In this document: positions 1 to 64,000 of the stretch, in pieces
Layout: each line of letters starts with the position of its first letter
Position numbering within the stretch: the stretch's first letter is position 1
Assembly (NCBI RefSeq): GCF_000442275.2
Contig: NZ_KE557306.1
Coordinates: forward strand, 1,150,959 to 1,214,958
Source of the DNA: Litoreibacter arenae DSM 19593
GTDB taxonomy: Bacteria; Pseudomonadota; Alphaproteobacteria; Rhodobacterales; Rhodobacteraceae
Direction of reading: 5' to 3'
Length of the DNA: 64,000 nucleotides
Program-made: the position numbers and the translations under genes
The notes under the pieces: generated by a model
Database searches by the model: none
Seen by the model: the letters and a program-made list of their open reading frames with translations, nothing else
Told to the model about the DNA's origin: nothing

Positions 1-161
1 CCGCGCAGCGGATAGGCGAAGTGACGCACGTGACGCTCCTCAGAGCCATCATCCCCCTGCTCCGCAATCTCCACCAAAACCAGCTTGTTTGCGGCGGGAC
101 TGCCCAATTTCAACGGCTTGCGGAACCGTGCAGCAATCGAGTTGAGCAGACGAAGGATCAC
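1..161 (-). CDS. Partial protein, possibly RraB-like (C-terminus beyond window)
   Basis: An open minus-strand frame starts at a GTG (159-161), 13 nt after the purC stop, and runs off the left edge with no stop. The visible 53 residues begin MILRLLNSIAARFRKPLKLG and continue with an AEQGDDG motif and an ERHVRHFAYPL segment. The GDD-then-aromatic pattern is reminiscent of RraB-type regulators of RNase E activity, but this is a weak impression from a fragment. Codon use and residue mix look like real coding sequence. Its position directly behind purC suggests co-transcription. Function is not established. Confidence 0.5.
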   Translation of the reverse strand, partial: MILRLLNSIAARFRKPLKLGSPAANKLVLVEIAEQGDDGSEERHVRHFAYPLR

Positions 162-174
162 GGCGCGCTATGCC

Positions 175-936
175 TCAGTTTATCAAGGTGGGCTTGCCCA
201 TGGGCGCGGTGTTTGTTGGCAGCACGCCCAGACGACGTGCGACTTCGGTGTAGGCGTCCGCGAGGTTGCCCAGATCACGGCGGAACACATCCTTGTCCAG
301 CTTCTGGCCGGTTTCCATGTCCCATAGGCGGCAACTGTCGGGGCTAATCTCGTCGGCCACGATAAGGCGCTGGAAGTCGCCGTCAAACTGGCGTCCGACC
401 TCGATCTTGAAGTCGATCAGCTTGATGCCGACGCCATACATGACGCCCGACATGAAGTCGTTGACGCGCAAGGCCAGTGCAACGATGTCATCCAGATCCT
501 GCTGGCTCGCCCAGCCAAGGGCAATGATGTATTCCTCTGGTACCAAGGGATCACCCAAAGCGTCGTCCTTATAAGAGAACTCGACGATAGGGCGCGGCAG
601 CATGGTGCCCTCTTCCATCCCCAGACGTTTCGCCATGGAGCCCGCCGCGTAGTTGCGCACAATCACTTCCAGCGGAATGATCTCGACCGCCCGGATCAAC
701 TGCTCGCGCATGTTCAGGCGCTTGATGAAATGGGTCGGCACGCCGATATGGCCGAGCCCGGTCATGAAGAACTCGCTCAGGCGGTTGTTCAGCACGCCCT
801 TGCCTTCGATAACGCCGTGCTTCTCCGCGTTATTGGCGGTGGCGTCGTCCTTGAAATACTGCACCAGGGTTCCCGGCTCCGGGCCTTCATACAGCGTTTT
901 CGCTTTGCCTTCGTAGATCTTCTTGCGGCGTGCCAT
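175..936 (-). CDS. purC: Phosphoribosylaminoimidazole-succinocarboxamide synthase
   Basis: PurC (SAICAR synthetase) joins aspartate to CAIR in an ATP-dependent cytosolic step of de novo purine synthesis. The 253-residue protein opens with [18 protein letters not shown], the typical nucleotide-binding start of the family. It contains [11 protein letters not shown] and [11 protein letters not shown], the core substrate-binding segments, and the [12 protein letters not shown] segment near the C-terminus. Length fits the family. An ATG two codons upstream (940-942) abuts the AGGAG ribosome site directly, so the second ATG at 936, about 6 nt from AGGAG, is the better start. purN and purM lie 7 kb away on the same strand. 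Confidence 0.95.
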
Positions 937-1119
937 GGGCATCTCCTGTGGCGCGGCGTCCCGCGCGGGGCGGGACTCGGCGGCCCCTCGTTAGCGGAGC
1001 CTATACGGCACCCGCGCGGCTCAGACAAGCAAAGCGAGACAGGACAAATGCACGCCGCCCTTGCGCCGACCCGAAAGCATGGGCATATCAAGGGTAACAA
1101 CCATTTGCAGGAGCCCCGC

Positions 1120-1434
1120 ATGACCACCTTTGAAGACCGCGAAAATGCGTTCGAAAACAAATTCGCCCACGATGCAGAGATGCAGTTCAAGGCCGAAGCC
1201 CGCCGCAACAAACTGCTGGGACTGTGGGCTGCCGATCTGATGGGCAAATCCGACGCCGAGGCGGCCGATTACGCCAAGGAAGTGATCCGCGCAGATTTCG
1301 AAGAAGCGGGCGACGAGGACGTCTATCGCAAGGTGTCCGGCGATCTTGGCGACAAGGCCGACGAGGCGACGATCCGCGCCAAGATGAAAGAGCTGATGAC
1401 GGAAGCCAAAGCGCAACTGATGTCGGAACTTTAA
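1120..1434 (+). CDS. DUF1476 protein, zeta-type F1-ATPase inhibitor
   Basis: This 104-residue protein begins MTTFEDRENAFENKFAHDAE and contains EARRNKLLGLWAADLMG. That is very close to the Paracoccus denitrificans zeta subunit, which blocks ATP hydrolysis by F1FO-ATP synthase in alphaproteobacteria. The N-terminal inhibitory helix and the C-terminal helical bundle region (VIRADFEEAGDEDVYRKV) are both visible. A GCAGGAG ribosome site sits just upstream of the ATG at 1120. The gene is monocistronic and is followed by a clear terminator. Upstream in-frame extension to 730 overlaps purC on the other strand and is not used. Confidence 0.9.
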   Translation: MTTFEDRENAFENKFAHDAEMQFKAEARRNKLLGLWAADLMGKSDAEAADYAKEVIRADFEEAGDEDVYRKVSGDLGDKADEATIRAKMKELMTEAKAQLMSEL

Positions 1435-1460
1435 GACACCAAGGCAAATTCAATACCCGA

Positions 1461-1491
1461 AAGGCCGTCGGAACCCCTCCGGCGGCCTTTT
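1461..1491 (+). terminator. Intrinsic terminator after the zeta inhibitor gene
   Basis: A GGCCGTCGG / CCGGCGGCC stem with one G-T pair and an AACCCCT loop is followed by TTTT. It lies 26 nt after the stop codon. Confidence 0.85.
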
Positions 1492-1529
1492 GTACGCAAA
1501 CGCACTGCCTCATGATCATTATGATGATT

Positions 1530-1573
1530 ATCAATTTGATTCATGACTGCGCCCGTGTGAAGAGGCGCGATGA
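1530..1573 (+). promoter_or_regulatory. Candidate leader/operator upstream of the homocysteine methyltransferase
   Basis: The stretch has an ATCAA-T-TTGAT inverted repeat (1530-1540). A potential hairpin follows, with outer arms TCAT/ATGA and inner arms GCGCC/GGCGC around a 10 nt loop (1541-1573), 28 nt before the ATG. The sequence before it is AT-rich compared with its neighbours. It could be an operator or an RNA regulatory element for a methionine gene. I could not match it to a named riboswitch class. Confidence 0.35.
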
Positions 1574-1601
1574 CGGATTCCGCTGGACAACAGGATAACC
1601 C

Positions 1602-2615
1602 ATGACCAACACCAATGCCCTCAGCCGCCTTCTCGCAGAGCGTGACTGGATTCTCGCGGACGGGGCGACCGGCACGCAATTGTTCAACATGGGACTAAGT
1701 GCTGGTGATCCACCCGAGTTGTGGAATGTGGATCACCCCGACCGCATCCGCCGGTTGTATAGCGAAGCGGTCGACGCGGGCTCAGACTTGTTTTTGACAA
1801 ACACATTCGGCGGCAACGCGTCCCGCCTTAAGCTCCACAACGCCCAAGACCGCGTGTTTGAGCTAAACCGCGTCGCTGCCGAGATCGGTCGTGACGTGGC
1901 GGATGCCTCCGGTCGCGTGGTCGTGGTCGCAGGCTCGATGGGCCCGACAGGTGACATCATGGCCCCGATGGGCACCCTGACCCACGAGAGCGCGGTGGAG
2001 ATGTTCCACGAACAGGCCGAGGGCCTGAAAGCGGGCGGTGCGGATGTGCTCTGGTCGGAGACCATTTCCGCCCCCGAAGAATTGAAAGCAGCCTCTGAAG
2101 CCGCCAAGCTTGCGGGTATGCCGTGGTGCGGCACCATGAGTTTCGACACCGCCGGTCGCACGATGATGGGCCTGACCTCTGCCGGACTGGCAAAACTTGC
2201 AGACCGTTTGCCGCAAAAGCCGCTGGCGTTCGGCGCTAATTGCGGGGTCGGCTCGTCCGACCTGCTGCGTACTGTTCTGGGGTTCAGCGACAGCGACCTG
2301 GCCGTTATCGCCAAGGGAAACGCGGGTATTCCCAAATTCCACGACGGACATATCCATTACGACGGCACGCCCGAACTGATGGCCGATTACGCCTGTCTTG
2401 CCCGCGACTGCGGCGCGACAATTATCGGGGGGTGTTGCGGGACAACGCCAAAGCATCTGCGGACAATGCGAGCCGCGCTGGAGTCCCGCCCCCGTGGGCC
2501 ACGCCCGACGCTGGAGCAGATCACCGAAGCGCTTGGTGGTTTCTCATCCGAAAGCGATGGCACCGATGGCGCTGGCCCCGCCGCGCGGGTCACCCGCCGT
2601 CGCGCGCGCAGCTAA
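1602..2615 (+). CDS. bmt: Zinc-dependent homocysteine S-methyltransferase (Bmt-like)
   Basis: The 337-residue protein is a Pfam S-methyl_trans barrel. It carries the N-terminal DGATGT motif (residues 20-25) and the three zinc/thiolate cysteines, Cys214 in GANCG and Cys278-Cys279 in GGCCGT. It transfers a methyl group to homocysteine to make methionine. Automatic annotation in Rhodobacterales is often betaine-homocysteine methyltransferase. The nearby stand-alone B12-binding protein (3887-4591) makes it equally likely to be the homocysteine half of a split methionine synthase. The C-terminal ~40 residues are low-complexity and Arg-rich. It converges on the radical-SAM gene with a 10 nt gap. 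Confidence 0.85.
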   Translation: MTNTNALSRLLAERDWILADGATGTQLFNMGLSAGDPPELWNVDHPDRIRRLYSEAVDAGSDLFLTNTFGGNASRLKLHNAQDRVFELNRVAAEIGRDVADASGRVVVVAGSMGPTGDIMAPMGTLTHESAVEMFHEQAEGLKAGGADVLWSETISAPEELKAASEAAKLAGMPWCGTMSFDTAGRTMMGLTSAGLAKLADRLPQKPLAFGANCGVGSSDLLRTVLGFSDSDLAVIAKGNAGIPKFHDGHIHYDGTPELMADYACLARDCGATIIGGCCGTTPKHLRTMRAALESRPRGPRPTLEQITEALGGFSSESDGTDGAGPAARVTRRRARS

Positions 2616-2625
2616 GACGCGCGTC

Positions 2626-3729
2626 TCAGAAGAGGCTAAGCTGGTCGCCTGCCTGTGCGGGCACCGTGAACAAATCCGTCCGAAGGCTGGGAAGATGCTC
2701 TGTCAGTCCGAATCTCTTGCAAGCTGCCTCAAAGCGACGTCGCATCAAGTCGGCATGAACCCCCTCCCCCCGCATGCGATGGCCGAAACGCGGGTCGTAG
2801 TCGCGCCCGCCATGCATTTGCCTCACACGGCCCATCACCTTTTCGGCACTGCCCGGCACTTCACGCGCAAGCCAGTCCTGAAAAAGCTCCGACACCTCGC
2901 GCGGCAGGCGCAGGCTGATCGTGCTGGCCCCAACCGCGCCAGCATTGCGGGCTTGCTGCAAGATGGCCTCCAACTCATGATCGGTGAGGCCCGGTATCAT
3001 CGGCGAGGCGCTGACCCGCACGGGGATACCGGCCTCGGCCAGCCGCTCGATCGTCTTGAGGCGCCGCGCGGGCGACGGGACACGCGGCTCCATCTGCCGC
3101 GACAGTTTCGCGTCCAGTGTGGTCACGGAAACCGCGAGGGAGGCGAGCTTTGCCGCCGCCATCTCGCCCAGAATGTCGATGTCACGCTCGATCAAGCTGC
3201 CTTTGGTCACGATGGCGACTGGATGGCGAAACCTCTGCAACACCGCCAACACAGCGCGCATGATGCGCCGGTCTTTCTCGATGGGCTGGTAGGCGTCGGT
3301 GTTGGTGCCGATTGCCAACACCTGTGCGCGGTAGCTCGGGCGGCGCAATTCCCGCTCCAGCGCCTCTGCCGCGTTGGGTCGTGCAATCAGTCGCGTCTCG
3401 AAGTCCAGGCCCGGCGACAGCCCCAGATAGGCGTGGCTGGGGCGCGCGAAGCAGTAGATGCAGCCGTGTTCACATCCGCGATACGGGTTGAGCGACCGGT
3501 CAAAGGATATGTCCGGCGACGTGTTGCGCGTGACCACCTTGGTAATCGTTTCGCAAGCGACCTGCGTGCGGCGCAGCGGCACCTCGTCGTCAGGGATGCC
3601 CCAGCCATCGTCGACCACCTCGCGGGCGACGGCCTCAAAGCGGCCCACCTTGTTTTCAGACGCGCCACGCCCCCTTACCCGGCCGGTCAGGCGCTCCGAT
3701 CCCTTTGCAGTTGCGGCATTTTTCTCCAT
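2626..3729 (-). CDS. PA0069-family radical SAM protein (SPL-like), probably SOS-induced
   Basis: The 367-residue protein has the radical-SAM cluster motif Cys86-x3-Cys90-x2-Cys93 (RGCEHGCIYC), followed by FARPSHAYLGLSPGLDFE, typical of the family annotated as PA0069 or DNA repair photolyase/SPL-like. It should bind a [4Fe-4S] cluster and cleave S-adenosylmethionine; the substrate is unknown. I chose the ATG at 3729 because a perfect alphaproteobacterial LexA box lies 13 nt upstream (3742-3756). A longer frame to 3798 would place that box inside the gene. SOS control fits a role in DNA damage repair or tolerance. Confidence 0.85.
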   Translation of the reverse strand: MEKNAATAKGSERLTGRVRGRGASENKVGRFEAVAREVVDDGWGIPDDEVPLRRTQVACETITKVVTRNTSPDISFDRSLNPYRGCEHGCIYCFARPSHAYLGLSPGLDFETRLIARPNAAEALERELRRPSYRAQVLAIGTNTDAYQPIEKDRRIMRAVLAVLQRFRHPVAIVTKGSLIERDIDILGEMAAAKLASLAVSVTTLDAKLSRQMEPRVPSPARRLKTIERLAEAGIPVRVSASPMIPGLTDHELEAILQQARNAGAVGASTISLRLPREVSELFQDWLAREVPGSAEKVMGRVRQMHGGRDYDPRFGHRMRGEGVHADLMRRRFEAACKRFGLTEHLPSLRTDLFTVPAQAGDQLSLF

Positions 3730-3741
3730 CGCCTCAAAATG

Positions 3742-3756
3742 GAACACAACAAGAAC
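3742..3756 (-). promoter_or_regulatory. LexA (SOS) box upstream of the radical SAM gene
   Basis: On the plus strand this reads GAAC-ACAACAA-GAAC; on the gene strand it is GTTC-N7-GTTC. That is the direct-repeat LexA operator known from Rhodobacter and other alphaproteobacteria, with both half-sites perfect. It is 13 nt before the chosen ATG, where a repressor would block transcription. Confidence 0.75.
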
Positions 3757-3886
3757 ATTTGCAAGCTCAAGTCGGTGCCAGCCGACGCTATGTCGCAAAT
3801 CGTCGCGCCTTTCGCGGCCTCGAAGCGCATCACAATATCAACGCATGATCACGTCGCAGCCGCGCGTGCTGAGGAGTTTTAAGCCC

Positions 3887-4591
<705 letters not shown>

Positions 4592-4683
4592 CGGGCTCGG
4601 ACCGGGAGGTCGGCTTGCGGCTTGACCTCCCTGCCCCTGCAACCCACTTTGAACAGTGGTTCCCTGTTTTCGGAGTTCTGTTC

Positions 4684-4875
4684 ATGCCCCTCACGCGCCT
4701 TGCGTTAATATTGTGCTATGTCCTTGTCGCCGCAGGGATAACGGTGTTCCTGTTCGCACAAATGCAGCCGCAGGGTCAGGCGGCGCAGTCCATTCCGGCA
4801 ATCTTACCCGTGGCGATGATCGCAGGCCTGATCATTCGCGCGCTACACAAGAGGCTCGACCGTGACGACACCTGA
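4684..4875 (+). CDS. Small two-helix membrane protein
   Basis: The 63-residue protein begins MPLTRLALILCYVLVAAGIT and has two predicted membrane helices (about residues 5-25 and 37-52) ending in a basic/acidic tail RALHKRLDRDDT. It overlaps the GTG start of the DUF1638 gene by 14 nt, which suggests translational coupling and co-transcription with the corrinoid and DUF1638 genes. A TTG at 4615 would add an unlikely extension. I do not recognise a family. Its conserved-looking placement inside a cobalamin locus is its only functional clue. Confidence 0.6.
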   Translation: MPLTRLALILCYVLVAAGITVFLFAQMQPQGQAAQSIPAILPVAMIAGLIIRALHKRLDRDDT

Positions 4876-5494
4876 CGACGCCACATTGCGCGATGAAGGC
4901 TTGGCGCCCTCCGGTTCGGGGCGGGTGCTGCTGCTGGCATGTGGCGCTCTGGCCCGCGAAATTCTGGCGTTGAAGGCGCAGAACGGCTGGGACCACATGA
5001 CGCTCGCCTGCCTGCCCGCCATCCTGCACAACACCCCTGACAAGATCGTGCCAGCGGTGCGGGACGCCGTTGCCAAGCACCGCGCGGATTTCGACAAGAT
5101 ATTTGTCGTCTACGCCGATTGCGGCACCGGCGGGATGCTGAAAGCAGCCTGTGACGAGATGGGCGTCGAGATGGTCGAAGGCCCGCATTGCTATAGCTTC
5201 TACGAAGGCAACGCGGCATTCGAGACCCGTGACGAGGTGACGGCGTTCTACCTAACGGATTTCCTTGCCCGCCAGTTCGACGCTTTCGTAACCAAACCGC
5301 TGGGTTTGGACCGGCATCCGGAATTGAAAGATATCTATTTCGGCAATTACGAAAAGCTGGTCTATCAGGCCCAAAGTCGAGACCCCACCTTGGAAGAGAA
5401 GGCGAAGGCCTGCGCCGCATTCCTAGGGCTGGACTACGAGTACCGCTTCACCGGCTATGGCGATCTGGAAACCACGCTGGCGGCTCAAGCATAG
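4862..5494 (+). CDS. DUF1638 domain protein
   Basis: The 210-residue cytosolic protein starts at a GTG and carries an LLACGALAREILAL segment, the conserved YADCGTGGML motif (about residues 78-87) and EGPHCYSFYEG. These Cys/Gly motifs are the hallmarks of DUF1638. Members are often found beside corrinoid proteins of methanogens and alphaproteobacteria. From memory, mutant fitness data in a Phaeobacter strain linked such a protein to methionine synthesis with a multi-protein MetH. A role in cobalamin loading or methyl transfer is inference. It converges on sufE across two short palindromes. Confidence 0.85.
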   Translation: MTTPDDATLRDEGLAPSGSGRVLLLACGALAREILALKAQNGWDHMTLACLPAILHNTPDKIVPAVRDAVAKHRADFDKIFVVYADCGTGGMLKAACDEMGVEMVEGPHCYSFYEGNAAFETRDEVTAFYLTDFLARQFDAFVTKPLGLDRHPELKDIYFGNYEKLVYQAQSRDPTLEEKAKACAAFLGLDYEYRFTGYGDLETTLAAQA

Positions 5495-5495
5495 T

Positions 5496-5541
5496 CAAGT
5501 TTTCGACGAAAACTTGGTTCCAATTCTTCCTCGAAGAATTG
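5496..5541. repeat. Twin 21-bp palindromes between convergent genes
   Basis: Two near-perfect inverted repeats lie 4 nt apart: 5496-5516 (arms CAAGTTTTCG / CGAAAACTTG) and 5521-5541 (arms CAATTCTTC / GAAGAATTG). They fill the 51 nt gap between the stops of the DUF1638 and sufE genes. They may act as a bidirectional terminator or be copies of a dispersed palindromic element. Confidence 0.8.
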
Positions 5542-5545
5542 CCGT

Positions 5546-5953
5546 CTACGCTGACGCCGCGACGTTGCGAATCCGCTCCACCATGGCCCGCACACCGTTC
5601 GAGCGTTGCGCAGACAAGTGTTCGTCCAAGCCCAGACGCCCAAGCTCGTGCGCGGCGTCCACCTTTTCCACATCGGCCACGGGCAGACCTGAATACAAAC
5701 CCCTGAGCACCGCGATCAGCCCGCGCACGATCATGGCGTCGCTGTCGCCGTCAAATGTGAAGATTCCATCCGCGATGCGGGGATGCAGCCACACCTGACT
5801 CGCACAACCGTCAACCTTGGTGGCAGGGACTTTCAGCGCATCGTCCAGCGGCTCCATCGCCTTGCCCATGTCGATGACATGGCGGTAGCGGTCCTCCCAA
5901 TCGTCAAGAAACTCGAAGGTCTCCACGATGTCCTCGAACGCCTCTTGTGCCAT
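5546..5953 (-). CDS. sufE: SufE cysteine desulfuration protein
   Basis: The 135-residue protein has the SufE fold signature, with the sulfur-accepting Cys50 in KVDGCASQVWL. It also has the EDRYRHVIDMGKAMEPL start and the C-terminal LGLDEHLSAQRSNGVRAM segment. SufE takes persulfide from the SufS desulfurase for Fe-S cluster assembly in the cytosol. Start at 5953 (MAQEAFEDIVETF) matches the family; a 27-residue upstream extension is unlikely. It stands alone, away from a suf operon. Confidence 0.92.
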   Translation of the reverse strand: MAQEAFEDIVETFEFLDDWEDRYRHVIDMGKAMEPLDDALKVPATKVDGCASQVWLHPRIADGIFTFDGDSDAMIVRGLIAVLRGLYSGLPVADVEKVDAAHELGRLGLDEHLSAQRSNGVRAMVERIRNVAASA

Positions 5954-6090
5954 GCTTGTCTGCCCTTCCGTCCAGTCCTGTGCAGGAGTTAACCCGCAGG
6001 CTTGCCAGCGTCCAGTGCAGGCCGCACTTTTCAAGTCGGTCCGGTTGCGCTACTCCAAGGAGAAACAACGCGTTGGCGGGGACACGAGCA

Positions 6091-6549
6091 ATGACACGCA
6101 CCATTTTGGCAATTCTGGCGATCACACTGACGGTATCGGCGTGCGGACGCATCCGCGACTCGCGCATCAACCCGTTCAACTGGTTCGGCCGCGACCGTGC
6201 CGAAACGGTGGTCGTCGCTGACGAAGCCCTGGCCCGCGACCCACGGCCCTTCGTCTCGCAGGTGCTGTCACTCCAGGTGGAGCCGACACCTGAAGGTGCG
6301 ATCATCCGCGCGGTCGGCTTGCCGCCATTGCAAGGATATTGGAATGCGGCGCTGGTCGAGGTAGACCGCGACAACCCCACGACCCTGACTTACGAATTCC
6401 GCGTCTTGCCGCCGCTGTCGCAGACACGCCAAGGCACGCAACGCTCGCGCGAGATTTTCGTCGCGCGCGCGGTGTCGTCCAGCAGACTGACGCAAGTGCG
6501 GACCATCACGGTAATCGGCCAAGGCAACCGCCGTGCCGTCCGACGTTAA
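6091..6549 (+). CDS. Predicted lipoprotein of unknown function
   Basis: The 152-residue protein has a lipoprotein signal peptide, MTRTILAILAITLTVSAC, with the lipobox Cys at residue 18. Then come a basic RIRDSRINPFNWFGRDR region and a compact beta-rich domain (SLQVEPTPEGAIIRAVGLPP, RVLPPLSQTRQGTQ). It probably sits in the periplasm attached to a membrane. The family appears typical of Rhodobacterales, but I cannot name a function. Longer frames upstream run back over the sufE start. It converges on rnd with a 9 nt gap. Confidence 0.75.
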   Translation: MTRTILAILAITLTVSACGRIRDSRINPFNWFGRDRAETVVVADEALARDPRPFVSQVLSLQVEPTPEGAIIRAVGLPPLQGYWNAALVEVDRDNPTTLTYEFRVLPPLSQTRQGTQRSREIFVARAVSSSRLTQVRTITVIGQGNRRAVRR

Positions 6550-6558
6550 GAACGGACG

Positions 6559-7731
6559 TTAAAGCTCTATAATTGTTACCGAAGTTCCAGTGCAGGACAG
6601 CGCAAGTTCGCCGTCACACAGGCGCAACGCATATTGTCCGAAGACCTCGGCACGCCACCCCCTGAGCGCCAAGCCGTCGCGCTCGCCCAAAGCGATATCA
6701 TCCAGATCCGATGCCGTGGCGATCAGTTTTTGCGCGATACCGACCTCCTCCGCCTTGGCTTTCAACATCACCCGAAGCAAGTCGGCCAAAGCCGAATTCA
6801 TGTTCGAGCGGTCTCGCGCGGGCGGCGGCTTCGGCATTTCCTCGGGCGGGCATGCCACCCCATCAGCTATGGCCTTCAGTATCCCCTCGGCAATCGGCCC
6901 CTTGCGTGCATCGCGCAGCAGCAACCGTGATTTTCCGAGATCGCGTTCATCCTTCGGCTTGGTGGACGCCAGTTCCAGCAGCGCATCGTCCTTGTATACG
7001 CGGCTGCGTGGAATATTCCGCTCCTTGGCATAAATCTCGCGGAACTTGGCAAGCTCCCGAACGATCGCAAGGAACTTGGGCGCGTTCGAGCGCACCTTGA
7101 CCCGTCGCCAAGCGTCGTCAGGATCGACTACATAGGTTTCAGGGGCGGTCAGAACTGCCATCTCCTCCTCCACCCACGCCTTGCGACCGGTACGCTCCAG
7201 CCGCTTGGAGAGATATTCGTAGATATCGCGCAGATGGGTCACGTCCGCCAGCGCGTATAGCTTCTGCGCATCGCTGAGGGGGCGGCGCGACCAATCCGTG
7301 AAGCGCGACGATTTGTCGACCGAGGCCTTGGCGATCTTACGCACCAGCGTCTCGTAGCCCACCTGCTCGCCGAAGTCGCAGACCATGGCAGCCACTTGCG
7401 TGTCGAACAGCGGCTTGGGTATCACCCCGCCCTCGACATAAAATATCTCCAGATCCTGCCGCGCGGCGTGAAAGACCTTCACCACATTCGGATCGCGGAA
7501 AAGCTCGTAGAGCGGATCGAGCGACATATCAGAACCGACGATAGGATCGACGAGCACCGCGTCGTTTCGATCATCGCCGGGGATCGCCAACTGGATCAGG
7601 CACAACTTCGCGTAATAGGTGCGTTCGCGCAAAAATTCAGTGTCTACAGTTATATACGGGGCGTTCTTCGCTCGTTCACAGTAGGCGGCCAGATCTTCGG
7701 TGCTGGTGATGGTAATAATGTTTGATGGCAT
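6559..7731 (-). CDS. rnd: Ribonuclease D
   Basis: The 390-residue protein has a DEDD-type 3'-5' exonuclease domain with the acidic motifs VDTEFLRERTY (Exo I), HAARQDLEI (Exo II) and YALADVTHLRDIYEYL (Exo III), followed by an HRDC domain (about residues 210-290, AIVRELAKFREIYAKERNIPRSRV). It trims the 3' ends of tRNA and other structured RNAs. Length and order match bacterial RNase D. A short gap separates it from purN, which is on the same strand upstream. Confidence 0.94.
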   Translation of the reverse strand: MPSNIITITSTEDLAAYCERAKNAPYITVDTEFLRERTYYAKLCLIQLAIPGDDRNDAVLVDPIVGSDMSLDPLYELFRDPNVVKVFHAARQDLEIFYVEGGVIPKPLFDTQVAAMVCDFGEQVGYETLVRKIAKASVDKSSRFTDWSRRPLSDAQKLYALADVTHLRDIYEYLSKRLERTGRKAWVEEEMAVLTAPETYVVDPDDAWRRVKVRSNAPKFLAIVRELAKFREIYAKERNIPRSRVYKDDALLELASTKPKDERDLGKSRLLLRDARKGPIAEGILKAIADGVACPPEEMPKPPPARDRSNMNSALADLLRVMLKAKAEEVGIAQKLIATASDLDDIALGERDGLALRGWRAEVFGQYALRLCDGELALSCTGTSVTIIEL

Positions 7732-7832
7732 GTGGACTCTTCGCGTCGTTTCTTGTTGTTCTTAGCTCTTTTTAGACCGCTTTCGTGAGTATTACGTTAC
7801 GGCATCCGGCAATCAAGGCGGAAGCGCGGATG

Positions 7833-8423
7833 TCAGCTCATCTCCAGCAGCCCCGTTTCGCCGTCAACGAAACGCCGCAAGACGGCAGGGTAGAGACGAT
7901 GTTCCTGGATCAAAACCTTGGCTGCAAGCGTTTCTGGTGTCTCTCCCGATGCGATGCTCACCCGCGCCCGGCCCAGAATTGGCCCGTCGTCAAGCTCCGG
8001 CGTGACCACATGAACCGAGCAGCCCGCCTCGCGGTCGCCCGCCTCCAGCGCCCACGCATGGGTGTTGAGGCCCTTGTATTTTGGCAGAAGTGACGGGTGG
8101 ATGTTGAGCATCCGGCCCGCGTAGCGTTCCACGAAACCTGCAGTCAAAACACGCATGAACCCCGCGAGACAGACAATATCGGGCCGGGCAGCATCCAGCA
8201 ACATCGCCAGTTCGGCCTCGAAGGCCGCGCGGTCACTGCCGAAAGGACGGTGATCGACCGAAGCGGTTGGAATACCACGCGCCGCGGCGCGTTCCAAACC
8301 CTTGGCCGCAGGGTCATTGGACAAAACAAACACCGGTCGCGCGGGGTGATCCCCCACCATGCTGTCGCACAGCGCGATCATGTTGGACCCGCCACCCGAA
8401 ACCAGAATGGCGACTCTCTTCAA
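7833..8423 (-). CDS. purN: Phosphoribosylglycinamide formyltransferase
   Basis: The 196-residue protein transfers a formyl group from 10-formyl-THF to GAR in purine synthesis. It begins [17 protein letters not shown] (the phosphate-binding loop). It carries the catalytic region [30 protein letters not shown] with the Asn-His pair, then [16 protein letters not shown] with the catalytic Asp. The start codon overlaps the end of purM by 4 nt, so the two are translationally coupled. Confidence 0.95.
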
Positions 8424-9472
8424 AGCAGGCGGCCCGAGTAGCGCACGCCGTCGCCAGCGGTCACGGCACCGATGCGGAACACCGTCTCGCCGGTGTCTTG
8501 CAACTGCGCTGTCAGGGCCTCAGCGGCACGCGGATCGACGACGAGCACCATGCCGATACCGGAGTTGAAGGTCTTGAGCATTTCAGCTTCTTCAATGCCC
8601 GCAACACTGGCCATCCACGAGAACACCCCCGGCAAATCCCATGTGCCAAGGTCGATCTCGGCGCCAAGTCCGTCGGGCAGCACGCGCGGCAGGTTCTCGG
8701 TCAGTCCGCCGCCGGTGATGTGGGCCAGCGCATGCACGCCCCCTGCCCGCACCGCACCGAGTGCGGATTTCACATAAAGGCGGGTCGGGGTCAAAAGCGC
8801 CTGCCCAAGGGACTGGCCGTCCGCAAACGGGGCCGCGTCGTCCCAGCCGTGGCCGGACGCCTCGACCACCTTGCGCACCAGGGAATAGCCGTTGGAGTGA
8901 ACTCCGCTCGATGCCAAACCGAGCAGAACGTCGCCGTCCGCCACGCCTGCCGGCAACGCGGTACCACGCTCCATAGCGCCAACCGCGAAGCCCGCGAGGT
9001 CGAAATCACCTTCGCTATACATGCCCGGCATTTCGGCAGTTTCCCCGCCAATCAAAGCACAGCCGGACGCAGCGCAACCCGTCGCAATCCCGTTGATGAT
9101 TGTCGTGGCGGTGTCGAGGTCCAGCTTTCCGGTGGCGAAGTAGTCGAGAAACAGCAAAGGCTCCGCGCCCTGGCAGACCAGATCATTGACGCACATCGCC
9201 ACCAGATCGACCCCGATGGTGTCGTAATGGCCGGTATCAATGGCGATGCGCAGCTTGGTGCCGACGCCATCGGTGGCGGAGACGAGGATGGGGTCTTTGA
9301 ACCCAGCGTCTTTCAGGTCGAACAGCGCGCCAAAGCCGCCCAACCCCTCCATAACGCCGGAGCGTTTCGTGGCCGCAGCCGCTGGCTTGATCCGGTCGAT
9401 CAGCGCGTTGCCTGCGTCGATATCCACACCGGCATCGGCATAGGTCAAACCGTTCTTCGGGGTCTTGGTCAT
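8420..9472 (-). CDS. purM: Phosphoribosylformylglycinamidine cyclo-ligase
   Basis: PurM (AIR synthase, 350 residues) closes the imidazole ring with ATP. It has the [21 protein letters not shown] start, the [12 protein letters not shown] motif, [13 protein letters not shown] (signature), [17 protein letters not shown] and [15 protein letters not shown]. It is the first gene of a purM-purN pair. Length is standard. Confidence 0.96.
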
Positions 9473-9532
9473 GAGGTCACATCCGGCAGAAATGGAAGTT
9501 TGCGCCGACCTATCAAGCCCACGCCTGTGAGT

Positions 9533-10009
9533 CTATGGCTGCTTCTTGGCCGCCAGCTTTTCTTGCAGCTTCAACTCGTTTTTCGCGCCGAAAGCGAAGA
9601 AGAAGCGGCTGGCAAGCCAGTAGATGACAAATGCGACGGCAACGATGATGACCCAGCCCATCGCGCCAACAGCGCCAAGCAGGTCTGCGGCATCAGCCAA
9701 ACCCCCGAACGCCATTGAGAACACCAGATAAAAAGCGAGTCCCAATGTCGCGTTAATCGCCACGAACACGGCAGAGATTTTCCAGGCAAATCCGTTTTCC
9801 GGTCTTTGCTTGGTGCGCCGCGCATAGGTCTGACCCGCATCCATCGCGGGCACCAAAGCAGATACGATCGAGGCGCTGGAGCCCAGATCATAGCCCACGA
9901 AAATCTGGAGAAGATACGCAATGGCAAGGATTGCGATCATGGTGATCAACGACACCACTGCGTAACGTTTCAAAAGATATGCGGTGTCCACGGACAGTCC
10001 TTTCGCCAA
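9533..10009 (-). CDS. Four-helix membrane protein, ABZJ_00895-like
   Basis: The protein (158 residues from a TTG at 10009, or 152 from a GTG at 9991) has about four hydrophobic segments. They lie near residues 17-35, 42-56, 74-100 and 115-138, and a charged Lys-rich tail ends it. The layout resembles the ABZJ_00895 family of small inner-membrane proteins of unknown function. No clear ribosome site decides the start. It stands alone on the minus strand between purM and a tRNA gene. Confidence 0.7.
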   Translation of the reverse strand: MAKGLSVDTAYLLKRYAVVSLITMIAILAIAYLLQIFVGYDLGSSASIVSALVPAMDAGQTYARRTKQRPENGFAWKISAVFVAINATLGLAFYLVFSMAFGGLADAADLLGAVGAMGWVIIVAVAFVIYWLASRFFFAFGAKNELKLQEKLAAKKQP

Positions 10010-10097
10010 TACTAATGCCAGAAACCTACAAGCTGCGTATTTCGACTACCATAGAGACTTGACGCGGCGCGTCGGTCTGGTAGCCATCAGCCACAGG

Positions 10098-10174
10098 GGG
10101 CCTGTAGCTCAACTGGTTAGAGCAGAGCGCTCATAACGCTTTGGTTGCGGGTTCAAGTCCTGCCGGGCCTACCA
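10098..10174 (+). tRNA. tRNA with CAU anticodon (Ile2 or elongator Met)
   Basis: A full 77-nt cloverleaf including an encoded CCA: D arm GCTC...GAGC, anticodon stem GAGCG/CGCTT with loop CTCATAA (anticodon CAT), and T arm GCGGG-TTCAAGT-CCTGC. The acceptor stem pairs at six positions but has a G1-T72 wobble. The loop is compatible with either elongator Met or the lysidine-modified tRNA-Ile2. I lean to Ile2 from overall resemblance but cannot decide without a model. Confidence 0.9.
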
Positions 10175-10183
10175 TTCTCCCCT

Positions 10184-11503
10184 TTATCTTGGCAAAATCA
10201 GCTCCGCCTTCAGCCCACCGAGGGTTTCACTGTCGCCAAGGCGCAAGCTGCCCCCATGCGACCGTGCGACATCTGCCGCAATCGCCAACCCGAGCCCGAC
10301 GCCGGAGCCCGCATTCTGGTTACGTGATGCGTCCAACCGGGAGAAGGCTTTCACGGCCTGCTCGCGCTGAGCCTCCGGGATGCCGGGGCCGTCATCCTCG
10401 ACGCTGATCCGCAATGCGGTTTCCAGCACGGCGACCTCGACCCGCGCCCGCGTCCCATAGCGCACCGCGTTGTTGATCAGGTTTTCTACCGCGCGACGAA
10501 CCGAGAGCGGGCGGATTTTCATCGAAATCGCAGTGGCGGCGTCTGTCACCAACTCGACCCGCCGCCCCGCACGTTGTGCGTTAGCAACAACTTCAGAGAC
10601 CATTGCCACGGGATCGGTGCGCTCCAGTTCTTCCAGCGCGTCAGCCTTGGCAAAGTCCAGAAACGCCTCGATCAGCCGTTCCATATCGTCGACATCCCCG
10701 ATCAGGGCTTTCGTCTCCTCAGTCTCGGGTTGCATCGACAACCCCAACTTGAGCCGCGTGAGGGGCGTGCGCAGGTCGTGGCTGACGCCCGACAGCATCA
10801 GGGTGCGCTGCTCGATCTGACGTTCGATCCGTGCCCGCATATTGAGAAAAGCAGCGCCTGCCGAGCGTACTTCCGACGCGCCGCTGGGATAATACGGCTC
10901 GTGTCTTCCCTTGCCGAAGGCTTCCGCCGCGCGGGCCAGCCGTCGGATCGGGCGAAGCTGGTTGCGCAGGAACAGGTAGGAGATGATGGTCATCAGAATG
11001 GCCGTGAACAGCATCAACACCAAAAGCTGGTGCGGGTTTGTCGCCGCCACCCGACGCCGCGCGAACGAGACGTCCAGCACGCCTTTCGAGGTGTCCAAAC
11101 TGGCCTGAACGGTTTTATCAAGGCTGACCATATCCACGGCGCGCAACTCGTCAAATTGCTGGGCCAGCGTGTTGCGAATGGCGCGGCCGGACAAGTCCCA
11201 TATCCGCCGCCGCTCCGCCACCACTGTGCCAGGAAAGACCACGTCCATTTGAAGCGCCTCGGCCGCCGCCGTGACCTGCTCCCCGGCCAAAGCTACATCC
11301 GGGGCATCCTCAACGATGTCCAACAAAAGCTCCAACTCCACGGAAATGTTCTGCGTCATTTGCGCGGTGACCCCTTCGTAGAGGCGTTGAATGAACGCGA
11401 AGGAGACGACCAGCTGGATGGTGACGATCGGCACCAGCAAGATCAACGCCGCCCGCCCGTAGAGGCTTCGCGGCAGGTAGCGTTTGATGGAAAACCGTGT
11501 CAT
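10184..11503 (-). CDS. EnvZ-like sensor histidine kinase (orphan here)
   Basis: The 439-residue inner-membrane kinase has a membrane helix at about 17-37, a ~120-residue periplasmic domain and a second helix at about 160-180. A HAMP region (about 180-233) leads to an H-box SGVSHDLRTPLTRLKL with phospho-acceptor His242. The ATP-binding domain shows an N box (ENLINNAVRYG), a G1 box (EDDGPGIP) and a G2 box (GSGVGLGLAIAADVA). It resembles EnvZ/CenK-type kinases of Rhodobacterales, which act on OmpR-family regulators of envelope genes. No response regulator is adjacent, and a divergent hydrolase gene starts 41 nt upstream. Confidence 0.9.
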   Translation of the reverse strand: MTRFSIKRYLPRSLYGRAALILLVPIVTIQLVVSFAFIQRLYEGVTAQMTQNISVELELLLDIVEDAPDVALAGEQVTAAAEALQMDVVFPGTVVAERRRIWDLSGRAIRNTLAQQFDELRAVDMVSLDKTVQASLDTSKGVLDVSFARRRVAATNPHQLLVLMLFTAILMTIISYLFLRNQLRPIRRLARAAEAFGKGRHEPYYPSGASEVRSAGAAFLNMRARIERQIEQRTLMLSGVSHDLRTPLTRLKLGLSMQPETEETKALIGDVDDMERLIEAFLDFAKADALEELERTDPVAMVSEVVANAQRAGRRVELVTDAATAISMKIRPLSVRRAVENLINNAVRYGTRARVEVAVLETALRISVEDDGPGIPEAQREQAVKAFSRLDASRNQNAGSGVGLGLAIAADVARSHGGSLRLGDSETLGGLKAELILPR

Positions 11504-11544
11504 GAAGCGGACCGTAAAGCCCCTTTGCCCAAAGGAAAAGAGCG

Positions 11545-12465
11545 ATGGCGACCGTCACACCCGACACCCGCAAGGCTGGCGCGATCACGCAACTTGCGCC
11601 CGGCCTGCGCTGTATCCTTGCCCCGAACGCGTCGCCGATGACTTATACCGGCACAAACACCTATCTCCTCGGCACCCGCGACATCGCCGTGATCGACCCC
11701 GGCCCCCCCGACGAAGCACATCTGGAGGCTATCCTTGGTGCTCTCGACGCCCATCAACGCATAAGCCACATCATGGTAACCCACTCCCATATCGACCACT
11801 CGCCTCTGGCGATGGTGCTCGCGCAGATTACAGGGGCGAAGGTTTATGGCTTTGGCGACAGCCGGGCCGGTCGCGCACCGGTGATGGCGTCGTTCACGGA
11901 TGTCGGGGGGGGCGAAGGCGTGGACGCGACCTTCATGCCTGATATTTCGCTGGCCCATGAGGATTGCGTGAGCGGGTCCGACTGGTCCTTAACCGCGCTA
12001 CACACTCCGGGCCACATGGGAAACCACTTGTGTTTTCACTGGCCTCAGGGCGACGCGATTTTCACCGGCGACCTGGTGATGGGCTGGGCCACATCCATGG
12101 TGTCGCCACCGGACGGCCACCTGACCGACTTCATGATCTCGCTTGAAATGCTGGCAGCACGGAACGGCGACGAGATCTATTACAGCGGACATGGACAGCC
12201 AATCACCGCCCCGGTCGAACGTTTGCAAGAACTGCTGTCCCATCGCCGAATGCGCGAGACCCAGATCCTCGACGCCCTGCGTCGCGAGCCCTTGACGCCA
12301 AAGACGCTGACCGACCGGATCTACACCGACATAAACCCCGCCCTTCTGCGCGCCGCGGAACGGAACGTCCTCGCACATCTCATCGACCTGACCGAGCGCA
12401 AAAAGGTGAAACCGGACGGAAAACTGGGGACTTCAGCGGTGTTCTCGTTGATCACTGAATTTTAG
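11545..12465 (+). CDS. Metallo-beta-lactamase-fold hydrolase (LACTB2-like)
   Basis: The 306-residue protein has the zinc-binding motif His80-x-His82-x-Asp84-His85 (THSHIDHSP), a further metal ligand in TPGHMGNHLC, the bridging Asp in FTGDLVMG and the final His in YYSGHGQPI. A C-terminal winged-helix-like segment (about 225-300, HRRMRETQILDAL) is typical of the LACTB2/RNase-like subgroup. Substrate is unknown; hydrolysis of an ester or phosphodiester is expected. It is divergent from the kinase gene and followed by tRNA-Asn. Confidence 0.88.
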   Translation: MATVTPDTRKAGAITQLAPGLRCILAPNASPMTYTGTNTYLLGTRDIAVIDPGPPDEAHLEAILGALDAHQRISHIMVTHSHIDHSPLAMVLAQITGAKVYGFGDSRAGRAPVMASFTDVGGGEGVDATFMPDISLAHEDCVSGSDWSLTALHTPGHMGNHLCFHWPQGDAIFTGDLVMGWATSMVSPPDGHLTDFMISLEMLAARNGDEIYYSGHGQPITAPVERLQELLSHRRMRETQILDALRREPLTPKTLTDRIYTDINPALLRAAERNVLAHLIDLTERKKVKPDGKLGTSAVFSLITEF

Positions 12466-12517
12466 TTGAAATCGCCCTTTACGACCCAAATCTTGCTTGC
12501 TATACGCGCCTCACCGT

Positions 12518-12592
12518 TCCGGCGTAGCTCAGCGGTAGAGCAGTTGACTGTTAATCAATTGGTCGTAGGTTCGATCCCTACCGCCGGAGCCA
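12518..12592 (+). tRNA. tRNA-Asn (GTT)
   Basis: A complete cloverleaf with encoded CCA: acceptor TCCGGCG/CGCCGGA, D arm GCTC...GAGC, anticodon stem GTTGA/TCAAT with loop CTGTTAA (anticodon GTT), and T arm GTAGG-TTCGATC-CCTAC. Confidence 0.96.
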
Positions 12593-12926
12593 ATTTCCCC
12601 GCAAAACTCTGAAAACACAGCATTTCAGATTTAAGCCTAGATGAATTAGGGCGATATGAGCGCAAGAGCTGGTGTGCAAATGGCAAATAGCGCGCAGTTG
12701 AGCTGGGAAATTCATGCTTCTCTGCCCCGACGCCAACATCAAACCGTCCTGACACAGGTTCTGTTATGCTGATAGCGCCTGTAACTCAGGCTCTGCACGC
12801 GTATCCTGTGAAATGTGACATCTCGACGAGCCGTAGGTGCGAACGGGAGGCGGTCCGCCGTCAGATGTCAACGGATCAGACGTCTTTGCCCTTGCAGGCG
12901 CGCTTGGTGCATGAATACGTTGGCTC
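12593..12926. other. Intergenic stretch without a gene
   Basis: These 334 nt between tRNA-Asn and uxaC hold no convincing gene. A short hairpin GCCTG-TAACT-CAGGC lies near 12778-12792. A minus-strand frame ending in AVGIEPTTN is a product of the antisense tRNA sequence. No integrase or direct repeat of the tRNA 3' end was noticed. Confidence 0.6.
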
Positions 12927-14327
12927 ATGAGTGACACGCTTCTGTATCCTGACCGACTTCTCCCCTCGGAACCCAGTGCACTTGCAATTGCCCGAGCGCT
13001 GTTCAAGACCATCGAACATCTACCGATTGTATCTCCGCACGGACACACCGACCCGCGGTGGTGGGGGGGAAACGCTGCATTTGCAGATGCTACCGAGCTG
13101 TTTGTCATCCCGGATCACTATGTGGTTCGCATGATGGTCAGTCAGGGTATTTCCTTCGAAGCGCTTGGCATCGGCAAAGGAGCGGAACGTGACCGACGGA
13201 AGATCTGGCGGACCTTTGCAGAACACTACCACCTCTACCGCGGCACGCCTTCACGGCTATGGGTCGATCACGCCCTAAGTGTCGTATTTGGTATCCCGCA
13301 GCGACTGTCGGTCGAGACTGCCGACGACACATTCGACGCGATCAACGAGAAGCTTTTGCAGGATGATTACCGTCCGCGTGCGCTCTATGACCGGTTCGGA
13401 ATAGAGGTGATCGCGACCACCGACGGCGCGTTGGACGATCTGAAATGGCATGACGAAGCGCGTCAAAGCGACTGGAGCGGGCGGGTGGTGCCGACCTATC
13501 GCCCCGATGCAGTGACCGACCCGGAGTTCGAGGGGTTTGCAGAAAACCTGATCCGGTTTGGTGAGATTACCGGTTGCGACACAAGCAGCTGGACAGGCTA
13601 TCTTGAGGCGCACCGCACCCGTCGAAAGTTCTTCCTGTCCAAAGGTGCGACGGCGACCGATCACGGACATCCCACCGCCCTGACGGCGGATTTGACCAGC
13701 TCTGAAGCGGAAACGCTATGGAGGCGCATCAACTCCGGCGATGCGACTGCTGCGGATGCAGAGGTGTTCCGGGCGCAAATGCTGACGGAATTTGCCCGTA
13801 TGTCTTGCGAGGACGGGCTGGTCATGCAGTTGCATGCTGGATCTCATCGCAACCACAATGACCATGTTTTCGGAGCCTATGGCCGCGACCGGGGTTTTGA
13901 CATACCGCGCAGGACCGGTTTCGTGGAAGAACTGCGACCGTTATTAAACGCCGTTGGCATGGACACGCGACTGACCCTCGTGCTGTTCACACTTGACGAG
14001 TCCACATATGCGCGGGAACTTGCGCCGCTTGCCGGCGCATATCCGAGCCTGCGGCTCGGGCCGCCATGGTGGTTCCATGACAGCTTCGAAGGGATGCGCC
14101 GTTTCCGCGAAGCGACAACCGAGACGGCCGGCTTTTTCAACACGGCAGGCTTCAATGACGATACCCGTGCGCTATGCTCGATCCCTGCCCGCCACGATGT
14201 GGCACGCCGCTGTGACTGTGCCTATCTTGCCGAGCTTGTCACGACCCATCGACTTGACGAAGACGAGGCTTTCGCGCTGGCGCCCCTTCTGGCGAATGGC
14301 CTCGCGCGAGAGACTTATAAACTCTGA
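12927..14327 (+). CDS. uxaC: Glucuronate/galacturonate isomerase
   Basis: The 466-residue protein matches uronate isomerase. It has the metal-binding His38-x-His40 in VSPHGHTDPRWW, then SGRVVPTYRPD, the LTEFARMSCEDGLVMQLHAGSHRNHN region and the C-terminal IPARHDVARRCDCAYLAELV. It converts D-glucuronate to fructuronate (or galacturonate to tagaturonate), the entry step for hexuronate use. No other uxu/uxa, kdg or transporter gene is nearby, which is unusual for a catabolic isomerase. The ribosome site is weak. Confidence 0.93.
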   Translation: MSDTLLYPDRLLPSEPSALAIARALFKTIEHLPIVSPHGHTDPRWWGGNAAFADATELFVIPDHYVVRMMVSQGISFEALGIGKGAERDRRKIWRTFAEHYHLYRGTPSRLWVDHALSVVFGIPQRLSVETADDTFDAINEKLLQDDYRPRALYDRFGIEVIATTDGALDDLKWHDEARQSDWSGRVVPTYRPDAVTDPEFEGFAENLIRFGEITGCDTSSWTGYLEAHRTRRKFFLSKGATATDHGHPTALTADLTSSEAETLWRRINSGDATAADAEVFRAQMLTEFARMSCEDGLVMQLHAGSHRNHNDHVFGAYGRDRGFDIPRRTGFVEELRPLLNAVGMDTRLTLVLFTLDESTYARELAPLAGAYPSLRLGPPWWFHDSFEGMRRFREATTETAGFFNTAGFNDDTRALCSIPARHDVARRCDCAYLAELVTTHRLDEDEAFALAPLLANGLARETYKL

Positions 14328-14349
14328 ACTCTTACCGCATGGACCTAGC

Positions 14350-15897
14350 TTACATTCCCCGTAGGTCCTGCGCGTAGAGGTGGTAAATCTTCGGGTCGAA
14401 AATCGAATTTACCGGCACCGGCTTGCGGGGCATCAGATCGGACGAAAAGACTTGGGCGGCCGCAAAGCTGTCAGAAGACATGGATCGCAACCCTTGGGGA
14501 AACGGGCGCATAGAATTGCCCTCGCCCTTGCTGGCAAGGTGAAAACCCCAAATCCCGAAGGAAGGGATTGGCGTCTGATAGCTGACTATTTCCGGGAACA
14601 TCTCTTCAAGCGTTTTGGCCACGGTCCAATAGGAATGGGTCGCAAAGAAGGGTGAGGAACTTTGGCTGACCAAACTCGCGTCGTCGGTCATGATTGCCGC
14701 GACCATGGCGTAGAACTCCACCGAGTAGAGCTTGGCCAGCGCCTCGTTATGCGGGTCGGGAAAGTCGATGATAATCCGGTCATAGACCTCTGTGCTGTCC
14801 TTCACATAGACGAAGGCGTCCATGTTGTGGATATGCACCTTGGGGGAAGCCAGCGAGTTGCCGTTGAGGCGGGTAATGGGCGCAAACTCGGTGCCGAGCT
14901 TGGTCATTTCGGGATCCAGATCGACCAGATCAATGCGCGTGACGCTCGGGTATTTCAACACCTCGCGCACGGCTAGACCATCACCGCCGCCGAGGATCAG
15001 CACCTTTTCGGGCGGTTTTCCCCAGCTGAGGACGGGATGCACCAAGGCCTCGTGGTAGCGGTATTCGTCCATCTCGGCGAACTGCAAATGTCCGTCGATG
15101 AACAGCCGGACATCGCCGTTGTTCCACGTATTTGTCACCACCAACGACTGGTAAGCTGACTGCTTGCGCCATACAACACGGTCAAAATACAGGTGATCCT
15201 GCGCGAAGGCGGTGATCTTTCCCGCCAGCAAGGTCAGCGCCACCAAACCGACGATTGTAGCGACCACATAGGCCAGAATCCGGTTCGGCGCGTCGAAGTG
15301 ATCGCGCAGCCAGAGCACACTGAACAGCGCGACCATGGCGTTGATCAGGCCAATGGCGAAGGACGCGGTGATCAGACCCAAGGAAGGCAGCAGCAATATC
15401 GGAAAGGCGACCGAGCCGATCAAGGCACCCAGATAGTCGAGCGACAGCACGTCCGCCAATGACTCCCGCGTGGTGGAGCGTTGCGACAGTACCCGTGTCA
15501 GGATCGGGATCTCCAAGCCCACCAAGAAGCCGATGGTCGAGATGAAGGCAAACATGCCCACGGTGTAGAACCACGGGGCGGTCGGGAAGAGCATGAACAG
15601 CGAGATGCTGCACAAGCCACCGACCAGAGCCAAGATCAGCTCGATATAGACAAAGGCCTGAATCAGATTGCCGCCAATGAACCGCGACACGTAGGACCCT
15701 ATTCCCATCGCAAACATGAAGAAACCGATAGTCAGGGAGAATTGGTACACGGAATTGCCCAGCAGATAACTGGAGACGGTGCCGATGATCAACTCATAGA
15801 CGATACCACACAGGGCGACGACGAGGATTGAACACAGAAGGACAAGGGCCTGCTTGCGCGGCAAGGAGGTGTAGTCAAAATCTTTGGTCTGGGACAC
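14350..15897 (-). CDS. Membrane-embedded spermidine synthase-like aminopropyltransferase
   Basis: The 515-residue protein fuses a six- to seven-helix membrane domain (about residues 17-225, LVLLCSILVVALCGIVYELI onward) to a SpeE-like catalytic domain. The catalytic part shows HLQFAEMDEYRYHEALVHP, VLILGGGDGLAVREVLKY (SAM/dcSAM loop), DLVDLDPEM and IIIDFPDPHNEALAKLYS with the active-site Asp. It should move an aminopropyl group from decarboxylated SAM, made by the SpeD encoded upstream, to an amine acceptor at the membrane. The stop region can form a hairpin with arms GGACCTA/TAGGTCC (14341-14368). Confidence 0.88.
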   Translation of the reverse strand: MSQTKDFDYTSLPRKQALVLLCSILVVALCGIVYELIIGTVSSYLLGNSVYQFSLTIGFFMFAMGIGSYVSRFIGGNLIQAFVYIELILALVGGLCSISLFMLFPTAPWFYTVGMFAFISTIGFLVGLEIPILTRVLSQRSTTRESLADVLSLDYLGALIGSVAFPILLLPSLGLITASFAIGLINAMVALFSVLWLRDHFDAPNRILAYVVATIVGLVALTLLAGKITAFAQDHLYFDRVVWRKQSAYQSLVVTNTWNNGDVRLFIDGHLQFAEMDEYRYHEALVHPVLSWGKPPEKVLILGGGDGLAVREVLKYPSVTRIDLVDLDPEMTKLGTEFAPITRLNGNSLASPKVHIHNMDAFVYVKDSTEVYDRIIIDFPDPHNEALAKLYSVEFYAMVAAIMTDDASLVSQSSSPFFATHSYWTVAKTLEEMFPEIVSYQTPIPSFGIWGFHLASKGEGNSMRPFPQGLRSMSSDSFAAAQVFSSDLMPRKPVPVNSIFDPKIYHLYAQDLRGM

Positions 15898-15930
15898 GCA
15901 GGAATGCTCCGCAGCGAGAGGTTTTGCATG

Positions 15931-15965
15931 AAAAAGGCCCAGTGCGGATTACGCAACTGGGCCTT
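15931..15965 (-). terminator. Intrinsic terminator inside the polyamine operon
   Basis: Arms AAGGCCCAGT / ACTGGGCCTT with an inner TGCG/CGCA extension are followed on the minus strand by TTTTT. It lies between the EF-hand-like gene and the SpeE-like gene, so it may limit expression of the latter. Confidence 0.8.
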
Positions 15966-15984
15966 GGCTTGACTTGAGGCAGAA

Positions 15985-16572
15985 TTACTTGCCCGCGCGC
16001 GGACCACCCGAGCGTGCGGAGGATGGCGCACGGTAGCTGCTGCGCGGGGTCACGTTGCGGTTGTTGAAGCTGCCCTTGGCCACGCCTGCACCGCGCTGGC
16101 GCGACAGCAGATTGCCAAGCAGAACGCCCGCCAGCAGGCCGGTGCCGGAGAAACGCAGACCGGACGAGTTACCGGCCACATCGGTGGCGATCAGGCGCTT
16201 GTTCTCTTCGTCGATCTCGACGGTAAACACCTTGCCCTCGCCTTCATCCTGCACGCCGTTGGCATTCTCGTCAGCAAAGCCCAAGAAGGTCGCGTCTTTC
16301 TGCACTTCAAGGCCAAGGGTCTTGTCATAGAAAGGCGGTGCAGAGTTCAGCACTTCGGTAAAGAAGCCGGTGAACTGGCCCATCTCGTTATCAGCAACCT
16401 CGGTGATGTTGTTTTCTTTCAGGTAGCCGTCATAGCGGATCAGCGCGAATTCGGTGCGGTCAAGAACCTGACCCAGATCTGCCGTCTGCTCGGACTTGTC
16501 GCCGAAAAGCATCGGGAGGCCGACGAAAGCCACGATGGCGACGATTGCAATAAGTTTAATTTTTCCAAGCAT
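15985..16572 (-). CDS. Single-helix membrane protein with EF-hand-like loop
   Basis: The 195-residue protein has one N-terminal membrane helix (residues 5-23, with Gly and Pro inside it). A globular domain follows, carrying DENANGVQDEGEG (about residues 101-113), which looks like a calcium-binding DxNxNGxxD loop. Next is a glycine-rich hydrophobic stretch (GTGLLAGVLLGNLLS) and a basic Ser/Arg/Gly-rich tail. The tail recalls YgiB/DUF1190-type proteins that neighbour glutathionylspermidine-synthase-like genes, but I cannot assign the family. It is the third gene of the speD operon. Confidence 0.75.
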   Translation of the reverse strand: MLGKIKLIAIVAIVAFVGLPMLFGDKSEQTADLGQVLDRTEFALIRYDGYLKENNITEVADNEMGQFTGFFTEVLNSAPPFYDKTLGLEVQKDATFLGFADENANGVQDEGEGKVFTVEIDEENKRLIATDVAGNSSGLRFSGTGLLAGVLLGNLLSRQRGAGVAKGSFNNRNVTPRSSYRAPSSARSGGPRAGK

Positions 16573-16618
16573 TAATTAGATTCCTGTTTCTTGATACGTT
16601 CGCGTAGGTAAATGCGTT

Positions 16619-17896
16619 CTACTGGTTCGCTAAAGAGCACATCCACCATACTTGATGCAATCCCAAGCTATAGTAATCCGTTAATTTGCCCGCCTCTTTG
16701 AAACCATGTGTCTCCAATGCCTCAGCGTTCTCGCGCGACAGGTCGCTGGGCAAGGCTATAACGGCAATGCGGGCTTGTTGACCGCGCGCTTTTTCAAGGT
16801 AGTGATCCAGCCCTGCGACACCCGCAGGGGTCTCCTGCCAGATCAGCCCGACGACGCCCTTTGTCTCAGGCTCGGGCGCTATACCCGAAATCGCGATGCC
16901 GGTTTTCTCGCTTGGCATAGGCGGCTCCCCGGCTTGGAATTCCGGGTTCTCCAGTCCGTAGACAATCTTGGCTTCGCCTACATTGTGATAGTCAGGCAGG
17001 GTCATTTCGACCTCCGCACCGAAATCTTCGTACATCCTGTGCGCCCCCGCATAGATCGAGCGCCCGAAGTCTTTGTAGTCGCTGGTTGCGATGAACACCT
17101 TGCGGTAGCCCTGCTTGTTGAGCTTCCCCAGCAGGTCGTTCATCATCTGCGAACCGTAGCCCTGCCCCAGATATTCCTGCGCCAGATAGGTCCAGGACAG
17201 CCAGCACACATCATCCACCTGATCGTCCGGCTCATAGCCAGTGACGCCCACTACCCTGCCCTTGTGCATCAAGACGAACATGCCATCGACACCTTCGTCC
17301 AGCAGCAGGTTCTCGGCCTCGGCGGCGTCGTCTTCATCGGTCTCGTTGATGATGGCCACAACCTGGCTCACATGGGAATACTGCATGGGCTTCAGCGTGG
17401 GGTGTTTGCTGCCGAATAGCGAAGATAACATGGCAAAACTTCCTCCAATAAGAGTTGAGAGCAGATGGGGGTAAATCGCGATTTTGTCGGAAAGCCAATA
17501 GATTTCCGCGCCAAGCACTGCGGCGATCGCCACTGCAACCCAGATTTGGTTTTCAGGACGGACCGTAGTCAGAACGGCACAGGCAATCATCGCGTAGACG
17601 GGGCCGGACAGGCCGACGAAGGCGGGTCCGACAAGATAGAATTGGGCGATAGTGCCAAGCACGGCGGATAGCGCCACCATGACCAATGTCCAAGCGGAGC
17701 CAAGACGGGACTCTGTTATCGGACCGGCGATCAGCAGGAGCGCCACGTTCAAGCCGACATGCCGAATGTTGCCATGACGGAACACCGCCAGCAGCGCGTC
17801 CGCCAAGTTGTCAGGGGGCGCATCTGGCGACGCAGCGCCGAAACCCAGATACCCGATGATCGCCAGTGCACAAAGCGCCAGCGTGACGGGCATCAT
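16619..17896 (-). CDS. Rhomboid-like membrane domain fused to GNAT acetyltransferase
   Basis: The 425-residue protein has an N-terminal six-helix membrane domain with all rhomboid hallmarks: His46-x3-Asn50 (RHVGLN), the nucleophile Ser97 in GLSGPVYA, and His144 before a GG pair (YPHLLSTLIGG). After residue ~170 comes a GNAT domain (FVLMHKGRVVGVTGYEP, then the acetyl-CoA loop EYLGQGYGSQMM), and a C-terminal region that looks like a second, degenerate GNAT half (about 330-425). It lies 14 nt behind speD, so a link to polyamine-like chemistry is likely. Whether it cleaves, acylates or both is unknown. Confidence 0.8.
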   Translation of the reverse strand: MMPVTLALCALAIIGYLGFGAASPDAPPDNLADALLAVFRHGNIRHVGLNVALLLIAGPITESRLGSAWTLVMVALSAVLGTIAQFYLVGPAFVGLSGPVYAMIACAVLTTVRPENQIWVAVAIAAVLGAEIYWLSDKIAIYPHLLSTLIGGSFAMLSSLFGSKHPTLKPMQYSHVSQVVAIINETDEDDAAEAENLLLDEGVDGMFVLMHKGRVVGVTGYEPDDQVDDVCWLSWTYLAQEYLGQGYGSQMMNDLLGKLNKQGYRKVFIATSDYKDFGRSIYAGAHRMYEDFGAEVEMTLPDYHNVGEAKIVYGLENPEFQAGEPPMPSEKTGIAISGIAPEPETKGVVGLIWQETPAGVAGLDHYLEKARGQQARIAVIALPSDLSRENAEALETHGFKEAGKLTDYYSLGLHQVWWMCSLANQ

Positions 17897-17910
17897 TTTG
17901 ACGATGTTGA

Positions 17911-18321
17911 TTATGCCGGAGCCTTCGAGACCGGCGCTGCCATCGCAGGAACTTGACCGCGCCGCAGTGTTTGGACCTCTTCGTGCGACGGCTGAAAGAA
18001 GTCACGCAGCCGGTTCAGGCTCAATTCCGGCTTGGCATCTCCGCACATGAATATGTCTACGGCGACGTAGTCGTACTCGGGCCAGGTATGCACCGAGATG
18101 TGAGACTCGGCCAGCAATGCCACCCCCGTGTATCCGGCCCGGTCGCCGAAATCGTGCATCCGAACGTCCAACACCACCGCGCCTGCCGCGTCGGCCGCTT
18201 GGGTCAAAGCCTCGATGCTCGACGGCCCCGCCTCCAGAAGGTTTCGTGCGCCATGGAAATCCGCGATGATGTGTTGCCCCAAAACGGCGGGAGGGAAGGT
18301 CTTGATGGAAATATCGTTCAC
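17911..18321 (-). CDS. speD: S-adenosylmethionine decarboxylase proenzyme
   Basis: The 136-residue protein is a class-1b SpeD. The self-cleavage site is Glu72-Ser73 in ESHISVHTWPE; the new N-terminal Ser becomes the pyruvoyl cofactor. The VLDVRMHDFGD and AVDIFMCGD segments are also standard. It supplies decarboxylated SAM as aminopropyl donor, here for the membrane SpeE-like enzyme. It is the first gene of the minus-strand operon. Confidence 0.95.
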   Translation of the reverse strand: MNDISIKTFPPAVLGQHIIADFHGARNLLEAGPSSIEALTQAADAAGAVVLDVRMHDFGDRAGYTGVALLAESHISVHTWPEYDYVAVDIFMCGDAKPELSLNRLRDFFQPSHEEVQTLRRGQVPAMAAPVSKAPA

Positions 18322-18549
18322 GCGGGTGGGCTCACATCTGAGAAGTTAGTCATGGAATGAGCGGACCATATTCCGAAACGTCAACCGTTCCAACGGGGCA
18401 AGATGCGGAATTTTTCGACACTTGCACACATGTCACCACGCCCCCTTACCGGCGCAATTATTTAGGGTTTGCGCGTGATGAAATCTCGATTGAGTAATGT
18501 TGCATGAAATCCCCGTCATATTCTCGCCACATTTTCGACACCCCGTCGC
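18322..18549. other. Divergent regulatory gap between speD and the micro-ORF
   Basis: About 230 nt upstream of speD (minus) and of the 34-codon ORF (plus) hold no convincing gene. The sequence is less GC-rich than its surroundings and presumably contains both promoters; I could not place -35/-10 boxes with confidence. Confidence 0.5.
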
Positions 18550-18582
18550 CTTACTTGGGTGTTGCGCTGAAAGCCTAGTAAG
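18550..18582 (+). promoter_or_regulatory. Leader hairpin before the micro-ORF
   Basis: CTTACT (18550-18555) pairs with AGTAAG (18577-18582), extended by GG/CC across a T-T mismatch, with a loop of about 15 nt. It ends 15 nt before the AGGAGG ribosome site and could control access to it. Confidence 0.4.
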
Positions 18583-18611
18583 TAAGAGTAACCATATAGG
18601 AGGCCACAGTC

Positions 18612-18716
18612 ATGGCCTATCAAGCACCAGCGCAGACTCCGCGTCCGGAGCCGCAAGACACGAAATCACCGCGTCCAACACCGCCCGAGGGCTTCTCTGA
18701 CTGGGCCAGTCTATAG
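18612..18716 (+). CDS. 34-residue Pro-rich micro-ORF
   Basis: An ATG at 18612 follows a perfect AGGAGG (18598-18603) by 8 nt. The peptide begins MAYQAPAQTPRPEPQDTKSP and ends PPEGFSDWASL. It has ten prolines, no Cys, no hydrophobic segment and an aromatic C-terminal end. A hairpin sits just upstream, and a terminator-like hairpin follows 25 nt after the stop. The gene is divergent from speD. The strong ribosome site and its bracketing by structured RNA suggest a real small protein. I do not recognise it. Confidence 0.55.
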   Translation: MAYQAPAQTPRPEPQDTKSPRPTPPEGFSDWASL

Positions 18717-18740
18717 TCCGAACTGCATCATTGCGGAAAA

Positions 18741-18775
18741 GGAAAAGGCCGCACAACTTGCGGTTGCACGGCCCT
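18741..18775 (-). terminator. Terminator for ndk
   Basis: On the minus strand a GGCCG-containing imperfect stem (arms around GTTGCACGGCC and GGCCGCACAAC) with a TTGCG loop is followed by TTTTCCTTTT. It is 27 nt after the ndk stop and may also stop transcripts of the micro-ORF. Confidence 0.6.
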
Positions 18776-18801
18776 TACCGAAAACGGTGGAATCTGGCGG
18801 C

Positions 18802-19224
18802 TTAACCGACCAACTCAAGGCCCGAGAAGAAGAACGCTATTTCTTCTGCTGCGGTCTCTGGCGCGTCGGAGCCGTGGACAGAGTTCTCGCCGATCGACAG
18901 CGCAAACTCTTTGCGGATGGTGCCTTCTGCGGCTTCTGCAGGATTGGTCGCGCCCATCACTTCGCGGTTTTTCGCGATGGCGTCGTCACCTTCCAGAACC
19001 TGAACCACGATCGGCTCGGAGATCATGAACTCGCACAGCTCGTCAAAAAACGGGCGGTCCTTGTGGACGCCATAGAACTGCTGCGCTTGGGCCAGCGTCA
19101 GCTGGATGCGCTTGGAGGCGACGACGCGCAGGCCTGCCTCTTCGAACTTGGCGATGATCTTGCCTGTCAGGTTACGTTTGGTGGCGTCGGGTTTGATAAT
19201 CGAGAATGTGCGTTGGATCGCCAT
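18802..19224 (-). CDS. ndk: Nucleoside diphosphate kinase
   Basis: The 140-residue protein begins [20 protein letters not shown]. It carries the nucleotide-binding [32 protein letters not shown] and the active-site His in ENSVHGSD. It transfers the gamma phosphate between nucleoside di- and triphosphates through a phosphohistidine. The standard 140-residue length supports the ATG at 19224 over longer frames. Confidence 0.97.
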
Positions 19225-19331
19225 TGTGCTGGTCCTTGGACTGAAGTGAGTTTGGGGCGCACCTAGCATGGGTTTCCCCGCGTGAAAAGCGCCCAATTGA
19301 CACCTCTGCCCGCATAGGCGACACGCAGGGC

Positions 19332-21173
19332 ATGTTAAGTATCTCAGAACTCCGCTACGCCGTCGAAGGTCGCACTTTATTCGAAGGTGCCTCCGCAAAC
19401 ATCCCCACAGGCCACAAAGTCGGCCTCGTGGGTCGAAACGGCACGGGCAAAACCACCCTGTTCAAACTGATCCGTGGGGAGTTGGTGCTGGAGAGCGGCA
19501 CGATCACCCTGCCCGACCGCGCCCGCATCGGCGGAATCGCGCAGGAGGTTCCGTCGAACGAGGTCTCGCTGCTCAACACGGTTCTGGCCGCCGATGTAGA
19601 GCGCGCGAGCCTGATGGCGGAGGCGGAAACCGCGACCGACCCGAACCGCATCGCCGAGATTCAGACCCGTCTGGCCGATATCGGCGCGTGGTCGGCTGAG
19701 GCGCGTGCGTCCTCGATCCTTGTCGGGTTGGGCTTCACCACTGAAGAAACCCACCGCCCCTGCTCCGACTTCTCAGGCGGATGGCGGATGCGTGTGGCGC
19801 TGGCCGCCGTGCTGTTCTCCGAGCCTGACTTGTTGTTGCTTGACGAGCCGACCAACTACCTCGACCTAGAAGGCGCGTTGTGGCTGGAGCATTACCTGAC
19901 CCGCTATCCGCACACGGTCATCATCATCTCGCACGACCGCGAGTTGCTGAACCGCTCCGTCAACGGCATCCTGCATCTCGAAGACAAGCAGCTGACCTTC
20001 TATTCCGGCAATTACGACCAGTTCGCCCGCCAACGTGCCGCGCGCCGTGCGGTGCAGGCTGCCGCCGCCAAGAAACAGGATTTGCAACGCGCGCACCTTC
20101 AATCGTTCGTGGACCGGTTCAAAGCCAAGGCGTCGAAAGCCAAGCAGGCCCAGTCCCGCGTGAAAATGCTGGAGAAGATGGAGACAATCACCGCGCCCGA
20201 GGATGCGGCCCGCGTTGTGTTCACCTTCCCCGAGCCGGAAGAGCTTTCGCCGCCGATCATCAGCACTGAAAACGCCTCTGTCGGGTATGACGGCAAAGCC
20301 ATCCTGAGCCACCTGAACCTGCGCATCGACCAAGACGACCGCATCGCGCTTCTGGGCCGGAACGGCGAGGGAAAATCCACACTTGCCAAGATGTTATCGA
20401 ACCGCCTTGAAGTGATGAGCGGCAATATGACGACGTCCAGCAAGCTGCGCATCGGGTTCTTCGCACAGCATCAGGTGGACGAATTGCATATCGATGAGAC
20501 CCCGCTGGAACATTTGATCCGGGAGCGCCCCAACGAAGGACAATCCAAACTGCGGGCGCGTCTTGCGGGGTTCGGCCTCGGCCCCGATCAGGCCGACACG
20601 GCGGTCGGACGGCTTTCGGGCGGGCAGAAAGCACGTCTGTCCCTGCTGCTGGCCACCCTGCCCGCGCCGCATCTGCTGATCCTCGACGAGCCAACCAACC
20701 ACCTCGACATCGAAAGCCGCGAAGCGCTTGTGCAGGCTCTCACTGCCTATTCCGGTGCCGTTATTCTTGTGTCTCACGACATGCACCTTCTGTCGCTGGT
20801 GGCGGACCGGTTGTGGCTGGTAAAAGACGGGCGGGTTAACCCTTACGAGGATGACCTGCCAAGCTACCGCAAACTGCTGCTGGCCCCGCCGGACAAGCCA
20901 GAAAAGGACAAGCCGAAGCCCAAACGTGCGTCCCGCGACGATATTCTGGAGTTGCGCTCCGAAGTGCGCAAATGTGAGGCTCGGGTGGCAAAACTGGCAG
21001 AGATGCAGGACGAACTGGCGAAACGTCTGGGCGACCCGAAGGTTTATGAAGACCACATGGCCGACAAGCGTGCCGTTTGGCAGAAGAAGTATTCCGAGGT
21101 GATGGAAGCCATGGACCGCGCCGAGGCCATGTGGGTCAAAGCGCAGGGAAAGCTTGAGAAAGCAGAGGCTTGA
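19332..21173 (+). CDS. ABC-F family ATPase (YheS/Uup type)
   Basis: The 613-residue protein has two ABC cassettes and no membrane part. The first has Walker [10 protein letters not shown], signature FSGGWRMR and Walker [13 protein letters not shown]. The second has [17 protein letters not shown] and [12 protein letters not shown]. The linker (about 240-290) is basic and helical ([20 protein letters not shown]), as in ABC-F proteins that act in the ribosomal E site. A C-terminal coiled coil (about 530-613) follows. It probably modulates translation or resolves stalled ribosomes. marC begins 3 nt after its stop. Confidence 0.93.
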
Positions 21174-21176
21174 GCG

Positions 21177-21803
21177 ATGGAGTTAAGCGTCGCCATTACC
21201 GCTTTCGTCACCCTCGCAGTGGTGATCGACCCCATCGGGCTTGCACCATTGTTCGTGGCGTTAACCACTGGCATGGACTTTCGTCACCGGCTGCGCATCG
21301 CCGTGCGATCCTGCCTAGTCGCGTTTGGACTGCTGACCCTATTCGGCATTGCCGGAGAGGCGCTCTTGGACTTCATCGGGATTTCCATGGCGGCTTTCCG
21401 CATCTCGGGCGGTGTGCTGCTGTTCGTCACCGCGCTGGACATGCTGTTCGAGCGCCGCAGCCAGCGACGCGAGGACAAGGCAGATGGCCCGCATGACGAA
21501 GACCCGTCGGTCTTCCCGCTTGCCACACCTTTGATCGCCGGTCCCGGCGCCCTTGCGGCGATGATCCTGTTGACCAGCACGCCCGGGGCAGATTTGACCT
21601 TCGTGGTTGCCGTTCACGGCGTCATGCTGGCGGTGTTGGGCCTTGTTTTCGGGTTGTTCCTGATGGCGGGCCTGATGGAGCGTGTTCTGGGTGATACAGG
21701 TATCAAGGTAATCTCCCGCTTGATGGGGATGTTGTTGGCGGCGTTGTCGGTTCAATTCGTGCTCGACGGGCTGCGCGAGTTCGGCGTGGTGGCAGGCGGC
21801 TGA
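21177..21803 (+). CDS. MarC family integral membrane protein
   Basis: The 208-residue protein has six membrane helices in two sets of three, the MarC (UPF0056) pattern. It has the conserved start FVTLAVVIDPIGLAPLFVALT and the mid-protein FPLATPLIAGPGALAAMIL motif. Function in this family is not established; the old multiple-antibiotic-resistance link has been questioned. The start lies 3 nt after the ABC-F gene, so they are probably one transcript. Confidence 0.9.
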   Translation: MELSVAITAFVTLAVVIDPIGLAPLFVALTTGMDFRHRLRIAVRSCLVAFGLLTLFGIAGEALLDFIGISMAAFRISGGVLLFVTALDMLFERRSQRREDKADGPHDEDPSVFPLATPLIAGPGALAAMILLTSTPGADLTFVVAVHGVMLAVLGLVFGLFLMAGLMERVLGDTGIKVISRLMGMLLAALSVQFVLDGLREFGVVAGG

Positions 21804-21825
21804 ACAAGCACCTATATATAGCGAC

Positions 21826-22404
21826 ATGGATAGCAACGACACCGCCCGCCTCATCTACCTTGTGCTTCTCGGCTCCGTGATCGCGGGGTATTTCCTGATT
21901 TCCAACCGCGCCCGCATGGGTGAGATGGCGCGGCAGGCGGCGCTGTGGGGGTTCATCTTTGTGGGCGCTATCGTGGCCTACGGTTTGTGGAGCGACGTGT
22001 CCGACACCGTGCTCCCCCGCCAGAGCGCCTTCGAGAACGGCCGCATCGAGGTGCCCGTACGCACGGACGGCCACTTTCACCTGACCTTGCATGTCGATGA
22101 CATCCCGGTCGACTTCGTCGTCGATACTGGCGCCAGCAGCGTGGTTTTGTCCAAGCGAGATGCGGAGCGGGTCGGCATAGACACCGATACGCTGATCTAT
22201 GGCGGCCGCGCCAGCACCGCCAATGGCGAAGTGCGCACCGCTCGGGTCACATTGGAAAACGTGCGTTTGGGCGAGATGGATGAAGGCGACGTGCGGGCCT
22301 ATGTTAACGAGGGCGAGTTGGACAGCTCACTTCTGGGTATGTCCTATTTGCGGCGTTTCGGGAGTGTGAATATCACACCCACCAAGCTGATCTTACAGCG
22401 CTAG
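21826..22404 (+). CDS. Retroviral-type aspartic protease, TIGR02281 family
   Basis: The 192-residue membrane-anchored protein has two N-terminal helices (about 10-25 and 44-60). A clan AA protease domain follows with the catalytic Asp in FVVDTGASSVVLS and a flap-like GGRASTANGEVRTARV segment; LLGMSYLRRF near the end is also typical. It would act as a dimer on the periplasmic side, substrate unknown. Its 3' end overlaps the convergent holC by 4 nt. Confidence 0.88.
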   Translation: MDSNDTARLIYLVLLGSVIAGYFLISNRARMGEMARQAALWGFIFVGAIVAYGLWSDVSDTVLPRQSAFENGRIEVPVRTDGHFHLTLHVDDIPVDFVVDTGASSVVLSKRDAERVGIDTDTLIYGGRASTANGEVRTARVTLENVRLGEMDEGDVRAYVNEGELDSSLLGMSYLRRFGSVNITPTKLILQR

Positions 22405-22853
22405 GACTCGGCCTTCTTTTCCCAACGGCCACTTTCCTGCGACCAGTACTGCGCCGAGCATCCGGCACTGGTCAGTGCTTTCCACTGCTCCCGCGCCCGC
22501 GCGACCGCGTCGCCGTCATTGCCGTCAAACAGGATCATCGTGCGGTCGCTGGCCGCGACCTCGTCGGGGGCGATCTCCGCACCGTCGAGACTGACCAGAC
22601 AACTCGCGCCATTTGGCAGTTCTGACCCGTCCGTCAACAAAATTGGCTGGTCTGCATCATGCGTCCCGCCTGCGCGACCATGAGCAAGAAAGCCGTCGGC
22701 CTCCCATAATTTCACGTCCAGATGTTCCAGCCGGGCCGCGTCGCGTCCCCTGACCGCCACACGCCAGCCCGCAGCCCGCGCCTTGCCCAAAAGCATGGGC
22801 AAGGTGACGTCCACGGGTTGCGCGGTCATATGGTAGAAGAAAGCCGCGCCCAC
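22401..22853 (-). CDS. holC: DNA polymerase III subunit chi
   Basis: The 150-residue protein matches the chi subunit of the clamp loader. It has GAAFFYHMTAQPVDVTLPML at the start, then LLGKARAAGWRVAVRG, DVKLWEADGFLAHGRA and a C-terminal ARAREQWKALTSAGCSAQYW. Chi links the clamp loader to SSB. It lies directly downstream of pepA with a 3 nt gap, a common arrangement in proteobacteria. Confidence 0.93.
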   Translation of the reverse strand: MGAAFFYHMTAQPVDVTLPMLLGKARAAGWRVAVRGRDAARLEHLDVKLWEADGFLAHGRAGGTHDADQPILLTDGSELPNGASCLVSLDGAEIAPDEVAASDRTMILFDGNDGDAVARAREQWKALTSAGCSAQYWSQESGRWEKKAES

Positions 22854-22856
22854 GGG

Positions 22857-24329
22857 TTATTCGCCCTCAAAATTGTCCGCGATCAAACGGTTGAGTGCGC
22901 GGACGCCCCAGCCGGTCGCCCCCTTGGGTGCGAAACTCGTGTCCTCCTTCACCGAGGCGACGCCCGCGATGTCGAGATGTATCCACGGCGTTTCGGGCTT
23001 CACGAAACGTTGCAGGAACTGCGCGGCGGTGATGGAGCCTGCTGGGCGGCCGCCTACGTTTTTCATGTCGGCAATGCGAGACTTGAGCTGGTCATCATAG
23101 GCCTTGCCCATCGGCATCCGCCAAGCGCCCTCTTCCTCCAGATTGGCAGCCTTCAAGAACGCGTTGGCCAGTGCGTCGTTGTTGGAGAATACGCCTGCGT
23201 TCTCGTGGCCCAGCCCAATGATGATGGCGCCGGTCAGGGTGGCCAGGTTGATCATGCCTATCGGCTCGAACCGCTCCTGCGCGTACCAAAGCACGTCAGC
23301 CAGCACCAAGCGGCCTTCAGCGTCTGTATTGATCACCTCGATCGTGTCGCCCTTCATGGACTTCACGACATCGCCGGGACGGGTCGCATTGCCGGACGGC
23401 ATGTTTTCAACCAGGCCGACAAGTCCAACGACGTTGGCCTTCGCCTTACGCTTCGCAATCGCCTTCATCACACCCGCTACGACGCCCGCGCCGCCCATAT
23501 CCATGGTCATGTCTTCCATGCCCGCGGCGGGTTTCAGCGAGATGCCGCCCGTGTCGAACACGACGCCCTTGCCGACAAACGCAAACGGCTTGTCGCCCTT
23601 GGCACCGCCCTGCCACTCCATGACGACCACCTTGGACGGGCTGTCGGACCCCTGCCCCACGCAAAGCAGCGACCCCATGCCGAGCTTTTCAAGGTCCTTC
23701 TCCTCCAGCACCTCGACCTTGAGGCCCAAGTCTTTCAAATCGGTCAACTGCTTGGCAAATTCGGTAGTGGTCAGCACGTTGGCGGGCATATTCACCAGAT
23801 CGCGGGTGAAGAAGACCCCTTCCGCAAGAGCGTCGAGCCCGTCAAAGGCGGCCTTCACGTCATCGGGCGCGTTCACGACGAAGGTTGCGCCCTCATGCAC
23901 AGTCTTCTCGGCGGTTTTCTGATCGGCGTAGTCGTAGGCCCGCAGAACCATCCCGTAGGCCACTTCATGTGCGCGACGCAGATTTCCGCACAAGGCGAAT
24001 ACTTTGGACGTCCCTGCCTGCTTCGCCAAAGTTGCACCCGCCTTGCGCGCCTCGCCGACATTGGGACGCCGGGCGAGCTTGACGATGATGACCGCCTCCG
24101 CCGGGATGTTGACCGGATATGAGAGAACCATCGCAGCACCATCGTCGAGCTTCTCGAAGGCCTCGCTGGACACAGCGCGGGCGACGGAGCCTCGGGTCAG
24201 GCGGTTGACGCGCTTCGCTGTTGTATCAAGCGTACCCGCAGGTGGGACAAAGATTGCCAGACGGCCCTCCATATCCTTGATGGCGTCGATGTCTGTGGCG
24301 GCGAAGTCTACGGGGATCAAAGCGGTCAT
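22857..24329 (-). CDS. pepA: Leucyl aminopeptidase
   Basis: The 490-residue protein is an M17 aminopeptidase. The catalytic domain has VGKGVVFDTGGISLKPAAGM, the hallmark NTDAEGRLVLAD motif with metal ligands, and LTGAIIIGLGHENAG. The C-terminal end includes GRPAGSITAAQFLQRFV and WIHLDIAGVA. It removes N-terminal residues from peptides using two metal ions, as a hexamer. It is divergent from lptF, the usual bacterial arrangement. Confidence 0.95.
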   Translation of the reverse strand: MTALIPVDFAATDIDAIKDMEGRLAIFVPPAGTLDTTAKRVNRLTRGSVARAVSSEAFEKLDDGAAMVLSYPVNIPAEAVIIVKLARRPNVGEARKAGATLAKQAGTSKVFALCGNLRRAHEVAYGMVLRAYDYADQKTAEKTVHEGATFVVNAPDDVKAAFDGLDALAEGVFFTRDLVNMPANVLTTTEFAKQLTDLKDLGLKVEVLEEKDLEKLGMGSLLCVGQGSDSPSKVVVMEWQGGAKGDKPFAFVGKGVVFDTGGISLKPAAGMEDMTMDMGGAGVVAGVMKAIAKRKAKANVVGLVGLVENMPSGNATRPGDVVKSMKGDTIEVINTDAEGRLVLADVLWYAQERFEPIGMINLATLTGAIIIGLGHENAGVFSNNDALANAFLKAANLEEEGAWRMPMGKAYDDQLKSRIADMKNVGGRPAGSITAAQFLQRFVKPETPWIHLDIAGVASVKEDTSFAPKGATGWGVRALNRLIADNFEGE

Positions 24330-24453
24330 GTGTCTGCCTGTTGTTGTAACGTTTGCCCATAGCTAGCGCGGGTATGCCGCAAAGGCCAGAACCCCCTGTT
24401 CCAGTCCCAGATTTTGCGCTAGAACGCGGGCCAACAACTAAGGAGGACAGGGT

Positions 24454-25581
24454 TTGGCACGATTCGACAGATACATGCTGTCGCAATTGTTGGTCCTGTT
24501 TGGCTTCTTTTCCCTTGTGCTTGTGTCGGTCTACTGGGTCAACCGCGCCATCGGCCTTTTTGACCAGTTGATCAGCGACGGGCAAACGGCCTTGGTGTTT
24601 CTGGAATTCACCCTACTTACGCTGCCCTATGTCATTCTGATCGTACTGCCCATTTCGGCCTTCGTGGCGGCGGTATATGTGACGAACAGACTCAGCTCCG
24701 ACTCGGAAATGGTCGTGCTTCAGACCGCAGGTGCGTCGGCGCTGCGCATCGGCAGGCCGGTGATTTTCTTCGGGATTTTGGTCGCTTTACTGGTTGCCGT
24801 GTTGGCACATATCCTTGTGCCCGCCGCTCGGAGCGAGTTGGCAGGTCGCAGCCAAGAAATTTCGCGCGATATCACTGCACAATTCTTGAAAGAAGGGCAG
24901 TTTCTACACCCCACCGACGATATTGCGGTTTATATCCGAAGCATCACCGATCTTGGCGAGTTGGAGCAGCTTTTCCTAGAAGACAGCCGCGATCCGGATG
25001 CTGTGGTGACCTACACGGCGGAACGGGCTTTCCTTGTTCGCGGGGACACTGGCCCACGTCTTGTCATGCGCAATGGGCTGGCGCAGACCTTCCGACCCGA
25101 GACCGGCAGACTTTCCACCGTTGCGTTCGTCGATTTCGCCTACGACATCGGGGCGCTGATCGGGGCCGACCGAACAAGGCAACGCGATTTGCGCGAACTG
25201 TCGACCCCTGTGCTGCTGAATCCGTCCGAGGCGGATCTTGCATCGGCCTCCGGCGAGCTTGCGGATTTTCTCTTTGAGGGACATGACCGTTTCGCAAAAT
25301 CCTTGCTCGCGATTGTCGTGCCGCTCATGGGATTTGCCACACTGCTTTTGGGCGGGTTCTCCAGATTCGGGGTCTGGCGTCAGGTCATCATCGCGGTCGT
25401 GCTCATCATTCTGGTGCAACTGGTCTCCAACGTCGCGGAGGAGGCCGCCCGCAAGGATGCTAGCCTGTTCTGGCTAGCATATGCGGCCCCTGCGGTAGGC
25501 GCAGCGCTCGCGGCCGTCCTGCTTTACTCCACATCGCTCAAACGGTTGCGTGGGCGAACGCCCAAAGGAGTTGCGGCATGA
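24454..25581 (+). CDS. lptF: LPS export ABC transporter permease LptF
   Basis: The 375-residue YjgP/YjgQ-family permease begins MARFDRYMLSQLLVLFGFFS. It has three N-terminal membrane helices, a periplasmic beta-jellyroll (about 125-265) and three C-terminal helices. With LptG and LptB it extracts LPS from the inner membrane. The start is TTG at 24454, 7 nt after AGGAGG, with no in-frame ATG nearby. It overlaps lptG by 4 nt. Confidence 0.94.
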   Translation: MARFDRYMLSQLLVLFGFFSLVLVSVYWVNRAIGLFDQLISDGQTALVFLEFTLLTLPYVILIVLPISAFVAAVYVTNRLSSDSEMVVLQTAGASALRIGRPVIFFGILVALLVAVLAHILVPAARSELAGRSQEISRDITAQFLKEGQFLHPTDDIAVYIRSITDLGELEQLFLEDSRDPDAVVTYTAERAFLVRGDTGPRLVMRNGLAQTFRPETGRLSTVAFVDFAYDIGALIGADRTRQRDLRELSTPVLLNPSEADLASASGELADFLFEGHDRFAKSLLAIVVPLMGFATLLLGGFSRFGVWRQVIIAVVLIILVQLVSNVAEEAARKDASLFWLAYAAPAVGAALAAVLLYSTSLKRLRGRTPKGVAA

Positions 25582-26675
25582 GGTTGGATATATACTTCGC
25601 GCGCCGTTTTATCTGGTCCTTCACCATAGTGTTTGGCGTCTTTTTCGGGATCGTCCTTCTGATTGATCTGGTTGAGCAGATGCGCCGTTTCGACAGCGAA
25701 TTGGTCGGCGTGATGGAGGCAGGGCAACTGGCGCTTCTTAATGCTCCTGCCACAATGTATCGTATGCTGCCCTTGCTGGTTGTGCTTGCGACGATCACGC
25801 TGTTTCTGGGGCTTGCACGCACGTCGGAATTGGTCGTCACGCGGGCGTCAGGTCGTTCTGCTCTGCGATCGCTTGCGGCACCGGTTCTCACCGCGCTGCT
25901 GTTTGGCGCTCTGGGCGTTGCAGTTCTCAACCCCATTGTCGCGGCGACCTCAAAGCAGTTTGAAGTCGTGTCAGGCCGCTATGCGACGAACGGCAGTTCT
26001 GTAAGCTCGGTCTCCGAGGAAGGTCTTTGGCTGCGGCAGGCCAGCGCCGGGGGACAGGTCGTGATCCGCGCAGAGCGATCCAACCTCGACGGCACGCGCT
26101 TTTTTGGCGTGACATTCTACGGCTTTGGTGCGGATGGGTCCGTCCGGTACCGCATCGAGGCCGCCGAGGCATTGTTGGAACCGGGCAACTGGATTTTGTC
26201 AAAGGCCAAACGATGGTCCTTCTCCGAGTTGGAAAACCCCGAGTCGGGCGCGGTCACGCATCCGCAGCTCAACGTGCCATCGGACCTGACGCGCGACCAA
26301 ATCCGCGACAGTTTCGGCTCGCCATCGTCCATCCCAATTTGGGAGCTACCGAAGTTCATTCGACAACTCGATCGTGCCGGGTTCTCCGCATTGCAACACC
26401 GGGTATGGCTGAATATGGAGCTGGCAAATCCGGTACTGCTCGCGGCGATGGTGCTTATCGGCGCGGGTTTCACCATGCGTCACACGCGGTTTGGCAAGAC
26501 GGGACTGATGGTGTTGTTTGCTGTCTTGATGGGGTTCGGCATCTTCTTTTTGCGAAACTTTGCACAGGTGCTTGGCCAGAACGGGCAAATTCCGGTATTG
26601 GTCGCAGCATGGGCGCCGCCACTGGCGGGGATATTCCTGTCACTTGGCCTTTTGCTGCATACGGAGGATGGCTGA
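25578..26675 (+). CDS. lptG: LPS export ABC transporter permease LptG
   Basis: The 365-residue partner of LptF has the same layout. Helices lie at about 12-32, 50-78 and 92-118. The periplasmic domain follows (about 130-270, EEGLWLRQASAGGQVVIRAE), then three C-terminal helices ending in GIFLSLGLLLHTEDG. It overlaps lptF (ATGA) and nearly abuts lptD, giving a single LPS-export operon. Confidence 0.94.
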   Translation: MRLDIYFARRFIWSFTIVFGVFFGIVLLIDLVEQMRRFDSELVGVMEAGQLALLNAPATMYRMLPLLVVLATITLFLGLARTSELVVTRASGRSALRSLAAPVLTALLFGALGVAVLNPIVAATSKQFEVVSGRYATNGSSVSSVSEEGLWLRQASAGGQVVIRAERSNLDGTRFFGVTFYGFGADGSVRYRIEAAEALLEPGNWILSKAKRWSFSELENPESGAVTHPQLNVPSDLTRDQIRDSFGSPSSIPIWELPKFIRQLDRAGFSALQHRVWLNMELANPVLLAAMVLIGAGFTMRHTRFGKTGLMVLFAVLMGFGIFFLRNFAQVLGQNGQIPVLVAAWAPPLAGIFLSLGLLLHTEDG

Positions 26676-26676
26676 C

Positions 26677-28845
26677 ATGCGTGCGGCCCTGTTTGGATTG
26701 TTGCTGGCGGCTTCGGCGGCTGCTCCCGGTTTCGGGCAGCAAAGCGCCGACACGGCCAGCCTTGTGGCCGACAACGTCGTCTTCACCAGTGACACTCAGC
26801 AGCTAAGCGCAACAGGCAATGTGGAAATCCTGCAGGACGGCGTGCGTCTGCGAGCGCAATCCATCACCTATGACGGCGAAACAGACACTCTAGTAGTGAC
26901 GGGCCCGATCTACATCACCGACCGGAGCAACACGCTCGTTGCCGCCGAGTTCGCCCAGCTGTCCGGTGATTTGCGGGATGGCGTCCTGAAAAGTGCGCGC
27001 GTCGTATATGCGCGGCAGCTCCAGCTTGCTGCCGCCGAAGTGCGGCGCACAGAAGGTCGATACACCCAACTCTACAAAACCGTCGTATCAAGTTGCCATA
27101 TCTGCGAATCCGATCCGGTTCCCCTCTGGGAAATCCGGTCCAAGCGGGTGGTGCATGATGCTAAGGAACGGCAGCTTTACTTTAGCAACGCGACGTTGCG
27201 CGTCATGGGGCTTCCCGTTTTCTACGCGCCCTATCTGCGGCTGCCCGACCCGACGGTGAAACGCGCCAACGGCTTTCTGGTGCCGGAGCTACGCTCTAAC
27301 GGCGACTTGGGCGTCGGGTTGCGCACACCTTATTTTTTCACGTTGGGCGATCACGCGGATATCACTCTTACCCCTTGGTTGACAACCAAAGGTGCTAGAA
27401 CATTGGAAGCCCGCTACCGCCAGAAATTCGCCAGAGGCGAGATCGAGATCAACGGGGCGGTAACCGACGACAACGCCAGCAGCCTTGATACGCGCAGCTA
27501 TCTCTTCGCGGACGGAACCTTCGCGGTCGGTGCGGGGTTCACCGGGAAATTCGACGTAGAGCTGGTGTCGGACCCGGGCTACCTGCTGCTCTACGACTAT
27601 TCGGACAAGGACCGTCTTGACAGTGCCATCTCGGTGGAGCGGGCGCGGCGCGACGAGTATATTGGCGCGGAAGTGATCCATTATAAGTCGCTGCGTGACA
27701 GCGAAAACAACCGCACCCTTCCAACGATTGTCGGGGACGCGACTTATGTGAAACGCTTTTCGCCTTCTTATCTGGGCGGCATCGCGACGCTGACCGCCCA
27801 AGCCCACGGACATTACCGCCGCGCCGACACCGACCCGACCAACGAAGGGCTGTCGCGCGATGTGGTCAGGGTGACGACGTCTGCCGAATGGCGTCGTGAC
27901 TGGCTCTGGAACAACGGGATGCTTCTTGCGGCAGAGGGGGCAGTATTCATTGACGGCTACAAGATCCGGCAACCGCGCCCCAACCCCGCGCTTGCGTTTG
28001 ACGACACCGTCGAGGTGACGCCCTATGCCGCGCTTGAATGGCGCTGGCCGATGCTGCGCCAAGGCGCGAAAGCCAATCATCTGCTGGAGCCGGTCGTCCA
28101 GCTTGTGGTGACCAAGGACAACCGCGACGGGATCGACAACGAAGACAGCTTGTTGGTGGAGTTTGACGAAGCAAATATCTTCGAGTTCTCCCGCTTTCCC
28201 GGCGCAGACCGGCGCGAGCAAGGCTCCCGCCTGAACATCGGTATGACCTACACACGTCAAGCGCACGCCGGTTGGTCCCTTGGATTGACCGTCGGACGCA
28301 TCTTTCGCGATGAGGATTTGGGGCAGTTCGTCAACGCGCCGGCGACCGCAACATCCTCCGGTTTGGATGGGAAGTCCTCGGATTGGCTGGTTGCAGCGCA
28401 ACTCAAAGTGGGAGAACGCTTCGACCTGATAAACCGCGCAATCTTCGACGACGAGTTCTCCTTCGCACGGAACGAAATGCGTTTGGGCTGGACGACAGAC
28501 ACCTATCAACTGGCTTCGACCTTCGCCTGGCTGGAAGCTGACGCTTCCGAGGGGCGCCTGATCGACACGTCCGAGTTTGCGTTTGAGGGGGCCTACCGCG
28601 TGTCGCGTCACTGGACCCTTTTGAGCGAATTGCGCTACGATTTTGTCGATGATCGGACCACAGAGGCAGGGTTCGGCATAAGCTACCAGAACGAATGCGC
28701 CAAAATGGACCTTTCGGTCTCGCGCCGCTTCACGACTTCTACTAGTGTATCACCAACGACGGACCTCAACCTGTCGGTTCAGCTTGCGGGCTTCGGCGCG
28801 CGCGGGATCGGCGGTGCCAGCTTCGCCCGACAGTGCAACGGATAA
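26677..28845 (+). CDS. lptD: LPS assembly outer-membrane protein LptD
   Basis: The 722-residue protein has a signal peptide (MRAALFGLLLAASAAAPGFG). An LptA-like periplasmic jellyroll covers about residues 25-190 (VADNVVFTSDTQQLSATGNV), with a paired-Cys segment SSCHICESDPVPLWEIRS. A long C-terminal beta-barrel ends in GIGGASFARQCNG. It inserts LPS into the outer leaflet. The ATG at 26677 lies 9 nt from GGAGG; the ATG at 26668 is too close to it. Cys residues near residue 150 and at the C-terminus fit the disulfide pattern of the family. Confidence 0.93.
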   Translation: MRAALFGLLLAASAAAPGFGQQSADTASLVADNVVFTSDTQQLSATGNVEILQDGVRLRAQSITYDGETDTLVVTGPIYITDRSNTLVAAEFAQLSGDLRDGVLKSARVVYARQLQLAAAEVRRTEGRYTQLYKTVVSSCHICESDPVPLWEIRSKRVVHDAKERQLYFSNATLRVMGLPVFYAPYLRLPDPTVKRANGFLVPELRSNGDLGVGLRTPYFFTLGDHADITLTPWLTTKGARTLEARYRQKFARGEIEINGAVTDDNASSLDTRSYLFADGTFAVGAGFTGKFDVELVSDPGYLLLYDYSDKDRLDSAISVERARRDEYIGAEVIHYKSLRDSENNRTLPTIVGDATYVKRFSPSYLGGIATLTAQAHGHYRRADTDPTNEGLSRDVVRVTTSAEWRRDWLWNNGMLLAAEGAVFIDGYKIRQPRPNPALAFDDTVEVTPYAALEWRWPMLRQGAKANHLLEPVVQLVVTKDNRDGIDNEDSLLVEFDEANIFEFSRFPGADRREQGSRLNIGMTYTRQAHAGWSLGLTVGRIFRDEDLGQFVNAPATATSSGLDGKSSDWLVAAQLKVGERFDLINRAIFDDEFSFARNEMRLGWTTDTYQLASTFAWLEADASEGRLIDTSEFAFEGAYRVSRHWTLLSELRYDFVDDRTTEAGFGISYQNECAKMDLSVSRRFTTSTSVSPTTDLNLSVQLAGFGARGIGGASFARQCNG

Positions 28846-28861
28846 GAACAGAGCAGATAAG

Positions 28862-30115
28862 ATGACGCCGATACATGCGCTCCTGACCCGAGTTTTCGCC
28901 CTGACCCTTGCGGTATTGACCCTGACCGCTCCGGCATATGCCCAGCAGCAGGGGCTGTTCCAGACAGCTATCACCGTGAACGATATGGTGATTACCAACT
29001 ACGAGTTACAACAGCGCGAGCGCTTTCTGACGTTGCTACGTGCTCCGGGAAATCCCGCGACCGAAGCCCGCAAAGGGCTCATTGATGACCGCCTTCGCCT
29101 GACGGAGACCCGCCGCGCGGGCATTGCACCGACCGAAGAGCAGATACGCGAAGGCATGGAAGAGTTTGCGAGCCGCGCCGAACTGGACGCAGAGCAATTC
29201 ATCAAAGCGATCGAACAGGCGGGCGTCTCGGCAGAAACGTTTCGGGACTTCGTTGCCGCCGGGCTGGCCTGGCGCGAGCTGGTGCAAGGCCGTTACGGCT
29301 CTCGCAGTCAGGTGACCGAGGCAGAGGTCGACCGTGCGCTGGCGTTGCAAGGATCAACCGGCGGCGCCCGCGTCCTGCTGGCCGAAATCGTGTTGCCACT
29401 CGCCCCACCCGTGGCCGAACGCAATCAGGCATTGGCGCAACGCCTGTCAGAGACAATCAGCGGCGAAGGCGCGTTCAGCGCAGCAGCGCGGCGCTATTCG
29501 GCATCCCCGACCCGCAACAGTGGCGGTCGCCTGGAATGGTTGCCGCTGGGGAATGTGCCCCCGCAAGTTCGCGCCGCAGTGCTGACCCTTGCCCCCGGTG
29601 AGGTGAGCGAGCCGGTCGGCCTTGGCAACGCTGTCGGGTTGTTTCAGTTGCGTGGTCTTGAGGAAACAGAGGGCGAGGCGCCGGAGGCGCAAGAGCTGGA
29701 CTATGTCACGATCCTTTTCCCAGGAGGCCGCACCGAGGACACGCTGGCACAGGCTCGCAAGTTCGAAACGCAGTATGACACATGCGACGACCTCTATACC
29801 CCAGCCAAGAAGCTGCCTCCCGAATATTTCGAGCGCACCACCCTGCCTGCTGGTGAGGTGCCGGGCGACATCGCGATGGAGCTGGCAAAACTCGACAGCA
29901 ACGAAGTGTCCACCGCACTTACCCGCCAAGACGGGGCGTTTCTGGTCTATCTGATGCTGTGTGCGCGAACCATCGCAGTGCCGCTGGATGAAAACGGCGA
30001 AGAGATCGATCTGCGCGCCCGCGTGCGTGAGCAGTTGTTCAACCAGCGCATCGCCTCTTTCGCTGACAGCTTCCTTGAAGAGCTGCGGGCCGACGCAGTT
30101 ATCATCGAGCAATGA
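28862..30115 (+). CDS. surA: Periplasmic chaperone/isomerase SurA
   Basis: The 417-residue protein has a signal peptide (MTPIHALLTRVFALTLAVLT... to AYAQ). The SurA_N chaperone region follows (ITVNDMVITNYELQQRERFL, RKGLIDDRLRLTETRRAGI). A parvulin-type PPIase domain covers about 170-285 (RVLLAEIVLPLAPP, WLPLGNVPPQVRAAVLTLAPGE). It assists folding of outer-membrane proteins such as LptD, encoded just upstream. It overlaps pdxA by 4 nt. Confidence 0.92.
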   Translation: MTPIHALLTRVFALTLAVLTLTAPAYAQQQGLFQTAITVNDMVITNYELQQRERFLTLLRAPGNPATEARKGLIDDRLRLTETRRAGIAPTEEQIREGMEEFASRAELDAEQFIKAIEQAGVSAETFRDFVAAGLAWRELVQGRYGSRSQVTEAEVDRALALQGSTGGARVLLAEIVLPLAPPVAERNQALAQRLSETISGEGAFSAAARRYSASPTRNSGGRLEWLPLGNVPPQVRAAVLTLAPGEVSEPVGLGNAVGLFQLRGLEETEGEAPEAQELDYVTILFPGGRTEDTLAQARKFETQYDTCDDLYTPAKKLPPEYFERTTLPAGEVPGDIAMELAKLDSNEVSTALTRQDGAFLVYLMLCARTIAVPLDENGEEIDLRARVREQLFNQRIASFADSFLEELRADAVIIEQ

Positions 30116-31077
30116 CCACCCGCGCCCCCGTCGTGGTAAGCTGCGGCGAACCTGCGGGGGTTGGCTTGGAGATCGCCCACAAGGCCTTTGAGGCGCTGCG
30201 TGGTGAAGTGCCTATGGTTCTGCTCGCGGATCGACGGCATGTGAGCGGACCGGTTGTCGAAGTGGCCTCGGTAGGCGACGTAACCGGCGACGAAGCTGCG
30301 CTACCTTTGCTACACCATAGATTCGCTGGAGACGCAGTGGCAGGCCAGCCTGACCCGCGCAACGCCCAAGGCGTAATCGACGTCATCGCGCACGGTGTTG
30401 ATCTGGTGACCTCGGGCGCTGCGTCGGCGCTGTGCACCCTGCCCATTCACAAGAAGGCGCTGAAAGACGGCGCGGACTTCGCCTACCCCGGCCACACGGA
30501 ATACCTTGCGGCCTTAGCGGGGGTGGAGCGCGTTGTAATGATGCTCGCCTGCCCGGAATTGCGGGTCGTGCCGGTGACGATACACATCGGCTTGGCCGAT
30601 GTGCCGGGCGCACTGACGCCCGCGCTTTTGGAAGACACCCTGCGCATCACGGAAGCCGCCCTGAAGCGCGACTTCGGGATTGCAGAGCCGCGTTTGGCGG
30701 TCGCGGGATTAAATCCCCACGCAGGCGAAGGCGGCGCGATGGGCACGGAAGAGATCACCATGATCGCGCCATTGTTGGAGCGCCTGTCTGAGAGCGGCAT
30801 GCGCCTCTCAGGCCCGATGAGTGCGGATACGATGTTTCACGCACAAGCCCGTGCGGGCTATGATGCAGCGGTGTGCATGTATCACGATCAGGCGCTAATC
30901 CCGATCAAGACGATAGATTTCGCGGGCGGGGTGAATGTCACTTTGGGGCTGCCCTTCATCCGCACGTCTCCCGACCACGGAACTGCCTTCGACATCGCAG
31001 GCAAAGGCGTGGCCGACCCGACCTCGACAATCGCGGCATTGCGCATGGCGTGGGATATGGCGGGCAAGCGAGGGTAG
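30112..31077 (+). CDS. pdxA: 4-hydroxythreonine-4-phosphate dehydrogenase
   Basis: The 321-residue PdxA makes the amine precursor of pyridoxal phosphate in the DXP-dependent route. It has VSCGEPAGVGLEIAHKA, CTLPIHKKALKDGADFAYPGHTEYLA, the metal-binding GLNPHAGEGG and YDAAVCMYHDQALIPIKTIDF, then FIRTSPDHGTAFDIAGKG. It follows surA directly and precedes rsmA, the classical surA-pdxA-ksgA order. Confidence 0.96.
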   Translation: MTTRAPVVVSCGEPAGVGLEIAHKAFEALRGEVPMVLLADRRHVSGPVVEVASVGDVTGDEAALPLLHHRFAGDAVAGQPDPRNAQGVIDVIAHGVDLVTSGAASALCTLPIHKKALKDGADFAYPGHTEYLAALAGVERVVMMLACPELRVVPVTIHIGLADVPGALTPALLEDTLRITEAALKRDFGIAEPRLAVAGLNPHAGEGGAMGTEEITMIAPLLERLSESGMRLSGPMSADTMFHAQARAGYDAAVCMYHDQALIPIKTIDFAGGVNVTLGLPFIRTSPDHGTAFDIAGKGVADPTSTIAALRMAWDMAGKRG

Positions 31078-31080
31078 CAG

Positions 31081-31923
31081 ATGGCGCAGATCGACGGCCT
31101 TCCACCGCTTTCGGAGGTGATCCGAACTCACCAGTTGTCGGCAAAGAAAAGCCTTGGGCAGAACTTCCTGCTGGACCTGAACCTGACCGCCAAAATCGCG
31201 CGACAGGCTGGCGACCTTTCGGGCTGCGACGTGCTGGAGGTTGGTCCCGGCCCCGGCGGTCTGACCCGCGGGTTGCTCGCCGAAGGCGCGCGCCGTGTGT
31301 TGGCGGTGGAAAAAGATCCGCGATGCCTGCCGGCCTTGGCCGAAATCGCGGACGCCTACCCCGGTCGGTTGCAGGTCATACAAGGCGACGCCTTGGAGGT
31401 GAACCCGCTGGAACACCTGACGCCGCCAATCCGCGTTGCGGCCAACCTGCCCTATAATGTCGGCACCGAATTGCTGGTGCGCTGGCTCACGCCGAAAGAC
31501 TGGCCCCCATTCTGGCAAAGCCTGACGCTCATGTTCCAGCGTGAAGTGGCGGAGCGGATCGTGGCGCAACCCGGCACGAAAAAATACGGTCGCCTCGCCC
31601 TGCTGGCGCAATGGCGTGCCGATGCACGGATCGTCATGGAATTACCGCCCGAAGCCTTCGTGCCTGCCCCCAAAGTTCATTCTGCGGTCGTCCATCTGAC
31701 GGCGCTTGACAAGCCCCGCTTCGAGGCGGACCCAGCGGTCTTGTCGCGGGTGGTGGGTGCTGCATTCAATCAGCGCCGCAAGATGCTGCGTGCCGCGCTG
31801 AAAGCGTTGTCCCCTGATATCGAGGACCGCTTGCGGGCCGCAGGTATCCCGCCCACGGAGCGGGCGGAACAGGTTTCACTGGAGGCATTTTGCGCCTTGG
31901 CGCGAGAAATGACGCGTAGCTGA
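31081..31923 (+). CDS. rsmA: 16S rRNA dimethyladenosine transferase
   Basis: RsmA/KsgA (280 residues) dimethylates two adjacent adenosines near the 3' end of 16S rRNA. It has [20 protein letters not shown], the SAM motif [16 protein letters not shown], and the catalytic motif [17 protein letters not shown]. Then come [13 protein letters not shown] and the RNA-binding [14 protein letters not shown]. Its stop is immediately followed by the stop of the convergent DUF4167 gene, with no gap. Confidence 0.96.
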
Positions 31924-32571
31924 TCACTCGGCCGCTGGTGTTTCATCCTTCGGCGTATCGGTATCGTCCGTAGGCTTCGCCTTCGGCTTGCGGGTGCGCG
32001 GCTTGCGCGCGGGCTTCGGCTCGGCTTCCACGGTTTCCACAAGACCACTGTCAGAGCTGTCATTGCCGTCGGACAGGTCGATCACATCGGCAGATTGCTT
32101 TCTGCTGCCCTTGGCGCGCGAACCGGCCGCGGCGGCAAGCGCGGCGGGCGACATATCACCCGTCGACGCATCCGGCTGCTGGTTTTGGTCTTCATTGCGC
32201 TTATCGGGCTGTTTCTGCTCGTCACGTTGTTGATTTTGGGCGTGCTGCTGATCGCGCTTTTGTTGCTGCTCGCGCTGTGCTTGCTGCTGGGCCTCGTGGG
32301 CTTCGCGGCGCGCCTCCTGCTCTCTCATCGCTTCACCAAGCATACGGGCGTAATGCTCGGCATGTTGAGAGAAATTTTCAGCGGCGACACGGTCGTTAGA
32401 CAGCTGCGCATCACGATGCAACTGTTGGTATTTTTCGATGATCTGCTGCGGGGTTCCGCGCACCTTGCCCTCCGGGCCGGAGCTATCAAACACCCGGTTG
32501 ACGACATTAACGCCAGAGCGGTTGTTGTTATTGCGGTTCTTTCCGCGCGAGCGGGACTTCGATGATCTCAT
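31924..32571 (-). CDS. DUF4167 domain protein
   Basis: The 215-residue protein has a basic, Asn-rich start (MRSSKSRSRGKNRNNNNRSG). The conserved DUF4167 core covers about residues 20-85 (NVVNRVFDSSGPEGKVRGTP, NFSQHAEHYARML). The remainder is low complexity: a Gln/Glu/Arg-rich helix (about 90-140) and a Lys/Pro/Asp tail. The charged ends suggest RNA or nucleic-acid contact, but the function is unknown. ATG at 32571 is supported by the family start; longer frames are not. Confidence 0.85.
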   Translation of the reverse strand: MRSSKSRSRGKNRNNNNRSGVNVVNRVFDSSGPEGKVRGTPQQIIEKYQQLHRDAQLSNDRVAAENFSQHAEHYARMLGEAMREQEARREAHEAQQQAQREQQQKRDQQHAQNQQRDEQKQPDKRNEDQNQQPDASTGDMSPAALAAAAGSRAKGSRKQSADVIDLSDGNDSSDSGLVETVEAEPKPARKPRTRKPKAKPTDDTDTPKDETPAAE

Positions 32572-32681
32572 GAGTTTTGGGTTCCAGCCGTTTGAGCTTT
32601 GGTCCGTTTTCGATTCTGTCCGCTTCCAAGCTGGCGGCGTCCCCATGACGTTAGAACCGAGACCTTATTTTGGGCTTAAGC

Positions 32682-32712
32682 GTAGGAGGCGCCTGAAACG
32701 CCTGCGACCTAC
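32682..32712 (-). promoter_or_regulatory. Structured stretch between prmC and DUF4167
   Basis: GTAGG (32682-32686) pairs with CCTAC (32708-32712), with inner GGCG/CGCC arms and unequal bulges. It lies in the 220 nt between prmC and the DUF4167 start and lacks a U-run on the minus strand. It may be an RNA leader structure. Confidence 0.25.
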
Positions 32713-32792
32713 TAAGAAGACAAAAACAGCCAAACCGGTCATTTGCAAGCTGATTCTGCGCTTTAAGGCAGGTTTTCGCGCTGTTTATCACA

Positions 32793-33569
32793 CTATTGTG
32801 GCGCTTTGGCTCGGATCACGCGGTCTTTGCCATTGAGGTCGGGAATACAGGCGACGTCTCGCCATCCTTGCGCGCGGAAGATAGCTTGCACGCTGTCCCC
32901 TTGGTCAAAGCCGATTTCCACAAGGACGTAGCCTTCGGAGGTCAGATAGTCAGCAGCTTGAGCCGCGATCACACGATACGGGTTCAGCCCGTCCCCGCCG
33001 GGTGTCAGAGCTATGCGCGGCTCGAAGCGGTGTACCGTGGGATGCAACTCGGCATAGGCGGCCTCGGTAATGTACGGCGGGTTGGAGGTGATAAGGTCGA
33101 AGTGACCTTCCACCTCGGCAAACCAGTCGCTTTTGATTAATGTCATGCGATCCGCCACGCCTATGTGGTCCGCGTTGCGCTGCGCAACAGTCAGCGCGTC
33201 AGCCGATATGTCGGTTCCGGTGCCTGTAGTTGACGGCCGTTCCGCCAATATGGAAAACAGAATGCAGCCTGAACCGGTGCCAAGGTCCAGCACAGTGTCG
33301 AATGGCAGGCTTAACGCCGCCTCGACCAGTGTTTCGGTGTCGGGGCGCGGGTCGAGTACGTCTGCGTTGACGAAGAATTCATGATTCCAAAACGCGCGAT
33401 GGCCTGCAATGTGCGAAAACGGTTCATGCGTGGCACGGCGGGCGACCAGATCGGCAAGCTCCTTGCCCTGCTCTCTTGCCAAAGCGTCAAGACGGCGGAC
33501 CTCGGTATGCGGATCGGGTATACCGGCCTCGTGCAATCGTACGACGGCGGTGGCTAACGGGTCGCTCAT
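32793..33569 (-). CDS. prmC: Release factor glutamine methyltransferase
   Basis: PrmC/HemK (258 residues) methylates the Gln of the GGQ motif in release factors. It has a helical N-terminal substrate domain, the SAM motif [16 protein letters not shown] (about 93-108) and the catalytic Asn163-Pro-Pro-Tyr166 motif ([10 protein letters not shown]). The start overlaps the end of prfA by 4 nt, so enzyme and substrate are coupled. Confidence 0.96.
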
Positions 33570-34618
33570 AGCCCTTGTTCGGCCAACATTTGGGCCTGAG
33601 CGTCTGCTGTCAGCGCGTCGATGATCTCGTCCAGATCACCCTGCATGATCTGATCGAGCTTGTAGAGCGTCAGGTTAATACGATGGTCCGACATGCGCCC
33701 TTGCGGGAAGTTATACGTGCGGATGCGCTCCGAACGGTCGCCGGAGCCGACCTGACTCTTGCGCGCGGCGGAGCGTTCGTCATCCAGCTTCTGCCGCTCC
33801 AGATCATAAAGCCGCGCCCGCATCACTTGCATGGCGATCTCACGGTTGCGGTGCTGCGACTTCTCGGCGCTGACCACGATGATCCCCGTGGGAATATGCG
33901 TGATCCGTACGGCGGAATCGGTGGTGTTGACATGTTGTCCCCCTGCCCCAGACGCGCGCATCGTGTCGATGCGCAGATCGCTGGCGGGGATGTCGATGTC
34001 GACCTCCTCAGCCTCCGGCAGCACGGCCACCGTCGCCGCCGAGGTATGCACCCGCCCGCCGCTTTCAGTAACCGGCACACGCTGGACACGGTGGACGCCG
34101 CTCTCGAACTTCAGGCGGGCAAACACGTTTTGCCCCTTGATATGGGCGGTGACCGCCTTCACGCCGCCAAGTTCGCTTTCCTGATAGTCGATCAGATCAA
34201 AGGTCCAACCGCGTGCCTCGGAGTAGCGGCGATACATGTTCAACAGATCCCCCGCGAACAACGCCGCCTCGTCCCCGCCGGTGCCGGGTCGGATTTCAAG
34301 CATGGCGGGCCTTGCGTCGGCTTCGTCCTTCGGCAAAAGCGCCAGCTTGATCGAGGCCTCGGCCTCCGGCAGGCGAGCTTCCAGCGCGGGCAATTCTTCC
34401 TGCGCCAATTCTCGCATTTCAGGGTCGGACAACATCGCCCGCGCCTCTTCGATATCCGTAATCAATTGGCGATAGGACGCGACTTCGTCGGCAACAGGTT
34501 TCAGCTCGGAATATTCACGGGACAGGCCTGCGAAATCATCCATGTTCCCCGAGGCAAGCCGCGCCTCAAGATACTCGAACCGTTCGGTGATTTGCTGAAG
34601 TCTGTCCAATGACACCAT
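33566..34618 (-). CDS. prfA: Peptide chain release factor 1
   Basis: RF1 (350 residues) reads UAG and UAA stop codons. The peptidyl-hydrolysis motif Gly226-Gly-Gln228 ([10 protein letters not shown]) is present. The codon-recognition tripeptide region reads [19 protein letters not shown], giving Pro-Val-Thr where many RF1 have Pro-Ala-Thr. The N-terminal helical domain and C-terminal [20 protein letters not shown] are standard. It forms an operon with prmC. Confidence 0.95.
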
Positions 34619-34672
34619 GGCGCGTTGATGGACATTTGGCGGTGTGGGGTCAAGTGTGCTAATCTATTGCTC

Positions 34673-34906
34673 ATGTGGAAATATGTCGCCGTCTTCACCA
34701 CGCTGACATTGCCGATCAGCGCCGATGTGACCTCGCCCTCCGGAAGGACGGTGGAGTGCTATTGCACCGACAAGTCAGGCGCGCGGGTCGAACTCGGGGA
34801 ACAACGGTGCCTGAGTGTTGGAGGCCGCGTTTTCATGGCGCGCTGCGAAATGTCACTGAACGTGCCGATGTGGCGCGAAACAGGGCAAAGCTGTGTGACG
34901 GGCTAG
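34673..34906 (+). CDS. Small secreted Cys-rich protein
   Basis: The 77-residue protein begins MWKYVAVFTTLTLPISADVT, a likely signal peptide cleaved near residue 18. The mature part has five cysteines (VECYCTDKSG, EQRCLSVGG, MARCEMSLN, GQSCVTG), so disulfide bonds in the periplasm are likely. It is divergent from prfA and overlaps the convergent DUF1499 gene by 4 nt. I recognise no family. Confidence 0.65.
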   Translation: MWKYVAVFTTLTLPISADVTSPSGRTVECYCTDKSGARVELGEQRCLSVGGRVFMARCEMSLNVPMWRETGQSCVTG

Positions 34907-35352
34907 CCCTTCACCGCCCCAAGCCAATGTCGCACGCGGGCCTCGTTCACCCCGAAATCCGCTTTGCCATAGACCAAGCGTGCGGCCATGTGGACCTTGG
35001 TCTGATCGCCCTTCGGCTCCAGCTTGATATTCGTGACGTCAGGGAAACCCCAGAACTTTGATCGTGTGACATAGGTGGCGAAGCCGTCGCTCAGGTCTCC
35101 GGCCAGCACGGTCGTGCCCGATGATCCGTCAATGCGTTCCTGCAAAGCCTCGGCAACTTGAACCAGGCTGCCCTCGACCACGTAAGGTTCAATGTCGCCG
35201 CCAGTCGTGACGGTAAAATGTCCTGCTTTTCCCTTGCTGGCGATTGTCTCGGGGTCGACATGCCAAGTCGCCGGAGTGATTGGCCGAAGGCGCACGATAG
35301 CTGCAAAAGCGATCGCCGTTAATACCAGCCCGAGAACGATGTATTTCAGCAT
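34903..35352 (-). CDS. DUF1499 family protein
   Basis: The 149-residue protein has one N-terminal membrane helix ([20 protein letters not shown]) and a periplasmic domain. The domain has LVQVAEALQERIDGSSGTTV, FATYVTRSKFWGFPDVTNIKL and AARLVYGKADFGVNEARVRHWL, consistent with DUF1499. Function is unknown. Its start overlaps the ispG stop by 1 nt (ATGA-like coupling), so it is transcribed with ispG. Confidence 0.8.
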   Translation of the reverse strand: MLKYIVLGLVLTAIAFAAIVRLRPITPATWHVDPETIASKGKAGHFTVTTGGDIEPYVVEGSLVQVAEALQERIDGSSGTTVLAGDLSDGFATYVTRSKFWGFPDVTNIKLEPKGDQTKVHMAARLVYGKADFGVNEARVRHWLGAVKG

Positions 35353-36479
35353 TACTCGGCCGCTTCAGCCTGCGTCGCCTCAATCTCGGCGGCGCGTTTT
35401 TCGACCTGTTCGACGATATGCTCAACCATCTGGTCGTTGTTCAGCTTGTGGCTCTGCTTGCCCGCCAGATAAACCATGCCGGACCCAGCCCCGCCGCCGG
35501 TGAAACCGACGTCTGTCATCAGCGCCTCGCCGGGTCCATTGACCACGCAGCCGATGATGGAGAGACTCATCGGCGTCTTGATATGTTCCAGACGTTTCTC
35601 CAGCTTCTCGACCGTCTTGATGACGTCGAAGCCCTGCCGCGCGCAGGAGGGGCAGGAAATAATGTTCACCCCGCGGTGGCGCAGCCCCAGCGACTTCAAA
35701 ATCTCATACCCGACCTTCACCTCTTCGACGGGGTCTGCGGACAGGGACACGCGGATCGTGTCGCCGATCCCGCTCCACAGTAGATTGCCCAGACCGATGG
35801 CCGACTTGATCGTGCCGGAGGTCAACCCGCCCGCCTCTGTGATACCAAGATGGATCGGCGCGTCGGTGGCTTCTGCCAGCCCTTGATAGGCAGCGGCGGC
35901 GAGAAATACGTCAGAGGCCTTGCAGCTAATCTTGAACTCGTGGAAATCGTTGTCTTGCAAGATACGGATATGGTCGAGGCCCGATTCAATCATCGCCTCG
36001 GGGCAAGGTTCCGCATATTTATCAAGCAGGTGCTTTTCGAGTGAACCCGCATTGACCCCGATGCGGATAGAGCAACCATGGTCCTTCGCGGCTTTAATCA
36101 CCTCGCGCACGCGCGACGCATCGCCGATATTGCCGGGGTTGATGCGCAGACATGCAGCCCCCGCCTCGGCGGCTTCAATGGCGCGTTTGTAGTGAAAGTG
36201 GATGTCGGCCACGATTGGCACCGGGCTTTCCTTCACGATTTCGCGCAAGGCTTTCGTCGAAGAGGCGTCCGGCGTGGACACCCGCACGATGTCCGCCCCG
36301 GCCTCCGCGCAGGCTTGAACCTGTGCCACCGTCGCGGCCACGTCGGAGCTGTCTGTATTGGTCATTGTCTGGACAGTGATTGGCGCGTCGCCCCCTACCG
36401 GGACGTTCCCCACCATGATCTGGCGGGACTTCCGGCGGTCGATCTGACGCCATGGGCGAATGGCATGAAGAGAGGACAT
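35352..36479 (-). CDS. ispG: 4-hydroxy-3-methylbut-2-enyl diphosphate synthase
   Basis: IspG/GcpE (375 residues) reduces MEcPP to HMBPP in the MEP isoprenoid pathway using a [4Fe-4S] cluster. The N-terminal barrel shows [20 protein letters not shown] and [19 protein letters not shown]. The cluster cysteines lie in [13 protein letters not shown] and [12 protein letters not shown]. The last ~20 residues are Glu/Ala-rich. Length is typical for the proteobacterial two-domain form. Confidence 0.96.
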
Positions 36480-36571
36480 GGGCTGCGCGCCTTATTCAAC
36501 TGCTGCTGTTATCTGGTGATATAGCCCCCGCCGGTAGGGGTCGCAACGTATACGCCGGATAAATCCCGCGG

Positions 36572-37780
36572 CTACTCCGTCGCAGGGACGGTTGGATCGA
36601 CTTCAACCGGCGTAGAAGCCATGGCAGTCAGAGTTTCTGACAACAGTTCGTCGGTTGTGTCAGCCACTGCGTAGTTCTCGGTAATCGCCTCAACCCCCAG
36701 AGCCACGTTCTTCGCAACCGACGTGCCCGGGCCTGCGGGACCATAGGTTTCGCCCTTCACGTTGAAGAACAACGAGCCGGAGTTCCCAGCCCGCAACATA
36801 GGTGCCTCGTCGGTCTGAGGCAGCACATAGGTCTCGCCGGCGTCGAGGATCTTCTCGAACAACACGCTGCCGTCCGCATTGGAAATGCGCACCCACGCAG
36901 GACGCGTCGCAAAGAGCATCACGTCAGGCGCATTGGCCGCAAGAACCTGAGGTGTTTCCAGTTGCGGTGCATCATTGGCGGTCCGGCTCAACTCAGCTGT
37001 TGCAAGGCGCGGGTCGGCCTCGTCCACAAGAGCACCGATAGAGTTCGGGTCAAGTGCCGCTATAGGCCCGTCGCGCGCCGTCAACACCGGTGCCTCCAGT
37101 GCCTGCGGGCGATAGAGACGGTCAAGCGCATCGGGCGCTGGTGCTATAAAACCCGTTGCGAGCTCGGTTTGCCCCGGTGAACTAGGGGCAGGTGCCAAAG
37201 ATGCCACGTCGGTGGAAAGGCTGGGAGATTGGTCAACCGGCGCGAATTGCACGCGCTGGATTTCCTGCAAGACGGAATATCCGCCATAGCCAATCAACCC
37301 GATCAGGCCGAATAGAACTGCGATGGAGCCAATGGCACCCGGCTCGATCCGCGACCAGACGCTTTCGCCCGATGGCGCATAGGGTGCCACGGGGCGAATG
37401 ATCGCCTCCTCCCCCACAGGTTTTGCGCGCGCCTTTACCTCTTTGCGTGCCGAAGCGCCCGAAAGCCCCTCGACCCCTGCAAAGCCGCTTTCCTGACAGA
37501 ACCGCTGATAAGCCCAGTCAGGATCCATGCTCAGATACCGCGCGTAGGAGCGCACGTAGCCAGCGATAAATCCCGGGGTCTCGAATACGGAAGGGTCGGA
37601 ATTTTCAACGGCGGCGATATAGGTGGCTTTGATCTTCAGTTCGCGCTGCACATCGAGCAGGGATTTACCCAAAGTGGCGCGTTCACCACGCATCATGTCG
37701 CCGAGGCGCATTTCAAACGCGTCGAAACCCCGAGGCTCCTCGGTCTTTTCCGATTTGGGCTGTTTGTTTCGCCCCAACAT
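36572..37780 (-). CDS. RodZ-like helix-turn-helix membrane protein
   Basis: The 402-residue protein has a cytosolic HTH_25 domain (about residues 22-95, GFDAFEMRLGDMMRGERATL, then SLLDVQRELKIKATYIAAVE). One membrane helix follows at about 150-170 (IAVLFGLIGLIGYGGYSVL). After a Pro/Ala-rich periplasmic linker comes a C-terminal DUF4115 beta domain (about 290-375, ATRPAWVRISNADGSVLFEK). This is the RodZ layout, a partner of MreB in rod-shape control. The ATG at 37780 gives MLGRNKQPKSEK; the longer frame adds an odd N-terminus. Confidence 0.85.
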   Translation of the reverse strand: MLGRNKQPKSEKTEEPRGFDAFEMRLGDMMRGERATLGKSLLDVQRELKIKATYIAAVENSDPSVFETPGFIAGYVRSYARYLSMDPDWAYQRFCQESGFAGVEGLSGASARKEVKARAKPVGEEAIIRPVAPYAPSGESVWSRIEPGAIGSIAVLFGLIGLIGYGGYSVLQEIQRVQFAPVDQSPSLSTDVASLAPAPSSPGQTELATGFIAPAPDALDRLYRPQALEAPVLTARDGPIAALDPNSIGALVDEADPRLATAELSRTANDAPQLETPQVLAANAPDVMLFATRPAWVRISNADGSVLFEKILDAGETYVLPQTDEAPMLRAGNSGSLFFNVKGETYGPAGPGTSVAKNVALGVEAITENYAVADTTDELLSETLTAMASTPVEVDPTVPATE

Positions 37781-37895
37781 CCGCGTCTGCCCGCTTTTAT
37801 CCGTTATCCTTAAATGCGGGATCGATTCGTCCCCACGCGCCCGCATTGCCGCAAACTAACACATCACGTTGGCGTGTGGCAGTAAGGAATGCGCG

Positions 37896-39119
37896 CTATC
37901 CGGCCATCTCGGCGCGATTCAGCGCACAATGGGACCATAACTCGTCCATAGCGTGCACCAGTGCATCAACTTGATCAGGGCCGTGAACGGGTGACGGAGT
38001 GAAGCGCAGACGCTCAGTGCCGCGCGGAACAGTTGGGAAGTTGATCGGCTGGACGTAGATGCCATGATCGGCCAGCAGCCGGTCCGAGATCATCTTGCAT
38101 TTCACCGGGTCGCCAACATGTACCGGAACGATATGCGATCCATGGTCAATCAGCGGCAAGCCAAGCCCCTTCAGGCGTAGCTTCAAAGCGGCCGCGCCAT
38201 CCTGATGTTGCTTGCGCAGGCCGGTGTCGGTCTTGAGATGCGCCACCGATGCGGCGGCACCAGCCGCCACGGCAGGCGGCAGCGAAGTCGTAAAGATGAA
38301 GCCTGGCGCGTAAGATCTTATCGCATCACACATTTTGGCGGACGCTGCGATGTAGCCGCCCATGACGCCATAGGCTTTGGCCAGCGTCCCGTTGATGATG
38401 TCGATACGCCCCATAAGGCCATCACGCTCTGCCACACCAGCCCCACGCGGGCCGTACATGCCGACCGCGTGCACTTCGTCTATATAGGTCAGCGCGTTGA
38501 ATTCATCTGCAATGTCCAGAATAGCCTCGATCGGGCCGAAATCGCCATCCATCGAATAGATGCTCTCGAACGCGATCAGCTTCGGCAGGTTGGCCGGTAT
38601 AGCTTTCAGCTGCGCACGCAGGTCATGCAGATCATTATGCTTAAAGATGCGCTTTGCCCCGCCGTTGCGGCGTATGCCCTCGATCATCGATGCGTGGTTT
38701 CGGTCGTCGCTCAGAATAACCAGACCGGGAAACAACTTCGGCAACGTCGATAACGTTGCGTCATTGGCGATGTAGGCCGAGGTAAACAGAAGCGCCGCTT
38801 CCTTGCGGTGCAGATCGGCAAGCTCGGCCTCCAGACGCTTGTGGTAAACGGTCGTGCCGGAAATGTTGCGTGTGCCGCCGGACCCTGCGCCGGTCGCATC
38901 AAGCGCCTCGTGCATCGCCGCAAGCACGACGGGATGCTGGCCCATACCCAGATAGTCGTTGCCACACCATATGGTTACGTCCTGTGTCGTGCCATCGGGT
39001 TTGGTCCAAACCGCGTGCGGGAAATTGCCACGCGCCCGCTCCACGTCAATGAAGGTCCGGTAGCGGCCTTCGTCGTGTAAGCGTTGCAGAGCGGTGTCGA
39101 GAGCAGAGTCGTAAGTCAC
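37896..39119 (-). CDS. hemA: 5-aminolevulinate synthase
   Basis: The 407-residue PLP enzyme condenses glycine and succinyl-CoA, the first step of heme and bacteriochlorophyll synthesis by the C4 (Shemin) route of alphaproteobacteria. It has [16 protein letters not shown] and [20 protein letters not shown]. The PLP-contacting segments are [20 protein letters not shown] and [19 protein letters not shown], the latter with the Schiff-base Lys. RFTPSPVH near the C-terminus also fits ALAS. An Irr-like element lies 28 nt upstream. Confidence 0.96.
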
Positions 39120-39146
39120 AGGTTTGGCAGCCTTTTCGCTGTGGCA

Positions 39147-39160
39147 TTAGAACAGTTCTA
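39147..39160 (-). promoter_or_regulatory. Irr-like iron control element upstream of hemA
   Basis: On the gene strand it reads TAGAAC-T-GTTCTAA, an inverted repeat matching the core of the ICE motif (TTTAGAA-N3-TTCTAAA as I recall it) bound by Irr in alphaproteobacteria. It sits 28-41 nt before the hemA ATG, in operator position. Confidence 0.55.
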
Positions 39161-39246
39161 CCGCATTTAGCGAATTTTTGCATCCCAGAACAGGCTACAA
39201 TTTGCCGCCCCTTAAGAAACCGGCCTCGTCCTTGTCGTATACGGGC

Positions 39247-39834
39247 CTAATCCGCGACGACAACGACGCAATCGCGGGCCGCACCACCGGCGCCTTTGCA
39301 AGCATTCAAAGCCGTCTGAGCGCCGCCTTCGGAGAGTCCGAAGGTGCCGGAACTCGGCGAGACTGCGAATGCCTTAGGTCCTTTCAACTTGCGGTAATCG
39401 TCGCGCAATGCATCCGCTGCGGGCGCTGAAAGGCTTAGGGCCGCGTCCGGTTTCGCCCCTTTCGGCAGCACCTCCAACACAACGACGCATCGCGCAGAGG
39501 AGCTTTTCCGGTTCGCTTCGCAATGACTGAGTGCCGCGGCCCGGGCAGCATCGCGTGAATGGTGCTGCCCCGCAGCGTTCAGCCATTCCACAAACAACCC
39601 CTCGTCGGGTGAAACCGCCAGCGCGCCGTAATATGGAATGGTGTCTCTCAGACCCGCCAGAATGGACCGTTGCTTGTCGTCCAGAAAAGCGGTCTGCGGC
39701 ATCACGGCGATCGTGCGATCGCCTTTGGGCAGAGCGCTTTGCGCCTCCCTGAAGCTCAATGGTTCAGCGCTCAGGGGATTCGTCACCAAAACTAATCCGA
39801 GCGCGATAAAGCCGCTACGCAGAGTGTAAGTCAT
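39247..39834 (-). CDS. Secreted DUF4189-like protein
   Basis: The 195-residue protein starts MTYTLRSGFIALGLVLVTNP, a signal peptide ending near SAEP. It holds two related units of the form AxAVSPxxG-x-AxxxALxxC-xxx-CxVVV: about 90-150 (GALAVSPDEGLFVEW, ALSHCEANRKSSSARCVVVL) and about 157-195 (AFAVSPSSGTFGLSEGGAQT, ending ARDCVVVVAD). The paired cysteines and repeat resemble DUF4189. A periplasmic role is likely; no function is known. Confidence 0.7.
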   Translation of the reverse strand: MTYTLRSGFIALGLVLVTNPLSAEPLSFREAQSALPKGDRTIAVMPQTAFLDDKQRSILAGLRDTIPYYGALAVSPDEGLFVEWLNAAGQHHSRDAARAAALSHCEANRKSSSARCVVVLEVLPKGAKPDAALSLSAPAADALRDDYRKLKGPKAFAVSPSSGTFGLSEGGAQTALNACKGAGGAARDCVVVVAD

Positions 39835-40011
39835 GCAAGATACCCCAATATATAGACCATTGTTGCTCATATTACGCGCCAATTCCTCCGCAGTCTCAAG
39901 CGGGAAAACCAATTGTTTCGCTTATGTGAAAAAGCCGGGCTTGTTGCTGGACAGTGGCAGCGCGGCTGTTACCCTCACGCGCAAATTCATCAGCATGGGG
40001 GCTGGAAAAAC

Positions 40012-41385
40012 ATGACACTGAACGCCGTATTGGATCAGGTCGACAGCGATCTGGAAGCGTCCGTCGCGCGACTACTGGACTTGCTACGCATACCGTCGAT
40101 CTCGACCGATCCAGCTTACAAGGACGACTGTGATGCAGCCGCCGACTGGCTGGTGGAAGAACTCGAAAGCATCGGCTTCGAGGCATCGAAACGCCAAACA
40201 CCCGGTCATCCGATGGTTGTGGCCCACTCTGACGGTGACGGTCCGCATGTGATGTTCTACGGCCACTATGACGTGCAGCCGGTCGACCCGCTGTCACTGT
40301 GGGACAACCCGCCTTTCGAGCCCCGCCTTGAGGAAACTGACAAAGGCCCCGTCATCCGTGGTCGCGGCTCGTCTGACGACAAGGGTCAGTTGATGACCTT
40401 CGTAGAGGCCTGCCGGGCATGGAAAACGGTGCATGGCACCCTGCCCGCCAAAATCTCCTTCTTCTTTGAAGGAGAGGAAGAAAGCGGCTCCCCGTCGCTG
40501 GTGCCGTTCCTGAAGGAAAACGCCGACGAGTTGAAAGCCGACATCGCGCTGATCTGTGACACCGGCCTATTCGGGGACGCCACCCCCGCCATCGTCACCC
40601 GCCTGCGCGGTTTGCTGGGGGAGGAGGTGACAATTACCGGCCCCAGCAAGGATCTCCACTCCGGCATGTATGGCGGCATCGCGCGCAACCCGATCCGTGT
40701 GCTGGCCAAGATTATCGCCAGCCTGCACGACGCCTCCGGCCGTATCATGGTGCCGGGTTTCTATGACGGTGTTGAAGAGCTGCCGGCCGATATCGCGCAA
40801 CAATGGAACGATCTGGGCTTCGACAACGCCGAATTCCTTGGCGAAGTCGGCCTTGGGGTGCCAGCCGGCGAGGATGGCCGCACCGGTCTGGAGATGATCT
40901 GGTCCCGCCCCACCTGCGAGGTTAACGGCATCGCAGGCGGCTATCAGGGTGACGGGTTCAAGACCGTTCTACCGTCACAGGCCAGCGCGAAAATCTCGTT
41001 CCGATTGGTCCCGGGACAGGACCCGCAGAAGCTGCGACAGGCATTCCGCGCCTTTGTCGAGGCGCAACTGCCAGCGGATTGCAGCGTCGGGTTCAAAGGC
41101 CACGGCGCGTCCTCCGCTTCCGAGATGTCCACCGATCATCCCGCTTTCGAGCAGGCCCGCAGCGCATTGTCCGACGAATGGCCCAACCCCGCCGCGTTTG
41201 TGGGCTGTGGCGGCTCGATCCCCATCGCCGGACATTTCAAGGATATTCTTGGCATGGACGCGATGTTGATCGGCTTCGCGAAGGACGACGATCAAATCCA
41301 CTCGCCCAACGAGAAATATGACCTATCGAGCTTTCATAAGGGCATCCGGTCATGGGTGCGGATATTGGACGCGATGACGAAATAA
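40012..41385 (+). CDS. M20 family dipeptidase/metallopeptidase
   Basis: The 457-residue protein is an M20 zinc peptidase. The metal and catalytic residues lie in FYGHYDVQPVDP (His, Asp), RGRGSSDDKGQLMTFVEA (bridging Asp), FFFEGEEESGSPSL (catalytic Glu-Glu) and the C-terminal DDDQIHSPNEKYDL (His). A dimerisation domain covers about 205-365. It probably cleaves dipeptides or acyl-amino acids in the cytosol. The ATG at 40012 is preferred over a longer frame that would extend upstream over the divergent gene. Confidence 0.9.
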   Translation: MTLNAVLDQVDSDLEASVARLLDLLRIPSISTDPAYKDDCDAAADWLVEELESIGFEASKRQTPGHPMVVAHSDGDGPHVMFYGHYDVQPVDPLSLWDNPPFEPRLEETDKGPVIRGRGSSDDKGQLMTFVEACRAWKTVHGTLPAKISFFFEGEEESGSPSLVPFLKENADELKADIALICDTGLFGDATPAIVTRLRGLLGEEVTITGPSKDLHSGMYGGIARNPIRVLAKIIASLHDASGRIMVPGFYDGVEELPADIAQQWNDLGFDNAEFLGEVGLGVPAGEDGRTGLEMIWSRPTCEVNGIAGGYQGDGFKTVLPSQASAKISFRLVPGQDPQKLRQAFRAFVEAQLPADCSVGFKGHGASSASEMSTDHPAFEQARSALSDEWPNPAAFVGCGGSIPIAGHFKDILGMDAMLIGFAKDDDQIHSPNEKYDLSSFHKGIRSWVRILDAMTK

Positions 41386-41471
41386 ATTCTAAAACTCTAC
41401 GCGTTTTTTAGGATTGCATTAACGGGACGGCTTCTAGTGTTCGGCATCTTCGCCACACTGGAAGCCCTCTT

Positions 41472-41936
41472 ATGCTAGCTCTGATCTTGTCCGATGACGC
41501 CCTTATTCACCATCGCCTCAGTGCAAGCTTGTCCAAACGCGGCTTTCAGGTGGTGCTCAGCGAAAGCCGGGCCATGGCCACCGCGCATGTGCGCGCTTGG
41601 GCATTCGATCTGGTAATCTTGGCGGAACGCGTGAATGGCACCCTCACCCATAGCGTGGCGTTGTCTGCGGAAAAGCGTGCGCCCTTCGTCAAGACCGTGC
41701 TTCTAACCGACCGGAAAGATACAGACATAGACGAATTATACGACCTCTTGCCAAGTCTGGTCAGCATCGTAAGTCCCACAGTGTCGCCGGAGTTGATCGG
41801 AAAGATCGCTCTGTCTAGCATCAATGGGCCCAACCCCGTCCCCCCCCGAGAAGCAATGCACGCCCACCCTTCCGACACTGGTGCTTCCAGTCATTCCTGC
41901 GCCGGCGGCAGGGCTCTTCGCAGGTTAAAGCGGTAG
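41472..41936 (+). CDS. Degenerate receiver-domain protein
   Basis: The 154-residue protein looks like a response-regulator receiver fold: MLALILSDDALIHHRLSASL, FDLVILAERVNG, VKTVLLTDRKD. The acidic pair Asp8-Asp9 is kept. The phospho-acceptor position after FDLVIL is Ala51 instead of Asp, and the usual Lys-Pro near the end is replaced (IVSPTVSPEL). It is therefore likely a pseudo-receiver that does not accept phosphate. The C-terminal ~40 residues are disordered. It overlaps the convergent Lrp-family gene by 12 nt. Confidence 0.6.
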   Translation: MLALILSDDALIHHRLSASLSKRGFQVVLSESRAMATAHVRAWAFDLVILAERVNGTLTHSVALSAEKRAPFVKTVLLTDRKDTDIDELYDLLPSLVSIVSPTVSPELIGKIALSSINGPNPVPPREAMHAHPSDTGASSHSCAGGRALRRLKR

Positions 41937-42386
41937 AGCGGTGGTGGACTTGATCTCTTCCATCGACAAAAGCGCGGTCACGTTAAAGATGCGCACCTCC
42001 GAGATCAGCGCCTGATAGAATACGTCGTAAGCCCGCGCATTGGCCACGCGCACTTTCAGAATGTAGTCGATGTCGCCCGCGAGACGGTGGGCTTCCAGCA
42101 CTTCAGGACGGGCCTGCAAGGTCGTCAAAAACTTGTCTTGCCAGTCGGTTTCATGCTCGGACGTGCGGATCAGCACAAAAAAGCACGCCTCCAGCCCCAG
42201 CTTTTCAGGGTCCAGAACTACGGTGTCCTGCTTTATCACCCCAGCGGCCCGCAGTTTCTTGATTCTGTTCCAGACAGGCGTCTTGGAAGACCCTGTTTTT
42301 CGGGCAATTTCGTCAAGACTTTGTGACGCGTCCTGCTGAAGCTGCGCAAGGATGTTCCGATCCATTGCATCAATCTGAGCCGCCAT
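41925..42386 (-). CDS. Lrp/AsnC family transcriptional regulator
   Basis: The 153-residue protein has an N-terminal winged helix (about 6-55: LQQDASQSLDEIARKTGSSK and TPVWNRIKKLRAAGVI) and a C-terminal RAM ligand-binding domain (AHRLAGDIDYILKVRVANAR). The start at 42386 (MAAQIDAMDRN) is typical; a 12-residue upstream extension is possible. It is divergent from cysG and the sulfate assimilation operon, so it is a good candidate for its regulator. Confidence 0.88.
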   Translation of the reverse strand: MAAQIDAMDRNILAQLQQDASQSLDEIARKTGSSKTPVWNRIKKLRAAGVIKQDTVVLDPEKLGLEACFFVLIRTSEHETDWQDKFLTTLQARPEVLEAHRLAGDIDYILKVRVANARAYDVFYQALISEVRIFNVTALLSMEEIKSTTALPL

Positions 42387-42524
42387 TCGCTTTCCCCTCT
42401 CAATTCGGAACACGCGTTCCATTTACTTAATTTTTCAAAACAATATTCCTTATTTTCTCGAATGGGTAGGCATTATTAGGATTTTTTTCTAAATATGGAG
42501 CCAAGCAAACGAGGGGTCGCTCAG

Positions 42525-43904
42525 ATGAAGCACTTTCCGATTTTTATGGCCCTAGAGGGGCACCGCGTCGTGGTCTCCGGTGGCGGCGAAGCAGCGCTTG
42601 CAAAGCTGCGGCTGCTGCTCAAGACCGAAGCCCGCCTTACCGTCATCGCCGCAAACGCTGCTCCCGAGATTGCGGCATGGGCCGATGAGGAGCGGCTCAC
42701 CCTGATCAATCGCTCCATGGAAGCAGGCGATGCCTTGTGCGCCCGCCTGTTTTACGCGGCCAACGAGGATGACGCCGAAGACGCCCGCGTAGCTGATCTG
42801 GCGCATCGTGATGGCGCATTGGTCAACATTGTCGACAATCTTGAAGACAGCCAGTTTATCACGCCCGCCATGGTCGACCGCGATCCCGTCGTCGTTGCCA
42901 TCGGCACCGAAGGCGCGGCACCGGTGCTGGCACGCGCCATCAAAAAAGACATCGAAGAGCGCCTAAGCCCGCGCCTTGGCCTGATGGCCCGCATCGGCAA
43001 GGCGTTCCGCGCGAAGGCCGACGCCCTTCCGTTCGGACTGAAGCGTCGGGAGTTCTGGGCCGACTATTATAACAAGGACATCGCAACCGAGGCGCAGGCA
43101 CAAGAGGCTCTGGACACACTCTTGGGCAAACACCTCAACGCACAAGCCAAAGAAGGTCATGTCGAACTGGTCGGTGCAGGTCCCGGCGACCCCGATTTGC
43201 TGACGATGAAAGCCCGCAAGGCGCTGGATGCCGCCGACGTGGTGATCTATGACCGCCTCGTCGCGCCTGAGATTCTGGAGCTCGCACGTCGGGAAGCTGT
43301 GATGCTGTCCGCAGGCAAGGAGGGCTTTGGCCCCTCGGTCACGCAGGACGCGATCAACGAAATGATCGTCAGCCACGCCCGTGCAGGTGCCCATGTCGTA
43401 CGGCTGAAATCCGGCGACCCCACCGTCTTTGGGCGTCTCGACGAGGAAATCGAAGCCTGCGAAGCCTCCGGCGTCGCGTGGAGCATCGTGCCCGGCATTA
43501 CCTCGGCCTCCGCCGCGGTGGCGTCCCTTGGTCAAAGTCTGACCAAACGCGGGCGCAATTCCGGTGTGCGCTTCATTACGGGTCACGACACCAAAGGCTT
43601 CGCCGATCACGACTGGAAAACGCTGGCCCGTGAAGGCGAGGTCGCCGCGATCTACATGGGCAAGAAGTCCGCGCGTTTCATTCAAGGCCGCTTGCTGATG
43701 CACGGTGTCGACGCTGCGACGCCCGTGACGGTGATCGAAAATGCATCGCGCCCTAATCAACGCATCCTCGCCACCTGTCTGGGAGAGCTGGAACCAACCC
43801 TTTCCGACGCCAATCTGTCCGGCCCCGCGCTGGTCTTCCTTGGCCTCGCCCCCCGTGCCGCGATGGCGGCAGCACAACAACACGAACTGGAGGCTGTGTC
43901 ATGA
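42525..43904 (+). CDS. cysG: Siroheme synthase CysG
   Basis: The 459-residue trifunctional enzyme makes siroheme for sulfite reductase. The N-terminal precorrin-2 dehydrogenase/ferrochelatase part has VVVSGGGEAALAKLRLLLK (NAD loop), IVDNLEDSQFITPAMVDRDP and VLARAIKKDIEERL. The C-terminal uroporphyrinogen-III methyltransferase part has VELVGAGPGDPDLLTMKARK, VVIYDRLVAPEIL, RLKSGDPTVFGR and VPGITSASAAVASLG. The ATG at 42525 lies 9 nt after GAGGGG; an ATG at 42495 has no ribosome site. Confidence 0.94.
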   Translation: MKHFPIFMALEGHRVVVSGGGEAALAKLRLLLKTEARLTVIAANAAPEIAAWADEERLTLINRSMEAGDALCARLFYAANEDDAEDARVADLAHRDGALVNIVDNLEDSQFITPAMVDRDPVVVAIGTEGAAPVLARAIKKDIEERLSPRLGLMARIGKAFRAKADALPFGLKRREFWADYYNKDIATEAQAQEALDTLLGKHLNAQAKEGHVELVGAGPGDPDLLTMKARKALDAADVVIYDRLVAPEILELARREAVMLSAGKEGFGPSVTQDAINEMIVSHARAGAHVVRLKSGDPTVFGRLDEEIEACEASGVAWSIVPGITSASAAVASLGQSLTKRGRNSGVRFITGHDTKGFADHDWKTLAREGEVAAIYMGKKSARFIQGRLLMHGVDAATPVTVIENASRPNQRILATCLGELEPTLSDANLSGPALVFLGLAPRAAMAAAQQHELEAVS

Positions 43905-44200
43905 GCAAGCCCTTTACCCCCAAAGTCGTCACCGCCAACGCCTTGCTCGAAGGTGACGTCGTCTATCTTGCCGCAGATGACCGCTGGACCCGCGAACTGA
44001 GCGAGGCCGAAATTCTGGAAGACGAGGCTCATGCAGCATTGCGCCTTCTTGATGGGGCGTCGGAAGCCAGCGTCGTGGTCGGCGCCTATCTGGCGGACGT
44101 CGCCTTGAAAGACGGCATCCCCCATCCGACCCATTTCCGCGAAGAGTTTCGCACACGCGGGCCGTCCAACTACGCGCATGGCAAGCAGGAGCAAATCTAA
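43901..44200 (+). CDS. DUF2849 protein of the sulfite reductase operon
   Basis: The 99-residue protein has the DUF2849 pattern: TPKVVTANALLEGDVVYLAA, DRWTRELSEAEILEDEAHA and HPTHFREEFRTRGPSNY. It overlaps both cysG (4 nt) and cysI (1 nt), so its synthesis is tightly coupled to sulfite reductase. A small accessory role in sulfite reduction is inference from context only. Confidence 0.9.
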   Translation: MSKPFTPKVVTANALLEGDVVYLAADDRWTRELSEAEILEDEAHAALRLLDGASEASVVVGAYLADVALKDGIPHPTHFREEFRTRGPSNYAHGKQEQI

Positions 44201-45864
44201 TGTATCAATATACTGACTTCGACCGCGACTTCCTCGCGGAACGCAACGCCCAGTTTCGCGCACAGGTAGAACGCCGCATCGACGGCTCGCTGACCGAGGA
44301 CGAATTCAAGCCGCTGCGCCTGATGAACGGTTTGTATTTGCAACTGCACGCCTACATGCTGCGGGTGGCCATTCCCTACGGCACGCTGAACGGCGAGCAG
44401 ATGGACGTGCTGGCCGACATCGCGGACAAGTGGGACAAAGGCTACGGCCACTTCACCACCCGTCAGAACATACAATATAATTGGCCGAAGCTGCGCGACG
44501 TGCCTGACATGCTCGACGCCTTGGGAGAGGTCGGCATGCACGCCATCCAGACCTCCGGCAACACGATCCGAAACGTGACCGCCGACCATTTCGCCGGTGC
44601 TGCGCGGGATGAGATCGAAGACCCCCGCCCCACGGCGGAGCTATTGCGCCAGTGGTCCACTGACCATCCGGAGTTTCAGTTCCTGCCGCGCAAGTTCAAG
44701 ATTGCCGTGACCGGCTCGCCCAATGACCGCGCCGTCATCAAGGCCCATGACATCGGGCTGCGTATCGTCGAGCGGGACGGTGAAACCGGCTACGAGGTCG
44801 TCATTGGCGGCGGGCTGGGCCGTACGCCGATGATCGGTAAAGTGCTGCGGGACTTCCTGCCAAAGGCAGACCTGCTGCCCTACTGCGAAGCCATCGTGAG
44901 CGTCTACAACGTGCTGGGCCGCCGCGACAACAAGTACAAAGCACGCATCAAGATCACCGTGCATGAGAACGGTATCGACACCATCCGCGAGATGGTGGAG
45001 CAACGTTTCAGCGAGTTGCGCCCGCTCTTCCGAGGTGTCGACCAGAAGATGCTGAAAGCTATCGAAGCGCAGTTTGCGCCGCCGGTTTTCCAAAGCGGCT
45101 CTGTCGCCGCTTTCATGGATGCCTACCACGCCGATCCGGTGTTCCGCTCTTGGGCAGATACCAACCTGACCGCGCATAAGAACGAAGACTATTCCATCGT
45201 CTCGATTTCGATCAAGAAGCACGGCCAGACCCCCGGGGATGCGGCGTCTGAGCAGATGCGCGTCATGGCACAGCTTGCTCGCGAGTTTGCACATAACGAA
45301 CTTCGCATCAGCCATGAGCAGAATGTTATCCTGCCTCACGTACACAAATCGAACCTTCCGGCAATTCACGCACGTCTCAAGGCCGCTGGCTTGGCGACTG
45401 CGAATATCGGCAAGATCTCCGACATAATCGCCTGCCCCGGCATGGACTATTGCGCACTGGCGACAGCCCGTTCCATCCCTGTGGCGCAGCAGATCGCGAC
45501 CCGCTTTGACGAGTTGAAACTGGAGCACGACATCGGCGACCTGAAGATCAAGATCTCGGGCTGCATCAACGCCTGCGGGCACCATCACGTGGGCCATATC
45601 GGCATCCTTGGCCTGGACCGTGCAGGCGTCGAGAACTACCAGATCACGCTGGGCGGCGACCACACCGAGACGGCAGCAATCGGGGAGCGCGCAGGTCCGG
45701 GCTTCGCCTATGACGAAATCGTCCCCGCGGTCGAGCGGCTGGTCTATGCATATCTCGACCTCCGCACAGACGCCGAGGAACGCTTCATTGACACCTACCG
45801 CCGGCTGGGCATGGCCCCGTTCAAGGCGGAATTGTATCCGGAGGTAAAAGCCAATGCCGCTTGA
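44200..45864 (+). CDS. cysI: Assimilatory sulfite (nitrite/sulfite) reductase hemoprotein
   Basis: The 554-residue protein has two ferredoxin-like plus siroheme/4Fe-4S halves. The cluster and siroheme cysteines are in ACPGMDYCALATA and SGCINACGHHHVGHIG. GHFTTRQNIQYNWPKL and TSGNTIRNVTADHFAG are siroheme-binding segments. It reduces sulfite to sulfide for cysteine synthesis, probably with electrons from the ferredoxin/NADPH reductase encoded at the end of the cluster. It overlaps cysH by 11 nt. Confidence 0.94.
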   Translation: MYQYTDFDRDFLAERNAQFRAQVERRIDGSLTEDEFKPLRLMNGLYLQLHAYMLRVAIPYGTLNGEQMDVLADIADKWDKGYGHFTTRQNIQYNWPKLRDVPDMLDALGEVGMHAIQTSGNTIRNVTADHFAGAARDEIEDPRPTAELLRQWSTDHPEFQFLPRKFKIAVTGSPNDRAVIKAHDIGLRIVERDGETGYEVVIGGGLGRTPMIGKVLRDFLPKADLLPYCEAIVSVYNVLGRRDNKYKARIKITVHENGIDTIREMVEQRFSELRPLFRGVDQKMLKAIEAQFAPPVFQSGSVAAFMDAYHADPVFRSWADTNLTAHKNEDYSIVSISIKKHGQTPGDAASEQMRVMAQLAREFAHNELRISHEQNVILPHVHKSNLPAIHARLKAAGLATANIGKISDIIACPGMDYCALATARSIPVAQQIATRFDELKLEHDIGDLKIKISGCINACGHHHVGHIGILGLDRAGVENYQITLGGDHTETAAIGERAGPGFAYDEIVPAVERLVYAYLDLRTDAEERFIDTYRRLGMAPFKAELYPEVKANAA

Positions 45865-46594
45865 AGCCCCTCTCGCCCCCGCAATCGACCGTGCGGCGGA
45901 ACTGAATGCCCGCTACCGCAAACACGCGGCGGTGGACGTCTTGCGCCACGCGCTCACGGACCCTCAGGTTGGCCAAACCGCGCTGGTCAGCTCTTTCGGT
46001 GCGGAATCGGTTGTGCTGTTGCATCTGCTGTCCACGCTGGACCGCACCGTGCCCGTGATCTTTCTGGACACGGAGATGCTGTTCCCCGAAACCAAAGCCT
46101 ATCAGGCCGAGCTTGCTGCGACCTTGGGTCTGAACGTGCGCGTGACCGGACCGGACCGCGCGACCCTGCTGGAGCGTGATCCCGAAGCCCTGCTTTACCG
46201 CCACGACCCTGACGCCTGCTGCGCCATGCGCAAGTCGGAGCCTTTGGAGATGGCCCTGCAAGGGTTTGATGCTTGGGTGACCGGTCGTAAACGGGTTCAG
46301 GGTGGCGCACGCGCTCAGCTTGAATTCTTCGAGGCTGACGAAAGCAACCGCATCAAGATCAACCCCTTGGCGCACTTCACCATCGAAGACGTCCAAGATT
46401 ACATCACCAACAACCGCCTGCCCCGACACCCGTTGGTTGCACGCGGGTTCGCGTCGATCGGCTGCGCCCCGTGCACCACCAAGACCCAGCCGGGCGAAGC
46501 CCCCCGTGCAGGTCGCTGGCGGGGACAGGATAAATCGGAATGCGGCATCCATATCGTGGATGGCAACATCGTCAGAAAGAAGGACGCAGCATGA
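45854..46594 (+). CDS. cysH: Phosphoadenylyl/adenylyl-sulfate reductase
   Basis: The 246-residue protein has the PP-loop-like VSSFGAESVVLLHLL, the catalytic Cys in KSECGIHIV and the Cys-Cys ... Cys-x2-Cys set (DACCAMRKSEP, IGCAPCTTKTQ). The latter binds a [4Fe-4S] cluster, the mark of bacterial APS-type reductases rather than the cluster-free PAPS enzyme. It makes sulfite from APS or PAPS using thioredoxin. It is the fourth gene of the operon. Confidence 0.94.
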   Translation: MPLEAPLAPAIDRAAELNARYRKHAAVDVLRHALTDPQVGQTALVSSFGAESVVLLHLLSTLDRTVPVIFLDTEMLFPETKAYQAELAATLGLNVRVTGPDRATLLERDPEALLYRHDPDACCAMRKSEPLEMALQGFDAWVTGRKRVQGGARAQLEFFEADESNRIKINPLAHFTIEDVQDYITNNRLPRHPLVARGFASIGCAPCTTKTQPGEAPRAGRWRGQDKSECGIHIVDGNIVRKKDAA

Positions 46595-47004
46595 GCGTTG
46601 TCATCACAGATACGGGCTTCGCGCCCGACACATTTAACCGCAAGTTTACCGATCTGGCGGACCTGCCGGCAAACGACACGCCCTGCTGTGTCGACTTTCC
46701 GTCCGACGCCGAGCCGTCCAGCCTTGCTGGCCGACTGAGCGACATCGAAATGATCCGCGTGGCGTTTCCAAGCTCCGCCGACGGTCGCGGGTTCACCATC
46801 GCGCGCCAGTTGCGACTGATGGGATTCACCGGACGCCTGCGGGCCAAGGGTCACGTCATCGCGGACCAATACGCGATGGCACGTCGATGTGGCTTCGACG
46901 AGGTCGAGATCGACGACGATCTGGCCGCCCGCCAACCGGAAGAACAGTGGCGCGCCCGCGCCGACTGGCAGGCCCACAACTACCAGGCCCGGCTGCGCGG
47001 CTGA
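46591..47004 (+). CDS. DUF934 protein of the sulfate assimilation operon
   Basis: The 137-residue protein matches DUF934, annotated often as an oxidoreductase linked to sulfite reductase: VDFPSDAEPSSLAGRLSDIE, IRVAFPSSADGRGFTIARQL and GRLRAKGHVIADQYAMARRC. It overlaps cysH by 4 nt (ATGA). The family is almost always next to cysH/cysI in proteobacteria, so a supporting role in sulfite reduction is likely, though its mechanism is unknown. Confidence 0.9.
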   Translation: MSVVITDTGFAPDTFNRKFTDLADLPANDTPCCVDFPSDAEPSSLAGRLSDIEMIRVAFPSSADGRGFTIARQLRLMGFTGRLRAKGHVIADQYAMARRCGFDEVEIDDDLAARQPEEQWRARADWQAHNYQARLRG

Positions 47005-47077
47005 TCGTCCTATTTAAAATCCCGAGCAATCCCATTAGAAGGACCGGAAAGGTGACAAGCCTCTCCGGAATTACGAC

Positions 47078-47923
47078 ATGAATGAAGTAGTCAACATGAA
47101 TGCACCCGTCAAAGCCGTCCCGACCCTGCCTGACGCCCAGACTGTCACGCAGGTCAAACACTGGACCGACCGTCTGTTTTCCTTCCGCGTGACGCGGCCC
47201 GCATCCCTGCGGTTCCGCTCGGGCGAGTTCGTGATGATCGGCCTGATGGGCGACCCCGACCCCGTCACAGGCAAGCAAAAACCGCTGCTGCGGGCGTATT
47301 CAATCGCGTCGCCAAGCTGGGATGAGGAGCTGGAGTTTTACTCGATCAAGGTGCAGGACGGCCCGCTGACCTCCAAATTGCAGCACATCAAAGTAGGCGA
47401 CCAGATCATCTTGCGGCCCAAGCCGGTCGGCACGCTCGTCCATGACGCGCTGCTTCCGGGCAAGCGGTTGTGGTTCTTCGCCACCGGCACAGGCTTCGCA
47501 CCTTTCGCGTCCCTATTGCGCGACCCGCAAACCTACGAGGATTACGACGAGGTCATCATCACCCACACCTGCCGCGACGTGGCAGAGCTGGAATATGGCC
47601 GTCAGTTGATCGAAGAGATCCGCAGCGACGAGTTGCTGGGAGAATTGATTGGCGAGGACAATCTGAAAAAGCTGGTCTACTACCCGACGACCACCCGCGA
47701 GGAGTCGCCGAAAATGGGACGCGTGACGGACAAGCTGCGCTCCGGCGAGATATTCAAGGATCTGGGCGTGCCACCGATGACGCCGGAGACCGACCGCGCG
47801 ATGGTATGCGGCTCATTGGGACTGAACAACGACCTGAAAGAAATTCTTGAAGGTTTCGGCCTTGAAGAAGGCGCCAACAGTGAGCCCAAGCACTACGTAG
47901 TGGAGAAGGCTTTCGTCGGCTAA
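47078..47923 (+). CDS. fpr: Ferredoxin--NADP reductase
   Basis: The 281-residue flavoenzyme (275 if the ATG at 47096 is used) has the FAD motif LLRAYSIASPSWDEELEFYS, the RxYS-type signature, LRPKPVGTLVHDALLPGKRL and the NADP-binding FFATGTGFAPFASLLRD. It ends EPKHYVVEKAFVG, with the terminal aromatic region of the bacterial Fpr class. It likely supplies reduced ferredoxin to sulfite reductase. A strong terminator closes the operon. Confidence 0.93.
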   Translation: MNEVVNMNAPVKAVPTLPDAQTVTQVKHWTDRLFSFRVTRPASLRFRSGEFVMIGLMGDPDPVTGKQKPLLRAYSIASPSWDEELEFYSIKVQDGPLTSKLQHIKVGDQIILRPKPVGTLVHDALLPGKRLWFFATGTGFAPFASLLRDPQTYEDYDEVIITHTCRDVAELEYGRQLIEEIRSDELLGELIGEDNLKKLVYYPTTTREESPKMGRVTDKLRSGEIFKDLGVPPMTPETDRAMVCGSLGLNNDLKEILEGFGLEEGANSEPKHYVVEKAFVG

Positions 47924-47939
47924 ATACCTGTCGTTGAAA

Positions 47940-47981
47940 TAAAAAAAGGCCGCGCCGGTTGATCCGGCGCGGCCCTTTTTT
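47940..47981 (+). terminator. Strong bidirectional terminator after fpr
   Basis: A GC-rich stem GGCCGCGCCGG / CCGGCGCGGCC with a TTGAT loop is flanked by A7 on the left and T6 on the right, so it can work on both strands. It separates fpr from the convergent Ala-rich gene. Confidence 0.93.
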
Positions 47982-47984
47982 GTC

Positions 47985-48008
47985 GCCGGTTCCCCGCGGG
48001 GAACCGGC
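47985..48008. repeat. Perfect 24-bp palindrome
   Basis: Arms GCCGGTTCCCCG and CGGGGAACCGGC meet with no loop. It lies 3 nt after the fpr terminator and 14 nt before the stop of the convergent gene. It may be a dispersed palindromic element or a second termination structure. Confidence 0.85.
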
Positions 48009-48022
48009 AGACGTCCTCGGGC

Positions 48023-48808
48023 TTATTGGCCCAATGCTGCTCTGAGCTCTTCGAGAATGCCGGCCAACCTTTCGGGATTGTCACGGGCTTGCTCAAGGCT
48101 GGTTTTCAGCGTCGTTTTTGCCAGCGGGTTCAAGTCGGAATTCTCAACCATTTCGACGACCTTGTCGTAGTCGAACCCTTCCACGGTCAGCGCCTCCGGC
48201 GTTGCTGCGTCGGCGTCGGTCGCCGCGTCGGTTGCGTCAGACGCTGCTTCGGAAGTTGCCTCAGCAGCATCGGAGGCGGCATCCGTAGTCGCCTCGACTG
48301 CGTCGGAGGCCGCTTCGGTGGTAGCATCGACCGCGTCGGAAACTGCGTCGCTTGCATCGTTGGCTGCGTCTGTGGTGGCATCGGTGGCGTCAGATGCCGC
48401 ATCGCTCAGCGCGTTTGCAGCATCGGAGGCCGCTTCGCTTGTCGCGTCGGCGGCTTCACTCGCACCTTCGGCCAAGCTGTTGGCTGCGTCCGTCGCGGCG
48501 TCGGTGCCGGTTGCAACGGCGTCAGAAGCAGCATCGGCAGCTTCTTCTGCGGCGCTCTCGACCGTTTCCGCTGTATCGGATGCGGCGTCGCTGGCCTCTT
48601 CAGTGGCAGCTTCGACCTCTGCCTCTGCGGCATCGGCGGCTTCAGACGCCTCTTCGGCGGTGGTTTCGGTCGCTTCCTCTACTGAGGTCGCCGCCTCGCC
48701 GGAGGCCTCAGTTGCCGCGTCCATGGCGTCGTCGTTCTGATTCATCCAGAAATAACCGCCGACCGCGAGCAGTGCGATGACGACAATGACAATAATTCCA
48801 CGTTGCAT
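48023..48808 (-). CDS. Membrane-anchored Ala-rich repeat protein
   Basis: The 261-residue protein has an N-terminal membrane helix (MQRGIIVIVVIALLAVGGYF). About 170 residues of short repeats built from Ala, Asp, Glu, Ser and Thr follow (DAASDA, EAASDA, DATDAT types). A conserved-looking helical C-terminus covers about 205-261 (VEGFDYDKVVEMVENSDLNP, LAGILEELRAALGQ). The repeats should form a long, acidic, amphipathic helix in the periplasm. I know no family for it. The frame on the opposite strand is an artefact of repeated codons. Confidence 0.75.
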   Translation of the reverse strand: MQRGIIVIVVIALLAVGGYFWMNQNDDAMDAATEASGEAATSVEEATETTAEEASEAADAAEAEVEAATEEASDAASDTAETVESAAEEAADAASDAVATGTDAATDAANSLAEGASEAADATSEAASDAANALSDAASDATDATTDAANDASDAVSDAVDATTEAASDAVEATTDAASDAAEATSEAASDATDAATDADAATPEALTVEGFDYDKVVEMVENSDLNPLAKTTLKTSLEQARDNPERLAGILEELRAALGQ

Positions 48809-49008
48809 AATATGTAATTCCCCATGATTGCGCGGACATAATGCCGCTTCCAGCATCGAGCTATGGTAAAGGAATGGGCTTTACAACGGAGTTTTGCCAT
48901 AGTTTTTCCCCCTCCACCCCAAATGGGCGGAAAACCGACTTGTAGGACGGGTCCGGTCTCTCTATTTTGACGGCTCGAAACAGTTGAAACATAAGAAGGA
49001 CTTCAACC

Positions 49009-49554
49009 ATAGCCCGCAGACCTCACAATGCGCCGCCCGTGCGTGAAACCGGACCGCGCGTCAACGACCGCATCCGAGCTGATGAAATCCGCCTTATTGG
49101 CGCCGAAGGTGAAAACGTAGGCGTCGTGACGCCTGCCCGAGCGATGGCCATGGCCGAGGAGGTCGGGCTTGACCTTGTCGAGATCTCGCCCAATGCCAAC
49201 CCGCCCGTGTGCAAGATCATGGACTTCGGCAAATACAAATACGAGACCCAGAAGAAAGAGGCCGAAGCACGCAAGAAGCAGAAGATCATCGAAATCAAGG
49301 AGGTCAAGTTCCGCCCAAACACGGACACCAACGATTACGATGTCAAGATGCGCAACGTGTTCAAGTTTCTGGACAATGGAGACAAGGTGAAAGTGACCCT
49401 GCGCTTCCGTGGCCGTGAAATGGCTCACTTGAACTTGGGCCGCGAATTGCTTGAGCGCGTAGCCGCCGATGTCGAGGGCAAGGGCAAGGTCGAGAACATG
49501 CCCAAGATGGAAGGCCGCCAGATGATCATGCTGATCGGCCCGCTGAAAACCTGA
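49009..49554 (+). CDS. infC: Translation initiation factor IF-3, AUA start
   Basis: IF-3 (181 residues) keeps ribosomal subunits apart and checks the start codon. It has the N-terminal [20 protein letters not shown], linker [20 protein letters not shown] and C-terminal [20 protein letters not shown] segments. The true start is almost certainly ATA at 49009, giving the family-typical (M)[12 protein letters not shown] and lying 9 nt after AAGAAGGA. There is no in-frame ATG after the in-frame stop at 48985. A GTG at 49039 would delete the conserved start. A rare start codon allows IF-3 to repress its own translation. Confidence 0.93.
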
Positions 49555-49577
49555 GCGCACCGCGCCTGACCTGATTG

Positions 49578-49613
49578 AAAAGCCCCGATGGCCTGACGGC
49601 CGTCGGGGCTTTG
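49578..49613 (+). terminator. Terminator after infC
   Basis: Arms AAAGCCCCGA(T)GGC / GGCCGTCGGGGCTTT form a long stem with a CTGAC loop and end in TTT. It is 24 nt after the stop. Confidence 0.85.
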
Positions 49614-49684
49614 CTATATTCTGGTGATGGTTGGCGAGCGTGAGCCCTACCTGTCAGCGTTGCGATTGCTGTGATCTCGGGATG

Positions 49685-49697
49685 CCTCCGGCGGAGG
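49685..49697. repeat. Short palindrome, Rhodobacterales-type intergenic element
   Basis: CCTCCGGCGGAGG, followed by TATTT, lies 22 nt beyond the stop of the molybdopterin-binding gene. Very similar GCCTCCGGCGG-plus-TATTT sequences are, as I recall, frequent in Rhodobacteraceae intergenic DNA. It may end the minus-strand transcript. Confidence 0.55.
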
Positions 49698-49719
49698 TAT
49701 TTCCGGAAAAAAGAAGCCG

Positions 49720-50715
49720 TCAGTCAGGCTTTGGGTTGCGTGGCTGTGGACGCGTTGGAATCTCTTTGAGCAAACCGCCCACCCCCATGCCCATGATGTC
49801 CCTGGCTGTGACGGGGATGCCGCAAACCAATCGCTCAAGCACCCAATCTGCGCCGTTCAGGGCCGGCGATCGGGCACATCCGGGAAGTCCGATGACAGGC
49901 CGTCCGTGCAGCTCGCCCAAAAACAGAAGGTTCCCCGGATCGACAGGCATTCCAAAATGAGACACCGTCCCCCCCGCCTTTCCGAGCGCCTCGGGCGCGG
50001 TGTCGCGAATGTCCGACGTGGCGGATGCAGTCAGGATCAAGATCAGATCCCCGGTGACGATGGACAGCGTCCGCGCGAGTGCGTCTATATCGTGAGGGCA
50101 GCGGACCGGATCTTCCATTTGCGCCCCTAGCGCCGCCAGCCTCGCTTGCATATTTGCTGCGCCCTTATCTGATACGGCTCCAATAGTGGTCTCGATAAAG
50201 CTTGCGCGCTGCAACTGCACCGTTGCGAGGCACAACGCGTTCCGAGCTGCCTGCCGCGCCTGCTCAAGTGCCTGTTTCCGAACCCCGTAGGAGATGATCT
50301 TGACCGTGGCGACCATACCGCCGCTGGTCATGCGCTGATAAGGCGGGACCGTCGAGACGGTGATCATCGGATCGACCGAGTTCACCGCGTGGATAGCATT
50401 CGCGTCGATCTGGACCACTCCCGGGGCGTCGGCGAAGATGTTGCAGCGACCTGTGCCCGCTTTTCCAAGGCGCAGCCGTGTCTCTTCGCCATCAGCTACC
50501 AGCGACCGCGCAAGCGCTTCGGCCGCCTTGTCTTCATGTACGTCGTCGGGATCAAGGCGAGCGACGACGACCTCATGCACTCCCGAGGCTGCGAGCCGGT
50601 CGAGATGGACCTGTTCCAGCACCAGGCCTTTGCGCAGGCGCCCGCCTTCCACGTCTTCGGAATGCGCCAGAATTGCGCCGAGCGCTTCCTTGAGGGGGAC
50701 GGCTCCGAACTCCAT
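49720..50715 (-). CDS. Molybdopterin-binding (MoeA/MogA-like) protein
   Basis: The 331-residue protein starts MEFGAVPLKEALGAILAHSE and has an MPT-binding domain in the second half (DLILILTASATSDIRDTAPE, ALGKAGGTVSHFGMPVDPGN, RPVIGLPGCARSPALNGADW). The family is commonly the stand-alone or N-terminal partner of a molybdenum cofactor cytidylyltransferase. It would handle molybdopterin for hydroxylases of the CODH/xanthine dehydrogenase type. It overlaps xdhC by 1 nt. Confidence 0.88.
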   Translation of the reverse strand: MEFGAVPLKEALGAILAHSEDVEGGRLRKGLVLEQVHLDRLAASGVHEVVVARLDPDDVHEDKAAEALARSLVADGEETRLRLGKAGTGRCNIFADAPGVVQIDANAIHAVNSVDPMITVSTVPPYQRMTSGGMVATVKIISYGVRKQALEQARQAARNALCLATVQLQRASFIETTIGAVSDKGAANMQARLAALGAQMEDPVRCPHDIDALARTLSIVTGDLILILTASATSDIRDTAPEALGKAGGTVSHFGMPVDPGNLLFLGELHGRPVIGLPGCARSPALNGADWVLERLVCGIPVTARDIMGMGVGGLLKEIPTRPQPRNPKPD

Positions 50716-51689
50716 CAGCCTTGCCGCAGGGTCTGGATGATCTGCGCCATAATGCTGATCGCTATCTCAGCCGGAGATTTTGCCCCTATGTCGAGCCCCA
50801 CCGGTGCATGAATCCGGTCAATCTGCGAGGGGTTGAAACCGGCATTTCGCAGACGTTCGACGCGTTTGGCGTGGGTCCGGGTCGAGCCGAGGCAGCCGAT
50901 ATAGAAGCAATCAGATGCGAGCGCTGCCTGAATGGCAGGGTCATCAATTTTGGGGTCATGCGTCAGCGTCACGACCGCCGTGCGACTGTCGATGGCAAAC
51001 GCATCCAGTGCGGCGTCGGGCCAGTCATGCACCAAGTCGGTGTCGGGGAAGCGGGCGACGCTTGCGAAGGCTTCGCGCGGATCGATCAGCACTGGCGCGA
51101 AGCCAGCCGCACGGGCCATCGGTAGCAGGCTTTGTGCGATGTGGACGCCCCCGATGACCGCCATGCGCAAGGGCGGATTATGGATGGCTACGAAGACGTT
51201 ATCCTCGAACCCAGAACGGTCGGCGCGAAAGCGGTCCGGGTAGCTGTCTGGCCCGCTCAAGGCGCGGTCCCAGCTTTGGATGTCGACCGTGTACGCTACG
51301 GGATGTGACGCGGCGCGGGCGGTAACCAGCTCTGCCAGCATCGGCTCTGGCATTGCGCTACCCACAGGCTCCACCAGCACGCGGATAGTGCCTCCGCAGG
51401 CAAGCCCCACCGCAAAGGCCTCGTCATCGGACACGCCGTATTCCAGCAGGCGTGGCGTGCCATCGTCCAGAGCATCCATCGCCTCGACCACCACGGCGCC
51501 TTCGACGCAGCCGCCGGAGACCGAGCCCATGATGTCCCCCTGCCCCGAGATCGCCAGCTGCGAGCCGACGGGGCGCGGCGCGGAGCCCCATGTTTCGACC
51601 ACCGTTGCCAGCGCGGCACCGGTTCCGTTACGGTGCCACTCAAGGGCGATTGCCGGAATGTCATTGAGGTCGGAATGATCAGTCGTCAC
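50715..51689 (-). CDS. XdhC/CoxF-family molybdoenzyme maturation factor
   Basis: The 324-residue protein has the XdhC_CoxI N-terminal unit (ALATVVETWGSAPRPVGSQL, MGSVSGGCVEGAVVVEAMDA, GLACGGTIRVLVEP) and a Rossmann-type C-terminal XdhC domain (IGGVHIAQSLLPMARAAGFA, IGCLGSTRTHAKRVERLR, APVGLDIGAKSPAEIAISIM). It helps insert a sulfurated molybdenum cofactor into a hydroxylase. It overlaps the genes on both sides. Confidence 0.9.
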   Translation of the reverse strand: MTTDHSDLNDIPAIALEWHRNGTGAALATVVETWGSAPRPVGSQLAISGQGDIMGSVSGGCVEGAVVVEAMDALDDGTPRLLEYGVSDDEAFAVGLACGGTIRVLVEPVGSAMPEPMLAELVTARAASHPVAYTVDIQSWDRALSGPDSYPDRFRADRSGFEDNVFVAIHNPPLRMAVIGGVHIAQSLLPMARAAGFAPVLIDPREAFASVARFPDTDLVHDWPDAALDAFAIDSRTAVVTLTHDPKIDDPAIQAALASDCFYIGCLGSTRTHAKRVERLRNAGFNPSQIDRIHAPVGLDIGAKSPAEIAISIMAQIIQTLRQG

Positions 51690-52143
51690 GGGTGATCCTT
51701 GTCAGAAAGCAGTTGTTGCGCGCGGATCGCACGTCAATGTAGGCCACTTCCGGTCGCTCGAAAAGCGTTGTTCCATAAGCGTCGATCTCATCCGCAGGTG
51801 TGATCCGTCCTGTCCCGCCGACGATGCGATTGTCAGCGGAGTAGGCCTTCATCAAGTAGTCCGGCGACGAGGTCAGGACCGGCGGAACATTTTCACCTGC
51901 ATAGGGTGCGCAATGCTCGGCGCACAGGAATATCGGGCCGGTCTCGGCATAGGGCTGCGGTTGGGGGAAAGGGCGCGCCGCGAGGATGAGCATGGCCGCA
52001 CCCTCTGGAATGGTATTCAGGCAGGATCGGCAAGGTTTACCCTGCCCGTCTGAAATTGCGCGCTCGGCAGGTTGGCCGTTTGCATCAGCGCCGCCTTTAC
52101 GGACGTGGTCGACAAAACTCTGTTCGTAGGGATGGTAGTGCAT
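51679..52143 (-). CDS. DUF1203 domain protein
   Basis: The 154-residue protein matches DUF1203: GKPCRSCLNTIPEGAAMLIL, AARPFPQPQPYAETGPIFLC and AEHCAPYAGENVPPVL. The C-terminal part reads ADNRIVGGTGRITPADEIDA and DVRSARNNCFLTRITRD. The four conserved cysteines may hold a metal. The start at 52143 (MHYHPYEQSF) is typical. It overlaps xdhC by 11 nt; whether it belongs functionally to the molybdoenzyme set is unclear. Confidence 0.85.
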   Translation of the reverse strand: MHYHPYEQSFVDHVRKGGADANGQPAERAISDGQGKPCRSCLNTIPEGAAMLILAARPFPQPQPYAETGPIFLCAEHCAPYAGENVPPVLTSSPDYLMKAYSADNRIVGGTGRITPADEIDAYGTTLFERPEVAYIDVRSARNNCFLTRITRDD

Positions 52144-52277
52144 TTGGGATCTCCTCACAGTGTTCATACAGTTTGAAGAGTTTGCCCCGGTACATAGCGG
52201 CGGTGCGACCCGCTCTTTGCGCAAATGACAATTGTCGGCAATAAGGGAGCCACGCGGCCCCTTATTGCTGATTGAAC

Positions 52278-54134
52278 CTACCGCGATGCGCTTTGCAGCA
52301 GCGGCGTGATGCGGCGCACTGTCGCGCGGCGGTTCTGGCGCTCGGCCTCCGGCGTGACGACCTTCAGATTGGCCTCGCCATAGCCCTGCACGATCATGTT
52401 CTCCGGCGGGACGTCAAAATACTCCGTCAGAGCAAGCGCCACGGACTCCGCGCGCCGGTCCGACAATGCCAGATTGTAGCCCGCCGCGCCCACCGCATCC
52501 GTGTGGCCTTCCACAAGGAACACCTCATTCGGGCTGTCTTCGATAAGCTGACGCATCGTCACGCCCAAATCGCGTAGCTCCTCAGCCTCGGACGCGCGAA
52601 TGGCGGCAGAGCCGGTATCGAACTGCACGGCGGACAGCTCAATCTCGGGGACAAGCTCGCGCACGGCGCGGATCTGGCGGATTTGTTGTAGAGTGAAGCG
52701 GCGCTCAAACACTACGTCCTGCTGCGCCTCTCCCTCCAATGCGCGGCGAAGATAGTCTAAGTCGGCATCCTCGGCGCGCTCAGGGCGACGTGTTGGCAGG
52801 GTCGATACATCGACAGGCTGTGCCTCGGTTGTGTCGTCGAACAGAACCACGCGGCGGCCATCGGGGAAAACACGTTCTCGGCGCAGCACCTGACCGTTAG
52901 CGGCGCGGATCGTCTCCACCTGCAAGCCATCGGGACGCGTCACAATGGTTCGGGTCGAGCCGTCATCAAAGGTGCGGGTGCGCACCTCGGAGCCGGGCCT
53001 GCGGATCAGCACATCATCATCCTTGAGAACCTGATAGTCGCCGTTGTCGCGGCGCACCACAACGCGGTCGCCGGAGTTGCTGACGACATCAGCGCCGTTA
53101 TCGACCAACTGGCTCAGCAGCGCGATACCTGCCGCACCAAGGGCGAACTTCTCGAAGTTGTTGAGGCCGCTGTCAGACTGGTCGGCAGTGGCAGCGGGGG
53201 CGGCCTGTGCGTTGGCGGACGTGTCGAAATCCTCCGAACTGGAGCGCACGTCCTCATCGGTGACGACCTGCGCCTCGACTTCTTCCATGCTCTCGTCGCC
53301 CTCTGCTGCGGTGGCGGCGACTTCTGGCGTCTCATTTGCCGCTTGCGTGCTTTCGGCGGTGTCTTCTTGGACGACCTGCTCGGCTTGTGCAGCGTCAGTT
53401 TGTGCAGCTTCGTCGGTGCCGTCAGCTGTGGCGCTCTCCTGCTGCTCTGGCGATGTTGCCGTCTCTGCGCTTGGCTCGGCTTCTGCTTCTGCCTCCGCTT
53501 CCGTCTCAGCCGCAACGTCGGGCTGCTCGGTAATAGCGTCGGCCTCGGGTTGAGCCTCCGTTTCAGGGTCATCGGCAGCAGTTTCTGCTGTCTCGGTCTG
53601 TGCAGGTTCCTCTGTCGGCTCCGCTGTATCGGTCTGAGCATCCGTCTCAGGGGCTGCTGCGTCCTGAGGCTCGTTTTCTTGAGCTTCAGGCGCCTCTTCT
53701 GCCTGCTCCGTCACTTCTGGCTCCGCTTCAGGTTCGGCAGCTGTTTCCGGTTCAGGTGGCTGTTCTTGCTGCGAGGTTTCGGTGCCCGTCTCAGCTTCGG
53801 CTTCCGATTCTGCCGCCACCTCAGGTTCGGGCTCAGGTTCGGGCTCAGCTACCGCCTCAGATTCCGCTTCCGTCTCGGCCTCTGCTGGAGATTCCGGAAC
53901 GATCGTCCCATCCGCGTTGATCGAAAACGGGGTTTCGATTCCGCCCTCGGCGTTCAGCGCAAGGGTGCCTTGGCTCACGCCATCAAGAAGGCTCTGGGCA
54001 CATACCATAGGCGCGCTGGCGGCCGCGCAGATTTCGGAGACCTGCTCTTCAGACAGGCCGGTCTGGGCAGAAGCCGGGGTGACGAGTGCCAGAGTCAGCG
54101 CCATGGCGGTCGATGTTTTGGCGATATGTTGCAT
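52278..54134 (-). CDS. OmpA-family protein with long acidic low-complexity region
   Basis: The 618-residue protein has a signal peptide (to about residue 23, ASAQ). A short conserved segment with two Cys follows (EICAAASAPMVCAQSL), then about 250 residues very rich in Glu, Ala, Pro and Thr (about 78-330). A YMGG/DUF-like beta region lies at about 345-450 (DGSTRTIVTRPDGLQVETIR). The C-terminal OmpA domain spans about 500-612 (FDTGSAAIRASEAEELRDLG, GHTDAVGAAGYNLALSDRRA). It should bind peptidoglycan and anchor the envelope. It lies alone between DUF1203 and VWA genes. Confidence 0.85.
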   Translation of the reverse strand: MQHIAKTSTAMALTLALVTPASAQTGLSEEQVSEICAAASAPMVCAQSLLDGVSQGTLALNAEGGIETPFSINADGTIVPESPAEAETEAESEAVAEPEPEPEPEVAAESEAEAETGTETSQQEQPPEPETAAEPEAEPEVTEQAEEAPEAQENEPQDAAAPETDAQTDTAEPTEEPAQTETAETAADDPETEAQPEADAITEQPDVAAETEAEAEAEAEPSAETATSPEQQESATADGTDEAAQTDAAQAEQVVQEDTAESTQAANETPEVAATAAEGDESMEEVEAQVVTDEDVRSSSEDFDTSANAQAAPAATADQSDSGLNNFEKFALGAAGIALLSQLVDNGADVVSNSGDRVVVRRDNGDYQVLKDDDVLIRRPGSEVRTRTFDDGSTRTIVTRPDGLQVETIRAANGQVLRRERVFPDGRRVVLFDDTTEAQPVDVSTLPTRRPERAEDADLDYLRRALEGEAQQDVVFERRFTLQQIRQIRAVRELVPEIELSAVQFDTGSAAIRASEAEELRDLGVTMRQLIEDSPNEVFLVEGHTDAVGAAGYNLALSDRRAESVALALTEYFDVPPENMIVQGYGEANLKVVTPEAERQNRRATVRRITPLLQSASR

Positions 54135-54212
54135 CGTTTCGAAGTCCTTATGTGGTCGGAATCGTAGACAAACCCGCGAATAGCAGACGGGGTTCCATGC
54201 CGACCGCGACGA

Positions 54213-55469
54213 TCAGCGGTCTATTGCCAGTAACAGCCTGTCCTTCTCGCCCGCGTCATCAGGGCGCGATATTGCCTCAGCCAGCCCTTCGAGTGCTGCG
54301 ATGTTATGACCTGCGCGGAAGCTGTCGACATGGGGCAGCATCACCCTGATCCCGCGCGCCTTGGGCGCGAATTCCTCCCAGCGGAGAAGCGGGTTCAGCC
54401 AGATGACCTTGCGCGCGCTCAGACGCAGGCGGCGCATTTCATGCGCCAACGCTTCGGGGTCGTCTCGGTCCAAACCATCGGTTATCAGCAAAACCACCGC
54501 GCCCGATCCCATCACCCTGCGTGACCAGTCGCGGTTGAACTGGTGCAGGCAGGTGCCGATTCTGGTCCCGCCCTCCCAGTCCTGCGCCTGCGCCCCCGCC
54601 GCCGCCAGCGCCGCGTCAACGTCGCGGGTGGCCAGATGCCGGGTAATGTTGGTCAGGCGTGTGCCGAAGGTGAAAGCGTGGATTTTTGCCCAACCCGCGC
54701 CCTTTTCGTTGCTGACCGCGTGCAGGAAGTGCAGCACCGCACGGGAGTACTGGGACATAGAGCCGGAAATGTCGCATAGCGCGACAAGATTGGGCCAGCG
54801 CTGACGGCGGGCTTTCAAAGCGAAGTTTTGCATCTCGCCGCCTTGCCGCATGGCCGCGCGCAAGGTGGCGGGGCCGTCGATCAACGTGCCGTTGGGGTTC
54901 AGGCGGGTGCGGCGGGACACCAGAGGCTTCACAGGCAGGGTCAGCTTGGCCAGCATCCGCTTGGCGGCCGCCATCTCTGCATTGCTCATCTGTTCGAAAT
55001 CGAGACTGCGCAGCCGCTCCTCACTGGACATGGTGCGGGAGGCGTCGATCTCGATCTCCGTTCCCTGCTCTTCATCTTCGGGCAGGTCGAGGTCGCGGTT
55101 GATCCCGTCGAGCAAGGCTTCCGCCGCGCGTTTCTCGGCCGCTTTGGGCTTTTGCGCCTCGTTCACCCCCCGTACCATCGGGCTGAGGGCTGCGATCATA
55201 TGCTCCAGATAGCGCGGATCACGCCAGAACAGCCGGAAGACCTGCGCGAATGTGGCGCGGTGCTCCGGTCGGGACACGAAACAGGCTTGCAGCACATAGT
55301 AAAAGTCGTGCTTTCGGGTGAACCCCACCGCCTCGACCGCGCGGATGGCATCGACGACGCGGCCCGTGCCGACAGGGATACCTGCCGCCCGCAACGCACG
55401 GGCGAACCATGTGATATTGTCGGCAAGTTTGCCGTCTTCGGGGATATCGAGGGGGAGGTATTCGGCCAT
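54213..55469 (-). CDS. CoxE-like VWA domain protein
   Basis: The 418-residue protein is a VWA_CoxE family member. After a helical N-terminal region (NITWFARALRAAGIPVGTGR) it has a VWA domain with the MIDAS start LVALCDISGSMSQYSRAVLH, TFGTRLTNITRHLA and LLITDGLDRDDPEALAHEM. CoxE works with the MoxR-type AAA ATPase CoxD in maturing the Mo/Cu site of CO dehydrogenase and relatives. The AAA gene lies two genes upstream on the same strand, separated only by the PPC-like gene. Confidence 0.88.
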   Translation of the reverse strand: MAEYLPLDIPEDGKLADNITWFARALRAAGIPVGTGRVVDAIRAVEAVGFTRKHDFYYVLQACFVSRPEHRATFAQVFRLFWRDPRYLEHMIAALSPMVRGVNEAQKPKAAEKRAAEALLDGINRDLDLPEDEEQGTEIEIDASRTMSSEERLRSLDFEQMSNAEMAAAKRMLAKLTLPVKPLVSRRTRLNPNGTLIDGPATLRAAMRQGGEMQNFALKARRQRWPNLVALCDISGSMSQYSRAVLHFLHAVSNEKGAGWAKIHAFTFGTRLTNITRHLATRDVDAALAAAGAQAQDWEGGTRIGTCLHQFNRDWSRRVMGSGAVVLLITDGLDRDDPEALAHEMRRLRLSARKVIWLNPLLRWEEFAPKARGIRVMLPHVDSFRAGHNIAALEGLAEAISRPDDAGEKDRLLLAIDR

Positions 55470-55477
55470 TACGCGCG

Positions 55478-56164
55478 TCAGCCCGGCGGGACCACTGCCA
55501 GTTCGTAGCTACTGTTGCCCACAGAATAAATCGTGTGAACCTTGAGATAAATCCGGTCGCGAAGATCAGTTGTCACGTCCAAATATTTTGCCCCGTTCGA
55601 CGTTTTGATCCAGCCAACATGCTCTTCCCGCGTGTTGTAGAGCTCCACACGAACCTCGTACCCATTCACATGTTTGAGCATGAGCTGACTACCAACCACC
55701 CCCTCATCCGGCACCGCCATGACGAACCAGTCGGGTTGGTCCTTTGTCACTGTTCCCTTCACGCGCTGCGCGTATGAAATTGCGTTCGCCACTCTCGCAT
55801 CATCATTCGGCTCGTCTTCGTCGACGACGCCACCCTCTTGAATGGTGACCGGCGCGCGGGGCGGAGGATTGCTGCGCCGCTCATCCTGCTCGGAACGGGA
55901 CGAGGCATCTTCCCTTGCTGTCTCAATCGGCATAATCACCGCAGTTTTCTCCTTCACAAACAGCGGAAGCGATAGGAACGCTGCCCCGACCAGAAACACC
56001 AGCAGACCTGCCGAGGAGCTTTCAAACTTCAATCCGAACAGCTCAATTTTCGCTGCACCTTCCGGTTTGGGGCGCAAAAGCAAGTAGAGGCCGACGCCAG
56101 CAAAGACGGCTCCTGCGATCATCAAGATAATCAATTTTGTGCCGTCGAGGGTTTCGAAATTCAT
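55478..56164 (-). CDS. Two-helix membrane protein with PPC-like domain
   Basis: The 228-residue protein has membrane helices at about 10-30 and 53-69. A charged linker rich in Arg/Glu/Ser and Pro follows. The C-terminal beta-sandwich is of the bacterial pre-peptidase (PPC) type, opening with DEDEPNDDARVANAISYAQR and containing KDQPDWFVMAVPD. It lies between the MoxR and VWA genes in the same direction, 8 nt before the VWA gene. PPC domains usually occur in secreted enzymes, so this placement is unusual. Confidence 0.7.
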   Translation of the reverse strand: MNFETLDGTKLIILMIAGAVFAGVGLYLLLRPKPEGAAKIELFGLKFESSSAGLLVFLVGAAFLSLPLFVKEKTAVIMPIETAREDASSRSEQDERRSNPPPRAPVTIQEGGVVDEDEPNDDARVANAISYAQRVKGTVTKDQPDWFVMAVPDEGVVGSQLMLKHVNGYEVRVELYNTREEHVGWIKTSNGAKYLDVTTDLRDRIYLKVHTIYSVGNSSYELAVVPPG

Positions 56165-56222
56165 GGGCCCTCCCGCTGAAAACTGTTCCTATCTTACCCC
56201 TGATACCGATTTCACGCCAGTT

Positions 56223-57134
56223 TTACGCGTCAGCTAACTCGGCGCGGACTTCGTCGAGGATGCGCTTGGCCTCGGAGCCCTGAATTTTCTGGATGTCGTC
56301 CTGATATTTCAGGATCGCGCCCAGCGTGTCAGCGATGACTTCCGGCGACATGGAGAGCACATCCAGCGCCAACAAGCACTTAGCCCAGTCGATTGTCTCC
56401 GCGACACCGGGGGCCTTGAACAGATCCTCGGTTCGAAGCTTTTGAACGAAGCCTACGATTTCTCGGCTCAGGGTTTCTTTCGCCTCCGGGGCACGGGCGC
56501 TGAGGATCGCCATCTCACGCTCGAAGTCAGGATAGTCGACCCAGTGATAGAGGCAGCGGCGCTTTAGCGCATCGTGTACCTCCCGCGTGCGGTTGGAGGT
56601 CAGGATCACGATCGGCGGCTCGGCGGCCTTGATGGTGCCCAGCTCGGGGATGGTGACCTGAAAGTCCGACAGCGCCTCCATCAGGAACGCCTCAAACGGG
56701 GCGTCGGTGCGGTCCAGCTCGTCGATCAGCAGCACGGGCGGGCCACCTTCCTGTGGCTGCATGGCCTCCAGCAGCGGGCGGGCGGTCAGGTAGTCATCCG
56801 AGAACAGCTCCGCCTGCAAGGCATCGCGGTCGGTGGTGCCGGTCGCTTCAGCGGTGCGGATGGCGACCATCTGCGCGGGGAAGTTCCACTCGTAGACTGC
56901 GGACGCCGCGTCCAGCCCTTCGTAGCATTGCAGCCGGATCAGGCGGCGGCCAAGCCCTGCTGCGATGGCCTTGGCTATTTCTGTCTTGCCGGTCCCGGCC
57001 TCCCCTTCCAGAAACATCGGGCGGCCCAGCTTGAGCGCGAGGAAGACCACTGTCCCAAGCGCCCGGCCGCAGATGTAGTCCTGCCCTGCCAGAAGCGAGA
57101 TGGTATCGTCGATGGACTGGGGCAGTTTGGTCAT
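56223..57134 (-). CDS. MoxR-family AAA+ ATPase (CoxD-like)
   Basis: The 303-residue protein has Walker A (EGEAGTGKTEIAKAIA), Walker B (VLLIDELDRTDAPFEAFLM), sensor 1 (IVILTSNRTREVHDAL) and the arginine-finger region LKRRCLYHWVDYPD. This is the CoxD branch of MoxR ATPases, which remodel protein complexes, here probably with the VWA partner to mature a molybdoenzyme. The ATG at 57134 (MTKLPQSIDDTIS) is preferred; the longer frame reads through the promoter region shared with gcdH. Confidence 0.9.
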   Translation of the reverse strand: MTKLPQSIDDTISLLAGQDYICGRALGTVVFLALKLGRPMFLEGEAGTGKTEIAKAIAAGLGRRLIRLQCYEGLDAASAVYEWNFPAQMVAIRTAEATGTTDRDALQAELFSDDYLTARPLLEAMQPQEGGPPVLLIDELDRTDAPFEAFLMEALSDFQVTIPELGTIKAAEPPIVILTSNRTREVHDALKRRCLYHWVDYPDFEREMAILSARAPEAKETLSREIVGFVQKLRTEDLFKAPGVAETIDWAKCLLALDVLSMSPEVIADTLGAILKYQDDIQKIQGSEAKRILDEVRAELADA

Positions 57135-57247
57135 GGGTGTCTCCTCACATGCGACATAGCTGCATCTGAGAGCAGCGCCGTCAAGCATTGCCCCGCGCAA
57201 GAGCGGGCGATAGGCTGCGCGCAAGCTTTGCCAATGGAGATGCCCCC

Positions 57248-58468
57248 ATGAACGTCACCACACCGATATCCGCCAAAGATGCCCCCGACATGGCCCGCTT
57301 TGACTGGGAAGACCCCTTCCGTCTGGAAGACCAGTTGACCGAAGACGAGCGCATGTTGCGCGACGCGGCGCGCAGTTTTGCCGATGCGGAACTTGCGCCG
57401 AAAGTCATTCAAGCCAACCGCGAAGAAACCGTCGATCCGGGCATTTTCAAAGCGATGGGCCAAGCGGGTCTTTTGGGCCTGACTTTGCCCGAGAAATATG
57501 GCGGGCTTGGCGCGTCCTACGTGACCTACGGGCTGGTCGCGCGCGAAATCGAGCGGGTGGATTCCGGTTACCGCTCGATGATGTCGGTGCAGTCCTCGCT
57601 GGTGATGTATCCTATCTACGCTTACGGCTCCGAAGAGCAGCGGCAGAAATACCTGCCCGGATTGGCTGCGGGCGACCTAATCGGCTGTTTCGGCTTGACC
57701 GAGCCTGATGCAGGCTCCGACCCTGCGGGGATGAAAACCACAGCCAAGAAAACCGACACAGGCTACGTGCTGAACGGGTCGAAAATGTGGATCTCAAACG
57801 CGCCCTTTGCGGATGTGTTCGTGGTCTGGGCCAAGTCAGAGGCACATGGCGGCAAGATTCGCGGCTTCGTGCTGGAAAAAGGCATGGACGGACTGTCCGC
57901 GCCGAAGATCGGCGGCAAGCTGTCGCTGCGGGCGTCGACCACGGGCGAGATCGTCATGAAGGATGTGGCGGTGGGCGAAGACGCCCTGCTGCCGAATGTC
58001 GAGGGGCTGAAAGGCCCGTTCGGCTGCCTCAATCGTGCCCGCTACGGTATTGCGTGGGGTGTTCTGGGCGCGGCCGAGTTCTGCATGCAGGCCGCCCGCC
58101 AATACGGGTTGGACCGCAAGCAGTTCAACAAGCCGCTGGCGCAGACGCAGCTTTATCAGAAGAAACTGGCGGATATGCTGACGGAGATTTCGCTGGGGCT
58201 GCAAGCCGCGCTGCGCGTAGGCCGTCTGATGGACGAGGGACGCGCCGCGCCGGAAATGATCTCCATCGTGAAACGCAACAATTGTGGCAAGGCGCTGGAT
58301 ATGGCGCGAATGTCGCGGGACATGCATGGCGGCAACGGCATTCAGGAGGACTACCAGATCATGCGCCATATGGTGAACCTCGAAACGGTGAACACCTATG
58401 AAGGCACGCATGACGTCCATGCCCTGATTCTGGGACGGGCGGTGACCGGGCTTCAGGCGTTCTTCTGA
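57248..58468 (+). CDS. gcdH: Glutaryl-CoA dehydrogenase
   Basis: The 406-residue acyl-CoA dehydrogenase has [20 protein letters not shown] (FAD-binding), [36 protein letters not shown] and the C-terminal [20 protein letters not shown]. It ends with [20 protein letters not shown], which carries the catalytic Glu. This combination closely follows glutaryl-CoA dehydrogenase, which oxidises and decarboxylates glutaryl-CoA to crotonyl-CoA in lysine and tryptophan breakdown. A terminator follows. Confidence 0.94.
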
Positions 58469-58496
58469 GCCCAGCTATCCAGAGACACGACTGATT

Positions 58497-58522
58497 GGCG
58501 GCCTTTCGGGGCCGCCTTTTTC
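58497..58522 (+). terminator. Terminator after gcdH
   Basis: Arms GGCGGCC / GGCCGCC with a TTTCGG loop, followed by TTTTTCTTT; 28 nt after the stop. Confidence 0.93.
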
Positions 58523-58559
58523 TTTGTCGGCGGCTTCTCGTCGTATTCTGATCTTTTTA

Positions 58560-58613
58560 GTCAGAAACACTTGCATCCTCTGACAAATATAGTAACCAAT
58601 AAAAACAGTCAGA
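58560..58613 (+). promoter_or_regulatory. Candidate iron-responsive operator/promoter of fbpA
   Basis: Three copies of one hexamer occur in this AT-rich stretch: GTCAGA at 58560-58565, its complement TCTGAC at 58579-58584 and GTCAGA at 58608-58613. They precede a ferric-iron uptake gene by 26-79 nt. They may be half-sites for an iron-responsive regulator such as IscR, RirA or another Rhodobacterales factor; I cannot say which. Confidence 0.4.
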
Positions 58614-58638
58614 AATAACAACCCGATGGACGGACCTT

Positions 58639-59661
58639 ATGACCAAAACTCCACTCACGCTTTCTCTGCTGATCGCCGCCACGTTCGGCGCAGCCTTGCC
58701 CGCGCTCGCAGAAGGTGAGCTAAACCTCTATTCCTCGCGCCACTATGACACCGACGAAAAGCTCTATTCCGACTTCACCGAGGCCACTGGCATCACGATC
58801 AACCGCATCGAAGGCAAGGGCGACGAGCTGATCACCCGCATCGAGGCCGAAGGGGCGAACTCCCCTGCCGACGTGCTGTTGACCGTCGACACCTCCCGAC
58901 TGGAGCGCGCGAAGAATGCGGGTATCTTGCAATCGATCGACAGCGATGTGCTGGAAGAAAAAGTGCCGTCCAACCTGCAAGACAGCGACAACCAGTGGTT
59001 CGGATTCTCGCAGCGGGCGCGGATCATCTTCTACGACAAAAACGCCGTAGAAAACCCGCCACAAACCTACGCGGCGCTGGCTGACCCTACCTATAAAGGT
59101 CAGGTTTGCATCCGGTCTTCCACGAACACCTACAACCAGACCCTGCTGGCCTCGATCATCGAAAACGACGGTGAAGAAGCTGCGACAGCATGGGCCCAGG
59201 GCGTGGTCGACAACATGGCCCGCGCACCGCAAGGCGGGGATACCGACCAGTTGCGCGGCATCGTATCCGGTGAATGCGCCATCGCAGTCGGCAACACCTA
59301 TTACTTCGCCCGCGCCATGGCGCAGGATGTGGATGGCGTATCGGCTGATATTGACAAGATCGGCTGGGTCTTCCCCGACCAAGAGGGTAACGGCGCGCAT
59401 GTGAACCTGTCGGGTGGAGGTGTGGCGGCCAATGCACCGAACAAGGAAAACGCGGTCAAGTTCCTCGAATACCTCGTCTCCGACTCCGCGCAGAAGTATT
59501 TTGCAGGCGGTAACGACGAATTTCCCGTCGTGGAAGGCGTCGAGACGACCTCTGCGGTGCAAAGCCTTGGCGAATTCAAAGCCGACGATGTGGACCTGTC
59601 CGCTGTGGCCAAGAAACTGCCGAAGGCCTTGGAAATCTTCAACCAAGTTGGTTGGGAATAA
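58639..59661 (+). CDS. fbpA: Fe(3+) ABC transporter substrate-binding protein
   Basis: The 340-residue periplasmic protein has a signal peptide (MTKTPLTLSLLIAATFGAAL... to ALAE). The ferric-binding fold is ELNLYSSRHYDTDEKLYSDF, RIEAEGANSPADVLLTVDTS, PTYKGQVCIRSSTNTYNQTL. The iron-ligand tyrosine pair lies in VGNTYYFARAMAQ. It delivers Fe3+ to the inner-membrane permease encoded convergently downstream. No ATPase gene is seen here. Confidence 0.94.
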   Translation: MTKTPLTLSLLIAATFGAALPALAEGELNLYSSRHYDTDEKLYSDFTEATGITINRIEGKGDELITRIEAEGANSPADVLLTVDTSRLERAKNAGILQSIDSDVLEEKVPSNLQDSDNQWFGFSQRARIIFYDKNAVENPPQTYAALADPTYKGQVCIRSSTNTYNQTLLASIIENDGEEAATAWAQGVVDNMARAPQGGDTDQLRGIVSGECAIAVGNTYYFARAMAQDVDGVSADIDKIGWVFPDQEGNGAHVNLSGGGVAANAPNKENAVKFLEYLVSDSAQKYFAGGNDEFPVVEGVETTSAVQSLGEFKADDVDLSAVAKKLPKALEIFNQVGWE

Positions 59662-59689
59662 GTCTCCCGACATTCCCGGCTACTGGGGG

Positions 59690-59722
59690 AAAGGCGCGAT
59701 GGGCAACCCACCGCGCCTTTTC
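59690..59722. terminator. Terminator between fbpA and the convergent permease gene
   Basis: Arms AAAGGCGCG / CGCGCCTTT extended by TGGG/CCCA form a stem with A-rich left and T-rich right flank. It can serve both strands. Confidence 0.88.
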
Positions 59723-59733
59723 TCATGGGCGGG

Positions 59734-61380
59734 TTAGCGGCGGCGCACCTGACGGCAGATCAGAATGACCGGCAACAGCCCGATAGCCACGATCACCAGC
59801 GACGGCACCGCCGCGCCCTCCAGCCGCTCATCCGATGCCAGCCGGTAAGCCTGCACGGCGAGCGTGTCGAAGTTGAACGGGCGCAGAATCAACGTTGCAG
59901 GCAGTTCTTTCATCACATCGACGAACACGATCAGCAGCGCGGTCAAAAGGCTGGGTTTAAGGATCGGGAAATGCACCCGCCGCAAGGTGCCGAACGCGGT
60001 CTGCCCAAGCGCGCGTGATGCCATGTCCATATTCGCGTTCACCGCCACCTGCCCGCCCTCATACGCGCCCAAGGCGGCGGCAAGGAAGCGGATCATATAG
60101 GCCGCGACCAGCAACCAGATAGAGCCGGTCACCAGCAATCCGGTCGAGATGTCGAACGTCGCCCGCATCCACGCATCCAGCGCGTTATCGAAATTGGCGA
60201 AAGGCACCATCAGACCCACGGCGATCACCCCGCCCGGCACCGCATAGCCAAGTCGCGCAATGGAGGTGGATATGCGCGACAGCGGGCCATCATCCAGCCG
60301 TTGAAGGTAGCCCAGCGTGACCGCTGCTGCGACCGTGACGAGCGCAGCGACCCCCGCCAGCGTCACCGAGTTCAGGGCAAAGTCCCTGTAGCGCGCCGAA
60401 AGCAGGTTTTGCTCCCCACCCAACCCCATGATGACCAGCGCAATCGCCGGAAGCACCCAGCCGAACAGCACGGGGATGACGCAAAGCAGCATCGCCCCCC
60501 ACTTCGCCCAGCCGGTAAGCTGGATGGGTGCCATCGGCTCCTGACGCTTGCCGCCGTGGTATTTCGCACGTCCACGGGTCGAGCGTTCAAGGACCGCCAG
60601 CACCAGCGCCACCGACAAAATCCCAAGCGCCAGTTGCGCGGCCCCTGCCCTGTCGCCCAGCGAAAACCAGCTTGTGTAGATGCCCGTGGCAAAGGTTTGG
60701 ACGCCGAAATAGGCGACGGTTCCGAAATCCGCGATCGTCTCCATCACCGCCAGCAAGACGCCCGATGCAATCGCGGGGCGCGCCATCGGGATCGAGACAC
60801 GCAAGAACGCCTGCCATGGCGTTTTACCCAACGCCCGTGCGGCCAGAAACGACGTGGCGCTTTGTTGAAGGAAAGCCGCCCGCGCCAGAAGGTAGACGTA
60901 GGGATAGAGCACAAGGATCAGCATCACCGCCGCCCCGCCAAGGGACCGGATTTCCGGAAACCAGTAGTCGCGCGGCCCCCATCCCGTCACGTCGCGCAGC
61001 GTCGACTGGACGATGCCGGGATGGTCCAGAATATGGGTGTAGGCATAAGCCAGCACATAGGCAGGGAATGCCAGCGGGATGACCAGCGCAATTTCCAGCA
61101 ACTTCCGCCCCGGAAACTCCGTCATGGTCACCAGCCACGCAGCGCCGGTGCCGATCATCAGCGTCCCGACCGAGACCAGCAGGACCAGAAAGGCGGTCGT
61201 CCGCGTGTAGCGTCCCAAGACCGTGTCGGCCAGATGCTCCAGCGTATCACTGCCGCCCGTCACTGCCGCCAAGGCTACGGCGACCATCGGAAGAAGACAC
61301 ACAGCCGCAAGCACAACCGCAGCGCGGCGTAGGCTTTTGGGACCGGAGATGGTCTGGCGGGAACGTGAAAGGCTCAACAT
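59734..61380 (-). CDS. fbpB: Ferric iron ABC transporter permease (two fused domains)
   Basis: The 548-residue inner-membrane protein has about 12 helices in two permease halves. The ATPase-contacting loops are LGKTPWQAFLRVSIPMARPA in the first half (about residue 180) and LGQTAFGTLRRVHFPILKPS in the second (about 470). This is the FbpB/SfuB type that moves Fe3+ delivered by FbpA. It is oriented against fbpA and shares a terminator with it. It probably has its own promoter near 61380-61440. Confidence 0.93.
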   Translation of the reverse strand: MLSLSRSRQTISGPKSLRRAAVVLAAVCLLPMVAVALAAVTGGSDTLEHLADTVLGRYTRTTAFLVLLVSVGTLMIGTGAAWLVTMTEFPGRKLLEIALVIPLAFPAYVLAYAYTHILDHPGIVQSTLRDVTGWGPRDYWFPEIRSLGGAAVMLILVLYPYVYLLARAAFLQQSATSFLAARALGKTPWQAFLRVSIPMARPAIASGVLLAVMETIADFGTVAYFGVQTFATGIYTSWFSLGDRAGAAQLALGILSVALVLAVLERSTRGRAKYHGGKRQEPMAPIQLTGWAKWGAMLLCVIPVLFGWVLPAIALVIMGLGGEQNLLSARYRDFALNSVTLAGVAALVTVAAAVTLGYLQRLDDGPLSRISTSIARLGYAVPGGVIAVGLMVPFANFDNALDAWMRATFDISTGLLVTGSIWLLVAAYMIRFLAAALGAYEGGQVAVNANMDMASRALGQTAFGTLRRVHFPILKPSLLTALLIVFVDVMKELPATLILRPFNFDTLAVQAYRLASDERLEGAAVPSLVIVAIGLLPVILICRQVRRR

Positions 61381-61445
61381 GGCCCCCTGTCTCTACAAGC
61401 GCGAGCGGGCGATGGAAAGCGAAGACCTATGGAAACGCTCAGGCT

Positions 61446-63719
61446 CTAATGCGTCGTCTTGGCGCGCTCGACGGTGAAGAAGAAGTCCTTGGGGATGTCA
61501 TCCATCAAGGCAACCTCGTCGGGGATCACGTCCGGCCCTGCCAGAAACACATTCGCGCCGAAGTGGTTGTGCATCCGCGACAGCCGCTCCATTCGCTCGC
61601 CGGTCAGGTCTTTGTAAAAGTTCGCGTAGTTCTCGGTTGACTTGAGTTCGTCGATCTTCTCGCGGTGCTTGCCAACGGAGTACTCATGCGCTGCCCGCAA
61701 CTCGGGGTCGGCCATGAGCCGGTCGAATTCGGCTTGCAATAGCGGCAGCTTCGTCTGGGCTGACGCGTTCTCTTCCCAGTTGTTATTCATTCGAAACCAG
61801 TAGCTTAGCCCCTGATCCCGATCCACATGGTTCACCCGCCCACGGTCCCTCTTGACCAGAAAGCTCTCGGCGGAGCGCACGGCGTAGTGGTTCAGCGTCA
61901 CCAGATCGTAGCCGTAGCTGTCCGTGGTCGAGCGCCAGCCGTTGCGGATCAGCTTCTTGGGCATTGGCTTGCCGGAGCCGTTGACCCATTTGATCTTGTC
62001 CCACAGGTCGGGTTTCAGACCCTTAGGGCGGTGTACGCCCATTTTCTTGTAGATACCGATATTGCGGAACAGCGTCTTGAAGCCCCAGGCTTGATGCGGC
62101 TTGCGGCACAACTCCGGCGCGCAGCGGGTGAACTGGTTGATCAGAAATTCGTCTTTGTAGTCATGTACATCCGCGTTGCCATACAGCCGCCAGGTCAGCG
62201 AAATCATGTTCGCGTCACCCACCGCCTTGTAGAGATCGTCCAGCTTGCCCTCGCCCACATGGATGTTGATAAACTCGTCCACGTCCATGGAAATCGCCCA
62301 GCCCGCGTTCTGGAAAACCTCCTCCTTGTCGGCAGCGTCCAGCGCCCAATGCTGGGGCTTGAGATCAGAGCCGGCGAACTTGTTGTCACGCCGCTGTAGA
62401 ATGCCACGGTCTTGCAACAGGTCCAGAAGCTCGTCCGTGCCATCGTTGCAATCGTTGGTATAGACCAGAAAGTCATCCACCCCGATGGCGCGATGATAGG
62501 CGATCCATTCAAGGATAAACGGCCCCTCGTTCTTCATGCAGGTGACAATCACCGTGCGCCCGCCTTCGATCGCTTTGCCCGCAGGTTCCTGCATCTTGCT
62601 TTCGGGGGGCCGGACGGGCTTGTGACCCCAGACATCCTGCGCCATTGCCAACAGGTGTTCGTCCTCGATCAACGAGGTTTTCGGCACCAGTTCCGCCGCA
62701 TTGTAGTCCGGATGCCGGATCGCCATGGCACGCAAAAACCCCATTGTTTCATCTGCTTGCGGCTCCGCATCGACGATCCTCACAAAGCGCCAGACCTTAT
62801 CGCTACCCAGCCGCGCAGGGGCGATGCACCAGCGCCTGTTGGCGCGGGGGTTGTCGAACTGGCGGCAGATGTGATCGCCGAATGTCGGCTTCTTCTTGGG
62901 ACGCACCCGCCACGGGTAGATACGTTGGCCGATCAGTTGGATCACCCCGACAGAGCTGTCATGCACCGCATCGAACGGCGCAGCGCCGGGGGCGAGCAGG
63001 TCCATCAGGTCAATATTCATCACCGCCCGCGCACGTCCCAGAAAACGCCACTTGGCCCATTCGTAAAGCGACAGGTCCGCCAGCGGAGCAGTCTGTGGGT
63101 CAACGGGCAGATCGTCCATCCGGTCCTTGCCTGGCGCATCGGGTGCATTGTACGGGTGCGACGCTGCGGGCAAGTCTCCAGCGCCAAGCGGCACGGCTGA
63201 TTTCACATGCACCAGCCGTTTCAGACCGCATTCCTCCACCAATACCTTAAGTTTGCGCTCAAAACCCCTATCTGAATTAGATTTTTCACGATCCAGCATA
63301 AGCACGGCCTCCAACCCATGCCCCGCGATATGGTAACGCAGCCAGTCCTCGATAACTTCTATCGTCTCACCGTTGCGCTCGACCATGCACACGTTCATGT
63401 CTTCGAACAGGTCGGTTTCAGGCTGTTGGACGGGCAGTGACAACACCCCGTTTTTCAAAGCCATCTTGATATGACCGGCGGGATGATCGGCCTGACCGAT
63501 AAACATCGGGCCGCCATTGATCGTGCGTGCTTCTGAAAACGTCGCACAGCCCTCGCGCGGCTTTGGATCAAAAGGATCGTAGGACGTGCCGGACTTGAAA
63601 AACACCCGCAGGCCCATGCCGCCGACAGGGTCTTCCCAGCCGATGCAATCAAGCGCCGTAAGACCTTGACCCTCAACAACATTCAGGTCGCGCCTTTGGT
63701 AGATGTCAGTCTTTGCCAT
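61446..63719 (-). CDS. Glycosyltransferase family 2-like protein (large)
   Basis: The 757-residue protein has a Glyco_tranf_2_4-type domain in its middle/C-terminal part (about 390-640). Its markers are VIVTCMKNEGPFILEWIAYH, GVDDFLVYTNDCNDGTDEL, a DxD-like SMDVDEFINIHVG, and WGFKTLFRNIGIYKKMGVHR. The N-terminal ~380 residues contain a second related unit (NVCMVERNGETIEVIEDWLR, GLEAVLMLDREKSNS). It may therefore build a surface glycan, substrate unknown. The ATG at 63719 (MAKTDIYQ) is chosen; it overlaps the next gene by 14 nt. Confidence 0.85.
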   Translation of the reverse strand: MAKTDIYQRRDLNVVEGQGLTALDCIGWEDPVGGMGLRVFFKSGTSYDPFDPKPREGCATFSEARTINGGPMFIGQADHPAGHIKMALKNGVLSLPVQQPETDLFEDMNVCMVERNGETIEVIEDWLRYHIAGHGLEAVLMLDREKSNSDRGFERKLKVLVEECGLKRLVHVKSAVPLGAGDLPAASHPYNAPDAPGKDRMDDLPVDPQTAPLADLSLYEWAKWRFLGRARAVMNIDLMDLLAPGAAPFDAVHDSSVGVIQLIGQRIYPWRVRPKKKPTFGDHICRQFDNPRANRRWCIAPARLGSDKVWRFVRIVDAEPQADETMGFLRAMAIRHPDYNAAELVPKTSLIEDEHLLAMAQDVWGHKPVRPPESKMQEPAGKAIEGGRTVIVTCMKNEGPFILEWIAYHRAIGVDDFLVYTNDCNDGTDELLDLLQDRGILQRRDNKFAGSDLKPQHWALDAADKEEVFQNAGWAISMDVDEFINIHVGEGKLDDLYKAVGDANMISLTWRLYGNADVHDYKDEFLINQFTRCAPELCRKPHQAWGFKTLFRNIGIYKKMGVHRPKGLKPDLWDKIKWVNGSGKPMPKKLIRNGWRSTTDSYGYDLVTLNHYAVRSAESFLVKRDRGRVNHVDRDQGLSYWFRMNNNWEENASAQTKLPLLQAEFDRLMADPELRAAHEYSVGKHREKIDELKSTENYANFYKDLTGERMERLSRMHNHFGANVFLAGPDVIPDEVALMDDIPKDFFFTVERAKTTH

Positions 63720-64000
63720 GAACCTGTCCATACCGCCTGATCAGGTCGAGCGCCACCGCATCCGGAAGCTGTGCCGAGCCGTCTGCCAGCAACAGGCGGC
63801 CAAACAGCTTCAATTCCTCCGGCTGCTGCATCAGCGCCACGAACCGCCTGCTATGCCACGCACGGCAGGCAGCCTGCGCCTCTGCCACGCCGTCCAGCGC
63901 CAGCAACTCATCCAACTGTCCCTGCGTCGCGGGCACCATATGGGCGATCGAGCGCTCTTCGACGGTGTTGAAATTCCGCTCCACCCAGTAGGTCAAGTCG
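63706..64000 (-). CDS. Partial protein, C-terminus only (glycan-related context)
   Basis: An open frame enters from the right edge and ends at 63706. The visible ~98 residues include TYWVERNFNTVEERSIAHMV, VAEAQAACRAWHSRRFVALM and a C-terminal ALDLIRRYGQVHGKD. A TTG at 63994 is probably not the start, because the frame continues to the window edge. The WVERNFN segment recalls C-terminal parts of Rhodobacterales glycosyltransferase-like proteins, but the assignment is weak. It is coupled to the glycosyltransferase gene downstream. Confidence 0.65.
   Translation of the reverse strand, partial: DLTYWVERNFNTVEERSIAHMVPATQGQLDELLALDGVAEAQAACRAWHSRRFVALMQQPEELKLFGRLLLADGSAQLPDAVALDLIRRYGQVHGKD

Follow-up and report, generated by a model that had tools for sequence, protein, structure and literature searches.

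Some marine bacteria carry a conserved set of four genes, which in Litoreibacter arenae DSM 19593 lies on the minus strand at positions 14350-18321 of the window (the whole stretch of 64,000 nucleotides analysed here), in the order speD, rhomboid-GNAT, P195 and membrane speE. These four genes form a real module. The pairing of SpeD with a membrane SpeE is already known; new here are the rhomboid-GNAT fusion and the anchored protein P195 as partners. The conserved set suggests an attachment of aminopropyl groups at the membrane rather than an ordinary use of polyamines. Our preferred reading, put forward tentatively and rated somewhat below even, is a membrane-sited aminopropyl-transfer module, in which SpeE would aminopropylate the tail of P195 and the rhomboid-GNAT protein would represent a maturation or control arm. 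The features are as follows.

17911..18321, minus strand: speD, class 1b AdoMet decarboxylase of 136 aa, ESH motif with Ser73
16619..17896, minus strand: rhomboid-GNAT fusion of 425 aa, with a C-terminal domain (about residues 328-425) without family assignment
17429..17797, minus strand: rhomboid domain, residues 34-156, PF01694 at 50.5 bits, with Ser97, His144, H41, H46 and N50 present
17078..17329, minus strand: GNAT acetyltransferase domain, residues 190-273, PF00583, match to 2r7h
15985..16572, minus strand: P195, 195 aa, with N-terminal anchor, Ca-like loop, glycine-zipper segment and basic tail
16237..16272, minus strand: DxNxNGxxDxxE loop of P195, residues 101-112, from the alignment of 23 copies
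16102..16146, minus strand: glycine-zipper hydrophobic segment of P195, residues 143-157, also the region of the DUF1190 match
15988..15993, minus strand: C-terminal Gly-Lys of P195, present in all copies, with Lys195 as proposed aminopropyl acceptor
15934..15965, minus strand: terminator-like hairpin followed by a T run between P195 and speE, by our own loose criterion
14350..15897, minus strand: membrane speE, 515 aa, NF002956
15229..15858, minus strand: N-terminal 7-helix membrane domain of SpeE, residues 14-223, from AF2 helices, hydropathy (40 sequences) and the K+R pattern
14353..15180, minus strand: aminopropyltransferase domain of SpeE, residues 240-515, with D306, D360, D378, D381 and Q412 kept

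This confirms the four-gene minus-strand operon of the preliminary description, with families assigned for SpeD, rhomboid-GNAT and SpeE. The flanking genes were identified as UxaC and Ndk. Among the four genes there is no PspA/CesT partner and no regulator; an ATP-grasp gene is likewise absent from the operon, and the family search of the operon proteins revealed no lipid-modifying gene.

Of 295 family genomes, six encode the rhomboid-GNAT fusion, and exactly these six encode P195; the four-gene order is found in all five of them besides the window's own. Thus, conservation of the neighbourhood, which had been proposed as a check across Rhodobacterales, was observed. This set of six is one of 8.7e11 possible subsets of 6 out of 295, a figure to be read with the genomes not being independent. 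Furthermore, 25 loci of relatives were fetched, of which two with weak partial GNAT matches (L044, L045) were excluded. Among the 23 named relatives left, five of which had already appeared as the family hits other than the window's own, P195 is encoded nearby in 23, SpeE in 22 and SpeD in 20; L022, where 5,000 bases read N (a gap or masked stretch), is counted as lacking SpeE. Among these relatives the genes also occur together in divergent arrangement. As near duplicates, L024 and L027 were excluded from all three alignments, L029 also from that of rhomboid-GNAT and L041 from that of SpeE.

SpeD, the only one in the genome, matches AdoMet_dc PF02675 with 107.7 bits (cut-off 25) and TIGR03330 with 108.2 bits (cut-off 75.65), and its ESH motif is presumably the processing site. 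Judged by these families, SpeD probably makes decarboxylated AdoMet. Genomes with altered SpeD, i.e., SpeD-derived ornithine or arginine decarboxylases, lack canonical ODC/ADC in the cases described in the consulted part of PMC10407285; unlike these, the host genome carries an ODC-like gene, and its SpeD reaches the score of the AdoMet decarboxylase family.

The absence of a cytosolic SpeE, noted before for the operon, holds genome-wide: the single PF01564 match is the operon membrane SpeE, and PF01861 (BpsA-type aminopropyltransferase) has no match in the genome. The ordinary spermidine synthase pathway of soluble SpeE plus SpeD is therefore not encoded, the sole PF01564 protein being membrane-bound. 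On the contrary, the claim that a putrescine-forming enzyme is lacking stands within the operon only, as the genome encodes an ODC-like enzyme outside of it and a homospermidine synthase (HSS; 713 bits to 4PLP). Since these two constitute a triamine route independent of SpeD and SpeE, it is reasonable that the aminopropyl group goes to an acceptor different from an ordinary polyamine.

The membrane SpeE scores 127.9 bits for Spermine_synth (cut-off 22.9) and belongs to the membrane SpeE equivalog NF002956 (PRK03612; 586.3 bits, cut-off 472, residues 11-512). Its AF2 model displays seven helices in an MFS-like membrane domain fused to the aminopropyltransferase domain. This catalytic domain matches 1uir in Foldseek with E 2e-16, is also matched by PDB profiles, and the structures closest to it belong to polyamine aminopropyltransferases, triamine/agmatine types among them. 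D306, D360, D378, D381 and Q412 are kept in 40 of 40 membrane SpeE sequences. Because the residues binding decarboxylated AdoMet and the acceptor amine in the soluble enzymes are intact, SpeE should transfer an aminopropyl group. A PADLOC match to mad2 (E 4e-15, residues 294-447) was read as the shared synthase fold, and SpeE was not taken as a defence protein.

Clusters of SpeD with a membrane-fused SpeE together with DUF350/DUF4178 have already been published and occur in many bacteria; the consulted part of that PSP paper links them to membrane dynamics and suggests that they sense polyamines or aminopropylate other substrates (PMC11237479). With these clusters the window operon shares a class 1b SpeD and a 7-helix SpeE, NF002956 having been tested for the window and 20 family relatives. 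The difference lies in the other partners: the operon has neither DUF350, which is absent from the whole genome, nor DUF4178, which is absent among the operon genes, and carries rhomboid-GNAT and P195 instead. Conversely, neither rhomboid-GNAT nor P195 was found near the 20 other membrane-SpeE genes of the family, of which a sample was typed and has DUF4178 or DUF350 as neighbours. The DUF4178-like partners there have another fixed end and no P195-like C-terminal tail. SpeE identity between the window group and the other 20 is at most 43%, and 16 of the 23 positions separating both groups lie in the membrane domain. The word "rhomboid" does not occur in the main text of PMC11237479, and the combination of rhomboid-GNAT with SpeD/SpeE is absent among the matches listed from the open-licence literature. 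The earlier statement that the partners differ from known clusters is thus borne out, both against the consulted part of this paper and against the 20 family loci.

In the family searches no family reaches its cut-off with P195, and NCBIfam gives no match to it at E of 1 or below. Its AF2 model (pLDDT 79, pTM 0.77) finds its best PDB match in Foldseek at E 0.17. P195 had been described as a calcium-loop protein; the DxNxNGxxDxxE loop is indeed present, with D101, N103 and N105 invariant and D109 and E112 kept in at least 90% of 23 copies including that of the window, but the match to an SdrD_B-like loop is sub-threshold (E 0.008 for P195 of the window; with E up to 5 allowed, 12 of the 23 copies match, the best at 3e-4). 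In the same copies G145, G149 and G153 of the glycine zipper are invariant, likewise R158 and Q159 just after it. By hydropathy, this 14-residue zipper is borderline as a membrane span, and the tail might thus be found inside or outside. The N-terminal anchor is lipobox-like in two relatives. The last 40 residues contain 8-12 K+R and 0-2 D+E and end with -GK in 25 of 25 copies (24 of 24 from relatives plus the window); the last residues of SpeE and of rhomboid-GNAT, in contrast, vary among copies.

The rhomboid-GNAT protein combines Rhomboid (50.5 bits, cut-off 22.6) with Acetyltransf_1 (42.5 bits, cut-off 20.7), and a profile of its rhomboid domain matches GlpG structures at 67 bits. PF00583 is present in 21 of 21 members, three of which (one possibly truncated) lack the rhomboid domain. 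In all 18 rhomboid-bearing members of the 21-row alignment Ser97, His144, H41, H46 and N50 are kept, which we take to be the catalytic Ser and His plus the H..N motif of the protease. By these residues, the domain is an intact-looking intramembrane protease. For the C-terminal domain a second GNAT was considered and not assigned (hhalign probability 61%, E 8e-5, covering part of the domain only).

Taken together, SpeD would deliver decarboxylated AdoMet to the 7-helix SpeE, the only aminopropyltransferase found in the genome, and the most likely acceptor would be the anchored P195 with its invariant C-terminal lysine. Addition to the lysine side chain would give -(CH2)4-NH-(CH2)3-NH2, i.e., the spermidine arrangement on a protein. 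That membrane SpeE converts precisely this lysine to N-epsilon-(3-aminopropyl)lysine, and thereby creates a spermidine-like protein end, is conceivable and at present doubtful. As the weakest step, rhomboid-GNAT may cleave P195 or an envelope partner, or its GNAT domain, presumably a cytosolic acetyltransferase, may acetylate the new amine. For the free triamine of the cell, homospermidine, the ODC-like enzyme and HSS, acting apart from the module, are the expected source. The module itself would yield an anchored, polycationic protein of the cell envelope, by analogy to the DUF1190 lipoproteins beside YgiC/YjfC. The compartments of these proteins are in tension: the positive-inside (K+R) pattern places the catalytic domain of SpeE outside, while decarboxylated AdoMet would be made inside, where the GNAT should also reside.

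DUF1190 proteins (YgiB, YjfM) resemble P195 as an anchored or lipoprotein partner with an adjoining polyamine-transfer enzyme, and share a glycine-zipper-like segment, a Ser/Gly/Arg tail and a mostly fixed C-terminal dipeptide, which is -GG instead of -GK (in 18 of the 24 ORFs retrieved and in the two copies of E. coli). Here, 25 of 28 loci were examined, three weak ones of genome G743 being omitted and L121 having no ORF; at multi-ORF loci the ORF with a DUF1190-like tail was chosen by eye, and for the profile ORFs were selected by the composition of their tails, which retained 22 of 25 loci, and two from E. coli were added. Among 299 phylum genomes the P195 profile gave one other match within the best 10 candidates per genome, a DUF1190 lipoprotein (of G691) whose gene directly adjoins a YjfC-type gene (GSP_synth) and DUF350. 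The profile hit this single DUF1190 protein although in a comparable sample of the phylum 25 of 249 genomes carry DUF1190. The G691 protein aligns to P195 with 94% probability over 55 columns; against the DUF1190 family the value is 17% over 16 columns and against E. coli YjfM 0.7%. With E up to 5 allowed, the 23 copies of P195 match 15 families in all, none of which is PF06693 (cut-off 22 bits); the window's own genome has no match to this family, either. Homology was therefore rejected, and a resemblance of layout is kept. The chemistry differs as well: E. coli YgiC/YjfC are annotated as peptide-spermidine ligases, ATP-grasp enzymes that join spermidine to a peptide, in contrast to the aminopropyltransferase of the operon. 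From this name, DUF1190 systems would link the carboxyl end of the peptide to spermidine and extend no amine, so that the analogy is one of layout.

According to the consulted part of PMC3820600, silaffins of diatoms carry aminopropyl units on protein lysines, a precedent for the modification proposed here. They share Ser/Gly/basic sequences with P195 and differ in being eukaryotic and in having repeats with many lysines. The variant described here consists of four genes only, the usual partners being replaced by rhomboid-GNAT and an anchored protein whose fixed C-terminal lysine represents a specific candidate acceptor and narrows the question to a single residue and a single mass. If true, a bacterial post-translational aminopropylation would be defined as a counterpart of the silaffin modification, reaching by different chemistry a similar end to the ligases acting on DUF1190-type lipoproteins.

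Alternatively, membrane SpeE could make a small aminopropylated polyamine (spermidine from putrescine, or aminopropyl-homospermidine) at the membrane, for export or storage, with rhomboid-GNAT acetylating the product and P195 acting as receptor or chaperone. All tested catalytic residues of the soluble enzymes are kept, the nearest structures are enzymes of polyamines, the genome has the ODC-like enzyme and HSS, and amines are frequent acetylation substrates of GNATs. Nevertheless, we consider this rather unlikely, since SpeE sits in the membrane and is inherited together with an anchored partner of invariant C-terminus; moreover, Li and colleagues reportedly found in 2019 no spermidine with such fusions. 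An acceptor in the form of a lipid head group or another envelope amine, e.g., an amino lipid, with P195 and rhomboid-GNAT sensing the envelope state, would fit to the MFS-like membrane domain, to the group-separating positions within it and to the reported tie with membrane dynamics (PMC11237479, as far as consulted). This is unlikely, as the operon has no lipid-modifying gene and the invariant -GK of P195 would be left unexplained.

That the module is primarily an envelope-stress circuit of regulated proteolysis, in which P195 would be cleaved by the rhomboid, a signal would come from the liberated fragment or from the GNAT domain, and aminopropylation would adjust the response, appears quite improbable. 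In its favour are the conserved rhomboid residues and the layout of P195: an anchor plus another hydrophobic segment, rich in glycine and with basic residues after it, loosely resembles the order in GlyGly-CTERM proteins (PMC6219818, consulted in part), where a rhombosortase likewise stands beside a protein with glycine-rich, hydrophobic and basic C-terminal order. However, rhomboid-GNAT scores 29.3 bits for TIGR03902 (rhombosortase), below the cut-off of 84, and is fused to GNAT; the P195 segment is internal with more than 35 residues C-terminal to it, P195 lacks an NCBIfam match, three members keep GNAT without the rhomboid, and no regulator is among the four genes. Chance neighbourhood without joint function, for which nothing but the rarity of the module speaks (of 289 class genomes, one has a full-length rhomboid-GNAT), is practically negligible and refuted by the co-occurrence in the same six genomes, the kept gene order, also through rearrangement, and the UxaC and Ndk flanks having no match in the 25 fetched loci.

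Returning to the aminopropyl-transfer module, its transcription was considered. A sigma-70 promoter scan found 0 sites against 2.2 expected, and the terminator scan of the tool found 4 against 4.4 expected, i.e., no excess; with its loop limit of 8 it does not report the hairpin between P195 and speE. In a comparison of the loci by a script of ours, loosely set, this hairpin is present in 16 of 23 loci and missing in seven, while mononucleotide shuffles gave 0-11% per locus. Its presence in these 16 loci suggests that P195 is made in excess.

The four genes at 14350-18321 do form the minus-strand operon of the preliminary description, with speD, rhomboid-GNAT, P195 and membrane speE in their expected places and intergenic gaps of 14, 46 and 87 bases along the operon.

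Genes of the operon
speD, 136 aa, minus strand, above the Pfam cut-off
Rhomboid-GNAT fusion, 425 aa, minus strand, Rhomboid and GNAT above the Pfam cut-offs
P195, 195 aa, minus strand, anchored protein without assigned family
Membrane speE, 515 aa, minus strand, Spermine_synth above the Pfam cut-off and a full-length membrane aminopropyltransferase of NF002956

Upstream of the operon, on the opposite strand (18612-18716, plus), lies a 34-residue proline-rich open frame without evidence of being a gene.

The four genes are a module. Among 295 Rhodobacteraceae genomes, the rhomboid-GNAT protein occurs in six and P195 in the identical six, which represent six different genera, and the order speD, rhomboid-GNAT, P195, speE is kept in all five besides L. 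arenae. Thus, the co-occurrence for which a neighbourhood survey had been proposed was found. Both proteins are absent from the second genome of the genus in this survey, and among 289 alphaproteobacterial genomes a full-length rhomboid-GNAT was present in L. arenae only, with two partial matches elsewhere. A wider, pattern-based and non-exhaustive scan (one genome per species, 84,980 species) yielded 25 loci, 23 of them real relatives; five of these are the same genomes as family-survey matches, so that the two surveys overlap. P195 adjoins rhomboid-GNAT in 23/23 of these loci, SpeE is near in 22 and SpeD in 20; the sole locus without visible SpeE (L022) contains 5,000 bases given as N. The P195-SpeE pair and the rhomboid-GNAT-SpeD pair are divergently transcribed in L042 and L043, and therefore the genes stayed together through rearrangement. 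Three further loci on short contigs (L039-L041) show no rhomboid domain and no adjacent SpeD. UxaC and Ndk, the neighbours of the operon in the window, had no match in the fetched relatives' loci. An uncultured Hyphomonadaceae (L036, 1761-3063) carries two tandem P195 genes, each ending -GK.

Polyamine genes are also found outside the operon. The genome (14 contigs, 99.96% complete) encodes one SpeD and one PF01564 protein, the membrane SpeE of the operon, and hence the claim that a cytosolic SpeE is missing was correct. The claimed absence of a putrescine-forming enzyme is true of the operon, but not of the genome, which holds an ornithine-decarboxylase-like protein, its nearest known structure being the lysine/ornithine decarboxylase 2PLJ (200 bits); as it scores below the NCBIfam cut-offs, its ODC-like nature is inferred. 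Furthermore, a homospermidine synthase is present (713 bits to 4PLP, Sacchrp_dh domains, no NCBIfam match), and therefore a triamine can probably be made independently of the operon. BpsA-type PF01861, DUF350 and DUF1190 are each absent from this genome.

The family score of SpeD fits an AdoMet decarboxylase. Some SpeD relatives have ornithine or arginine decarboxylase activity, and according to PMC10407285 canonical ODC and ADC are missing from genomes in which SpeD is altered in this way. Since an ODC-like gene is present here, a true AdoMet decarboxylase is favored.

The fold of the membrane SpeE matches aminopropyltransferases, and its motif is intact: D306, D360, D378, D381 and Q412, which we take to bind decarboxylated AdoMet and the acceptor amine as in soluble enzymes, are conserved in 40/40 membrane SpeE proteins. 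The SpeE domain (14353-15897, minus strand) also matches the PADLOC mad2 model over residues 294-447 (E 4e-15), probably through the shared synthase fold. An AF2 model (pLDDT 84, pTM 0.57) displays seven membrane helices. Across 20 sequences, the mean number of K+R is 2.2 at the N-terminus and 1.65, 3.05 and 2.15 in loops 2-3, 4-5 and 6-7, against 0 in loops 1-2 and 3-4 and 0.1 in loop 5-6; the pattern is alike in 20 other SpeE proteins, except for loop 1-2 (0.75). By the positive-inside rule, the N-terminus would lie inside and the catalytic domain outside. The lack of cysteine in 36/40 catalytic domains (one or two in each of five soluble SpeE proteins fetched from the family) is weakly consistent with this placement. 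An outside catalytic domain would create a supply problem, since decarboxylated AdoMet is made by SpeD in the cytosol.

In the rhomboid-GNAT protein, Ser97, His144, His41, His46 and Asn50 are conserved in 18/18 rhomboid-bearing members and the GNAT domain is present in 21/21; given six rhomboid helices, it should be cytosolic.

At its N-terminus P195 has a hydrophobic anchor. An EF-hand-like loop, whose match to SdrD_B is sub-threshold, and a short glycine-zipper segment precede a strongly basic tail; the last 40 residues include 8-12 that are basic and 0-2 that are acidic. P195 matched no PDB fold. Two relatives start with a lipobox-like LSGC, and therefore the body should be outside. AF2 confidence is low in residues 1-27 and 189-195 only, so that the greater part of the tail may be ordered with the last residues free. 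The C-terminal Gly-Lys is fixed in 24/24 relatives' copies as well as in the window, although the copies share only 40–75% identity with that of the window; neither SpeE nor rhomboid-GNAT has a comparable end. Between P195 and speE, 16/23 loci carry a hairpin followed by T residues, which is absent from the list of a general terminator scan; with such a hairpin, P195 would be produced in larger amounts than SpeE, which would suit a substrate or structural protein.

Membrane SpeE might aminopropylate the terminal lysine (Lys195) of P195. This modification is chemically plausible, the side chain of lysine being similar to one half of putrescine. Lysines of diatom silaffins provide a precedent, bearing aminopropyl units according to PMC3820600. 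An explanation centred on P195 is a tentative one, somewhat short of even chances, and that exactly its terminal lysine is the acceptor is rather doubtful. Most of the remaining probability falls to a free polyamine or a lipid as acceptor. The observation in the preliminary description stands, and its interpretation, aminopropyl transfer at the membrane to a lipid or protein, is supported in part.

For P195 as acceptor, a parallel may exist. In 299 Pseudomonadota genomes, the only P195-profile match beyond L. arenae (E 8e-7) was a DUF1190 lipoprotein of genome G691, whose gene is immediately flanked by a DUF350 gene on one side and a GSP_synth (YjfC-type) gene on the other. The E. coli K-12 genes ygiB and yjfM, which encode DUF1190 proteins, directly precede ygiC and yjfC, annotated as peptide-spermidine ligase; ligases of this YgiC/YjfC type were reportedly studied by Pederick et al. 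in 2023. DUF1190 proteins end -GG in 18/24 fetched ORFs (L107-L130, L132) and in both E. coli copies, YgiB (L104) and YjfM (L103), which suggests that the C-terminus is the site for the neighbouring ligase. Profile comparison of P195 with the whole DUF1190 family was weak, the probability being 17% along 16 residues of the glycine zipper (0.7% with YjfM alone; at most 0.3% in controls with column shuffles and the reversed family). DUF1190 occurs in 25/249 genomes of a similar phylum sample, and therefore the P195 profile detects at most a fraction of these proteins. The likeness is one of layout and genetic setting, kinship not being proven.

Other membrane-SpeE clusters have different partners. 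NF002956 scored above cut-off in 25/295 family genomes, six of which hold the module; the other 20 SpeE genes, one of them from a genome that also has the module (G507), were retrieved in stretches of up to 15 kb. None of these 20 loci matched rhomboid-GNAT or P195, in agreement with the claim that the partner set is unlike known polyamine membrane clusters, and seven have a SpeD match nearby. Pfam assigns two neighbours in L089 to DUF4178, and one in L095 and one in L097 to DUF350; for a DUF4178-like frame in L095 it gave no match. A motif pattern, which is not a family test, found a DUF4178b-like protein in 17/20 loci. SpeE identity is at most 43% between the two groups versus at least 54.6% inside the rhomboid-GNAT group, and of the 23 positions that are fixed differently, two of which are gaps in the other group, 16 lie in the membrane domain. 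The PSP paper (PMC11237479) reports a 7TM-SpeE together with DUF350, DUF4178 and a lipoprotein, and suggests that other substrates may be aminopropylated; the operon carries rhomboid-GNAT and P195 instead, and the word "rhomboid" does not occur in the main text of that paper.

A further fixed C-terminus next to a membrane SpeE is that of the DUF4178b-like protein: all 17 pattern-found copies (L079-L098) end with a hydrophobic stretch, basic residues, then DW and acidic residues, with SDW in 13. Pseudaestuariivita rosea (G507) holds both cluster kinds on different contigs (L035 and L089, the DUF4178 neighbours of the latter being confirmed) and is a natural strain for comparing them.
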